Positions 1 through 41,724 of a stretch of 41,724 bases of DNA are shown in pieces. Numbering within the stretch: the first letter of the stretch is position 1; each line of letters opens with the position of its first letter. The notes below the pieces were generated by a model. The model did not search any database. It was not told the DNA's origin and worked only from the letters and a program-made list of their open reading frames with translations. Origin of the DNA: Candidatus Sumerlaeota bacterium (GTDB lineage Bacteria; Sumerlaeota; Sumerlaeia; JAFGJS01); contig JAFGJS010000116.1 in the NCBI GenBank assembly GCA_016928995.1, positions 1 through 41,724 of the forward strand, read 5' to 3'. A program made the position numbers and the translations under genes.

Positions 1-487
1 AACGCACACCTACACGCGCCCCGAGGAAGTGGAAGACTTCGTCAGCCGCACCGGCGTGGACAGCCTGGCCATCGCCATCGGCACGTCGCACGGCGCGTTC
101 AAATTCAAACCCGGCCAGGATGTGCAGATCCGCCTCGACATCCTGCATGAAATCGAAAAGCGCATTCCGGGATTCCCCATCGTGCTCCACGGCTCGTCAT
201 CGGTGCCGCAGGATCTGGTGAAGATCATCAACAGCCACGGCGGCAAGCTGAAAGACGCGATCGGCATTCCGGAAGAGCAACTGCGCAAGGCCGCCGAATC
301 GGCCGTGTGCAAGATCAACATCGACTCCGATGGACGTCTGGCCATGACGGCGGCGATCCGTAAGGTTTTCGTGGAGAAGCCGGAAGAATTCGATCCGCGC
401 AAGTACCTGGGCCCGGCCCGCGATGCGTTGAAGGAGCTCTACAAGCACAAAATCATGAACGTGCTCGGCTCCAACGGCAAGGCGTAA
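1..487 (+). CDS. fba: Fructose-1,6-bisphosphate aldolase, class II (3' end only)
   Basis: This is the C-terminal part of a zinc-dependent class II aldolase, which interconverts fructose 1,6-bisphosphate with dihydroxyacetone phosphate and glyceraldehyde 3-phosphate in glycolysis and gluconeogenesis. The reading frame is open from base 2 to the TAA at 485-487, so the gene begins upstream of the window. Visible family motifs are SLAIAIGTSHGAFKF (substrate and metal region), VLHGSSSVP, and KINIDSDGRLAMT, which holds the phosphate-binding NIDSD segment. About 160 residues are present, roughly half of a normal 300-330 residue enzyme. A GTG at 29 is internal and not a real start. A strong hairpin about 30 bases after the stop probably ends the transcript. 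The family call is firm; the N-terminal half cannot be seen. Confidence 0.93.
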   Translation, partial: THTYTRPEEVEDFVSRTGVDSLAIAIGTSHGAFKFKPGQDVQIRLDILHEIEKRIPGFPIVLHGSSSVPQDLVKIINSHGGKLKDAIGIPEEQLRKAAESAVCKINIDSDGRLAMTAAIRKVFVEKPEEFDPRKYLGPARDALKELYKHKIMNVLGSNGKA

Positions 488-518
488 AATTCCGCACACA
501 TCATTGAAACGATATGCC

Positions 519-548
519 ATGCAGGATGGGTTTTGGCCCATCCTGCAT
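519..548 (+). terminator. Hairpin terminator after the aldolase gene
   Basis: A perfect 12-bp stem (ATGCAGGATGGG at 519-530 with its complement at 537-548) closes a 6-base loop and is followed by TTTGCAT. It lies about 30 bases past the aldolase stop, the expected place for a Rho-independent terminator, although the T-run is short. Confidence 0.7.
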
Positions 549-631
549 TTTGCATCATGGCCATAATCCTTGACTGGAAAAGCATATTGAGACAAAATAT
601 CAAAAGCATCAATGTCCACGCTGGATACGTT

Positions 632-730
632 TCTTTGGACTGCGCAGGCCATGCCTGCGCCTTAAATATCTGCAATCCGGCAAAGTTCTGCCGTGATGCA
701 AGGCGGCGGCATGGCCGCCGCACTCCAAGG
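632..730. repeat. Dispersed palindromic repeat, class A, copy 1
   Basis: The element is two hairpins in inverted order. The left one is GCGCAGGC-CAT-GCCTGCGC (642-660), flanked outside by TTTGGACT. The right one is GCGGCGGC-ATG-GCCGCCGC (703-721), flanked outside by ACTCCAAGG. The outer flanks are inverted copies of each other, so the whole element is an imperfect palindrome of about 100 bp. Related copies lie at 3277-3429 and 23053-23230. The design resembles REP/BIME elements, but no RAYT transposase is visible in the window. Confidence 0.8.
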
Positions 731-828
731 ATTCAAGGAACCGCCGTCGCCATTTTACCGATGCGAAAAGATCTTGATTGGATCAAAGATCAGCTGATGC
801 AAAGATAAGGGTACCTCTATAAATTGCG

Positions 829-930
829 ATTCTCGCACAGAGCACACAGAGTTCACAGAGATTAAAGGAATATATTACATCGTTTATAATATCAGTTCTT
901 TGTGCCTTCATGTCTTTGTGGTGAATTTTA
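829..930. repeat. Dispersed inverted repeat, class C (CACAGAG type), copy 1
   Basis: The left arm (829-863) is a degenerate series of CACAGAG-like words. The right arm (895-930) is the inverted counterpart, reading CTTTGTG and CTTTGTGGTGAA. About 30 AT-rich bases lie between the arms. The element ends about 27 bases before the apt stop codon. Single-arm relatives occur at 21226-21260 and 41558-41587. Confidence 0.7.
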
Positions 931-956
931 GAGATTGCCATAACAACGTTAAGCTC

Positions 957-1475
957 TCAGTCAACTTGCATCAACGAATGAAACGGAACGCCTTCCGGCA
1001 GTTTCTTGCGGCCGTTGAGGAATGACAATTCGATGATGGTCACGATCTCGATCAGATCGCCCTGAAGTTTGTCGATCAGCTTCGCCGCGGCTTGCAGCGT
1101 GCCGCCGGTGGCCAGCAGGTCGTCGATCAGCAGCGTCTTTTCCCCCGGCGCGATCGCGTCGGTGTGCAGCTCCAAAGTATCTGTCCCATACTCCAGTTCG
1201 AAACTCTCCGCGATGGTCTCGGCGGGCAGCTTGCCCGGCTTGCGCGCTGGTACGAATCCCGCGCCGAGCTTGCACGCCAGCGGTGCGCCGAAGATGAAGC
1301 CGCGCGATTCTACGCCGACGATCTTCCGCACCCCTTTACCCGCATAGCGCTCCGCCAGATGCTCGATCACGGCGTTGAAGGCCTGCGCGTCCACCAGCAG
1401 CGGCGTGATGTCCTTAAAGATGATGCCTGGTTTGGGAAAGTCCTGAATGTCGCGAATATGCGGAGTGATGTCCAT
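957..1475 (-). CDS. apt: Adenine phosphoribosyltransferase
   Basis: Converts adenine and PRPP to AMP and pyrophosphate in cytoplasmic purine salvage. The 172-residue product has the usual family length. It starts MDITPHIRDIQDFPKPGI, and the PRPP-binding loop is LLIDDLLATGGTLQAA. The family's VGVESRGFIFGAPLA segment is also present. The frame is open 33 bases further upstream, but the ATG at 1475 matches the family N-terminus and has AGGAAG about 8 bases ahead of it, so it is preferred. The gene stands alone between two repeat elements, with no other salvage gene adjacent (purine nucleoside phosphorylase is 19 kb away). Confidence 0.95.
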   Translation of the reverse strand: MDITPHIRDIQDFPKPGIIFKDITPLLVDAQAFNAVIEHLAERYAGKGVRKIVGVESRGFIFGAPLACKLGAGFVPARKPGKLPAETIAESFELEYGTDTLELHTDAIAPGEKTLLIDDLLATGGTLQAAAKLIDKLQGDLIEIVTIIELSFLNGRKKLPEGVPFHSLMQVD

Positions 1476-1565
1476 GGATCGCTTCCTTTGATTAAATGAT
1501 GGGATCATGTTGAGCGCCGCGCAGAAAAAATCAACCGGAAATGCTGATATTGGACTGATGTTAAA

Positions 1566-1720
1566 TTTGACAAGATGAACAGGATTTACTGGATCATAAT
1601 GCCGATTTTTCTCATCAGGATGATTTTTTTAAATTGCAGATTGATAGATGGCGCTCGTCATCCAAGCCATAAGAAACTGGATTTCATCCAATCTCGTCAA
1701 TCCTGTTTATCCTGTCAAAA
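1566..1720. repeat. Dispersed inverted repeat, class B (GACAGGAT type)
   Basis: The left arm (1566-1595) reads TTTGACAAGATGAACAGGAT and onward. The right arm (about 1686-1719), read on the other strand, begins TTTGACAGGATAAACAGGAT. Both arms are degenerate series of the word (A/G)ACAGGAT. They enclose about 90 bases with no credible gene. This element fills most of the 275-base gap before the sigma-54 activator gene. Confidence 0.75.
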
Positions 1721-1783
1721 AAAACACATGCGTATACTTATGTCGCGAAGAGCCGGCATTCCTATAGCTGAACGCCGGAAAGT

Positions 1784-3151
1784 TTATGATCCCAGCAGAT
1801 TATCCAGGTTCCATTCCTTGATCTTGCGCTGCAAGGTGCGGCGGCCGATGCCGAGGGCGTCGGCGGTGTGCGTCACGTTGCCGTTGTGCTGGATCAGGCT
1901 GCGGCGGATATACTCCCGCTCCACGTGCTCCAGCGACTGGCCCAACGGCGCCTCGAAGGAATCCTGATCGCCGCCGCCGACCGGATCGGCGAACGGCAGG
2001 TCGTTCTCATCCACCGGCGAACCGTCGTTGAAAATCACCAGGTTCTCCGCCAGGTTGCGTAGCTCGCGCACGTTCCCCGGCCAGCCCCAGGCCATCAACC
2101 GCGCCATCGCGGGCTTCGCCACCTGCGGCGCCGCCTTGCCGTGCTCTTCGGCGAAGTGCTTCATGAAATGGCTGACCAGCAGGGGGATGTCGCTCACGCG
2201 CTCGCGCAGCGATGGAATGCGCAGATGCACCACGTTGAGCCGGTAGAACAAATCCTCGCGGAAATCGCCGTTGCGCACGCGTTCCTCCAGGCTGCGGTTC
2301 GTCGCGGCGATCAGCCGCACGTCCACCTTGAGCGGCGCGGAGCCGCCCACGCGCTCGAACTCACGCGTCTCAAGCACGCGCAACAGCGCCACCTGCGTGG
2401 ATAGCGGCACCTCGCTGACTTCGTCGAGAAACAGCGATCCGCCATCGGCGCGCTCGAAGCGTCCGGCGCGGCGCGCATCGGCGCCGGTGAACGCGCCTTT
2501 CTCATGGCCGAAGAGCTCGCTCTCCAGCAGCGTATCGCTCAGCGCGGCGCAGTGCACGGCGACGAACGGCTTGTTCGCGCGCGGGCTGTTTTGATGGATC
2601 GCCCGCGCCACAAGCTCCTTGCCTGTGCCCGATTCGCCGTCGATCAGCACGGTCGCCCGGCTGCCGGCCACGGCGCGGATTTTCTCGAACATCCGCCGCA
2701 TCGACTCGTGCTCGCCGATAATCTCGTCGAAGCCGTAGCGCTGCGAAACCTGCTCGCGCAGATAGACGTTTTCCGCCTCAAGCTCGCGCACCTGCATCGC
2801 CTTCTGCACCTGCGCGCGCAGCTCCGCCACGTTGATCGGCTTCTGCAGATAATCCATCGCGCCGAGTTTCAGCGCCTCCACGGCCGTCTCCACGCTGGCG
2901 TATGCCGTGATGATCAGCACCTTCGGCGCGGGATTCAGCTCCAGCGCCGCCTTCAACACGCCAAGACCGTCCACGTCCGGCATGTTCAGGTCGGTCACCA
3001 CGACATCCACGTCGCCTTCGTTCAACAGCGCTAACGCCTTGGCGCCGCCCAGCGCTGTCTTCACCTCATAATCCGCGCGTGCAAAGCACAGCTCCATGCT
3101 GCGCAGATTGTCCTTGTTGTCATCGACCAACAGCAATGTCTTCCGGCTCAT
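1784..3151 (-). CDS. Sigma-54-dependent response regulator (NtrC/AtoC family)
   Basis: A phosphorylation-controlled activator of sigma-54 RNA polymerase, 455 residues, with the standard three-domain plan. The receiver domain (about 1-120) has acidic residues D10-D11, phospho-acceptor D54 in VVVTDLNMPDVDG, and the conserved Lys in YLQKP. The AAA+ domain (about 140-380) has Walker A GESGTGKE and the sigma-54 contact loop GAFTGA within ELFGHEKGAFTGA, intact, so it should be active. The C-terminal Fis-type helix-turn-helix includes HTADALGIGRRTLQRKI. The start at 3151 has AAGGA 7 bases upstream. No kinase gene is adjacent; the nearest is at 8911. The targets are unknown, though a sigma-54-like promoter precedes amt-glnK at 11381. 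Confidence 0.95.
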   Translation of the reverse strand: MSRKTLLLVDDNKDNLRSMELCFARADYEVKTALGGAKALALLNEGDVDVVVTDLNMPDVDGLGVLKAALELNPAPKVLIITAYASVETAVEALKLGAMDYLQKPINVAELRAQVQKAMQVRELEAENVYLREQVSQRYGFDEIIGEHESMRRMFEKIRAVAGSRATVLIDGESGTGKELVARAIHQNSPRANKPFVAVHCAALSDTLLESELFGHEKGAFTGADARRAGRFERADGGSLFLDEVSEVPLSTQVALLRVLETREFERVGGSAPLKVDVRLIAATNRSLEERVRNGDFREDLFYRLNVVHLRIPSLRERVSDIPLLVSHFMKHFAEEHGKAAPQVAKPAMARLMAWGWPGNVRELRNLAENLVIFNDGSPVDENDLPFADPVGGGDQDSFEAPLGQSLEHVEREYIRRSLIQHNGNVTHTADALGIGRRTLQRKIKEWNLDNLLGS

Positions 3152-3206
3152 GATGTCCTTCTTGGTTTAAAAAAATACGAACCGCGCGCCGCGCTTAGGA
3201 TTGAAC

Positions 3207-3240
3207 GGGTAGGGGCGATTGAGGACAACCGCCCCTACCC
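3207..3240. repeat. Strong hairpin GGGTAGGGGCG / CGCCCCTACCC
   Basis: An 11-bp perfect stem (3207-3217 with 3230-3240) extends inward with one mismatch to a 4-base loop. It lies upstream of the response regulator gene and may be a small dispersed repeat or a terminator for the leftward helicase transcript. There is no T-run on the minus side. Confidence 0.5.
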
Positions 3241-3276
3241 AAAAATATTATTCCAACCGCAATATCACTTATTCAC

Positions 3277-3429
3277 TGATGTTACGCAAGGTGTGTTTCC
3301 TTGGACTGCGCAGGCCATGCCTGCGCCTTGGATCAACGGATGATTGCTCCCAATCCGGTGGAATTTCGCCACAACGCAAGGCGGCGGCATGGCCGCCGCA
3401 CTCCAAGGAGCTCCACGTGCGTAACATCA
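3277..3429. repeat. Dispersed palindromic repeat, class A, copy 2, with outer inverted ends
   Basis: The core is the same two-hairpin design as at 632-730: CTTGGACTGCGCAGGC at the left and GCCGCCGCACTCCAAGG at the right. This copy also has perfect 12-bp outer inverted ends, TGATGTTACGCA at 3277-3288 and its complement at 3418-3429. The 383-base gap between the helicase and response regulator genes (3152-3534) holds this element and the 3207-3240 hairpin, and no gene. Confidence 0.8.
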
Positions 3430-3534
3430 ATTATTCAATCACGTACGCCCAATCCCTCAAGCGTTTAATATAGCCACCGTAGCCAACTTCAGAATAGTTC
3501 TGCAATGGGAAATACGTAATGGCAAGCAATCAAA

Positions 3535-5262
3535 TCAAACGCTGAGCTGATTGAGTTCCTGCAGCAGGCTGTCGCCGTCGTTATCGTCGTAGATTAGAAT
3601 CTTATAGCGATAGCCCTGCTCGGTGAGGAAGCGCTGGCGGTTTTCGGCGAACTCCTGATCCTTGGTCTCCTTGGTCACCAGCGAGTAGAAATGTGCGATG
3701 CGGCCTTCATCCTTCGGCCGCAGAATCCGGCCGAGACGCTGCGCCTCCTCCTGACGCGAGCCGAAGGTGCCGCTGATCTGGATCGCCACATTGGCGTCGG
3801 GCAGGTCGATGGCGAAATTCGCCACCTTGCTCACGATCAGCACCTTGATCTCGCCGGATTTGAACTGGCTGTAAATCGCCTCGCGCTCCTTGTTCGGCGT
3901 CTTGCCCGTGATGATCGGCGCGCCGAAACGCGCGGCCATATCGTCGAGCTGCCCGAGGTACTGGCCGATGATCAGGATATTGTCTTCCTTGTGCCGTTCG
4001 ATCAGTTTTTCCACCACGTCGAACTTGATCGGATTTTCCGAGGAGATGCGGAATTTCCATTTCTGGTCCGCCACGGCGTATTCCAACCGCCGTTCCTCCG
4101 GCAGGGGGATGCGGATCTCATGGCACTCGGCCGTGGCGATCCACCCCTGTTTCTCCAGCTGCTTCCACGGCACGTCGTATTTCTTCGGGCCGATCAGGCT
4201 GAAGACGTCGTCCTCCTTGCCGTCCTCGCGCACCAGCGTGGCTGTCAGCCCCAGGCGCCGCTTGCCCTGAATCTCCGCTACGGCGCGAAACACCGGCGCC
4301 GGCAACAGATGCACCTCGTCATAGACGATCAGCCCCCAGCGGCCGTCATTAAACAGCTCCAGGTGCTCAAAGTCTTCATTGCGGTTCTTGCGATACGTCA
4401 GAATCTGGTACGTGGTGATCACCACCGGCCGGTCCACCTGCTTGATCTCGCCGGAATACTCGCCCACATCCTCCTCGTTCAGGCTCGTGCGATTGATCAG
4501 CTCCTCCCGCCATTGCCGCAACGCGGTGATGTTCGTCGTCAGCACCAGCGAGCACTGCTTGACCTTGGAGATCACGCCGATGCCGATGACCGTCTTGCCC
4601 GCGCCGCAAGGCAGCACCAGCACGCCGCTGCCGCCCCGGCTCGTTCCGCCCGCGTAAAACGTCTCCACCGCCTCGCGCTGATACTGCCGCAGATGCCATT
4701 CCCGGCCGGTCCGCTTGTGCAGTTCGTTCATGTGGACGTCCAGCGGCAAACCGTCTACATAGCCAGCCAGATCCTCGACCGGAAAGCCGATCTTGATCAG
4801 CGCCTGCTTGACCCGTCCCCGCATGCCCTTCTTCACCAGCAGCCGGTTCGGGCTCAATGGACCCTCTAAAAACGGATCAATGGTTTTATGGTGCTGAATC
4901 TCGCGGATCAACAGGGCGTCCTCGGATTCCAGCACCAGCGCCCGTTCGCCCTCTTTGATCAGCTTCAGCCGGCCATACCGCGCCACATAATCCTTGATGT
5001 CCTGCGTGATGTTCTGAGGGATGTCGTACTTGGTGAACGCGTGCAGCGCACCGAGGATGTCATCCGCGGTGAGTCCCGCCGACGCCGCGTTCCACAGCGA
5101 AAGCGGAGTGATCTGGTAGGTGTGGATATGCTCCGGGCTTTTCACCAGTTCGGCGAATTGCGCCAGAGCGTCGCGCGCCGCTTCGAACAATTGGTTGTTC
5201 GTTTCGAGCAGAATGCTGCGATCCGACTGTACCATAATCGGATTTTGCGGATTATAAACCAT
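3535..5262 (-). CDS. XPB/Rad25-type DNA helicase (superfamily 2)
   Basis: A 575-residue ATP-dependent 3'-5' DNA helicase of the XPB (Ssl2/Rad25) family, which in eukaryotes opens DNA during nucleotide excision repair; bacterial members are presumed to act in repair. The N-terminal XPB domain (about 10-190) includes MVQSDRSILLE. Then come Walker A LPCGAGKT (about 220), the DEVH box in VYDEVHLLPAP (about 315), motif III GLTATLVRED, whose RED is typical of XPB, and motif VI QRLGRILRPK (about 512). Family length is normal. The start at 5262 has only a weak GGTTAGG upstream; a second ATG 27 bases inside is possible. No Bax1-type nuclease partner gene is next to it. Confidence 0.93.
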   Translation of the reverse strand: MVYNPQNPIMVQSDRSILLETNNQLFEAARDALAQFAELVKSPEHIHTYQITPLSLWNAASAGLTADDILGALHAFTKYDIPQNITQDIKDYVARYGRLKLIKEGERALVLESEDALLIREIQHHKTIDPFLEGPLSPNRLLVKKGMRGRVKQALIKIGFPVEDLAGYVDGLPLDVHMNELHKRTGREWHLRQYQREAVETFYAGGTSRGGSGVLVLPCGAGKTVIGIGVISKVKQCSLVLTTNITALRQWREELINRTSLNEEDVGEYSGEIKQVDRPVVITTYQILTYRKNRNEDFEHLELFNDGRWGLIVYDEVHLLPAPVFRAVAEIQGKRRLGLTATLVREDGKEDDVFSLIGPKKYDVPWKQLEKQGWIATAECHEIRIPLPEERRLEYAVADQKWKFRISSENPIKFDVVEKLIERHKEDNILIIGQYLGQLDDMAARFGAPIITGKTPNKEREAIYSQFKSGEIKVLIVSKVANFAIDLPDANVAIQISGTFGSRQEEAQRLGRILRPKDEGRIAHFYSLVTKETKDQEFAENRQRFLTEQGYRYKILIYDDNDGDSLLQELNQLSV

Positions 5263-5842
5263 CAGCGCCTAACCCAATTGAGTCCCTAATCTCATTAAAA
5301 TCAACCTTTGATGCGATCTCATCGAATTCATGGGCAAAGGTGAAAATTATCCGATCCACACGGCGGAAATTTATATATAATTAATAAAATTAATCTTAAA
5401 TGGATCAACGGAGGGCTGGTTACACCCAGAATAACTTAACTGCTCAATAGCTTCGATACATCTTCATGCGCTAGAGCAAAGCACTTTACTCGCTGGAATC
5501 ACATATATGCAAATGAAAAATGAAAAAAAGTAATACTATCATTCTCGCATGGCTAGAAATAAAGACTTCGCGTTTATTCGATATTTCAGCAGCTCCGTAG
5601 CGATGATGCAAAGCCAAGCCAAAAAGATCCTATTTTTTCTCCACCACCCATCCTTACGCCTTAGCCCCGCTCGTAAAATGTTTATTTTACATATCTTACG
5701 AATGTGTCGAGGCTTGAACTGCGTCGATCGTACCGCTGCCTTGGCGAAGATGTGCAAATAAGCAATCGCCCTGCTCCGGTACCGGAGCAGGGCGGTTTGG
5801 CTCACCTCAATCCTGAAAAACAGTCGAAGGGGAATCAGAAAA
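5263..5842. other. 580-base gap without a convincing gene
   Basis: The gap lies between the XPB helicase start and the EF-hand gene stop. It is AT-rich around 5380-5410, where promoter-like sequence could serve a rightward transcript. A 70-codon ORF at 5549-5761 has no ribosome-binding site and an unconvincing composition. A perfect palindrome at 5767-5794 follows that ORF by 5 bases. A small RNA ending at the palindrome is possible but unsupported. Confidence 0.5.
5767..5794. terminator. Perfect 28-bp palindrome, probable bidirectional terminator
   Basis: CGCCCTGCTCCGGT (5767-5780) is followed directly by its exact complement (5781-5794), so the sequence is symmetrical and could form a very stable hairpin on either strand. 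It lies about 50 bases beyond the stop of the leftward EF-hand gene, suiting termination of that transcript. Neither side has a clear T-run. Confidence 0.6.
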
Positions 5843-6727
5843 TCAGATGTCATCCGGCGAACCAGTATCTGGTCCAAAAAATCCGGCGAAGACGTCATCA
5901 TCAACCGGCTCGTCCACGTAACCAAGACCATCGGCATCAGGCGTAGGCGGCGGAGGCGTCTGATTATCCTGGATTAACGGGCACTGACCGCCGTATCCCT
6001 GTCCCATCGGGCCGCCCACTCCGCGTGGTCCATTCATCGCGGGACCGCCTTGACGGCCGCGAAGACCTTGCGGGCCGATGGGTCCATTATTCTGGAACCC
6101 GCGCTGAAAACCCTGCTGCATTCCCTGCCGTTGTCCTTGCATCCCTGCCATTCCGGCGCCGCGCATGCCGCGCTGAGCCTGTGCATTGTTCGCGCCGTAA
6201 ACGATGCGCTGCACTAATTTCGCGCCACGCTCGAATTCCTCGGCGGACAACGAGCCGTCCTGATCGGCATCCAACAGATCAAACACAGCTTTGACGTCCA
6301 CCCGATTCTGTCCGGTTCCGCGTCCAGCCTGCGGACCTTGCTGACCCTGACCGCGCCCGGGAAGGCGTTGGGCGTTCATACCCGGTCGTGCTGCCCAATT
6401 CTGCCCAACGTTTCCTCCCGCTTGCGCGCGTTGTCCGCGTTGCTGAAGTCGTTCAAGCCGAGAAGTTTTCAGCTCATCCGCGGTCAACGAACCGTCATGA
6501 TCGGCGTCGACGCGTTCAAAAGCCGCGTCTGGGCCGGGGAATTCTGCTTTGGAAATCACGCCGTCCTGATCGGCATCCAAGCGTGTAATAATCCGGGGCG
6601 TGTTGTCGCAATTTAATGCGCTCGTGGTGGTCGTGTCGCTTTCACCCTGGGCGACGGCGCAGCTGCTGCTGAGCATTCCGAGTATCAGGGCCAAAGCCGC
6701 CAGCCGGTATGTGTGTTGAATCAACAT
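5843..6727 (-). CDS. Secreted EF-hand calcium-binding protein
   Basis: A 294-residue exported protein with an N-terminal signal sequence (hydrophobic LAALALILGMLSSSC, about 9-23). The Cys at 23 could be a weak lipobox, but Leu is one place off. Three canonical 12-residue EF-hand loops are visible: DADQDGVISKAE (51-62), DADHDGSLTADE (74-85) and DADQDGSLSAEE (about 153-164). Between and after them are low-complexity stretches rich in Gln, Gly, Met and Arg, and the end is acidic and Pro-rich. It probably binds calcium in the periplasm or outside the cell; no catalytic domain is seen. The start at 6727 has AGGAT 6 bases upstream. The role is unknown. Confidence 0.85.
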   Translation of the reverse strand: MLIQHTYRLAALALILGMLSSSCAVAQGESDTTTTSALNCDNTPRIITRLDADQDGVISKAEFPGPDAAFERVDADHDGSLTADELKTSRLERLQQRGQRAQAGGNVGQNWAARPGMNAQRLPGRGQGQQGPQAGRGTGQNRVDVKAVFDLLDADQDGSLSAEEFERGAKLVQRIVYGANNAQAQRGMRGAGMAGMQGQRQGMQQGFQRGFQNNGPIGPQGLRGRQGGPAMNGPRGVGGPMGQGYGGQCPLIQDNQTPPPPTPDADGLGYVDEPVDDDVFAGFFGPDTGSPDDI

Positions 6728-7056
6728 GATTCTATCCTGCCTTTCTATTATATTTCCGGCGTCCCTGCCGGAAGCGTTGTTCGCTTGCCAGGATACGATG
6801 CAAGTAGAAGGCCAAACTTCGCCAATCTGGATTGAATAGGCCTTGAAGCCTTGGAACCATTAAAGATAAATTCAGACAGAATTTTATGGTATTGAACTGA
6901 TAAGCGGGAGAGTGTACGAAATTGAACGGATCAGGGCTGCGTGGTGTTCGTATTCCGGCGATTTTTGCGGATATTGAATCAATTCGAAACCGGAGATGGA
7001 GAGCGTTGTCCAAATACCAATGAGAATCAATCCACTTGGCTGCTGGGGGGGAGATC
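6728..7056. other. 329-base intergenic gap between divergent genes
   Basis: The gap separates the leftward EF-hand gene from the rightward YdjM-type gene and must hold both promoters. A 7-bp stem with a 6-base loop (TTCCGGC at 6754-6760 with its complement at 6767-6773) sits in the EF-hand leader. Nothing else was recognised. Confidence 0.5.
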
Positions 7057-7681
7057 ATGGACTCAGTAACGCATGTGTTGAGCGCGGCGATCTGGAGCGA
7101 ACCGGTGGCGCTCCCGGATTTAAATCCGGATGCGGTGTATGACCGGTGGCGGGAGCGGGCGGCTATCGCGCTGGGGGCGCTGGCGCCGGATATCGACGGC
7201 ATGCTCGGATGGATTCATCCGGAGCTCTTCGCGCTATCATCGAGTCGTGACGCATTCCATCCTGGGGCTGATCCTGATCGCGCTGGCCTGCGCCGGGCTG
7301 GCGCGCGTCTGGCCGGAACAGCTGCTCTTGCCGTTCATGCGCACGAAACAGCCGCCGGAAGCAAAACTCATCCGGCCGGCTTTTAAACGGCTGCTGGCCT
7401 TCGCGGCGCTGGCGGTTGGAATGCATTTCATCGGCGACTGGATCACGGATTGGGGCGTCTGGCCGTTCTGGCCGTGGTCGATGCAGGATTGCAAACTCGC
7501 GCGCGTCAACTCGCTCGAACCGGCGTTGCTGGGAATCACAGTGTCAGCCTGGGCCGTGCAACATTGGCTGATCGTGCACGGCCGCCGCAAAGCGGCCTGG
7601 CTCACGGCTGTCGTTTGGCTGATGATATCCGCGCTCTACGTCGCGGTGCGCATTCAGCTCTTTGGACGGCCGTTTATTTAG
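7057..7681 (+). pseudogene. YdjM/DUF457-type membrane metal-dependent hydrolase, frameshifted
   Basis: The protein is split across two frames. From the ATG at 7057 (GGGGAG 3-5 bases upstream) frame 1 reads MDSVTHVLSAAIW and ALGALAPDIDG, up to about 7230. The continuation YHRVVTHSILGLI, followed by several membrane helices (LLAFAALAVGMHFIGDW, AWLTAVVWLMISALYVAV), is one base along, in frame 2, to the stop at 7681. MDxVTH, PDIDG and HRxxTHS are the metal-ligand motifs of the YdjM-type integral membrane family, so both halves belong to one gene of about 208 codons. Removing one base between 7225 and 7235 restores the frame. It is either a recent pseudogene or a sequencing/assembly error; no slippery site is evident. 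Confidence 0.8.
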
Positions 7682-7701
7682 TCGGCGACCGTGGAGCAGG
7701 A

Positions 7702-8769
7702 TCACCCTAACGCATCATAAGCTTTGTTTACCAGGGCTTCGGTTTCCTCCCAGCCGATGCAGGCATCGGTGATGGACACGCCGGATTGCAGGCTGGCCGG
7801 ATCATCGCCCAGCTTCTGGTTGCCGGGATGGATGTTGCTTTCGAGCATCATGCCGTTAATGCCTGTAGCGCCGTTCAAGCGCTGTTGCAGGGCGTCTTCG
7901 AACGGGAGATGCTGCCGCCGGTAATCCTTCAGCGCGTTGGCATGACTGCAATCTATCAGCACGCCGGAAGGCGCTCCAGCCTTTTGCAAGCCCTCCAAAG
8001 CCTTGGCGACATACTCGCTTTCATAATTCGGACCGTCGTTGCCGCCGCGCAGGATCAGCTGCGCCCACGGATTGCCCTTGGTTTTCACGATGCAGGTGAG
8101 TCCGGATTCATTGATGCCGAGAAAACTGTGCGGATGACGCGCCGCCTGCATGGCGTCGAGCGCGGTCTGCAGGCTGCCGTCCGTGCTGTTCTTATAGCCC
8201 ACGGGCATGGAAAGGCCGCTGGCCATCTGCCGGTGCGTCTGCGATTCGCTGGTGCGCGCGCCGATAGAGGCCCAGGCGATCAGGTCGGCGGTGTATTGCG
8301 GCGAGATCGGATCCAGCATCTCCGTGCCGCAGGGCAGCCCCAGGGCGTTGATGTCGAGCAGCAGCTGCCGGGCGAGTTTCAAACCGGAGCCGATGTCGAA
8401 CGTCCCGTTCAGCCAGGGATCATTGATCAAACCCTTCCAGCCGACGGTCGTGCGCGGCTTTTCGAAATAGACCCGCATCACAATCAGGATGCGCTCGCGC
8501 ACCTTGTCCGCCAGTTCGCGCAGCCGTCCGGCGTAGTCCATTGCCTGCTTCGAGTCATGAATCGAACATGGCCCGGCGATGATCATCAGCCGGTCGTCCT
8601 CGCCGTTGATGATGCGGATGATGTCCCGGCGACCCTGCACGATGACGCGGTTGGCCGCCTCGTTCATGGGAAACCGGTGCTTGATTTCCCGCGGCGGAAT
8701 CAGCGGCTCCAAGCGCTGGATGTTTATGTTTTGAGTCTGTTCCATGGCGGAACGCACTTGAGGATTCAT
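7702..8769 (-). CDS. aroF/aroG/aroH family: 3-deoxy-7-phosphoheptulonate (DAHP) synthase, class I
   Basis: Catalyses the first step of the shikimate pathway, joining phosphoenolpyruvate and erythrose 4-phosphate. The product, about 355 residues, is of the AroFGH type: IIAGPCSIHD, MRVYFEKPRTTVGWKG, GTEMLDPISPQY, IGARTSESQTHRQMASG, KNSTDG, and ESNIHPGNQ with the metal-binding C-terminal region. The N-terminal extension carrying the feedback site in the enteric enzymes is present, but which aromatic amino acid controls it cannot be read. The frame is open to 8814; ATG 8769 has GGGAGG about 11 bases upstream, and ATG 8745 is also possible. The gene converges with the YdjM-type gene, 20 bases apart, and stands alone. 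Confidence 0.95.
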   Translation of the reverse strand: MNPQVRSAMEQTQNINIQRLEPLIPPREIKHRFPMNEAANRVIVQGRRDIIRIINGEDDRLMIIAGPCSIHDSKQAMDYAGRLRELADKVRERILIVMRVYFEKPRTTVGWKGLINDPWLNGTFDIGSGLKLARQLLLDINALGLPCGTEMLDPISPQYTADLIAWASIGARTSESQTHRQMASGLSMPVGYKNSTDGSLQTALDAMQAARHPHSFLGINESGLTCIVKTKGNPWAQLILRGGNDGPNYESEYVAKALEGLQKAGAPSGVLIDCSHANALKDYRRQHLPFEDALQQRLNGATGINGMMLESNIHPGNQKLGDDPASLQSGVSITDACIGWEETEALVNKAYDALG

Positions 8770-8910
8770 CTTTTCAGGGCCTCCCTCGCCCTTCTGTCGC
8801 AACGAATTAAACAATCATTTTGATCCTGAAAAACAAATTGTCAATCGCCGCTTTCTGAAAATTATGCTGGCGTTCAACGGGATCATTGGCTAGTTTTTGC
8901 ATACGGCAGC

Positions 8911-10269
8911 ATGGAATGTCAGAACAATCGAGCGGCGCAATCCGATATGAGCAAATTCAAGCTGGGACATCCCCATCCGATCAGCCCGGAGCAGGTGGAA
9001 TACCGGCTCTGGCTGGCCTCAATGGAAAAACGGGCGATTCTGCCGATCAAATGGATCATCCTGGCCGGCAGCCTGGTGATCTGGCTGCTGAACACGAACC
9101 TCAACGCATTGCTGCCGTGGTATGTGTTCGGCCTGTTCTTCACCTATATGATGTGGAACCTGGGTTTCAGCTACATCTTTTTAATGGGCAAACCCACCCC
9201 GCCACAGATCCGTCCGCTGTGCCTGGCGTCCTTCCTGATCGACCTTGTGTTCGTTACGCTGCTGATCTATATGGATTCGGTCCGCATCTACGTCTCGCTG
9301 CCGCAGGACGCGGACCTGTCGCGCAGCAGCGATTTCTTCGTGCTCTATTTCGTGATGATCTTTCGCGGATTCGCCCTGTTTCAAAGCCGCCGCGACGGCT
9401 TCATCCTGAGCCTTGCGATCATCTGCCTCTTTGGCTTTTCCGCATGGCTGACCAAACGAAACTTCGAGTTTCTCTCCACGACCAGCTTCACGCTTCAGAT
9501 TTTCATGGTCTGGCTGATGATCCTCATCGCATGGTTCATCGTGGACGTGATCCGTGGACAACAGACGGACCTGCGCCGGGCGCAGGAAAATCTGGTGCGC
9601 ACGGAAAGCCTGGCGATGGTGGGCGAAATGGCCTCCGGCGTGGCGCACGAGGTGAACAACCCGATCGGCATCATCTCGGCATATGCGGAGAACCTGCTGC
9701 ACGAAAGCAAGGAAGACGATCCGCGGCGTCAGGATTTGCAGATCATGGCCCAGGAATCGCAGCGCTGCAAGTCGATCATCAGCGAACTGCTGAGTTTTGC
9801 GCGGCCCTCGCGTCAGCAAAGCGAACTGGTGGACCTGCGCGAGTTGAACGATGAAGTCTGCCGTTTCGTGTTTCACGACCAGAACGCCGGGATCGACCTG
9901 CGCAAGGAGTATCGCACCGTTGCATTGGTGGACGTCAACCCGATGCAGATGAAACAAGCGCTGGTGAACATCTATCTTAATGCGCGCCAGGCGATCGGCG
10001 ACGCGGGCGTAATCGACGTTCACATCGAGCCGAATCCGGGGCGCGCGGGCTATGTGCGCATTCGCATCAGCGACGATGGGCCTGGAATCCGCAAGGAGGA
10101 TGAGCCCCATGTGTTCGAGCCGTTCTTTACACGCAAGGAGCAGGGCACGGGACTCGGCCTCAGCATCACGAAACGCATCGTGGACATCCACGGCGGCCTG
10201 ATCAATGTCGGCGCGAAATCTTCCGGCCACGGCGCGCTGGTCGAAATCTCGCTGCCGGCCGCAAGTTGA
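8911..10269 (+). CDS. Membrane sensor histidine kinase (NtrB-like core)
   Basis: A two-component sensor of 452 residues. The N-terminal half has five or six membrane segments, for example WIILAGSLVIWLL, FLIDLVFVTLLIYM, FFVLYFVMIFRGFALF and FMVWLMILIAWFIVDVI. The cytoplasmic half has the phospho-acceptor His246 in ASGVAHEVNNPIGII, then the ATPase domain with N box NIYLNARQAIGD, G1 ISDDGPGI, F box FEPFFTRK and G2 GTGLGLSI. The H-box with HEVNNP is the type common in kinases that pair with NtrC-class regulators. No regulator gene is adjacent; an orphan NtrC-like regulator lies at 1784-3151. An alternative ATG at 8947 is equally possible, and neither has a strong ribosome-binding site. The stimulus is unknown. 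Confidence 0.92.
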   Translation: MECQNNRAAQSDMSKFKLGHPHPISPEQVEYRLWLASMEKRAILPIKWIILAGSLVIWLLNTNLNALLPWYVFGLFFTYMMWNLGFSYIFLMGKPTPPQIRPLCLASFLIDLVFVTLLIYMDSVRIYVSLPQDADLSRSSDFFVLYFVMIFRGFALFQSRRDGFILSLAIICLFGFSAWLTKRNFEFLSTTSFTLQIFMVWLMILIAWFIVDVIRGQQTDLRRAQENLVRTESLAMVGEMASGVAHEVNNPIGIISAYAENLLHESKEDDPRRQDLQIMAQESQRCKSIISELLSFARPSRQQSELVDLRELNDEVCRFVFHDQNAGIDLRKEYRTVALVDVNPMQMKQALVNIYLNARQAIGDAGVIDVHIEPNPGRAGYVRIRISDDGPGIRKEDEPHVFEPFFTRKEQGTGLGLSITKRIVDIHGGLINVGAKSSGHGALVEISLPAAS

Positions 10270-10412
10270 CCGCAACGGACGCTCCATCCGTGAGCGTAGA
10301 TCCGGACGGCGTGTTCGAAGAATGTTGACGCCGCGGAATCGTAACCGTAAAATCATAGCCGATTACTCGGATCAACAGAACGCCGCCGCTAAACGCCGGA
10401 CAGGAGGAAATC

Positions 10413-10997
10413 ATGGCCGAAACGCCTTCGCAAATGATGCGCCTTGACACCGAAGCGCCGGACTTTGCCTTGCGCAACGTCGTGGACGACCGCGAAATCA
10501 AGCGCGATGATTTTCGCGGACAGCGAGGGCTGCTCGTCGCGTTCATCTGCAATCATTGTCCGTTCGTCAAGATCATGAAGGATCAGTTGTCGCAGCTGGG
10601 GCGGGATTTGCGCGAAAAGGACATCGGCATGGTCGCAATCTGCTCCAACGACGCCGGGAACTATCCCGACGACCATCCGGACAAAATGAAGGCAGACGCG
10701 GCGCGTTACGGCTATCCTTTCCCCTATCTGCACGATGAAAATCAGGATGTGGCGAAGGCTTATCGAGCGGCCTGCACCCCGGATTTCTTTTTGTTCGACG
10801 CAAACTTTAAACTGATCTATCGCGGTCAGTTTGACGACGCGCGCCCCGGAAACGGCCTGCCGGTGAGCGGCTCCGACATCCGCATGGCCGTCAACGCCCT
10901 GCTGGGCGGCAAACCGCCGATTGATACCCAGAAACCCAGCATCGGCTGCAACATCAAATGGAAACCTGGCAACGAACCGGATTACTACAAGCATTAA
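10413..10997 (+). CDS. Thioredoxin-fold (AhpC/TSA-like) redox protein
   Basis: A 194-residue cytoplasmic protein of the redoxin type. The N-terminal peroxiredoxin-like entry LDTEAPDFALRNV is followed by FICNHCPFVK, whose CNHC (Cys46 and Cys49) is a CxxC redox pair. A cis-Pro region is in AACTPDFFLFD, and the C-terminus has the family motif SIGCNIKWKPGNEP. Members of this group are annotated as thioredoxin-family proteins with no settled substrate. There is no signal peptide. The start has an excellent AGGAGG 5 bases upstream. It follows the kinase gene by 143 bases and may be read separately. Confidence 0.88.
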   Translation: MAETPSQMMRLDTEAPDFALRNVVDDREIKRDDFRGQRGLLVAFICNHCPFVKIMKDQLSQLGRDLREKDIGMVAICSNDAGNYPDDHPDKMKADAARYGYPFPYLHDENQDVAKAYRAACTPDFFLFDANFKLIYRGQFDDARPGNGLPVSGSDIRMAVNALLGGKPPIDTQKPSIGCNIKWKPGNEPDYYKH

Positions 10998-11051
10998 CGC
11001 CAAAGCACCGACAGCAAAAAACATCCTGTCTTATAACCCCTCATTGCTCTG

Positions 11052-11192
11052 TTGAAAACTTTTGGAAATTACACTCGTACTCGTTCTCGTACTCGTTCTC
11101 GTTCTCGAAAATCAGTTTCAAACGAGCGCGGTGGCGATCAAATCGAGTACGAGCACCGCTTCGCTGAGTACGAGTACGATAAAGCTTTTCAA
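11052..11192. repeat. Dispersed inverted repeat, class E (ACTCGT hexamers)
   Basis: The left arm (11073-11107) is six units of ACTCGT/TCTCGT in tandem. The right arm (11142-11180) is the inverted series GAGTACGAG with an inserted GCACCGCTTCGCT. Outside these, GTTGAAAA...CTTTT (11052-11064) pairs with AAAGCTTTTCAA (11181-11192), so the whole element is one imperfect hairpin of about 140 bases. It lies in the 571-base gap between the redoxin gene and amt. Confidence 0.8.
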
Positions 11193-11568
11193 TAAGGCAA
11201 CCCCTCATCAAAACCTTGCTTCATCATAAGTCGGGTCGAGCGTCTCTATTTCGTCATTTGCATCCGGCGATCGAATCTCGCCAATCCTTGCCGCAACGCC
11301 AATTGGGCCGCTCCCTCACGGTCGCGATACGGACTGAAAACCACGATCATAATACGAAACAGTCAAAACGAAGCGCGATTGGCATGAACAATGCGTCTTC
11401 AAACACTATATATATTATATTGTTTGAGCCGGTATTTCATTTTCCGGCGCTGGGCGCTAGCGCCATTAGGCATCTATCATCAACAATTCCAATTATCTGA
11501 TGATTTTTTGCGACGCTTTGTCAGCAAGATTGAATCATATCATCCCATCACTTAAAGGAGTGAAACTT
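11193..11568 (+). other. Long leader region of the amt-glnK operon
   Basis: No convincing gene is present. The stretch holds the sigma-54-like motif at 11379-11395, an AT-rich run (TATATATATTATAT near 11408), and a 12-bp perfect palindrome GGCGCTAGCGCC at 11453-11464 that would lie in the transcribed leader. A 94-codon open frame at 11216-11500 has no ribosome-binding site. Confidence 0.45.
11379..11395 (+). promoter_or_regulatory. Candidate sigma-54 (-24/-12) promoter of amt-glnK
   Basis: TTGGCATGAACAATGCG has GG at 11381-11382 and GC at 11393-11394 with exactly 10 bases between them, the invariant spacing of sigma-54 promoters. It matches the TGGCAC-N5-TTGC consensus at all but two positions. 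It lies about 185 bases before the amt start, and ammonium operons are classic sigma-54 targets. No clear NtrC-type operator was seen upstream. Confidence 0.45.
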
Positions 11569-12894
11569 ATGCGACATTATGCCGATTATGTTGTTAATCG
11601 TATGAAAATCATCATCTCGATTTTGATCTTTTTTGGGAGCGTTCAAGCGGGGTTTGCCGCGGATGGAGCCCCGGCAATCGACTCGGGAAACACGGCATGG
11701 ATGCTGGTCTCCAGCGCGCTGGTGTTGCTGATGATGCCGGGTCTGGCGATGTTTTACGGCGGCTTGGTGCACAGCCGGAATGTGCTCGGAACCATGATGC
11801 ATAGTTATGGCGCGATGGCCGTGATCGGCGTGCTATGGGTGGTGTGCGGCTATGCGATGGCGTTCGGCGGCAACGTATTGGGCGGCTGGTTTGGCTGGCA
11901 GTCGGATCTCTTTTTGCTCCGTGGATTAGATGACATGGTGGATGGCGGTCTGCCGATGTACGCATTCGCGATGTTCCAGGGCATGTTTGCCATCATCACA
12001 CCGGCGATTCTGGCCGGCTCCTTTGCGGAACGGATCAAGTTCCCCGGATTCTGCCTGTTTATCGCGCTGTGGTGCCTGCTGGTCTATTGCCCGCTGTGCC
12101 ATTGGGTCTGGGCCACGGACGGCTTTTTGTTCAAAGACGGCGCGATTGACTTTGCCGGAGGCACGGTGGTGCATATCTCCTCGGGCATCAGCGGCCTGGT
12201 GATGGCGCTGCTGCTGGGCGCGCGGCACGGCCATCCGAATATCAAACTCAGCCCGAACAGCATGGTGCTGACGATGATCGGCGCGGGACTGCTGTGGGTC
12301 GGCTGGTTTGGCTTCAACGCCGGGAGCGCGGTGGCGGCGAATCTGAACGCAGCCCAAGCCTTGGCTTCGACGCACACAGCGGCGGCGGCCGGCGCCCTGA
12401 CGTGGGTCTTGATCGAATTTTTCCGCTATGGCAAAGCAACTGGCCTGGGTCTTGCTTCAGGTATCTTGACCGGGCTGGTGGTGATCACCCCGGCGGCTGG
12501 AACCGTGCCCCCTGGCGGAGCGATGGTGCTGGCCGCGCTGGCCTGTATTGTCTGCACCGTCGGCCTGCAGCTGAAAAACAAGCTGAGGTATGACGACACG
12601 CTGGATGCTTTTGGCATTCATGGTCTGGCGGGCATCACGGGCGCGATTTGCCTGACGTTTTTCCTGCGCGGCGGCGTGCTGGAAGGCAACGATCACACGT
12701 TGATGCAGCAGTTGCTTGTTCAGATCAAGTCCGCGGGGATCACGATAGTATACGCTGGCGGCCTGACGCTGGTGATTGGAATCTTGGTGGAAAAGACCAT
12801 CGGCTTGCGGATGTCCGCGGAAGATGAAACTCGCGGCATGGATCAAACGCAGCACGGCGAGCATGGTTATGAAATTGTTTCGATGGAGTACTGA
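11569..12894 (+). CDS. amt: Ammonium transporter (Amt family)
   Basis: An inner-membrane channel for ammonium/ammonia, 441 residues from the chosen start. It has an N-terminal signal-like helix (IIISILIFFGSVQAGFA) and then the eleven-helix Amt core beginning DSGNTAWMLVSSALVLLMMPGLA. The twin pore histidines are in VVHISSGISGLV and FGIHGLAGITGA. The conserved GWFGFNAGSA and FYGGLVHSRN motifs are present. ATG 11569 is preferred over the in-frame ATG 11500 because AAAGGAGTG lies 7 bases ahead. The gene is followed after 68 bases by glnK, the standard pairing in which the PII protein blocks the channel under nitrogen excess. The C-terminal cytoplasmic tail is short. Confidence 0.96.
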   Translation: MRHYADYVVNRMKIIISILIFFGSVQAGFAADGAPAIDSGNTAWMLVSSALVLLMMPGLAMFYGGLVHSRNVLGTMMHSYGAMAVIGVLWVVCGYAMAFGGNVLGGWFGWQSDLFLLRGLDDMVDGGLPMYAFAMFQGMFAIITPAILAGSFAERIKFPGFCLFIALWCLLVYCPLCHWVWATDGFLFKDGAIDFAGGTVVHISSGISGLVMALLLGARHGHPNIKLSPNSMVLTMIGAGLLWVGWFGFNAGSAVAANLNAAQALASTHTAAAAGALTWVLIEFFRYGKATGLGLASGILTGLVVITPAAGTVPPGGAMVLAALACIVCTVGLQLKNKLRYDDTLDAFGIHGLAGITGAICLTFFLRGGVLEGNDHTLMQQLLVQIKSAGITIVYAGGLTLVIGILVEKTIGLRMSAEDETRGMDQTQHGEHGYEIVSMEY

Positions 12895-12962
12895 GCAAGA
12901 TCCGGCAGGAAAAGGGATCTGGTGGAAGCGAAAACACATTACGCAAGAAGGAAGCGCGCACT

Positions 12963-13301
12963 ATGAAACTGATTATTGCGATCATCAAGCCCTTTAAGCT
13001 GCAGGAAGTCAAAGACGCCCTGGCGGAATCGGGATTGGCCCGCATGACGCTGACCGAAGTCAAGGGCTTCGGACGCCAAAAAGGCCATACGGAAGTCTAT
13101 CGCGGCAGCGAGTACGTCGTGGAATTTCAGCCCAAGATGGAAGTCAAGATCGCCGTGGAAGACGATCAGGCGGCTCCGGCGATTGAGGCGATCAAAAAGG
13201 CCGCCGAAACCGGAAGCATCGGCGACGGCAAGATTTTCGTCATCAATCTGGAAGAAGCCGTTCGCATCCGCACCGGAGAGACCGGCGTCGAGGCGCTGTA
13301 A
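12963..13301 (+). CDS. glnK: Nitrogen regulatory PII protein, GlnK/GlnB type
   Basis: A 112-residue trimeric signal protein that senses ATP/ADP and 2-oxoglutarate and controls Amt, and often NtrB or glutamine synthetase regulation. The sequence is typical from MKLIIAIIKPFKLQEV to the C-terminal EEAVRIRTGETG. The T-loop reads HTEVYRGSEYVVEF and keeps Tyr51, the residue uridylylated in proteobacteria, so covalent control is possible, though no GlnD gene is in the window. The B-loop region TGSIGDGKIF is intact. AAGGAAG lies about 9 bases before the ATG. The position directly after amt supports the GlnK name over GlnB. Confidence 0.95.
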   Translation: MKLIIAIIKPFKLQEVKDALAESGLARMTLTEVKGFGRQKGHTEVYRGSEYVVEFQPKMEVKIAVEDDQAAPAIEAIKKAAETGSIGDGKIFVINLEEAVRIRTGETGVEAL

Positions 13302-13306
13302 GTTCG

Positions 13307-14635
13307 CTAAAAGCGCTGGCAGTGGGTCATTTCGTGAAAGTCCAGCTTGAATTGCCGTTCAGCCGTATGACGCGCGGCGTTGATCTTTGCGCCGGGCAAT
13401 TCGAAGGATTGAATCGAAACCTCCCACGGGCGCTCCATCGCGCAATGCAGATTGGACGCGAAGGATTCCCAGGTTCCAACCCCCATATCAGCGGCGACAG
13501 GGCATTCCGGAAATGGTTTCCTGTCGCCGTTGATCATTAATTGAAAGCGCACCTGATCCAGCCAGTCCGGCTCCAACGCGGACAACTGCGTTTCCGCCAT
13601 TCCGCTGGTGATCAATCCGGTTCGCAGCCCTCTTTGCTTCAGCGCCTGCGCCAGTTCCGCCACGAGACCGGGGCGATGCAATGGATCGGCGTATCCCCCC
13701 AGCCAGACCTCCTCCAGCCCGGGACCGGCGCCGTCGATCGCCGCCAGCAGCGCGTCAAGCGCCGGTTCCGTCAGCGCGCGGCGAGACTGGGGAATCACGG
13801 CGTGATAATATACGGCGCAGAGCCAGGCGCGCGAACCGTCGCGGATCAGCAACGGCGACTGAGACGGCAAATTGAGCGCATAGATTTCGATGGTGTTGCG
13901 GCGAGCGGCTTCGATGACTTCAACGAGCGGAATTTTCCGAAGCTCCGCGATGCGGCGCGCCACGAAATAAGTCAGGGCCGGCTCGTTTGTCTTGCCACGC
14001 TTGGGATTTGGCGCGAGGTACGGCGCGTCGGTTTCGATCAGCAGATCCTCGAGCCGCATCGCGGCGGCGATTTCCTGAATGTCTTCCGCCTTGTCGAACG
14101 TCACCACGCCGGTGAAACCGACTTTAAATCCGCGCTTCACGCACTCGCGCGCCTCGTCCAGCGTTCCCGTGAAGCAATGCACGATTCCGCGCTTGGGCAC
14201 GGGCTGCCGGTCGAGCGCGGCGAAAAGGTCGTCAAAGGCTTCGCGGCAGTGGATCACGACGGGCTTGCCGATTTGCGCGGCGAGCTCCAATTGCCGGAGC
14301 AGCGCGTCTTTTTGCGCCTCGGCGTAGTCGCGGCCGTAGTAATAATCCAATCCGATCTCGCCCACCGCCACAACCTCGGCGGCCTGAGTGGATTTTCGTA
14401 TGGCCTTCAGCGCAGCGTCATCGCAACGCGAAGCATGATGCGGATGCGCGCCGATCGTGCAGGAGACATTCTCAAACCGCCGGGCGAGTTCCAGCGCCTG
14501 CTGGCCGTCCTGGGGGCCGTCGCCGATGGTGACCATATGCTCGATGTTGGCCAGCCGCGCGCGATGAATCACAGCCTCCACCTGCGAGTGCAGCCGTTGA
14601 TCCGTGAGGTGCGTATGTGAATCGATAATGCCCAT
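13307..14635 (-). CDS. tatD: TatD-family metal-dependent DNase with C-terminal extension
   Basis: Residues 1-255 are a complete TatD hydrolase (a metal-dependent TIM-barrel nuclease): metal ligands His7 and His9 in DSHTHL, Glu93 in VGEIGLDYYY, His129 in VIHCRE, His153 in VHCFTG and Asp203 in ETDAPYLAP. A normal TatD ends near residue 260, but this protein runs to 442. The extension (about 260-442) includes LEEVWLGGYADPLHRPGLV and LRTGLITSG, which look like the second and third strands of a radical-SAM fold, yet no CxxxCxxC cluster motif is present; only a lone Cys273 sits near the expected place. The gene ends convergent with glnK, 5 bases apart. The TatD call is firm; the reading of the extension is inference. 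Confidence 0.9.
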   Translation of the reverse strand: MGIIDSHTHLTDQRLHSQVEAVIHRARLANIEHMVTIGDGPQDGQQALELARRFENVSCTIGAHPHHASRCDDAALKAIRKSTQAAEVVAVGEIGLDYYYGRDYAEAQKDALLRQLELAAQIGKPVVIHCREAFDDLFAALDRQPVPKRGIVHCFTGTLDEARECVKRGFKVGFTGVVTFDKAEDIQEIAAAMRLEDLLIETDAPYLAPNPKRGKTNEPALTYFVARRIAELRKIPLVEVIEAARRNTIEIYALNLPSQSPLLIRDGSRAWLCAVYYHAVIPQSRRALTEPALDALLAAIDGAGPGLEEVWLGGYADPLHRPGLVAELAQALKQRGLRTGLITSGMAETQLSALEPDWLDQVRFQLMINGDRKPFPECPVAADMGVGTWESFASNLHCAMERPWEVSIQSFELPGAKINAARHTAERQFKLDFHEMTHCQRF

Positions 14636-14836
14636 CGTTTATGCTTGGTCAATTGTTGCGATTAAAAAATCCGGGCGAACGCGGGATTGCGCGCGGAGAA
14701 TAAAGGCTCTGAAGATCGCGGAAGAACGGTGAAAACACAATCCCTGACATCCGCCATGCTTGAGTCCTTTTGCGTCTTTTTCTATTACGTCCTAATGTGC
14801 TGCCGCTGGATTCCAGGCGAAACAGGTCTGAATCGC

Positions 14837-15784
14837 TTATTGCGCGACGGCTTGCTCCACGGCCTGCGTCTTTTTGCTGGAGCGCTCGCTGCCGGCGCGG
14901 CTCCGGCCGTTGCCGTCGGATTTGCGTTTCGGCGAGGCGTACCAAAGGTGGTTCAGCAGACGCGCCAAGACGCCGCGAAGCTCGCGGCGCTCGCAGACGA
15001 TGTCCACGAAACCATGCTCCTGGACGAATTCCGCGGTCTGAAAGCCTTTCGGAAGGTGCTCACGAACGGTTTGTTCGATGACACGGCGTCCGGCGAAGCC
15101 GACCAGGCAACGCGGTTCGGCGATGATGACGTCGCCCAGCGCGGCGAAACTGGCCATCACGCCGGCGGTGCTGGGATCGGACAACACGCTGATGAACGGG
15201 ATGCCTGCGCGGTCGAGCTCGGCGCAGAGAGCGGAGGTCTTGGCCATTTGCATCAGGCTGAGGATCGACTCCATCATGCGCGCGCCGCCCGTGGCGGTCA
15301 CGGTGATGACGGGAATCCGCTCCGCCAGCGCCCGTTCCATGGCGCGGGTGACTTTCTCTCCCACCACGGAGCCCATGCTGCCGCCAAGGAAGGTGAAATC
15401 CATGATTGCGAGGCTGGCTGTTTTGCCGTGGATTTTGCCGATGCCGCTGACGATAGCGTCGAGCTGACCGGTTTTTTTCCGGCCTTCTTCGATCTGCTTG
15501 CTGTATTTTTTCTTGGCTTCAAATTGAAGTTTGTCCACGGGGCTGAGGTGGGAGTTATCTTCCTGAAACGTGCCGGGGTCTACAAGCATCACGATGCGCT
15601 CTCTGGCGCTGACCCGCGCATGATAGTGGCACTTTGGACATACGTGAAGGTTCTCCTCGAACTCCTTCCGGTAGATCATGCTATAGCAATCCGGACATTT
15701 TTCGTAGAGACCCTCGGGAACATTGCTGGGGCGGACAGCGCCGGGCAGCGATGAGAATTTCGGCTTTTTTTCAAACCACGGCAT
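14837..15784 (-). CDS. accD: Acetyl-CoA carboxylase carboxyltransferase subunit beta
   Basis: The beta half of the carboxyltransferase that moves carboxyl from carboxybiotin to acetyl-CoA, giving malonyl-CoA for fatty acid synthesis. The 315-residue product starts MPWFEKKPKFS and has the N-terminal zinc ribbon with Cys30, Cys33, Cys49 and Cys52 (KCPDC and VCPKC). It then has the crotonase-like core with VTATGGARMMES, SVLSDPSTAGVMASFA, LGDVIIAEP and GFAGRRVIEQT. A basic, Ser/Lys-rich tail of about 35 residues follows the core and is not conserved in the family. GGAG lies 6 bases before the start codon. accA is not in the window. Confidence 0.95.
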   Translation of the reverse strand: MPWFEKKPKFSSLPGAVRPSNVPEGLYEKCPDCYSMIYRKEFEENLHVCPKCHYHARVSARERIVMLVDPGTFQEDNSHLSPVDKLQFEAKKKYSKQIEEGRKKTGQLDAIVSGIGKIHGKTASLAIMDFTFLGGSMGSVVGEKVTRAMERALAERIPVITVTATGGARMMESILSLMQMAKTSALCAELDRAGIPFISVLSDPSTAGVMASFAALGDVIIAEPRCLVGFAGRRVIEQTVREHLPKGFQTAEFVQEHGFVDIVCERRELRGVLARLLNHLWYASPKRKSDGNGRSRAGSERSSKKTQAVEQAVAQ

Positions 15785-15952
15785 AGAGATGCTCCTTTAT
15801 CCGCGGGGAAAATAGAATGAGCATAGGGAAAACGTCCGGTCTCAGCCGGACGGCTGGAGTGCGGAATTTTCGAGATTTATGCGATATATTTACGTTCTGT
15901 TCAGCAATATTCAGACCTTGTTTTACCCCTATTATCAGGGCATGTCAAATAC

Positions 15953-16534
15953 TTATTCAGGCTTGGCCTTCAAGGACGGCTCCTTGCCGGTGCTGGCTTT
16001 ATCGGACGTTTGAGCCGGCGGATGAGCCTTTTGTTCGAAAATTTCCGGGTGGAAGAAGGTCAGAAACACAACGATTCCCATGCCGACGCAGATCGCGGAA
16101 TCTGCGATATTAAAGGTCGGCCAGTAGTAATTGCGCCAATACGCCTGGATGAAGTCGACCACGCCGTGCCGGTAAAAGCGGTCGGCCAGATTGCCGATGG
16201 CGCCGCCGATGATCAAGCCAAAGGCGATCCAGAGCCAGCGGCTTTCCATCGGCGTGCGGTAAATCCAGTAAAACAGCAGCCCCAATGCGGCCGTGGAGAG
16301 GATCGTAAGCAGGACGAAATGATTTTCCATCAAGCTGAACGCGCCGCCGGTGTTGAAGGCGTAGTTCAGGTTGAGGCAGCCGGGAATGATCTCGATGATC
16401 TTGCGGCTGCGCTCGTGCATGTCCTCGCCGGGAACGAGCAGATATTTCAACGCCAGCAGCTTCGTGCTCCAGTCAAGAACCAGCGCGGTCAATCCCGCGA
16501 CGCCGATGTAGCTCCATTTTGCCTTTTGGGTCAT
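15953..16534 (-). CDS. lspA: Lipoprotein signal peptidase (signal peptidase II)
   Basis: An inner-membrane aspartic protease that removes signal peptides from diacylglyceryl-modified prolipoproteins. The product is 193 residues with four membrane segments (from YIGVAGLTALVLDW to CVGMGIVVFLTFF). The two catalytic aspartates are in GNLADRFYRHG and FNIADSAICVG, and the N-terminal DWxTK motif is present. The frame is open to 16582, inside ileS; the ATG at 16534 fits the family start and lies 13 bases after the ileS stop, giving the classic ileS-lspA order. The C-terminal tail is Lys/Pro-rich. It would process, among others, the lipoprotein at 39258-40340. Confidence 0.95.
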   Translation of the reverse strand: MTQKAKWSYIGVAGLTALVLDWSTKLLALKYLLVPGEDMHERSRKIIEIIPGCLNLNYAFNTGGAFSLMENHFVLLTILSTAALGLLFYWIYRTPMESRWLWIAFGLIIGGAIGNLADRFYRHGVVDFIQAYWRNYYWPTFNIADSAICVGMGIVVFLTFFHPEIFEQKAHPPAQTSDKASTGKEPSLKAKPE

Positions 16535-16547
16535 GTTAGCCCGTTCG

Positions 16548-19500
16548 TTACTGTTTGCGGCCCATGTGAATACGGATTTCATGGGCGTCGAGCGCGAATG
16601 TGTCGCTGGCCAGTTCCACTCCCATCAGCGCCGGATCGACAGGATCGCCGGTCAGCGTGACGGCCAGCGTCTCGCTCATCAGGTATTCCCGGTGCGCCTC
16701 GACGGCGTCATGGACTTCAGCGTCCGCCTCGATCGCCAGCGCGATGCGGTCGGTGTATTCCAACTGCTGCTCCTTACGCAGTTCCTGCACGCGGCGGACG
16801 ATGTCGCGGACGATGCCTTCCTGCTTCAAGGTCTCGTCGATGTGCAGCGAAAGCACGACGATCAGACGCCCCTCGGCTTCGCAGCCGCTTTCCGCCTCCA
16901 GGGCGTTGTAATGCACCTGGAATTCGCCGGACTCCAGCGTTTCGCCGAGGATTTCGCAACGGCCGTCGTCCAGAATTTTGGCTTCGCCTTTGCGCGCGGC
17001 GGCCATGATCTCCTTGAAACGAGGACCGAATTTCGGACCGAGCAGTTTCGGATTGGGTTTGATTTCGCTGGAGACCACCTGCTCCGGATTTTCCAGCGGC
17101 AGCACGGCTTTGACGTTCAGCTCGCTCTTGATGTCCGCCGCGTATTCCTGCAGCGTCTCCGCGCTGACGCCCGCGATGCGAACCTCCGGCAGGGGCTGGC
17201 GCGTTTTGATCTGGCGCTGTTCCCGCACCTTGCGGCCGAGGTAAATGATGCGCTGGATGCTTTCGGATTCAGCAACCAGTTCGCTGTTATGGAATTGCTC
17301 GCGCGGCTGCGGCCAGTCTTGCAGATGGACGCATTGATCCTCGCCGCAAAGCCCCTGATAGATCGTTTCGGCGATGAACGGCATGAACGGCGCGGAGATT
17401 TTGCTGTATTCGCGCAGCACGAAGAACAATACGCCAAAGGCGGAGTTGGCATCATCGCCCCAGAAGTTGCGGCGGTTCAGACGGATGTACCAGTTGTTGA
17501 GCCGGTCGATGAAATCGAGCAGCGCGCTATAACACGCGACGATATCGTAACGCTCGACGTTGCGCTCGATGGCGCTGCGCGTCTCTTCCAGTTTCGCCAG
17601 GATGTAACGGTCGGAGCGGGTTTCCGGCGACGGCTCATAGGCCTCCGGGCCGCCCTCCGGCTGCCAGCCCGCGATGTTCGCGTAGGCCGTGAAGAAATGG
17701 AAGGCGTTCCAGATCGGAATCATGTGCGTGCGCACGGCGTCGGCCACGCCGCGCCTGGAGAAACGCAGGTTCTCGCCGCGAATCACAGCGGACGAAAGGA
17801 GATAAATGCGCAACGCATCGGAGCCGAACTCGTTCACGATGTCCATCGGGTCGGGATAATTCTTCAGCCGCTTGGACATCTTGCGGCCGTCCTCAGCCAG
17901 CACGACGCCGTGACAGACGCAGTTCGTGAACGGCGGCTTGTCGAACAGCGCGGCGGACAGCACGACGAGCGTGTAAAACCAGCCGCGCGTCTGGGCGATG
18001 TATTCCACAATGAAGTCGGCGGGAAAGTTTTCCTCGAACCATTGCTTGTGCTCAAAGGGATAATGGATCTGGGCGTAGGGCATGGCGCCGGATTCGAACC
18101 AGCAGTCGAGCACTTCCGGCACGCGGCGGTACACGCCGCCTTCCGGGCCTTGCCAGACGATGCCGTCGATGGCCGGCTTATGCAGGTCCGTGACGGCCAT
18201 GCCGCTGACCTCGGCCAGCTGCGCCACGCTTTCTGGCACGAAGCGCTCGCCGGTCTGATCGTTCTCCCAGATCGGTATCGGCATGCCCCAGTAGCGGTTG
18301 CGGGAGATGGCCCAGTCGCGCGCGCCTTCCAGCCAGTTGCCGAATCGGCCGGTCTTGATGTGCCCGGGGATCCAGTTGATCTGCTGATTGGCGCGGACCA
18401 TGGCGTCCTTGAACTTGGTCACGTTGACGTACCACGTCGGAACGGCCTTGTAGATCAGCGGGCTGTCGTCGCGCCAGCAATGCGGGTAGCTGTGCTCGAT
18501 GGTTTCCTGATGCACGAGCACGCCGTTTTCCTTGAGCAGATGGATGATCGTGCGGTTGGAATCATGCACGTTCATCCCCTGCGCATCCGTCACGTCCGCG
18601 GTGAAGCATCCGGCGTCGTCCACCGGATTCGGAATGGGCAGATTGTTCGCCAAACCCAGCGCATGGTCGTCTTCGCCGAAGGCCGGAGCGATATGCACGA
18701 TGCCGGAGCCGTCTTCAGTGGAGACGAAATCCGCCTCCAGCACGACAAAGCCGCCTTCGTCCGCCATCGCGGCGAAATACGGCAGCATCGGCTCGTAGCG
18801 TTTGCCGGCCAGTTCCGCGCCGGTTTTCGTGTCGATCACTTCGCCGCCCTCGAAGGCCTTGGCATAGGCTTCCATTCGTTCAGCGGCGATCCAGTAGTCG
18901 CCTTCCGCCAAGCGGACGAGGTTATATTGGATTTCCGCCCCCACGGCCAGCGCGATGTTGCTTGGCAGCGTCCAGGGGGTGGTGGTCCAGGCGAGGAAGT
19001 ACTCGTTGCGGTCCGCTTCGCGCGCGAATTCCGGCTTCACCTTGAGCCGGATGGTCACGGATGGATCCTGGCGCGGACGGTAGCTGTCGTCCAGGCCGGC
19101 CTCGAAATTGGAGAGCGGCGTCTGGCAGCGGTAGCAATACGCCACGACCTTGTTGCCCTTGTAGATCAAGCCTTTGTCATACAGTCGCTTGAACACGTTC
19201 ATGATGGACTCCATGTAATCCAGGTCCATCGTTTTATAATCGCGCTCGAAATCAACCCAGCGGCCCAGCCGCGTGATGATCTGCTCCCATTCTCCGGTGT
19301 AGCGCATCACGGCCTTGGAGCACAGCGTGTTGAACTTCTCCACGCCATACGCTTCGATCTGCTGCTTGCCGCTGATGTTGAGCTCTTTCTCGATTTCGTT
19401 TTCGATCGGCAGGCCGTGGCAGTCCCAGCCGAAACGCCGGTCCACGGCGAAGCCCTTCATCGTGAAGTAACGCGGCACCGTGTCCTTGATGTAGCTTGTC

Positions 19501-19709
19501 AGGATGTGGCCGTAATGCGGCAGCCCCGTGGCGAACGGCGGGCCGTCGTAAAAGACGTAGTTTTTTGCGCCCTGCTCCTCGCGCCGCCGGATCGAGCGCA
19601 GAAAGGAGTCGTTGTTTTTCCAGAACTCCAGCGCCTCTTCCTCGATCCTAGGGAATGAAACCTGAGTGGGGATGCTGGGAAATTTCCGCGATTGTTCTTC
19701 TGTCCGCAT
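16548..19709 (-). CDS. ileS: Isoleucyl-tRNA synthetase, type 2 (eukaryote-like)
   Basis: Charges tRNA-Ile with isoleucine. The 1053-residue class I enzyme has the HIGH-type signature PHYGH in FATGLPHYGHILTSYIKD and the KMSKR loop in DGRKMSKRLKNYPDP. The CP1 editing domain lies between them and includes TWYVNVTKFKD. The length, the DRRFGWDCHGLPIENEIE segment and the lack of the C-terminal zinc-binding Cys motifs mark it as IleRS2, the form shared with eukaryotic cytosol and usually tolerant of mupirocin. The start at 19709 gives MRTEEQSRKFPSIPTQV, as in relatives. It is followed by lspA and preceded by a DUF4190 gene. Confidence 0.96.
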   Translation of the reverse strand: MRTEEQSRKFPSIPTQVSFPRIEEEALEFWKNNDSFLRSIRRREEQGAKNYVFYDGPPFATGLPHYGHILTSYIKDTVPRYFTMKGFAVDRRFGWDCHGLPIENEIEKELNISGKQQIEAYGVEKFNTLCSKAVMRYTGEWEQIITRLGRWVDFERDYKTMDLDYMESIMNVFKRLYDKGLIYKGNKVVAYCYRCQTPLSNFEAGLDDSYRPRQDPSVTIRLKVKPEFAREADRNEYFLAWTTTPWTLPSNIALAVGAEIQYNLVRLAEGDYWIAAERMEAYAKAFEGGEVIDTKTGAELAGKRYEPMLPYFAAMADEGGFVVLEADFVSTEDGSGIVHIAPAFGEDDHALGLANNLPIPNPVDDAGCFTADVTDAQGMNVHDSNRTIIHLLKENGVLVHQETIEHSYPHCWRDDSPLIYKAVPTWYVNVTKFKDAMVRANQQINWIPGHIKTGRFGNWLEGARDWAISRNRYWGMPIPIWENDQTGERFVPESVAQLAEVSGMAVTDLHKPAIDGIVWQGPEGGVYRRVPEVLDCWFESGAMPYAQIHYPFEHKQWFEENFPADFIVEYIAQTRGWFYTLVVLSAALFDKPPFTNCVCHGVVLAEDGRKMSKRLKNYPDPMDIVNEFGSDALRIYLLSSAVIRGENLRFSRRGVADAVRTHMIPIWNAFHFFTAYANIAGWQPEGGPEAYEPSPETRSDRYILAKLEETRSAIERNVERYDIVACYSALLDFIDRLNNWYIRLNRRNFWGDDANSAFGVLFFVLREYSKISAPFMPFIAETIYQGLCGEDQCVHLQDWPQPREQFHNSELVAESESIQRIIYLGRKVREQRQIKTRQPLPEVRIAGVSAETLQEYAADIKSELNVKAVLPLENPEQVVSSEIKPNPKLLGPKFGPRFKEIMAAARKGEAKILDDGRCEILGETLESGEFQVHYNALEAESGCEAEGRLIVVLSLHIDETLKQEGIVRDIVRRVQELRKEQQLEYTDRIALAIEADAEVHDAVEAHREYLMSETLAVTLTGDPVDPALMGVELASDTFALDAHEIRIHMGRKQ

Positions 19710-19791
19710 TTTTTGCTAACCTGTGCTGATTTGAATAAAACGCGCCACGATGGGTCATGGCCGGCAGCGCGTTGTTGTTCATATTTCGATG

Positions 19792-20070
19792 TTAAATACT
19801 ACCCGAACTCTGCATTGCGGGAGCGGCCACCGCCATGCCAACAATGAAAAAGTAAAGGCACATGCCCAGAATTGAAAGAATCAGGCTGATCCATCCGAGA
19901 ATGAAGCCAGCCGTGGCCAGCCCTTCGCCCTGTTCGCCGGTGCTCCGAATTTGCCCCTTGGCGATGTGCCCGCATACAATCGCCGGAATGCCCGCGGCGC
20001 AGCCGCACGCGATCAAACTCAAAATGCCTAAAACCAACGAGACCACCGCCAATGTGTTTGTCCGATTCAT
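19792..20070 (-). CDS. Small DUF4190-type membrane protein
   Basis: A 92-residue protein with two membrane segments (LAVVSLVLGILSLIACGCAAGI and FILGWISLILSILGMCLYFF) around a short loop with VCGHIAKGQIR. The N-terminal helix, the GHxAxGQI loop and the second GxxLGWI helix are the pattern of DUF4190, a family of unknown function common in bacteria. It lies 62 bases after purine nucleoside phosphorylase and 82 bases before ileS on the same strand, so it may be cotranscribed. Confidence 0.8.
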   Translation of the reverse strand: MNRTNTLAVVSLVLGILSLIACGCAAGIPAIVCGHIAKGQIRSTGEQGEGLATAGFILGWISLILSILGMCLYFFIVGMAVAAPAMQSSGSI

Positions 20071-20132
20071 GGAATTATCCTTTGTGAAAAAAATCTATGG
20101 CTTGATCGCCATGCATTGATTCAGACATCAAT

Positions 20133-20957
20133 TCAGGCGAATCGTTTCAAGAATCCCTTAACCAGCGCGCTCAAGCGCGGTTCGGCTGCTCCGGCCACGG
20201 CCAGAATATCCTCCAGTTTGGCCGGCTTGAGCGAATCCGGCAAACAGTTGTCCGTGACGGTGGACAGCGCCAGCGCCTTCATGCCCGCATGCACCGCGAC
20301 GATGGTCTCCGGCACGGTGGACATGGTCACGATGTCCGCGCCGATGCGGCGGAAAAAGCGATACTCCGCGGCGGTCTCCAGGTTCGGGCCGGTGACGGCG
20401 ATCATCACGCCTTTCTCCAGCCGCAGCTTGTTCTGCAGCGCCACGTCGTGCATGAGCTCGATATACTTGCGGTTGTACGGCTCGGACATATCCGGGAAGC
20501 GCGGCCCCAGCGCATCGTCGTTCGGTCCGATCAGCGGATTGTCGCCCATCATGTTGATGAAATCGGTCACGGTGACGATGGAGCCGGCCGGAATCAGCGG
20601 ATTCATGCTGCCGACGGCGTTCATCACGATCAGCGAATGGCAGCCTATGGCCTTCATCACGCGCACGGGAAACGTGACTTGCTTGAGGCTGTAGCCCTCG
20701 TAGCGATGAAAGCGGCCCTGCATCATCATCACGGGCACGCCGCTGAGTTTCCCCAGCAGCAGGTTGCCGTGATGGCTCTCCACCGTAGAAACTGGAAAAT
20801 GCGGAATCTGATCGTACGGGATGACTTTCGCGCCGGTGACGCTGTCGGCGAGCTTGCCCATGCCGGTGCCCAGGATCACGCCGAACTTCGGCTTCACCTT
20901 GCTTTGCGAGCGGATGTATTTCTTCGCTTCATCGATGCACTGCTTCAGGTTTTCCAT
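20133..20957 (-). CDS. Purine-nucleoside phosphorylase (trimeric PNP type)
   Basis: Cleaves purine nucleosides with phosphate to free base and ribose 1-phosphate. The 274-residue product has the family landmarks: GVILGTGMGKLAD (phosphate loop), PHFPVSTVESHHGNLLLG, MMQGRFHRYEGYS, VTGPNLETAAEYRFFR, IGADIVTMSTVPETIVA and the C-terminal TDNCLPDS. In place of the usual TNACGGLN segment it has MNAVGSMNP, a moderate departure near the base-binding site. The ATG has GAGG about 13 bases and AAGG about 6 bases ahead. Substrate preference (inosine or guanosine, or methylthio forms) cannot be set by eye. Upstream is a repeat-filled gap. Confidence 0.9.
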   Translation of the reverse strand: MENLKQCIDEAKKYIRSQSKVKPKFGVILGTGMGKLADSVTGAKVIPYDQIPHFPVSTVESHHGNLLLGKLSGVPVMMMQGRFHRYEGYSLKQVTFPVRVMKAIGCHSLIVMNAVGSMNPLIPAGSIVTVTDFINMMGDNPLIGPNDDALGPRFPDMSEPYNRKYIELMHDVALQNKLRLEKGVMIAVTGPNLETAAEYRFFRRIGADIVTMSTVPETIVAVHAGMKALALSTVTDNCLPDSLKPAKLEDILAVAGAAEPRLSALVKGFLKRFA

Positions 20958-21016
20958 GTTGGCCTTGTTCCTCGTTTAGACTGATTCTTCCGCTGCTTCC
21001 GAGTTCCCTGTATAAA

Positions 21017-21345
21017 GGGTCTGGGGTCTGGGGTCTGGCGGCGGAGCGGCTGCGCCGCAATCAAAAGAGAATGATCGGCGCATCTTTCCGCTGCCAAACC
21101 GCTCCATTCCGAAGCCCGTATAGGGAACCTCAAAAAATTCAACGCAAATATCCGGCTTCGCCAAGGCTACGCCGGGCGAGCGCGCAGAGAACCAATTCTG
21201 CATTTGCGATGAATACAATCGTTAAAATCTCCGTGCACTCTGTGTCTCCGTGCGAGAATTGTCTTTTTGAAGGTTGCCCTTGATCTTTTTTTTCGCGGCG
21301 CAGCCGCTCCAACACCAGACCCTAGACCCCAGACCCTAGCCCCTG
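21017..21345. repeat. Large inverted repeat, class D (GGGTCTGG tandem arms)
   Basis: The left arm (21017-21068) is GGGTCTGGGGTCTGG-type repeats followed by GGAGCGGCTGCGCCGC and an A-rich end. The right arm (about 21283-21345) is its inverted match: a T-rich start, GCGGCGCAGCCGCTCC, then CAGACCCTAGACCCCAGACC. The arms are each about 55-60 bases and enclose about 215 bases with no gene. That spacer holds a GC-rich motif CCGGCTTCGCC...GCCGGG (21152-21176) and a class C single arm. The right arm covers the stop codon and last codons of the DUF167 gene. The 378-base gap 20958-21335 is essentially all repeat-derived. Confidence 0.8.
21226..21260. repeat. Class C (CACAGAG type) repeat, single arm
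   Basis: Read on the minus strand, the sequence is TTCTCGCACGGAGACACAGA followed by GTGCACGGAG. It matches the left arm at 829-863, including the TTCTCGCAC start, but no inverted partner is next to it. Confidence 0.6.
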
Positions 21346-21635
21346 GAAATCAAAATCTCCCGCGCCGTTTTCAAATCGACCCCCGACACGGCGAAGGTCT
21401 TTTCCCGCGATGTCTGTCCGGCGGTCAACTCCACGTTCCCCCTAGCCACGCCGAGGGACTTGGCGATGAAGGCGATAGCCGCCTTGTTCGCCTTGCCTTC
21501 CACCGGCGGCGCCTGGATTTGCAGTTTGAGCGCGCCGCCATGCAGGCCTTGCCACTGGCTACGCTTGGCGCCGGGCTGCATATGCACCCGCAGCCGCACG
21601 CCCTGCTCCGTGGCTTCAATAGGTTCCAAACTCAT
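21336..21635 (-). CDS. DUF167 (YggU-type) protein
   Basis: A small protein of about 99 residues of the DUF167 family, whose structure is known but whose function is not settled. Family motifs are VHMQPGAKRSQW near the start, LKLQIQAPPVEGKANKAAI in the middle and VELTAGQTSREKTFAV near the end. ATG 21635 gives MSLEPIEATEQG and is chosen over an upstream TTG at 21668; neither has a good ribosome-binding site. The last few codons and the TAG stop lie inside the arm of a class D inverted repeat, so the C-terminus may have been set by repeat insertion. Confidence 0.87.
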   Translation of the reverse strand: MSLEPIEATEQGVRLRVHMQPGAKRSQWQGLHGGALKLQIQAPPVEGKANKAAIAFIAKSLGVARGNVELTAGQTSREKTFAVSGVDLKTAREILISRG

Positions 21636-21740
21636 CAGAATCGGGATGTCCGCACACCGTAAAATCAAGATCGGATTGAATCCGTCCGGGCCAGGGTTGT
21701 CAAGGTTTACATCGGATCAATCGGCGCATCCAAACTCCAG

Positions 21741-23024
21741 TTAAGCCGTTTCTGCGATAAGCTGGGCTGGCGCTTGACGTGTGCGGCGCCAGATCAGGAG
21801 ATAAGAGATCGCCGCGGCGCCGAATAACGAAACCGTCATGCCAATCAGCCAGGGAAGGGCGCCGGTCACGAACAGCGAGTCGGGCATGATCATCAAGTCC
21901 TTGCCAAATTCAATCAGCCGGCCGTTCATCCATCGCGCCAGAACATGCGCCACGCCGCACCCGGCGACGCCGCCGAACAGGCCGATCAGCAGCGCCTCGC
22001 CCATCAGCAAACGCCGCACCAAGGCCCGGTTCGCGCCGATGGCGCGCAGCAGGCCGATGAACAGCTTGCGTTCGTTCAGGATCAAGGCCAGCGCGCCGAA
22101 CAGGCCGTGCAGCGCCTGCGCCAGCACCGCCGCCGCCGCCAGCGTCAGCAACGAAAGGCCGACGACCAGCACGTCGCGCACGCGGCTCAGCAGCTCCTGT
22201 CCGCCCGACGTGGAGAGCCGCAACGCCTGCAGGCGCTCCTTCACCACCGCGTAATCGGCCAGCGAAGCCACATACACATGCGCCTGGTTGTAATACTCGT
22301 CCTCCGCCACGCTGGCGCTGCCGGTGTTGAACAATCGCGCGTATTCGACCGGAACCATCGCGCCCAGCAGGCTCGTGCGCGGCGTGAGTCCGACGATCAC
22401 GCAGCGATAATATTTCGCCCCTTCCGGGATTTCGCCGACGGTTGACGCGCCGACGATAAGATTGAAGTGCTTGCCGATGACCATTTTGCGCGTGAATTTG
22501 GGCAGACCGTTCGCCTCGGCCATGCCCATGTTGTAGATGTCGAGGAAGTACTCCGAAACGACCACGGGAATTTCCGCCGCTCCGGTTTGAAACGTGAAGC
22601 CGCGCTTGTGCTCAATGTTCTTCGCCAGCAGCTCCGGCGGCACGCCGTACACCACCACGTCGGAGGCGAAGGTCTGGCCGAGGAGCTCCGCCTCGGCGCT
22701 GAGCGGCACGCGCACCGGCAGCACGGGATACGCCGCTTCCACGCCGTCGATGTCCCGGATCGTTTCGAGCTGCTTCGTGTCCAGGTTCCTGCCGCTGATC
22801 TGCAGAATACTCAGGCTCAGCGAGGCCGGCTTGACGATGATCTCCTTTTCCGGAAACGCCGCCTCGATGCGCGGATAGACGTTCTGCACGACGCCCGCGA
22901 TCAACGCCGTGAGCAAAAAGAGGAACGCCGCAGCCACGGCGATGCTCAGCGCCGCGCTCAGCGAGCGAAACAACTGCCGCGAAGCATTGCGGCGGATTAA
23001 AAACAGGCAACTGGTCAGTTTCAT
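21741..23024 (-). CDS. FtsX-type ABC transporter permease
   Basis: An inner-membrane subunit of the MacB/LolC-like permease family, about 427 residues. It has one N-terminal helix (ALSIAVAAAFLFLLTALIAGV), a large periplasmic domain (about 45-270), and three C-terminal helices (LVVGLSLLTLAAAAVLAQAL, LLIGLFGGVAGCGVAHVLA, WLIGMTVSLFGAAAISYLLIW). The cytoplasmic loop LRAIGANRALVRRLLMGEALLIG is the FtsX-family coupling segment. ATG 23024 gives MKLTSCLFLIRRN and is preferred to the frame's upstream end at 23132, which lies in repeat sequence. No ATPase gene is adjacent, unusual for this family, and a class A repeat sits just upstream. The substrate is unknown. Confidence 0.85.
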   Translation of the reverse strand: MKLTSCLFLIRRNASRQLFRSLSAALSIAVAAAFLFLLTALIAGVVQNVYPRIEAAFPEKEIIVKPASLSLSILQISGRNLDTKQLETIRDIDGVEAAYPVLPVRVPLSAEAELLGQTFASDVVVYGVPPELLAKNIEHKRGFTFQTGAAEIPVVVSEYFLDIYNMGMAEANGLPKFTRKMVIGKHFNLIVGASTVGEIPEGAKYYRCVIVGLTPRTSLLGAMVPVEYARLFNTGSASVAEDEYYNQAHVYVASLADYAVVKERLQALRLSTSGGQELLSRVRDVLVVGLSLLTLAAAAVLAQALHGLFGALALILNERKLFIGLLRAIGANRALVRRLLMGEALLIGLFGGVAGCGVAHVLARWMNGRLIEFGKDLMIMPDSLFVTGALPWLIGMTVSLFGAAAISYLLIWRRTRQAPAQLIAETA

Positions 23025-23052
23025 TGGATTCAACTTTCGTTGCGCGCATGGC

Positions 23053-23230
23053 GGCTTTGGACTGCGCTTGCGCCGCCGTAGCGCGCGAAGGCGCGGCGGC
23101 CATGACGCCGCCTTTGCGCTGCTCAGCGCCATGCAACATCATTAATCGACATCAAAATTTATGCGATCACCTTGCTCAATTACCGTGTCTGCGTTGGCAA
23201 GGCGCAGGCATGGCCTGCGCACTCCAAAGA
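23053..23230. repeat. Dispersed palindromic repeat, class A, copy 3 (expanded)
   Basis: It begins at the left with CTTTGGACTGCGC and ends at the right with GCGCACTCCAAAG (to 23229), inverted copies of each other. The right unit holds the hairpin GCGCAGGC-ATG-GCCTGCGC (23202-23220), the same word as copy 1 in opposite orientation. The left half is rearranged, rich in GCGCC/GGCGC, with further small hairpins. It fills the 208-base gap between the FtsX-type permease start and the phosphodiesterase stop at 23233. Confidence 0.75.
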
Positions 23231-23232
23231 AA

Positions 23233-23742
23233 TTATCGCGCAGACGGAAGCGCCACGCTTTGATATTCACCGGACTTCAGGTCGAGCAGGCCGAACTCCG
23301 CCGCGCCAGTCAGGTAGCCGCAGGCCTCGCCGGGATTGATCAACAGCGCGCCGGTCGATTCCACCCGCTCGATCTTCTTCTCGTGCGTATGGCCGGTGAT
23401 GATAAACTCACGATCGGCGAAATCGCGCTCGATGACCTTTTCCGCCAGCGGATAATGATGCAGCAAAAACCCGCGGCCATCGAGCTCGAATTGATGGAAC
23501 GCATCGTGAATCTCAAAGCCGAGCTCCTTCGCCTTGGCCTGCAGACCCTTGCGCTCGCCGTCGTTGTTGCCGAACACCGCATGGACCGGCGCCTTGAGCT
23601 GCTTTAACGAAATCAAGGCAAACGGAGCGACAAAATCCCCGGCATGGATCAAGCAATCCGCCTGCTCCGCATTGACGATCTCCACGATCTTGCGGATGTT
23701 CTCCAAGTGATCGTGCGTATCAGTGACGATTGCAGCCAGCAT
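23233..23742 (-). CDS. YfcE/MJ0936-type metallophosphoesterase
   Basis: A 169-residue calcineurin-like phosphodiesterase. Metal ligands are seen in order: Asp8 and His10 (VTDTHDH), Asp36 (IHAGDF), Asn60 (FGNNDGE), a His in LLHHYP, and the GHTHE motif (about 117-121). The length and simple single-domain plan match the YfcE/MJ0936 group, whose members cleave model phosphodiesters and whose natural substrates are mostly unknown. The protein has no signal peptide. The ribosome-binding site is AAGGAGG about 6 bases upstream. It lies 57 bases after the murF stop on the same strand. Confidence 0.9.
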   Translation of the reverse strand: MLAAIVTDTHDHLENIRKIVEIVNAEQADCLIHAGDFVAPFALISLKQLKAPVHAVFGNNDGERKGLQAKAKELGFEIHDAFHQFELDGRGFLLHHYPLAEKVIERDFADREFIITGHTHEKKIERVESTGALLINPGEACGYLTGAAEFGLLDLKSGEYQSVALPSAR

Positions 23743-23799
23743 GTCGCGCCTCCTTTTTTTTCCTGGTCAATGTGTAATGAAAGGCGATTCATTCTGTAA

Positions 23800-25170
23800 T
23801 CAATCGGCGCTTAAGGCCTCGACGATGCGTTCGAGCGCCATGCCGCGCGAGCCTTTGATCAGGGCGAGATCGCCTCTGCTGACGAAACCCTTGATCTCGG
23901 CGGCGGCGGATGCGCTGTCATCGAAATAATGCGTTCCCCCTGTAAATTCCTCGCCGATCCAGTGCGCATGCGGACCCACGGCGATCAGAGCGTCAATCGG
24001 CAGCTCGTTAAGCAGACGCCCGGCCTCGCGATGGAAACGCTCCGACTCCGCGCCAAGCTCGAGCATATCGCCCAGCACGGCGATCCGCCGGCCGGATGTT
24101 TCCAGCTCCGCAAACGAACGCAAGGCGTCGGCCAGCGCCACGGGGCTGGAGTTGTAACAATCGGCGATGATGCGGCGGCCGTCCGCTTCGATCAGCGTGG
24201 AACGCAGCTTCGACGGCTGAAAATCCGCCAGCGCGTCCAGCGTCTCCTGCAACGGCACGCCCCATTGCAGCAGCACGGCGGCGGCGCAGGCCGCGTTCAA
24301 CAAATTCGCCCGGCCGAACAGCGGCAGGCTGCCCTGCGTGGTCTGATCTCCGGCGCGCAAGGTGAACGCATACCCCAGCGGCGCAAGCGGCGTCGCGCTT
24401 TCCAGCCGCACATCCGCGTGCGGATTTTCGCCAAAGGTGATCACGCGCATGTGCTCTGGAACAACCTGATCCAGCAGCCACGGCGTATGGGGACAATCGG
24501 CGTTCAACACGCACCACTCGGCATGCGGAGCGTTGAGGAACATCTCGGCCTTGGCGTCGCGAATGTCCTCGACCGCTTCGAAGTTGCCGCAATGCACGAC
24601 GTTGATATTGGTCAACACAAGCCCCTGCGGATCGGCGATGCGCGTGAGCGCGGCCAGCTCGCCGGGCATGTTCATGCCCAGTTCCAGCATGGCGTGCGTA
24701 TGCGCCTTGTTGAGTTGAAACAGCGTCAACGGCAGGCCGACGCGATTGTTGAAATTTCCCTGCGTGTACAACGTATTGAAACGCCGCGACGCCACGTGCG
24801 CGATCATGTCTTTCGTCGTGGTCTTGCCGCAGGAGCCGGTGATCGTGGCCATCAGCGGATTGAATCGCTCACGCCAATTCGCGGCGATATTGCCCAGCGC
24901 GTCGAGCGTGTCCTCGACCAGGAAAACCGGCAGGCGCCCGGAGAATTTCTCTTCAACGAATGGATTGGAGATGATTAGCCCCGACGCTCCGCGCTCCACG
25001 GCGGCTTCACAGTAATCATGTCCGTCGAAATTCTCGCCCCACAAGACGACGAAGATTTCTCCCGGCTGCAACGTGCGCGAGTCCGTCGATACTCCCGGTA
25101 TCTCGCCGCTCAGCGCAAGGCTCGGTTCGATTCCCAAGGCTTCCACCAGGTCATGATGCGTCAGTTTCAT
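23800..25170 (-). CDS. murF: UDP-N-acetylmuramoyl-tripeptide--D-alanyl-D-alanine ligase
   Basis: Adds D-Ala-D-Ala to UDP-MurNAc-tripeptide, the last cytoplasmic step of peptidoglycan precursor synthesis. The 456-residue product has the Mur ligase plan: an N-terminal uridine-binding domain with GVSTDSRTLQPGEIFVVL, a central ATPase with ITGSCGKTTTKDM (P-loop) and MLELGMNMPGE, and a C-terminal domain with IADCYNSSPVALADAL and AVLGDMLELG. Its ATG overlaps the murE stop by 4 bases (ATGA), so the two are translationally coupled. The other dcw genes (mraY, murD, ftsW) are not in the window; the phosphodiesterase follows instead. Confidence 0.96.
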   Translation of the reverse strand: MKLTHHDLVEALGIEPSLALSGEIPGVSTDSRTLQPGEIFVVLWGENFDGHDYCEAAVERGASGLIISNPFVEEKFSGRLPVFLVEDTLDALGNIAANWRERFNPLMATITGSCGKTTTKDMIAHVASRRFNTLYTQGNFNNRVGLPLTLFQLNKAHTHAMLELGMNMPGELAALTRIADPQGLVLTNINVVHCGNFEAVEDIRDAKAEMFLNAPHAEWCVLNADCPHTPWLLDQVVPEHMRVITFGENPHADVRLESATPLAPLGYAFTLRAGDQTTQGSLPLFGRANLLNAACAAAVLLQWGVPLQETLDALADFQPSKLRSTLIEADGRRIIADCYNSSPVALADALRSFAELETSGRRIAVLGDMLELGAESERFHREAGRLLNELPIDALIAVGPHAHWIGEEFTGGTHYFDDSASAAAEIKGFVSRGDLALIKGSRGMALERIVEALSAD

Positions 25171-26648
25171 GGTCCGCCCTTATGCAAAAAGCCGATAGCC
25201 TCGCGCACGACTTCCCGGTCGTCGAATGGCAGCAGCTGATTGCCGGTGATTTCGTAATGCTCGTGCCCCTTGCCCGCGATGATGATCATGTCGTCCGGCT
25301 GCGCTTCCTCGATCGCCGCGATGATCGCCTGCCGCCGGTCGAGGATCATGTCCACCGTCGCGGATTTCGGCGCCGTGCTCATGACGCCCTTTAAGATTTG
25401 CTCCGCGATCTGCTGTGGATCCTCCATGCGGGGATTGTCATTCGTCACGATGATCCAGTCGCAAAGCTCTCCGGCGGCCTGGCCCATGGAACTGCGGCGC
25501 CTGGGATCGCGGTTGCCGCCGCAGCCAAACACGACGACCAGCCGTCCGCGCGCGAGTTCCTTCGCATGAGACAGCGTGCGGCGCAACGCGTCGCCGGTAT
25601 GGGCGAAATCGACCACGACATCGAATGGCTGTCCGGCGTCCACCACCTCGAACCGTCCCGGCACGCCCTGCACCGATTCAAGTCCGCGTACAATGTCGCT
25701 GTCCGAAAAGCCAATCGCCATGCCGGCGCACGCGGCAGCGAGCAGATTCTCGATGTTGAACGTGCCGCGCATCGGCGAACGAAGCTCCAGCCGGCGGTTT
25801 TGCGCCTCGATCATCAACCGCGTGCCGTTCATGTCCGACTCGGCGTACATCAGCCGCGCGTCCGCGTCCTCGCCACGCCCATAGCCAAACGCCGCGTCGC
25901 CGAATTCACGCCTCCACTGCGCGCCGCAGGGATCGTCCAGATTCAACACGCGTACGCCCGTGACGGAGTCCGTGAAGAAGCGCTTCTTCACCGCCGCGTA
26001 TTCCTCGAACGTGCCGTGATAGTCGAGATGATCGCCGGTGATATTGGTCAGGATGCCGCACTCAAAGGCGATGCCGGCCACGCGGTTCTGCTCGATGCCG
26101 TGACTCGACGCTTCCATCGACAACGCGTCCACCCCGGCGTCGCGCATCTCATGCAGAATCTCAGCCAGTTCCAGCGGACCCGGCGTGGTCTGATCCGCCA
26201 GGTACGACGTGCCGGGATAACGGGTGAAGACTGTGCCGAGCAGACCGGGCTTGAGTCCTGCGGCCTTGAAGATGCCTTCCATCAAAAACGCGACGGTGGT
26301 CTTGCCGTTCGTGCCCGTAACGCCGCACGTGCGCATGTCGCGCGCTGGAAAACCATGAAACGCGTGCGCCAGTTGCGCCAGCGCCAGGCGCGTATTCTTC
26401 ACACGCACCAGCGGCGCGGCGCATGCGCCGTCGTAATCAGCCTCGGCCACCACTGCCGCGGCGCCCGCCTCGACGACTTGCCCGATGAATTGATGCGAAT
26501 CGACCGCCGTGCCGCGCAACGCAATAAACAGCGCGCCCGGACCGGCCTTGCGCGAATCCACGGCTAGGTATGTAATATCCGCGTCATCCGCCGGCGCGAC
26601 AGCATCGCTCAGTCCCGCCTTCTTCAGCAATTGCAGTAAGGAAGCCAT
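25167..26648 (-). CDS. murE: UDP-N-acetylmuramoyl-L-alanyl-D-glutamate--2,6-diaminopimelate ligase
   Basis: Adds the third amino acid to the peptidoglycan stem peptide. The 493-residue product has the N-terminal domain with LAVDSRKAGPGALFIAL, P-loop GVTGTNGKTTVAFL, EASSHGI, NITGDHLDYHG, and the C-terminal substrate motif DNPR in IIVTNDNPRMEDP. DNPR marks meso-diaminopimelate specificity, as opposed to lysine, which supports a Gram-negative-type wall. The start at 26648 lacks a Shine-Dalgarno sequence but is preceded by a strong two-stem structure (26656-26712). The stop overlaps the murF start by 4 bases. Confidence 0.96.
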   Translation of the reverse strand: MASLLQLLKKAGLSDAVAPADDADITYLAVDSRKAGPGALFIALRGTAVDSHQFIGQVVEAGAAAVVAEADYDGACAAPLVRVKNTRLALAQLAHAFHGFPARDMRTCGVTGTNGKTTVAFLMEGIFKAAGLKPGLLGTVFTRYPGTSYLADQTTPGPLELAEILHEMRDAGVDALSMEASSHGIEQNRVAGIAFECGILTNITGDHLDYHGTFEEYAAVKKRFFTDSVTGVRVLNLDDPCGAQWRREFGDAAFGYGRGEDADARLMYAESDMNGTRLMIEAQNRRLELRSPMRGTFNIENLLAAACAGMAIGFSDSDIVRGLESVQGVPGRFEVVDAGQPFDVVVDFAHTGDALRRTLSHAKELARGRLVVVFGCGGNRDPRRRSSMGQAAGELCDWIIVTNDNPRMEDPQQIAEQILKGVMSTAPKSATVDMILDRRQAIIAAIEEAQPDDMIIIAGKGHEHYEITGNQLLPFDDREVVREAIGFLHKGGP

Positions 26649-26655
26649 TTTTCGC

Positions 26656-26712
26656 AGTTCGATAGGGAGTTCAGGCGCGGGAAATCATCGCGCCTCGTTC
26701 TGACATCGAACT
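26656..26712 (-). promoter_or_regulatory. Structured leader just upstream of murE
   Basis: Read on the minus strand, an outer 8-bp stem AGTTCGAT / ATCGAACT (26705-26712 with 26656-26663) encloses an inner 7-bp stem AGGCGCG / CGCGCCT (26689-26695 with 26673-26679). The structure ends 7 bases before the murE ATG, and no ribosome-binding site is seen between. It may control translation or be a small dispersed repeat. Confidence 0.4.
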
Positions 26713-26747
26713 ACATGGAATCCCGCGAAATTGTCAACGAAATAGGA

Positions 26748-26773
26748 TGTAGGGTCTTAGGATCTGGGCGACT
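26748..26773. repeat. Degenerate class D (GGGTCT) fragment
   Basis: GTAGGGTCTTAGGATCTGGG resembles the GGGTCTGG arms at 21017-21345 but is short and has no inverted partner. Confidence 0.35.
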
Positions 26774-26846
26774 TCACCATCATTCTTGTTGACTGATAAA
26801 CATAGGACCATCATGTTGAAATAATTATCTCCTCATATAGGACTCA

Positions 26847-27551
26847 ATGATGACAGCCCTACTTGGAATTGATTGCTCTACCGATCCCAAGAAAACCGGT
26901 CTTGCATTAGGTGAGTTGAAAAATGGACTTGTAAATATCATACGCTGTGACATTGCTTCAAAACGCAATCCGCCAATCCGAGTTATCGATTGGCTCCATG
27001 ACTTTGAAAAAGTAATCATAGCTATGGATGCGCCGCTCGGTTGGCCCAAAGATCATGGCATACAGCTTTCCGCCCATAAAGCTGGCCAAGCAATACACAT
27101 AAAGGACATGAATAAATTATTTCGACGCATGACCGATGTGGAAATAAAAAAAAGGCTAAACAAGCAACCGCTTGATGTTGGTTCAAATTTGATTGCGAGA
27201 ACCGCTTTCGCGGCCCTTACACTGCTTGATCAAATACGTCAAATCACCGGACAACCAATCCCCCTAGCGTGGTCACCCAATGAGAAAGATCAATGGCGGG
27301 TTATAGAAGTGTATCCAGCTGCCACTCGTATTGCTCATGGAGCTAAAGATGAAAGCGGATGTCTCCAAGGATTGGAAGAGATGCTTGATTGCTCCGCTGT
27401 CGCATCAATAGTACAAACATCAAAGGATGCTGCAGACGCCGCTGTTTGCGCGTTAGCCGCAGCCGATTTTCTGCTTGGACGTGCAGTCGCTCCCAAAGAT
27501 AAAGAAACAGCTTACATTGAAGGATGGATTTGGGCTGCACAGAAAAATTAA
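26847..27551 (+). CDS. DUF429 protein (predicted RNase H-fold), AT-rich
   Basis: A 234-residue cytoplasmic protein of the DUF429 family, proposed to have an RNase H-like nuclease fold. The landmarks are an early acidic GIDCSTDPKKTGLA, VIIAMDAPLGWP, an RxTD segment (RRMTDVEIKKRL), EVYPAATRIAH, and a late acidic KDAADAAVCALAAADFL followed by EGWIWA. Two ATG codons stand in tandem at 26847 and 26850 with AGGAC just ahead. Base and codon use are visibly AT-richer than the neighbours, with many AAT, AAA and ATA codons, which suggests recent transfer. The true substrate of the family is not known. Confidence 0.85.
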   Translation: MMTALLGIDCSTDPKKTGLALGELKNGLVNIIRCDIASKRNPPIRVIDWLHDFEKVIIAMDAPLGWPKDHGIQLSAHKAGQAIHIKDMNKLFRRMTDVEIKKRLNKQPLDVGSNLIARTAFAALTLLDQIRQITGQPIPLAWSPNEKDQWRVIEVYPAATRIAHGAKDESGCLQGLEEMLDCSAVASIVQTSKDAADAAVCALAAADFLLGRAVAPKDKETAYIEGWIWAAQKN

Positions 27552-27616
27552 AAACGTCAATCATGGATAACGCAAAATCATGTATTACAATGTAAATTTC
27601 CGGTGGGATTGATACG

Positions 27617-28120
27617 ATGAGACAAAAAGTCGTCGTCAATGATCGGATGCAGACGGATTACAGCTACTACCTGTCCGAACCGGCCGGGCGAAATTTTCAT
27701 CCGGAATTCAAGCCGGACCTGACGCCGAAACAGATGCTGGAACTCGGCGTGTTCGGCGGGAAATACATGACCGATTGCCGGGACGAATTCCCTCGCTCAT
27801 GGTTCGCGCGCGCGAAACTTTGCAGCGAGCGTCACGATCCGGAGTTGAACTACTTCGGCGTCAACGCCTCGCTGCCGCTCTCCGTCTGGCGGGAAAAGGG
27901 CTGGATTTACCACGAAGATCCACGCGGCTGGTTCCAGTGGTACTGCCGGTATTACCTGGGCCGGCGCTGCCCGGACGACGAGCGCCAGATCAAGCGTTGG
28001 AAGGCGATGACGCGGCACGTCGCGCAGCTGCGCAAGCACTGCATCGCCGGCGACATCTCCTGCCGCCGCAAGCAACGGCAGGCCCTGCTGAACTGGGCCT
28101 ACGACAGCCGGAAAATTTAA
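27617..28120 (+). CDS. Conserved protein of unknown function (167 aa)
   Basis: A soluble, basic, aromatic-rich protein with no signal peptide or membrane segment. It contains PKQMLELGVFGGKYMTDC, FPRSWF, LNYFGVNASLPLSVW, EDPRGWFQWYCRYYLGRR, and a C-terminal RKQRQALLNWAYDSRKI. I recall closely similar proteins in many bacteria and in plants, without an assigned function; this recollection was not checked. Many Trp, Arg and Tyr residues suggest a compact domain that might bind nucleic acid, but no catalytic motif is seen. The GC content returns to the local norm, unlike the DUF429 gene 65 bases upstream. It converges with the C25 peptidase gene, 7 bases apart. Confidence 0.8.
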   Translation: MRQKVVVNDRMQTDYSYYLSEPAGRNFHPEFKPDLTPKQMLELGVFGGKYMTDCRDEFPRSWFARAKLCSERHDPELNYFGVNASLPLSVWREKGWIYHEDPRGWFQWYCRYYLGRRCPDDERQIKRWKAMTRHVAQLRKHCIAGDISCRRKQRQALLNWAYDSRKI

Positions 28121-28127
28121 TTCCACT

Positions 28128-31100
28128 TTACTGCCCGACGCTGGAGATGCGCTGCAGACTGCCTTTCAGGCCGGCGCGATATGTGATGCGGCCGCCAGCA
28201 GCGCGCAGACGCTGCTCGTCTTCCGGCGTCAGCCGGTGCAGATACGGCGCGACGACCTTGCTGCCGGCCGGCACGACCGGCGCGATCACCTGGCCCAGCT
28301 TGTTTTGCGGCGTCTGCTCATCGCCCAGGAAAAATTCAATCAGCACGCTGCGCGCGTCGCTCTCGCCTTCGTTGGCGATGGCGGCTTGCAGCTCAAGCAG
28401 CTTATCCTCGCCAAGCGGACGCACGGTGATCCCTTCGGGGATCAGTTTATATTTCGTCTTCGCCGTCACGGAATACATGCCGATGTTGTCATTCTCATCC
28501 GACTCGTCGTTCCGGTTGTCGCTGTCCGCCTTGAACCAGACAGTCTTCTGACCGGCGTTGCTCCAAGGATCCCAACGCACAATGACATCCCGTCGCTCGC
28601 CCGGCGCCAGACGCTCGATCTGTTGACGCTCCCCGACCTGAGGGCGCGCGAAGGCAGGATTGCCATAGTCGGGATTCCGCTCATAAATATCGACCTTCAC
28701 GTTGGTTGCGGCGCTGTCGCCGTGATTGTACACAGGCACGCGAAAAAAAATCGTCTCGCTCTCGACCGGCTCCTCCGGCCAGCTCTCGATTTTGCTCGCG
28801 TCAATGGCAAGATCGGGCAAATCGCGATTCGTCAACATGCGCGAAAGCATCGTACCCGGAGCCAAAACATCACCAGGCGAGCATTCTAATTTCAATTGCA
28901 CGGGCATACGCTTGGCCTGGACGCGGCCTTTCAGCCGCACGATGCGCTGCTGACCCGGCTGCAACGGATCGCACTGCGCTTTGATGGCAGGTCCGGCGCT
29001 TCCCTCCAAGGTGAAATCCAGCCGCTGCGCGCCATTCTCACCCGCAGCCACGATGATCAAAGGCCAATCGACATCGATATTCCGGCCGTTCTTGACCGCC
29101 TGAACCGGCCAGGCGTTCGTACTGATGCGGACTTCATTCGGCTTCGCGGCATCGCCCGCCGGAAGCGCCAATGCGAGCATCGTGCCGGACTCCTCTCCGG
29201 ACTCCGGCGGCGCGATATAATTCTTCAGCTCCGCGCGATAAACTTGCAGTCCGCCACGATGCGTTGCGGTTTCCTTGACGGGAAGCGCAACCGTCACTCG
29301 AACCGTCTCACCTGCAGCGCAATGAAAGCTCTCTTTCCAGACTTCCAATCGAGCTTGCGTCTGGTCCGAAATTTCCAGCAGCCCGTCCGTAACCGGCAGC
29401 CGCGACGGATTGTGGATGACGATCTCGCAATCCACGAGGCCGCCGGGCTGATATATGCGCTGGACAGGCTTGACAGTTTTGAATTCTTTCAATCGCAGAA
29501 ATGGTTGTCCGACCTCGACCGGCGCCCAGGCGATGGCGGCGGAGCCGTCCGCATCCCAGGCGTAAGCGCGCAAATGCCATTCGCCCGTGGATGCGCCTTG
29601 CGGAATGGCGAAGGTCTTTTCCAGCGCGCCGCCGCGCAAACGCTCGCGCGGCCATTGGACGGCTGGTTCGTCGTTTTCATTGTAAAGCGCGGCTTGGACA
29701 AAGGCGTTGGGCATGCCTTCAAACTTGTGCCGGGCGGTGATCGTTGTCTGGACGTCGTCGCGCACGACCTCGACAGGCAACGCAATTCGCTCCTCACGGC
29801 CATACTGAGGCAGAACCAGGGCCGGATCGCCAAGGAAAAGGAACATCTGGGCCATGTCCTCCGGATAGGAAAACGCGAGATAGCGGTATTGCGACAACAG
29901 CAAGGCCGGGCCGGCATAACGGCGCTGCTCGGTGAACAGAATATTAAACAGCACCGCGCAAACTTTACGGTGGCTGGAAGGAATACCCGGACCCGTGGGC
30001 ACATAACAGCCGATCACGCCGCCGTTTTTCACGCGCATCATGTCTTCCGTGATGCAGATATTCCACGGCGGATCAGGATAGTCGATCGCCCCGCTGTTGC
30101 AGGTCATGTTCACCAGCAGCGGCGGACGCGCGCGGTTTTTCAGCATCAGGTTGTCGCTGTTGAGCGAATCGCCGCCGAACCAAAGTTTCTCATCGCTCCA
30201 GATGTTCGGCGAACCGTGGCCGTGGTAGCTGACGAACAGGGCGCCGCGATTAAAAGCATCCATAATCTTCGTCGTGGCCTGCGGGCTAATTTTCAGGCGA
30301 TCAGCCTCCACCTTGTCGAGCGGAAGAATCGAATTTTCAGCCAGCGGCTCCCGGTCGAGATAGACGCGGTTCACGGTGTAATGCGGCGGAATGAACTGCC
30401 GGCGCAGATCCTCGCAGTCATCGTCGAACTCGCCGTTGTCCGCGACCATCGTCAGCGTCTCGCGCCAGGGGCCGGGCGCAGGATCGGAAAGATACTGGAT
30501 CGTCTTGTTCACCACAGTATATGCATCGGGAACATTGGCGACAGAGATGCGGCCCAGCATGATGTCGGAATACAGGTCGTCGCCGCAGAGCACGGTGTAA
30601 TAATGATCCGACGCCCAGAAATCGATGCCGCTCGCAGGATGCAGGACGTAGCTCGGCACAAAGTTTCGCACATCATTGCGGAAATCGCCGCGATAATCGC
30701 TGGTGGCGTCGCCCATCAGCACGACATACATCGGTCCGCCGCCGGCCCAATGCCGCATGGTGTAATCGAGGAAACCCTTGATCGCCAGCGGGCTTTCGTG
30801 GCCGCCGTCAAGGTGGTTGTAGATCGACTGCACGTCCACAACGCGCGAACGCAAGCCGTTGCGGCGGTGAAAATCAGCCAGGCGTTCCGCGGGCTGGATG
30901 AAATCCGCATGGCTGATGATCAGGTATTCCACCGGCTCCGTCTGGCTCAAGGCGTCGTCCCAGGCTGGCGTTCCCACACGCTCAGGCTCCTTCACAAGGG
31001 CGAGCGACTGCACCAGATACGTTCGATCCCCCGGTTGCGAGGCGCCGAAGAGCAAGCCCCGCGCGTCGTTCGAGGCGTATGCGATATATTGCGGCCGGCG

Positions 31101-32669
31101 CGGATCGGTCACATCCAGAATCAACGGCAGCGGCACAGCCGGCGGCGCCAGACGGAACGCCGCGGCATCGGCGTCCTGCGCGCCCGATGCATCCAGCGTC
31201 GCGCCGCTCTGAAAAATCAACTGCCCGTCTTCCAACTCCAGCTTTTGATCCTCAGCGATCCGCACAAAATCCAGATACACCCCTGCCTCGTCCGAACCTT
31301 CAAGGCGCTGAAAAGTCATCCGGTTGTCTTTCGGTTTCAAGACTCCGGCGGGAAGCTCGAATTCGAATTCCAACTCTTCAAGATTCTTCAGGCTGAACGT
31401 TTTGGAATGCCCGCTCAGTTCAACCTTGACATCCGCGGCAGGCTCCAACTGCTCTTCATCGAGATAAAAGCCGATTTTCATTTGAACGCTGCCGCTTGTT
31501 TCCGCCAGGTGCGGCGCGTCGAATTCAATCTCGACCGTTTCATTCTGCGGAAGCTCCTGCCAGCACCAATTGTAATCCTTGATCGCCAGAAAGGTGTCCG
31601 TATGTTTGATCAACAGCTGATCCTGCTCGACGGTTTGAACGCCGCGATAGAGCGTGCGCGGCTGCGTTTCCGCCGGAATTTCAGGACGCACGACAGGCAT
31701 GCGCAACGGTTGCGCCGCGGCGTCTTCCACCAGGTAGTACACGCTGTACTTCGAATACTCCGAAGTATTGGCGCCGAGATAGCAAAGCAAGGCGTCCTGG
31801 GCCGTAAAACTGCCGGCCAAGCCGCCGATCGTCTCGGTGGGGATTTCCTCGCCGCGATGCATGAGGTGCAGGTTGCGCGGATCCACGGCGTCAGGATCCA
31901 ATCCTGCCTGCAGCAGAGTCTTGCGGGTGATTTGATACAGCCCGTCGCGGCTGGTTTCGATGCGCAGCAACGGACGCAGCCCCAAGGGACGCGCCGGAAG
32001 CTCGGATGCGCCCGACTCATAGCGATTGAACGAAGGCGGATCGGCCGCGCCGTAAAGTTGCAGTCCATCCAGGTTGGAGACGAACCCGGCCATCAGCTCG
32101 TCGCGATAAATCTGATGCGAACGCAAAGCGGGATCGAACACCGGATAACCGGCGATGACTCCCGGCGGATCGGCGGGCTTGTCGAATTTTAAGAAACACT
32201 CTATGTTGCGCAGCGCAATTTCCTGTTTGCCCGATTTGAGCGTCACGGTGTCGAGCCGCAATTCCATGACGCGGAAATGCCGCGACACGCAAACCTGCGG
32301 CATGGAATTAAAACGGGCCGTGAGCGCTTTGACGAATCCCTCTTCCCCGGATTGCAGCCGACTCCAATCCAGCGTCTGTGTTGTGCCGTCGCGAGTTACT
32401 TGCGCCTCGGCCGCGCGAATCTCGCAGGTGATTTCGCGGTCGAACGGAACGATGAAAAAGAAACGGGCTGGCTGCGGCGCATGATCGAACTGATGCGAGA
32501 ATTCAATGCCTTCAGCCGTGCTGACCGCATGATCCGCCAGAATGTTCGGGCAAGAGGGCTCATCCCCGGCCTCGGCCGAAGTCAGCGGCGGAGCAACGGC
32601 GCTCAGCAGCATGGCGAATGTGAAAATGAGGATCGGGCGATGAGTTCGAAGTAAAAGGACTGGTTTCAT
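28128..32669 (-). CDS. Giant secreted C25 (gingipain-type) cysteine peptidase
   Basis: A 1513-residue exported protein. An N-terminal signal peptide (LIFTFAMLLSAVAPPLTSAEA) is followed by about 500 residues of beta-rich pre-domain. The peptidase C25 region (about 590-910) begins EYLIISHADFIQPAERLADF and includes MYVVLMGDATSDY, the catalytic His in SYHGHGSPNIW (about 815) and the catalytic Cys in LVNMTCNSGAID (about 855). After it come immunoglobulin-like/CARDB-type modules, one with RVPVYNHGDSAATNVKVDIYE (about 1300). No clear type IX sorting tail is seen. The start lacks a ribosome-binding site. The TPR gene ends 114 bases upstream on the same strand. It probably digests proteins outside the cell. 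Confidence 0.9.
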   Translation of the reverse strand: MKPVLLLRTHRPILIFTFAMLLSAVAPPLTSAEAGDEPSCPNILADHAVSTAEGIEFSHQFDHAPQPARFFFIVPFDREITCEIRAAEAQVTRDGTTQTLDWSRLQSGEEGFVKALTARFNSMPQVCVSRHFRVMELRLDTVTLKSGKQEIALRNIECFLKFDKPADPPGVIAGYPVFDPALRSHQIYRDELMAGFVSNLDGLQLYGAADPPSFNRYESGASELPARPLGLRPLLRIETSRDGLYQITRKTLLQAGLDPDAVDPRNLHLMHRGEEIPTETIGGLAGSFTAQDALLCYLGANTSEYSKYSVYYLVEDAAAQPLRMPVVRPEIPAETQPRTLYRGVQTVEQDQLLIKHTDTFLAIKDYNWCWQELPQNETVEIEFDAPHLAETSGSVQMKIGFYLDEEQLEPAADVKVELSGHSKTFSLKNLEELEFEFELPAGVLKPKDNRMTFQRLEGSDEAGVYLDFVRIAEDQKLELEDGQLIFQSGATLDASGAQDADAAAFRLAPPAVPLPLILDVTDPRRPQYIAYASNDARGLLFGASQPGDRTYLVQSLALVKEPERVGTPAWDDALSQTEPVEYLIISHADFIQPAERLADFHRRNGLRSRVVDVQSIYNHLDGGHESPLAIKGFLDYTMRHWAGGGPMYVVLMGDATSDYRGDFRNDVRNFVPSYVLHPASGIDFWASDHYYTVLCGDDLYSDIMLGRISVANVPDAYTVVNKTIQYLSDPAPGPWRETLTMVADNGEFDDDCEDLRRQFIPPHYTVNRVYLDREPLAENSILPLDKVEADRLKISPQATTKIMDAFNRGALFVSYHGHGSPNIWSDEKLWFGGDSLNSDNLMLKNRARPPLLVNMTCNSGAIDYPDPPWNICITEDMMRVKNGGVIGCYVPTGPGIPSSHRKVCAVLFNILFTEQRRYAGPALLLSQYRYLAFSYPEDMAQMFLFLGDPALVLPQYGREERIALPVEVVRDDVQTTITARHKFEGMPNAFVQAALYNENDEPAVQWPRERLRGGALEKTFAIPQGASTGEWHLRAYAWDADGSAAIAWAPVEVGQPFLRLKEFKTVKPVQRIYQPGGLVDCEIVIHNPSRLPVTDGLLEISDQTQARLEVWKESFHCAAGETVRVTVALPVKETATHRGGLQVYRAELKNYIAPPESGEESGTMLALALPAGDAAKPNEVRISTNAWPVQAVKNGRNIDVDWPLIIVAAGENGAQRLDFTLEGSAGPAIKAQCDPLQPGQQRIVRLKGRVQAKRMPVQLKLECSPGDVLAPGTMLSRMLTNRDLPDLAIDASKIESWPEEPVESETIFFRVPVYNHGDSAATNVKVDIYERNPDYGNPAFARPQVGERQQIERLAPGERRDVIVRWDPWSNAGQKTVWFKADSDNRNDESDENDNIGMYSVTAKTKYKLIPEGITVRPLGEDKLLELQAAIANEGESDARSVLIEFFLGDEQTPQNKLGQVIAPVVPAGSKVVAPYLHRLTPEDEQRLRAAGGRITYRAGLKGSLQRISSVGQ

Positions 32670-32726
32670 GGAATCGTCATTATAATCCTTAGCGTCATGT
32701 TAAGGATGGAGCTTAATGAACCGCGC

Positions 32727-32757
32727 GAGCAAGAGCAAGCGCAAGAGTAAGAAAAAA
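32727..32757. repeat. Short hexamer repeat (AGCAAG units)
   Basis: Four degenerate units AGCAAG, AGCAAG, CGCAAG, AGTAAG are followed by a run of A. The style matches the class E hexamer arm at 11073 but with a different word. It lies between the TPR gene stop and the C25 peptidase start. A separate 7-bp hairpin ATCCTTA / TAAGGAT is at 32685-32707. Confidence 0.5.
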
Positions 32758-32783
32758 CAGAGGTGGTTGGCGCTCCGCCATTA

Positions 32784-34307
32784 TCATTGATTGCCGGGCG
32801 CTGAATTGAAGTACGGCAGCGCGAACAGTTTATCGGTGAATCCCTGTGGACTGGGATCGAACTCCACGTCGGTCAGCTTGACGCCCTTCGCGTTCAACAG
32901 CGCCAGCCCCGGGCGCCGCGTAAGGTTGTAATGCAGCGCGGCGTTCCGTCCGGTATCGGAGTCCAGATCGAGCTGCAGCACAACGCAACGCTTTCCCAGC
33001 ATTTTTCGAAGCTCCTCATCGCGCAGATGCGTGATGCGAAACGTATCGCTATCCGGACTGGTTGGCGTGTGCAGAAAGAGCAGAATCAGTTTCCCCGCCC
33101 CCTCGGCCATGCGCGCGGCCTGCGCGGGATCGTCGGTGATGATGAAGCCCTGCATGGCAAGACGCACCTCGCGGGTCAAGGGTTTCTTGTCGCCGCTTTC
33201 GGCAGGCGCCGATCCTTCCGCTTCGCTGAGCATCTGGAACAACAGGCCGACTTTTTGCTCGGCGCTCAAATCGCGGCGCACGGCTCGCATTTTGTCCTCA
33301 AAGCCGTTTCGCTCATAAAATTCAGCGGCGATCTCCAGCACCTGTTTGTCCGGCTCCTCAAAAGTGGACAGCCAATATTCAAACGCCACCAGCGCCTCAT
33401 CGATGCGTTTTTGCTTTTCCAGCCGCAAAGCCTGATTATAAAACGTCTTCCGGAAACGCCGACGGTATTCCACCTGCCGCTGCTCTTCCCTGGGCAGCTG
33501 CGAGATGCGTCGCGTAGTCTCAATGGCCTCCTGGATATGGTTCAATTCGAGTTTGATCGCCAGTTGCATCAAGAGGGCGTCCTCGCCCACATTGGGATTC
33601 TGGCAGACGATGTCGATATGCTTCTCCGCGCTCTCCGTATCCTGGAAATTATCGTAATACAGCTTCGTGAGCATGGCATGCAGTTTCAGCTGATCCGGAT
33701 TGATTTCAATGGCCTTAAGCGCATGATCGCGCGCCTTTTCATACGATCCGTTCCGATACGCCTGTTCGGCGCTCTTCGTATAATACGGCCCTAAATATTC
33801 ACGCAACAACCGCAGCGACGGCGGCAGCGGATCCTGGCCGTCAATCTGCGCCGATAAATCCGCGATCAGGTCGTCGTATTCTTCCATATGGATGCCGCGG
33901 GAATATTTCTGATCCAACTTCTGGATGATGCTGTCGCGGACCTGTTCTAAAGACTTGCGCATCTCCGCGTCGTTCGGATTTTTCTGCAACACGAGATGAT
34001 AGAAATCGTAGGCCTGATTCAGTTTCCCTTCTTCCACCAATTGCACGCCTTTATCCAACACGCGCTCCTCGCTTTTTTCGATGCGGATTTCACGGATGCG
34101 CGCGCGGGGCAGGGTGAGTTGCGTGCCGCCGGTGTCAATAATGACCTGCGTGTCGTCCTGAGAGATCACGCGCCCCTGCAACATCGCGCCATCCGTTAAC
34201 TCCACTTCGTCCGCATGAAGCGCTTGCGGAGCGCAGAATGTGAAAAAAAGAACAAAAATAAATGCAAATCCAATAAAGAAAGACTTTCGCAATGAAGAGG
34301 TTCGCAT
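32784..34307 (-). CDS. Exported TPR protein with thioredoxin-fold C-terminus
   Basis: A 507-residue protein with a signal peptide (FFIGFAFIFVLFFTFCAPQALHA). Residues about 22-70 form a small beta domain (DEVELTDGAMLQGRVIS). Several tetratricopeptide-like helical repeats follow, for example AYDFYHLVLQKNPNDAEMRKSL and ARDHALKAIEINPDQLKLHA. The last about 120 residues look like a thioredoxin fold (KLILLFLHTPTSPD, CVVLQLDLDSD, RRPGLALLNAKG) but with TPTSPD where a CxxC would be, so it is not a redox enzyme. ATG 34307 has AAGGA 8 bases upstream and is preferred over 34343. It probably acts as a scaffold in the periplasm, perhaps with the peptidase downstream; that link is inference. Confidence 0.8.
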   Translation of the reverse strand: MRTSSLRKSFFIGFAFIFVLFFTFCAPQALHADEVELTDGAMLQGRVISQDDTQVIIDTGGTQLTLPRARIREIRIEKSEERVLDKGVQLVEEGKLNQAYDFYHLVLQKNPNDAEMRKSLEQVRDSIIQKLDQKYSRGIHMEEYDDLIADLSAQIDGQDPLPPSLRLLREYLGPYYTKSAEQAYRNGSYEKARDHALKAIEINPDQLKLHAMLTKLYYDNFQDTESAEKHIDIVCQNPNVGEDALLMQLAIKLELNHIQEAIETTRRISQLPREEQRQVEYRRRFRKTFYNQALRLEKQKRIDEALVAFEYWLSTFEEPDKQVLEIAAEFYERNGFEDKMRAVRRDLSAEQKVGLLFQMLSEAEGSAPAESGDKKPLTREVRLAMQGFIITDDPAQAARMAEGAGKLILLFLHTPTSPDSDTFRITHLRDEELRKMLGKRCVVLQLDLDSDTGRNAALHYNLTRRPGLALLNAKGVKLTDVEFDPSPQGFTDKLFALPYFNSAPGNQ

Positions 34308-34539
34308 TAGCTTGATCCTTGAAGTGAAATTGGCACGCCCCACAGCGCATCTCGCGATTCGAATGCTGACGATCAGAAATTCTTTGATCTCGTGATTCCC
34401 TTTTTTAGCTTGCCAACTTCCCGCGCAAGCATTAGGCTTTGGCTATTCAGATGTAATGTAAACCAACACCTGAAGCATGTGGCATTCGAGCAAACACTGT
34501 TTGGGGCGCCTCATAATTTAACATAAAAAGGTGACTGCC

Positions 34540-35568
34540 ATGGCCTCCAAGACACAAAAAGGTCGAGGCGATGCGACCGGCAAAAAGACAATTCGCAAAA
34601 CCTCCGTGATAAAAGATAGCGCAAAGGCGTCGGCTAAATCAACCGCAAAAAAAAGCGCGGGCTCAGCTAAATCCACTACGATGAGCGCCACGAAAAAAGC
34701 TGCGGTGAAAAAGACGGCCGTGAAAAAATCCGCCGCCAAGAAAACAGCCGTGACGAAGACCGTCAAGAAAGCCGCGGTCAAGAAAACCGCGACAAAAAAA
34801 ACCGCCGCCAAGAAAACAGCCGCGAAGAAAACCAAAAAGAGCGTGAAGAAATCAACGCGCAAAGCCTCGGCTGAAGTTGTGGAGGCCTTGACTGAATTCT
34901 CCGTTCCCAGCGACGACGACAGCATCACGCGCGTGGAATCTTCAAAGTACCAAAGCGGCCCGCCTCAGATAGAGCCCTCAGGACCGCCCCCGGCGGAAAC
35001 GATGGAACGCGAACTGCCGCAGGCCTACGGCGATACGAAATTGGTTTTGCTCGTGCGGGATCCGGAGTGGATTTACGCATACTGGGAAATTTCGCCGCAA
35101 ATCCGCCATGCGCTGGGACTCGATTACAGCGACAAGCCGCGACGGTTTGTCATGCGCTTCTATGACATCACCGGCGTCACGGACTTCATCGGTTTCAACG
35201 CCAATGCGCATTACGACATTGAAATCGACGTAGACGCAAACGCCTGGTACGTGCATATCCGCCTGCCGGATCGCAGATGGTGCGCAGACCTGGGGCTGGT
35301 CGACCACGACGACGACTTCATACAGATTGTGCGTTCGAACAAAATCGAAACACCGGCCAATTTCGTCAGCGACGCGCTGGATGAACACTGGATGGCGCAG
35401 GACGAGGAGTTCCGCAAAGTCCTGGGCCAGTCGGCGCATCTCCTGGAATCCTCGGTGAACGGCGAAAAACGCGTCTCCGTCGACTTGGGAGGCCGCAGCG
35501 CCTCCATCAGTTTATTGCCGTCCAGCGGCGCCTTTGGAGGATCGGAGCAGGCGCTGAAGCGCCGCTGA
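34540..35568 (+). CDS. DUF4912 protein with histone H1-like basic tail
   Basis: A 342-residue protein. Residues 1-115 are a Lys/Ala/Thr tail of repeated KKTA-type words, like histone H1 or bacterial H1-like proteins. Residues about 155-285 are a DUF4912 domain: KLVLLVRDPEWIYAYWEIS, RFVMRFYDITG, ANAWYVHIRLPDRRWCADLG and a closing segment. The C-terminal 50 residues are plain. ATG 34540 has AAGGTGA just ahead and is preferred to GTG 34531. The next gene, 52 bases on, is a GH57 alpha-glucan enzyme; DUF4912 genes beside GH57 genes occur in other bacteria, which suggests a role in glucan or carbohydrate binding. The tail may instead bind DNA or another polyanion. The function is not established. 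Confidence 0.82.
   Translation: MASKTQKGRGDATGKKTIRKTSVIKDSAKASAKSTAKKSAGSAKSTTMSATKKAAVKKTAVKKSAAKKTAVTKTVKKAAVKKTATKKTAAKKTAAKKTKKSVKKSTRKASAEVVEALTEFSVPSDDDSITRVESSKYQSGPPQIEPSGPPPAETMERELPQAYGDTKLVLLVRDPEWIYAYWEISPQIRHALGLDYSDKPRRFVMRFYDITGVTDFIGFNANAHYDIEIDVDANAWYVHIRLPDRRWCADLGLVDHDDDFIQIVRSNKIETPANFVSDALDEHWMAQDEEFRKVLGQSAHLLESSVNGEKRVSVDLGGRSASISLLPSSGAFGGSEQALKRR
34681..34862 (+). repeat. In-frame tandem repeat coding the KKTA-type tail
   Basis: A run of degenerate 12- to 21-base units (AAGAAAACCGCC-like words) codes for Lys-Lys-Thr-Ala-type repeats inside the DUF4912 gene. Such runs change length easily, so tail length may vary between strains. Confidence 0.7.
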
Positions 35569-35620
35569 ATCCCGAACGGCTTGCCGCCCCATTTCCAGCA
35601 CAACGAGCGAAGGATCGCAT

Positions 35621-37225
35621 ATGCCCACGAAAGACAATCCGGACGGCTATCTTTGCCTGATGCTGCATGCGCATCTCCCTTTTGTCCGGCACCCCGAATA
35701 TGAGGATTCGATGGAGGAGCGCTGGCTCTACGAAGCCATCACGGAAACATATATTCCGCTGCTCGACATGTTCGAAGGCTTGCTGCGCGACGGCGTCGAT
35801 TTCCGCATGACCATGTCCATCACCCCGCCGCTCGCCGCGATGCTGACGGACGATCTGTTGCAACGCCGCTATCAGCGCCACATCGAGCGGCTGCTCGAAC
35901 TGGCGAACAAGGAAGTCAAGCGCACGCAAAACATGCCGGAGTACCGCTCCTCGGCGTTGATGTACCAGCGCAAATTCAGCCGCGCGCGGGAGCTGTTTGT
36001 GGATCAGCATGGCCGGAACCTGGCGCACGCCTTCAACAAAGTGGCCAAAACCGGCAAACTCGAGCTGATCACCTGCGGCGCGACGCACGGATTTCAACCG
36101 CTCCTGCAAACCCAGCCCGAGGCCGTGCGCGCCCAGATCCGCATCGCCCGCAGGCATTACGAAGAAGTCTTCGGCGTCCGGCCGCGCGGCATCTGGAACG
36201 GAGAATGCGGATATTTCCCCGGACTGGACCTTGAAATGAGATCCGAGGGGATCAAGTTCTTCTTCGTCGATGCGCATGCGATTCTGTACGCCGACCGCCG
36301 GCCGAAATACGGCGTCTACGCCCCGGTGCTCTGCCCGGAAAGCGGCTGCGCGGCGTTTGGACGCGACCTGGAGACTTCCCTGGCGGTTTGGAGCGCCGAC
36401 ACCGGCTATCCCGGCGATCCGGTCTACCGTGAATTCTTCCGCGACGTGGGCTACGATCTACCCTTCGATTACGTCAAACCCTACATCCACGAGAGCGGGA
36501 TGCGGCTTTCCACGGGCGTCAAATATCAACGCGTGACCGGCAAAGTGGACCTTGCGGACAAACAGCCCTATTCCCCGGAAGCCGCGCTCCAGCGCGCCGC
36601 GGATCACGCCGGCAACTTCATGTTCAACCGCGAAAAACAGGTGGAATGGCTGGCGGGAAACATGGATCGCAAACCTATCATCGCCAGTCCATACGACGCG
36701 GAACTCTTCGGCCACTGGTGGTATGAAGGGCCGGATTTCCTCAATTACTTCTTCCGCAAATGCCACTATGATCAACAGCGCCTCGGCCTGATTACGCCGT
36801 CCGAATACCTCGAGATGTATCCGGTCAACCAAGTCTGTCAGCCGACGATGTCGAGCTGGGGCAACAAGGGCTACTGCGAAGTCTGGCTGGAGGGAAGCAA
36901 CGACTGGATTTACCGGCATCTGCACAAGGCGGCGGAGCGCATGATTTACCTGGCGCGTAATTTCCGGGCGCCCAGCGACATCGAGCGCCGCGCGTTGAAT
37001 CAGGCCGCGCGCGAATTGCTGCTGGCGCAAAGCAGCGACTGGGCCTTCATCATGAAAACCGGCACCACCGTGGAATACGCCGTGAAACGGACCAAGGAGC
37101 ACATCCTGAATTTCACGGACCTCTTCGAGCAGCTGCAGAAACGCCAGATCGACGCTGATTTTGTCGGCAAACTGGAATGGAAAAACAATATTTTTCAAAA
37201 CATCGATTACAAGATCTACCGTTAA
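35621..37225 (+). CDS. GH57-family alpha-glucan branching enzyme
   Basis: A 534-residue glycoside hydrolase family 57 enzyme of the branching-enzyme group, which cuts alpha-1,4-glucan and rejoins it by alpha-1,6 bonds in glycogen-like polymers. The GH57 barrel opens with LMLHAHLPFVRHPEYE; the nucleophile is Glu195 in GIWNGECGYFPG and the acid/base Asp359 in ASPYDAELFGHWWYEGP. THGFQPLL and MSSWGNKGY are further family motifs. The helical C-terminal region follows from about residue 400. GAAGGATCG lies just before the ATG. It lies 52 bases after the DUF4912 gene, so the two are probably one operon, ended by a strong terminator. Branching rather than amylase activity is inferred from the overall match. 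Confidence 0.9.
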   Translation: MPTKDNPDGYLCLMLHAHLPFVRHPEYEDSMEERWLYEAITETYIPLLDMFEGLLRDGVDFRMTMSITPPLAAMLTDDLLQRRYQRHIERLLELANKEVKRTQNMPEYRSSALMYQRKFSRARELFVDQHGRNLAHAFNKVAKTGKLELITCGATHGFQPLLQTQPEAVRAQIRIARRHYEEVFGVRPRGIWNGECGYFPGLDLEMRSEGIKFFFVDAHAILYADRRPKYGVYAPVLCPESGCAAFGRDLETSLAVWSADTGYPGDPVYREFFRDVGYDLPFDYVKPYIHESGMRLSTGVKYQRVTGKVDLADKQPYSPEAALQRAADHAGNFMFNREKQVEWLAGNMDRKPIIASPYDAELFGHWWYEGPDFLNYFFRKCHYDQQRLGLITPSEYLEMYPVNQVCQPTMSSWGNKGYCEVWLEGSNDWIYRHLHKAAERMIYLARNFRAPSDIERRALNQAARELLLAQSSDWAFIMKTGTTVEYAVKRTKEHILNFTDLFEQLQKRQIDADFVGKLEWKNNIFQNIDYKIYR

Positions 37226-37229
37226 TCAC

Positions 37230-37262
37230 GAAAAGGACGCAGCGCATGCCTGCGTCCTTTTC
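37230..37262 (+). terminator. Terminator after the GH57 gene
   Basis: A perfect 13-bp stem, GAAAAGGACGCAG (37230-37242) with its complement at 37250-37262, and a 7-base loop. The 3' arm ends in CCTTTTC, giving a T-rich tail. It begins 5 bases after the GH57 stop. Confidence 0.85.
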
Positions 37263-37440
37263 GATTCATAAACGCCCCCCATTCAATCAAATACAAATAC
37301 GAAAAGACAATCCGTAATACATTTTATCGCTAATTGGCCTGAATAAATCTCGTCTTTTTCTGCAAAACAATGTAACATCGGCATGCTACAACGTCTGGAG
37401 AATGTAAGCATGAAATCCAGATGGAGGAGGACCAAGGATC

Positions 37441-38139
37441 ATGTCTCGTAATCTCTTGATCATCGCAATCATCGGAGCGCTGACGCTGGCGCTGGGGGCG
37501 CCGCAGGTTCAGGCCGCCGAACGCGACTCGAAAAGCTATTCGCTCTATTTCGATGGAAACAATCTGGGCGTCGGTTTCGATCGCCACAAGGGCAGCTCTG
37601 ACGGACGCCATGATCGACACGGCGATTACAACGGACGCGACTACTCCGTGTTCGTCAATCTGCCGTTGAACTCATACTCCGGTTATGACCGCTATTACAC
37701 GCAAACAAGCCCAAGCGCGTCATATTCCTCATTGCGCTATGCCAGCGACCGCTATGACCGGACCAGCCGCGACCGAAGGCCGACAACTTACGATAGACGG
37801 CCGGCTTACGACAGACGGCCCAGTTCCGAAAGACCGCCAAACGATCACTGGAACCGCCCAAGCAGCTACAACAGTAAATACCACTACAACAAATACCACC
37901 ACAATGATTGGGACTGGGGCCATAGCTCATCCTGGTACAGGCCCTATAGACCCAGTCACAGTTCATATGCAAAATTCTGGATCTCAGGCTGCTATGTCTA
38001 TGACTCCGTACAGGTCTTTAGTCACTACGAAACAGTCTGGGTGAGCGGGTATTATGGCGGCGGACACTATGTGCAGCGGCCGGTGTATTGCACGCAAACC
38101 AAGCGCGTCTGGAAACCGGGCCACTGGAGTTATCGTTAG
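37441..38139 (+). CDS. Secreted Tyr/Arg/Ser-rich protein
   Basis: A 232-residue exported protein with a clear signal peptide (LLIIAIIGALTLALGAPQVQAA, cleaved near 26). The middle is low complexity with repeated YDRRP words (TTYDRRPAYDRRPSSE) and many Tyr, His, Ser and Asn. The C-terminal about 70 residues form a small domain with paired aromatic strands (KFWISGCYVYDSVQVF, VWVSGYYGGGHYV) ending KRVWKPGHW, like the YxWGxW/WxPGHW repeats of some secreted proteins. The function is unknown; a surface or envelope role is plausible. It has GGAGGAGG about 10 bases ahead of the ATG and its own terminator. Confidence 0.8.
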   Translation: MSRNLLIIAIIGALTLALGAPQVQAAERDSKSYSLYFDGNNLGVGFDRHKGSSDGRHDRHGDYNGRDYSVFVNLPLNSYSGYDRYYTQTSPSASYSSLRYASDRYDRTSRDRRPTTYDRRPAYDRRPSSERPPNDHWNRPSSYNSKYHYNKYHHNDWDWGHSSSWYRPYRPSHSSYAKFWISGCYVYDSVQVFSHYETVWVSGYYGGGHYVQRPVYCTQTKRVWKPGHWSYR

Positions 38140-38172
38140 GCTCCAACCGCACAGCATGAGCGCAAGCCGGAT

Positions 38173-38201
38173 GCAGCCGCGGATGAAAAATCCGCGGCTG
38201 C
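38173..38201 (+). terminator. Hairpin terminator after the Tyr-rich secreted protein
   Basis: A perfect 12-bp stem, GCAGCCGCGGAT (38173-38184) with its complement at 38190-38201, closes a GAAAA loop. The following CTTCATATT is only moderately T-rich. It separates the secreted protein gene from pyrB. Confidence 0.75.
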
Positions 38202-38315
38202 CTTCATATTGCCGCCCACAGTGAATTTTGCCGAGATTTTTGCTTGCCACTCTGCGCGGAAGGCGCCAAAGATAGGATCCAGCAAGGCGCGCATCCCGTC
38301 CAAGCAGGCCCTTAC

Positions 38316-39242
38316 ATGAGCTTTAACCAGAAGCATCTGCTCGAATTGGAGCATCTGACGCGCGAGGAGATCGAGACGATCCTCGACACCGCCCGGCAAT
38401 TCAAGCAGACCTTTCAGCGATCCAAGAAGAAAGTTCCCACGCTCGTTGGCAAGACCGTGGTGAATTTGTTTTTCGAAAACAGCACGCGCACACGCACATC
38501 CTTCGAAATCGCGGCCAAACGCCTCGGCGCGGACGTGCTGAATTTCTCCGCCTCCACTTCAAGCCTCTCCAAGGGCGAAACGATCATCGACACCGCGCGC
38601 ACCATCGAGGCGATGGGCAGCGATGTGATCATCGTGCGGCACTCCTGTCCTGGCGCGCCGCATCTGCTGGCGAAAAAAGTGCAATCCTCGATCATCAACG
38701 CCGGCGACGGCTGCCATGAGCATCCGACGCAAGGCTTGCTGGACATCTTCACCATGCGCGAAAAGAAGGGCAAGATCGAGGGGCTGAACGTCGCGATCAT
38801 CGGCGACCTGTCGCACAGCCGCGTGATGCGCTCCAACGTCTGGGGGCTGCTCAAACTCGGCGCGAAGGTCACGCTTGTCGGCCCCAAGACGCTCGTGCCG
38901 CGCGCGTTCGAAAAATTCGGCTGCAAAATCTGCTACAGTCTGCGCGAGGGGATCGCCGAGGCCGACGTGATCAACCTGCTGCGCATTCAGCTCGAACGGC
39001 AGCAGCAGAATCTCTTTCCCAGCATCCGCGAATACAAACTGCTCTACGGCCTGAACGGCAAATCGATCTCCTGGGCGCGCGACGATGTGATGATCATGCA
39101 TCCCGGCCCGGTGAACCGCGGCGTGGAGATCAGTCAGCAAATCGCCGACGGCCCGCTTTCCGTGATCAACGAGCAAGTCACCAACGGCGTCGCCATCCGC
39201 ATGGCCGTGCTCTTCCTGCTCAGCCATCCTTCCGGCAAATGA
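38316..39242 (+). CDS. pyrB: Aspartate carbamoyltransferase catalytic subunit
   Basis: Catalyses carbamoyl phosphate plus aspartate to carbamoyl aspartate in pyrimidine synthesis. From the ATG at 38316 the product is 308 residues, the usual length. The carbamoyl-phosphate site is FFENSTRTRTSFEIA; other motifs are SASTSSLSKGETIIDT, HPTQGLLDIFT, GDLSHSRVMRSN and MHPGPVNRGVEI. The frame is open to 38244, but MSFNQKHLLEL fits the family start. Its ribosome-binding site is weak. No pyrI, pyrC or pyrR gene is adjacent, so it stands apart from the usual pyrimidine cluster. Confidence 0.95.
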   Translation: MSFNQKHLLELEHLTREEIETILDTARQFKQTFQRSKKKVPTLVGKTVVNLFFENSTRTRTSFEIAAKRLGADVLNFSASTSSLSKGETIIDTARTIEAMGSDVIIVRHSCPGAPHLLAKKVQSSIINAGDGCHEHPTQGLLDIFTMREKKGKIEGLNVAIIGDLSHSRVMRSNVWGLLKLGAKVTLVGPKTLVPRAFEKFGCKICYSLREGIAEADVINLLRIQLERQQQNLFPSIREYKLLYGLNGKSISWARDDVMIMHPGPVNRGVEISQQIADGPLSVINEQVTNGVAIRMAVLFLLSHPSGK

Positions 39243-39257
39243 CGCCGTCATGTTCGA

Positions 39258-40340
39258 TCATGGCGTCTCCGCAGGTTCCAAAGCTTTCCAGGCATACTGT
39301 TCATTCTTGATGAGCGTCATCTTCTCGCCCTGCTCCAACCGGATCGGCGTCAGGACGACCACCCCATCTTTCTTTTCATACTTGCACGACGTGACATGAA
39401 TCATCTGCATCTCTCTGTCATGAGCGCATAGCGTGATAGCTCGGCCAAACGGAGAATCCCAAATCCGGTAATATTGATCTGGCACGCCCTTGTCGCCGAT
39501 ATTCGCTCGCACAATCGCCGGATCAACATCAATACGTTCAATCACGCCGTCTTCCTTTATGGCAAAACGCATCGAGGAACCGTCATCCCGCCGCCCGATC
39601 CAACTGCCGCAAAGATCGGAGACCGGCATGTCGCTGCTGCGCAGAAAAGCCCATTCGATCTGGTACGCGCTCGGTCCGCTCATATTGGACAGAATCAGCG
39701 TGTCGCCGTCATCCTCCAAGCGATAAGCAAGGCTCATCGCCAGCGACTGGCCCATTGAACGGGCCGATTCATCCGTCAAGGGAATGTTGATTTCACAATG
39801 CGTGATATTGCTTTTAATTTCGAACTGCTTCCCCATCGTGATGAAATGAATCCGCAGTTTATCTTTCTTGATAAATTCGATGATATCAAAAGGCGGACCG
39901 ATGGGAAAGGCGCCTTTTTTCAGATAAGCGAATTTCCATTCGCCTTCCGGCTTCTTGAAATCCTTCGGAACAGCCGCCGGTTTAACCGGAACTTCGCGCC
40001 GGAAAACCGGACCGAACATAATGCCGGGCATCTTCCAGACAAGACAGCCTTCCTCATTGATGCTTCCCCGCCAATAGGCCTCATCGCGAGTTCCCTCATC
40101 GGTATAAAACCGGTATTCGTCCTGTTCATAAGACCACCGACTGGAATCCCGCTCGCCTTTTTCGTGATAGGTATGGTTTTTCTTGATCTCGATGACGATG
40201 CTCGCGCCCAAACCAAGTCCGCGCCATACCCCAATGACTGCTTTATCCGGATCGCTGGCGTCGCTCCCTGTACCCTTGGAAAACAAAGCGCATGATGTCA
40301 ACAGCGCACAGGCGCCCAGCAACAACGTCAATCGTCTCAT
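39258..40340 (-). CDS. Lipoprotein of unknown function with three GxW-type modules
   Basis: A 360-residue predicted lipoprotein. The signal peptide RRLTLLLGACALLTSC ends in a good lipobox LTSC with Cys17. The mature part appears to have three similar beta-rich modules, starting near IGVWRGLGLGASIVIEIKK, EGEWKFAYLKKGAFPIG and LCGSWIGRRDDGSSMRFAI, each opening with Gly-x-Trp and followed by alternating beta strands. This resembles lipocalin-like repeats, but no named family was recognised. It would be processed by LspA and anchored in a membrane facing the periplasm. It converges with pyrB, 15 bases apart. Confidence 0.75.
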   Translation of the reverse strand: MRRLTLLLGACALLTSCALFSKGTGSDASDPDKAVIGVWRGLGLGASIVIEIKKNHTYHEKGERDSSRWSYEQDEYRFYTDEGTRDEAYWRGSINEEGCLVWKMPGIMFGPVFRREVPVKPAAVPKDFKKPEGEWKFAYLKKGAFPIGPPFDIIEFIKKDKLRIHFITMGKQFEIKSNITHCEINIPLTDESARSMGQSLAMSLAYRLEDDGDTLILSNMSGPSAYQIEWAFLRSSDMPVSDLCGSWIGRRDDGSSMRFAIKEDGVIERIDVDPAIVRANIGDKGVPDQYYRIWDSPFGRAITLCAHDREMQMIHVTSCKYEKKDGVVVLTPIRLEQGEKMTLIKNEQYAWKALEPAETP

Positions 40341-40510
40341 GATTGCATCCTTATTTTGATTTCAACAAAGCCAAAAGCGTTTTCGTGCCGGAATTCCTGG
40401 CAACGGACTCAGCGCAATGACACAATTATTTAATGACTGGCAACAAATTTGTCAATTGCGCTTCGATTCAATTCACAGTTTGCAATTTCCAATTAAATGT
40501 CGCATATTAA

Positions 40511-40528
40511 CCGGATGAATTTATCCGG
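40511..40528 (+). promoter_or_regulatory. Hairpin overlapping the ribosome-binding site of the thiamine-binding gene
   Basis: CCGGAT (40511-40516) pairs with ATCCGG (40523-40528) around a 6-base loop. The 3' arm covers the first bases of the GGAGG Shine-Dalgarno at 40527-40531. It may modulate translation; it is short. Confidence 0.3.
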
Positions 40529-40537
40529 AGGCGGATC

Positions 40538-40852
40538 ATGAATGTGATTGCCGATCTATGCGTAATCCCGATGGGCGTCGGGGTTTCGGTTTCGAAATAC
40601 GTGGCGGAGTGCGAGCGGATCTTGCGCGAGAGAAACTTGAAGCTGCAACTGCATGCCTACGGCACGAACATCGAGGGCGAATGGGACGAGGTGTTCGCCG
40701 CGATCAAGGCGTGCCACGAGGCGATGCACGCGCTGGGCGCGCCGCGCATCAGCAGCACGCTGCGCTTCGGCACGCGCACGGACCGCGAGCAGTCGATGGA
40801 GGACAAGGTGCGCAGCGTGGAGCAACGGCTGGCGGAAATGGAAGGAGATTAA
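40538..40852 (+). CDS. MTH1187-type thiamine-binding protein
   Basis: A 104-residue protein of the MTH1187/YkoF-like family (formerly DUF77), ferredoxin-like folds that bind thiamine or its precursors. It has ADLCVIPMGVGVSVSKYVAEC at the start, LQLHAYGTNIEGEWDEVFAAI in the middle (the TxIEG segment is the family hallmark) and GAPRISSTLRFGTRTDR near the end. The C-terminus is a short charged helix. GGAGGCGG lies about 5 bases ahead of the ATG. No thiamine transport or synthesis gene and no TPP riboswitch is next to it. Confidence 0.9.
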   Translation: MNVIADLCVIPMGVGVSVSKYVAECERILRERNLKLQLHAYGTNIEGEWDEVFAAIKACHEAMHALGAPRISSTLRFGTRTDREQSMEDKVRSVEQRLAEMEGD

Positions 40853-40874
40853 AGCTGGAACATCGCATGACCGG

Positions 40875-41552
40875 TCATTCCGCTTCATCGAAAATCGCGG
40901 AGCCGACGCGCACAAGCGTGGCGCCTTCCTCGATCGCCGTTTCGAAGTCGCCCGACATGCCCATGGAAAGCTCCCGCAGCTGCTCCAATCCCTTTTGCCG
41001 CAGCTGGTCGCGCAGCTCGCGCAAACCGCGAAACACCGGCCGCGCGTCTTCCGGATCGTCTGAATACGGCGCCATCGTCATCAAGCCCCGCACGCGCAAA
41101 CCCGGCAGCCCGAGCGCCGTTCGCGCCAGCGCTTCGACCTGCTCCGGCTCGGCGCCGAACTTGCTCTCTTCGCCGGAGACATTGACCTGCAGCAGGATCT
41201 CGATGGAACGGCCTTCGCTTTCCGCGGCCTGGCTGAGCGCGCGCGCCAGCCGCTCGCTGTCCACGGAATGAATCATGTGGAATAATTGCACCGCCAGCCG
41301 GGCCTTGTTGCGCTGCAAGTGGCCGATCAAGTGCCATTCGGCTGGAGGCAGGCGAGGGATTTTCTCCTGCGCCTCCTGCACCCGGTTCTCGCCGAACGCG
41401 CCGCAGCCGGCGTCCAACGCCTGGCTCACCCGCTCCGCGCCATGGTTTTTCGTGACCGCCACCAGCCGCACATCATGCGGATCGCGGCCGGCCCGTTCGC
41501 AAGCGAGCCGGATGCGCTGTTGAATACGATGAAGGTTTTCCGGGACAGACAT
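40875..41552 (-). CDS. yggS: YggS/PLPBP-type pyridoxal-phosphate homeostasis protein
   Basis: A 225-residue single-barrel PLP-binding protein that helps control free pyridoxal phosphate. The PLP lysine is Lys35 in RLVAVTKNH; other motifs are FGENRVQEAQEK, WHLIGHLQRNKAR, HSVDSERLARAL, LLQVNVSGEESKFG, GLMTMAP and LSMGMSGDFETAIEEGATLVRVGSAIF. TKN replaces the commoner SKT/TKT after the barrel strand, with the lysine kept. The ATG at 41552 has GGTGA ahead of it, which lies in a class C repeat arm. It converges with the thiamine-binding gene, 22 bases apart. Confidence 0.93.
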   Translation of the reverse strand: MSVPENLHRIQQRIRLACERAGRDPHDVRLVAVTKNHGAERVSQALDAGCGAFGENRVQEAQEKIPRLPPAEWHLIGHLQRNKARLAVQLFHMIHSVDSERLARALSQAAESEGRSIEILLQVNVSGEESKFGAEPEQVEALARTALGLPGLRVRGLMTMAPYSDDPEDARPVFRGLRELRDQLRQKGLEQLRELSMGMSGDFETAIEEGATLVRVGSAIFDEAE

Positions 41553-41557
41553 TTTTT

Positions 41558-41587
41558 TTCACCACAGAACACAGAGCGGCACAGAAG
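41558..41587. repeat. Class C (CACAGAG type) repeat fragment
   Basis: TTCACCACAGAACACAGAG and a following GCACAGAAG match the arms at 829-930 and 21226-21260. It lies directly upstream of the YggS start codon, so the repeat supplies the 5' leader and the GGTGA ribosome-binding site of that gene. The rest of the window to 41724 shows no gene. Confidence 0.55.
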
Positions 41588-41724
41588 CTGAATATTTACT
41601 GGATGAATAGAAAGATCAATATATTCGCCGTAATTACAGAGCCAATTTAAAAATACACTCTACTTTTGCTCATCCCAATCTCTGCTGAATGCAATTCCGC
41701 CGTCCCCCCGTTTTTTCAAGGCAG

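Follow-up and report, generated by a model that had tools for sequence, protein, structure and literature searches.

The window analysed here is a 41,724 nucleotide stretch of DNA from a Candidatus Sumerlaeota bacterium. On its minus strand, positions 13307..14635 hold a single open reading frame (442 codons plus stop, with an ATG start and a 442 amino acid product in the window's ORF list) that matches TatD over its first part and the TIGR04038 family over the remainder, and which we describe as a TatD/degenerate radical-SAM fusion gene. The gene closes a minus-strand run of ileS, lspA, accD and tatD, and it converges on the gene for a PII protein and an apparent ammonium transporter gene (the latter identified by eye); the neighbouring genes gave no pointer to a special partner for the fusion. 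Antisense to it, at 13541-14620 on the plus strand, lies a 359-codon open frame that is probably a shadow of the codon bias of the fusion gene. Elsewhere in the window, 3535-5262 (minus strand) encodes a DNA repair helicase of the bacterial XPB/Rad25 type (NF045503, 861 bits), and 28128-32669 (minus strand) a protein of 1513 residues in which a C25 (gingipain-family) peptidase domain and a CARDB domain were recognised.

The TatD nuclease domain occupies residues 1-252 of the fusion protein (13880..14635, minus strand; PF01026, 4.5e-77), and residues 4-252 match PF01026 with 259.3 bits (cut-off 27) and TIGR00010 with 253 bits. Residues H7, H9, E93, H129, H153 and D203, which we take to be the TatD metal-ligand/catalytic site, are all kept, and their columns are invariant in our alignments with 14 (A1) and 69 (A3) fused relatives. 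The protein is the sole TatD over the cut-off in its 92% complete draft genome (161 contigs). By its sequence the N-terminal domain is an ordinary member of the TatD DNases (PF01026/TIGR00010), and it is predicted to be an active nuclease. It differs from the unfused TatD proteins of our survey in that their profile match ends at about position 250-285, whereas the window protein continues into a long C-terminal extension.

This extension consists of residues 253-442 (13310..13879, minus strand). An initial annotation of this DNA had placed an extension of 180 residues at 13307-13858; the extension is real, but it is 190 amino acids long and those coordinates stop about 21 bases short of its border with the TatD domain. 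Its top NCBIfam match is TIGR04038 (E 2.9e-5, 24.0 bits; 21.2 bits for the whole protein), tatD_link_rSAM, the TatD family nuclease-associated radical SAM protein, which corresponds to the separate known family of TatD-linked radical-SAM proteins to which the annotation had referred. Both scores are far below the curated cut-off of 129.7 bits. With a profile of our own, for which 13 intact fusions from the same class were used, the extension scored 32.0 bits, compared with -0.5 bits for the reversed sequence and 7.2 bits for the best shuffle (4000 shuffles of the two degenerate domains, of which 2444 were scored). The domain of genome G007 (below) reaches 98 bits and is a clear family member by descent.

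How specific is this likeness to the TatD-linked family as opposed to radical-SAM proteins in general? With the 13-fusion profile the best domain of the window protein scores 30.9 bits and the best of 15 other-radical-SAM loci of the class 29.4 bits; beyond the cluster loop the values are 30.3 and 24.2 bits, respectively. When the window genome was searched with TIGR04038, two other proteins scored higher (27.6 and 24.3 bits) than the window protein (22.6 bits); both are scores such as generic radical-SAM proteins reach, and no second, intact TIGR04038 protein was found over the cut-off in that genome. TIGR04038 had matches in all 14 of 14 control genomes, in 13 of them below the cut-off only. 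By score alone, then, the likeness of the extension to the TatD-linked family hardly exceeds that of generic radical-SAM proteins to it, a modest specificity. Since the score barely separates the families, the case for TatD-linked descent lies mainly in the place of the extension behind TatD, its end-to-end collinearity with fused relatives and the position of its TatD half in a tree (below). The window protein shares with TIGR04038 proteins the same TatD fusion in the same order and a collinear homology over residues 290-436. It differs from them in having no CxxxCxxC motif, in reading YADP at the GxGEP motif, in the loss of about ten residues at the first strand, and in its score, 24 bits against a family cut-off of 129.7.

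The lost cluster loop site was placed, approximately, at residues 264-276 (IRDGSRAWLCAVY; 13808..13846, minus strand) by an alignment of 147 fusions (143 intact and four Cys-poor; it omits nine of 72 fusion-bearing loci, which were read separately). In this alignment about ten residues of the loop including the first motif cysteine (Cys1) are gone, Cys2 is aligned to A270, and Cys3 corresponds to C273. The pairing of C273 with the third motif cysteine recurs in the A1 and A3 alignments, in a stretch (260-288) that is poorly modelled (pLDDT <50). A six-frame translation of 13307-14635 contains no CxxxCxxC, on which ground a frameshift masking the motif was rejected, and the annotation's reading of a missing motif with a single cysteine, C273, nearby holds. 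The two strand patterns that it had pointed out, EVWLGGYADPL (residues 309-319) and GLRTGLITSG (residues 336-345), are both present in the extension. The former (13679..13711, minus strand) is, in the 147-row alignment, the eroded strand and loop of the GxGEP motif, the AdoMet-binding GGE-type motif in the TatD-linked family; in the window it reads GYADP, with G316 changed to A and E317 to D.

In radical-SAM enzymes three cysteine ligands are needed for the site-differentiated [4Fe-4S] cluster and the 5'-deoxyadenosyl radical. Because this set of three ligands is missing from the window domain, neither such a cluster nor the radical would be expected to form there, if the established chemistry is applied to it. 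One could imagine that the domain is still an active metalloenzyme whose site has been rearranged, with a cluster bound by C273 and cysteines downstream in the extension, and C273 and a few later cysteines are indeed present; however, they form no compact CxnCxnC motif, and the erosion extends to GxGEP and to further strongly conserved columns, which makes this alternative exceedingly improbable.

There are 37 extension columns conserved in at least 90% of the 143 intact fusions, of which the window protein keeps 14 and the other three Cys-poor copies (below) keep 18 (G007), 25 (G381) and 32 (G111); the minimum among intact fusions is 31. For the TatD half, 42 of the 46 columns conserved to the same degree are kept in the window. 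When the extension identities were compared with those of intact pairs at equal TatD identity, the window copy fell below the 1st percentile in 143 of 143 comparisons, and G007, G381 and G111 did so in 137, 40 and 2 comparisons, respectively. These column counts and identities together indicate fast divergence over the full length of the domain in the window and in G007, and little loss in G111 besides its cysteines.

Does the extension nevertheless retain a radical-SAM fold? In a model of the whole protein, made with 70 sequences, the mean pLDDT is 85.5 and residues 260-288 are below 50; a model of the extension only (45 sequences) has a mean pLDDT of 71.2 and a pTM of 0.71 with residues 253-287, the cluster-loop region, below 50. 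The first 16 Foldseek matches of the extension model against the PDB are radical-SAM proteins (top match TYW1 at E 2.2e-4; five at E <=0.001), as are the first 47 of the 50 rows listed by VIA-align, headed by NifB (Z 10.5 over 143 residues, 3.1 A), where Z values below 8 (row 37 onward) may mean only a common arrangement. Both models were built with intact relatives in the alignment, whose presence draws the fold toward radical-SAM, and we therefore read them as compatibility of the extension with a radical-SAM partial alpha/beta barrel and not as independent proof; the structure prediction and fold search that the annotation had proposed thus point to the predicted partial barrel. The window extension would have this barrel in common with NifB, viperin, PFL-activating enzyme, QueE and TYW1, from which it differs in the lack of cluster ligands and to which it is 7-20% identical in the VIA-align superpositions. 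A PDB sequence search with the extension gave a single match at E 1.3, which is not meaningful.

The same results bear on whether the extension is an unrelated domain (for example HAD-like), or a generic radical-SAM domain that was fused to TatD independently. Pfam PF00702 (HAD hydrolase) matches residues 225-354 just below threshold (25.5 bits, cut-off 26.4; 18.9 bits with the extension alone), and the profile score of the extension is just above those of generic radical-SAM proteins. Against this, the HAD match starts inside the TatD domain, the top NCBIfam match of the extension is TIGR04038, the extension can be aligned end to end with fused relatives, Foldseek and VIA-align find radical-SAM folds, and the TatD half adjoins an intact fusion in the tree. 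We regard an unrelated or independently fused domain as very improbable, and its HAD-like form was rejected on these grounds. Homology, collinearity, predicted fold and the absence of the motif agree with one another, and the annotation's central proposal of a TatD nuclease fused to a radical-SAM-like domain that lacks its cluster cysteines is largely borne out.

The fusion itself is common, a known architecture and no peculiarity of the window genome; it is the missing CxxxCxxC that is unusual. A scan of 386 sampled genomes found TatD fused to a TIGR04038-like extension at 87 places; it took matches with E up to 1e-95 and at most 4 candidates per genome, and may miss more strongly diverged fusions. 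All 87 were read (13 of the class together with the window genome, G000, and G007, then G039 and 71 others). The homologues do keep the cysteines: CxxxCxxC is present in 83 of the 87 and absent in 4 (G000, G007, G111 and G381), which fits the annotation's description of the window domain as degenerate. Named genomes were scanned separately, and the best 80 of 578 loci were taken, including Geobacter, Nitrospirae, Brocadiaceae and Desulfuromonadales, of which 69 were called fused and some of the other 11 are perhaps fused but cut, or masked by Ns; these 80 were found partly via the Cys motif and were kept out of the 83/87 count. Among 40 genomes of the window phylum, judged by how far the profile match extends, 14 have a fusion with the motif, 2 (G000 and G007) a fusion without it and 23 TatD alone; the remaining genome, G037, gave no match. 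Twelve of the 23 TatD-only loci were read, and no remnants of the domain were found behind TatD in any of the six frames, in flanks as long as those loci allow, so the domain losses there look clean. A first contig scan with the window protein as query found no relative, and no close relative of the window genome was found.

The other three Cys-poor fusions are like that of the window in joining TatD to a radical-SAM domain without the three-cysteine motif, but their lesions are of different kinds. In G007 (L036) Cys1 is kept and the stretch with Cys2 and Cys3 is gone; at the three cysteine positions G111 (L157) has S-T-C and G381 (L147) has S-T-T, and the G381 domain is also interrupted, close to its end, by two in-frame stops. 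With its Ser/Thr replacements and most of its domain kept, G111 is the clearest example of a TatD-linked radical-SAM domain that is poor in cysteines.

In a tree of the TatD domains (42 rows; of the 23 TatD-only genomes of the phylum 12 were entered, along with 15 fusions chosen from outside the phylum, of which L190 dropped out) the four Cys-poor copies stand at three places. The window copy adjoins the intact fusion of G018 (support 96/92), G007 falls within a family (100/100) in which the four other members sampled carry an unfused TatD, and the copies of G111 and G381, which belong to a different phylum from the window's, are paired (100/100). The well-supported branches force at least three changes, many other forks being open, and the TatD-only state requires 5 changes among the 42 rows. 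The three places and the different lesions show that cysteine loss is recurrent, and the position of the window copy beside the intact G018 fusion favours loss after fusion; loss after fusion, more than once, is the simplest history.

This recurrence also bears on the explanation that the missing motif is a sequencing or assembly artefact, with compensating frameshifts that mask an intact motif or misjoined contigs. The genome is a 161-contig draft; however, the motif is in none of the six frames, the divergence spans the whole domain, the frame is open and codon-biased, and three other genomes carry other kinds of lesion. An artefact is accordingly hardly credible as the cause.

Is the window extension retained by selection, or is it decaying? 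At the TatD identity of the window and G018 copies (0.38) the median extension identity of intact pairs is 0.43 and that of the window pair 0.20, or 47% of it. We simulated neutral drift to 47% of the starting identity with the base composition of the window (n=600), and the frame stayed open in 8 runs, while 3 runs ended with codon usage at least as gene-like as that of the window; under uniform mutation the corresponding counts were 5 and 1. The simulations had no frameshifts, which would lower the open-frame count. The window sequence is thus gene-like in a way that differs from simulated neutral drift, which counts against pure decay. Its synonymous codon usage is nevertheless mildly low: on a scale that starts at random usage and is set by 17 genes of the genome, the extension stands at 0.72, which is under the 2.5th percentile. 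With automatically chosen reference genes (L216 and L221 of 11 loci were dropped, as they had no target) the window has a z of -1.6, the G007 domain 0.9 and six intact controls -1.7 to 2.2; an earlier test with 11 genes put the window extension lower than the automatic-gene test, and the 17-gene result lies between the two. The G111/G381 pair, which lost Cys1 and Cys2 in common, gave a dN/dS of 0.18 (bootstrap 0.12-0.25) for TatD and 0.36 (0.22-0.59) for the extension, the latter from the 167 codons before the first stop. The extension value indicates that the domain there was selected against change after the loss of the cluster ligands, less strictly than TatD.

We think it likely that the protein is a working TatD nuclease joined to a translated, fast-evolving pseudoenzyme domain that is dead as a radical-SAM enzyme and is kept as a non-catalytic appendage. 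Its ancestor would have been an intact TatD-linked radical-SAM fusion, from which a deletion of about ten residues took Cys1 and probably the first barrel strand; Cys2 would have become alanine and the AdoMet-binding GxGEP become YADP. The remaining alpha/beta barrel core is predicted still to fold, and the extension, translated with TatD, would probably act in a non-catalytic way, for which stability, contact with an oligomer or a partner, and placement of a nucleic-acid substrate are candidate roles; a regulatory role, as the initial annotation had suggested, is possible. The modest family specificity, the mildly low codon usage, the TatD-only state of 23 of 40 genomes and the stops in G381 all count against such a retained pseudoenzyme.

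Several of these points are what would be expected of a decaying relic, in which radical-SAM activity is no longer needed and the extension is an in-frame passenger en route to the TatD-only state. The TatD-only genomes are spread over the TatD tree, G007 sits in a family whose other sampled members are without the domain, the window domain diverges far faster than its TatD with codon usage that is mildly relaxed, and G381 has its in-frame stops. On the other hand, the open frame and codon usage of the window are far more gene-like than simulated neutral drift, the codon usage of the G007 domain is normal, and G111/G381 show purifying selection. We rank a decaying relic second and consider it unlikely, with the retained non-catalytic appendage first. 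A broader proposal, that the radical-SAM half has a second, non-catalytic job (in the TatD oligomer or in substrate presentation) and that lineages independently dropped the chemistry and kept the barrel as a control or scaffold module, is one that we put forward tentatively and on balance doubt.

The separate losses in at least two other lineages hint that the domain is useful without its chemistry. Natural Cys-poor versions in three lineages, one of them showing purifying selection, allow the radical chemistry of the domain to be told apart from any structural role, and they offer a direct comparison between TatD fusions that have the cluster and those that do not, so that the function of a widespread and apparently uncharacterised fusion becomes testable. 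At the level of search results, one open-access library yielded no description of the function of the TatD-linked radical-SAM domain, nor of a Cys-less version of it.

One genome of the survey, G006, has an unfused TatD, and a stand-alone relative of TIGR04038 of 233 residues is encoded there at a separate locus (L035; G006:C82:5989-6624). This suggests that the TatD-linked domain is able to work alone.
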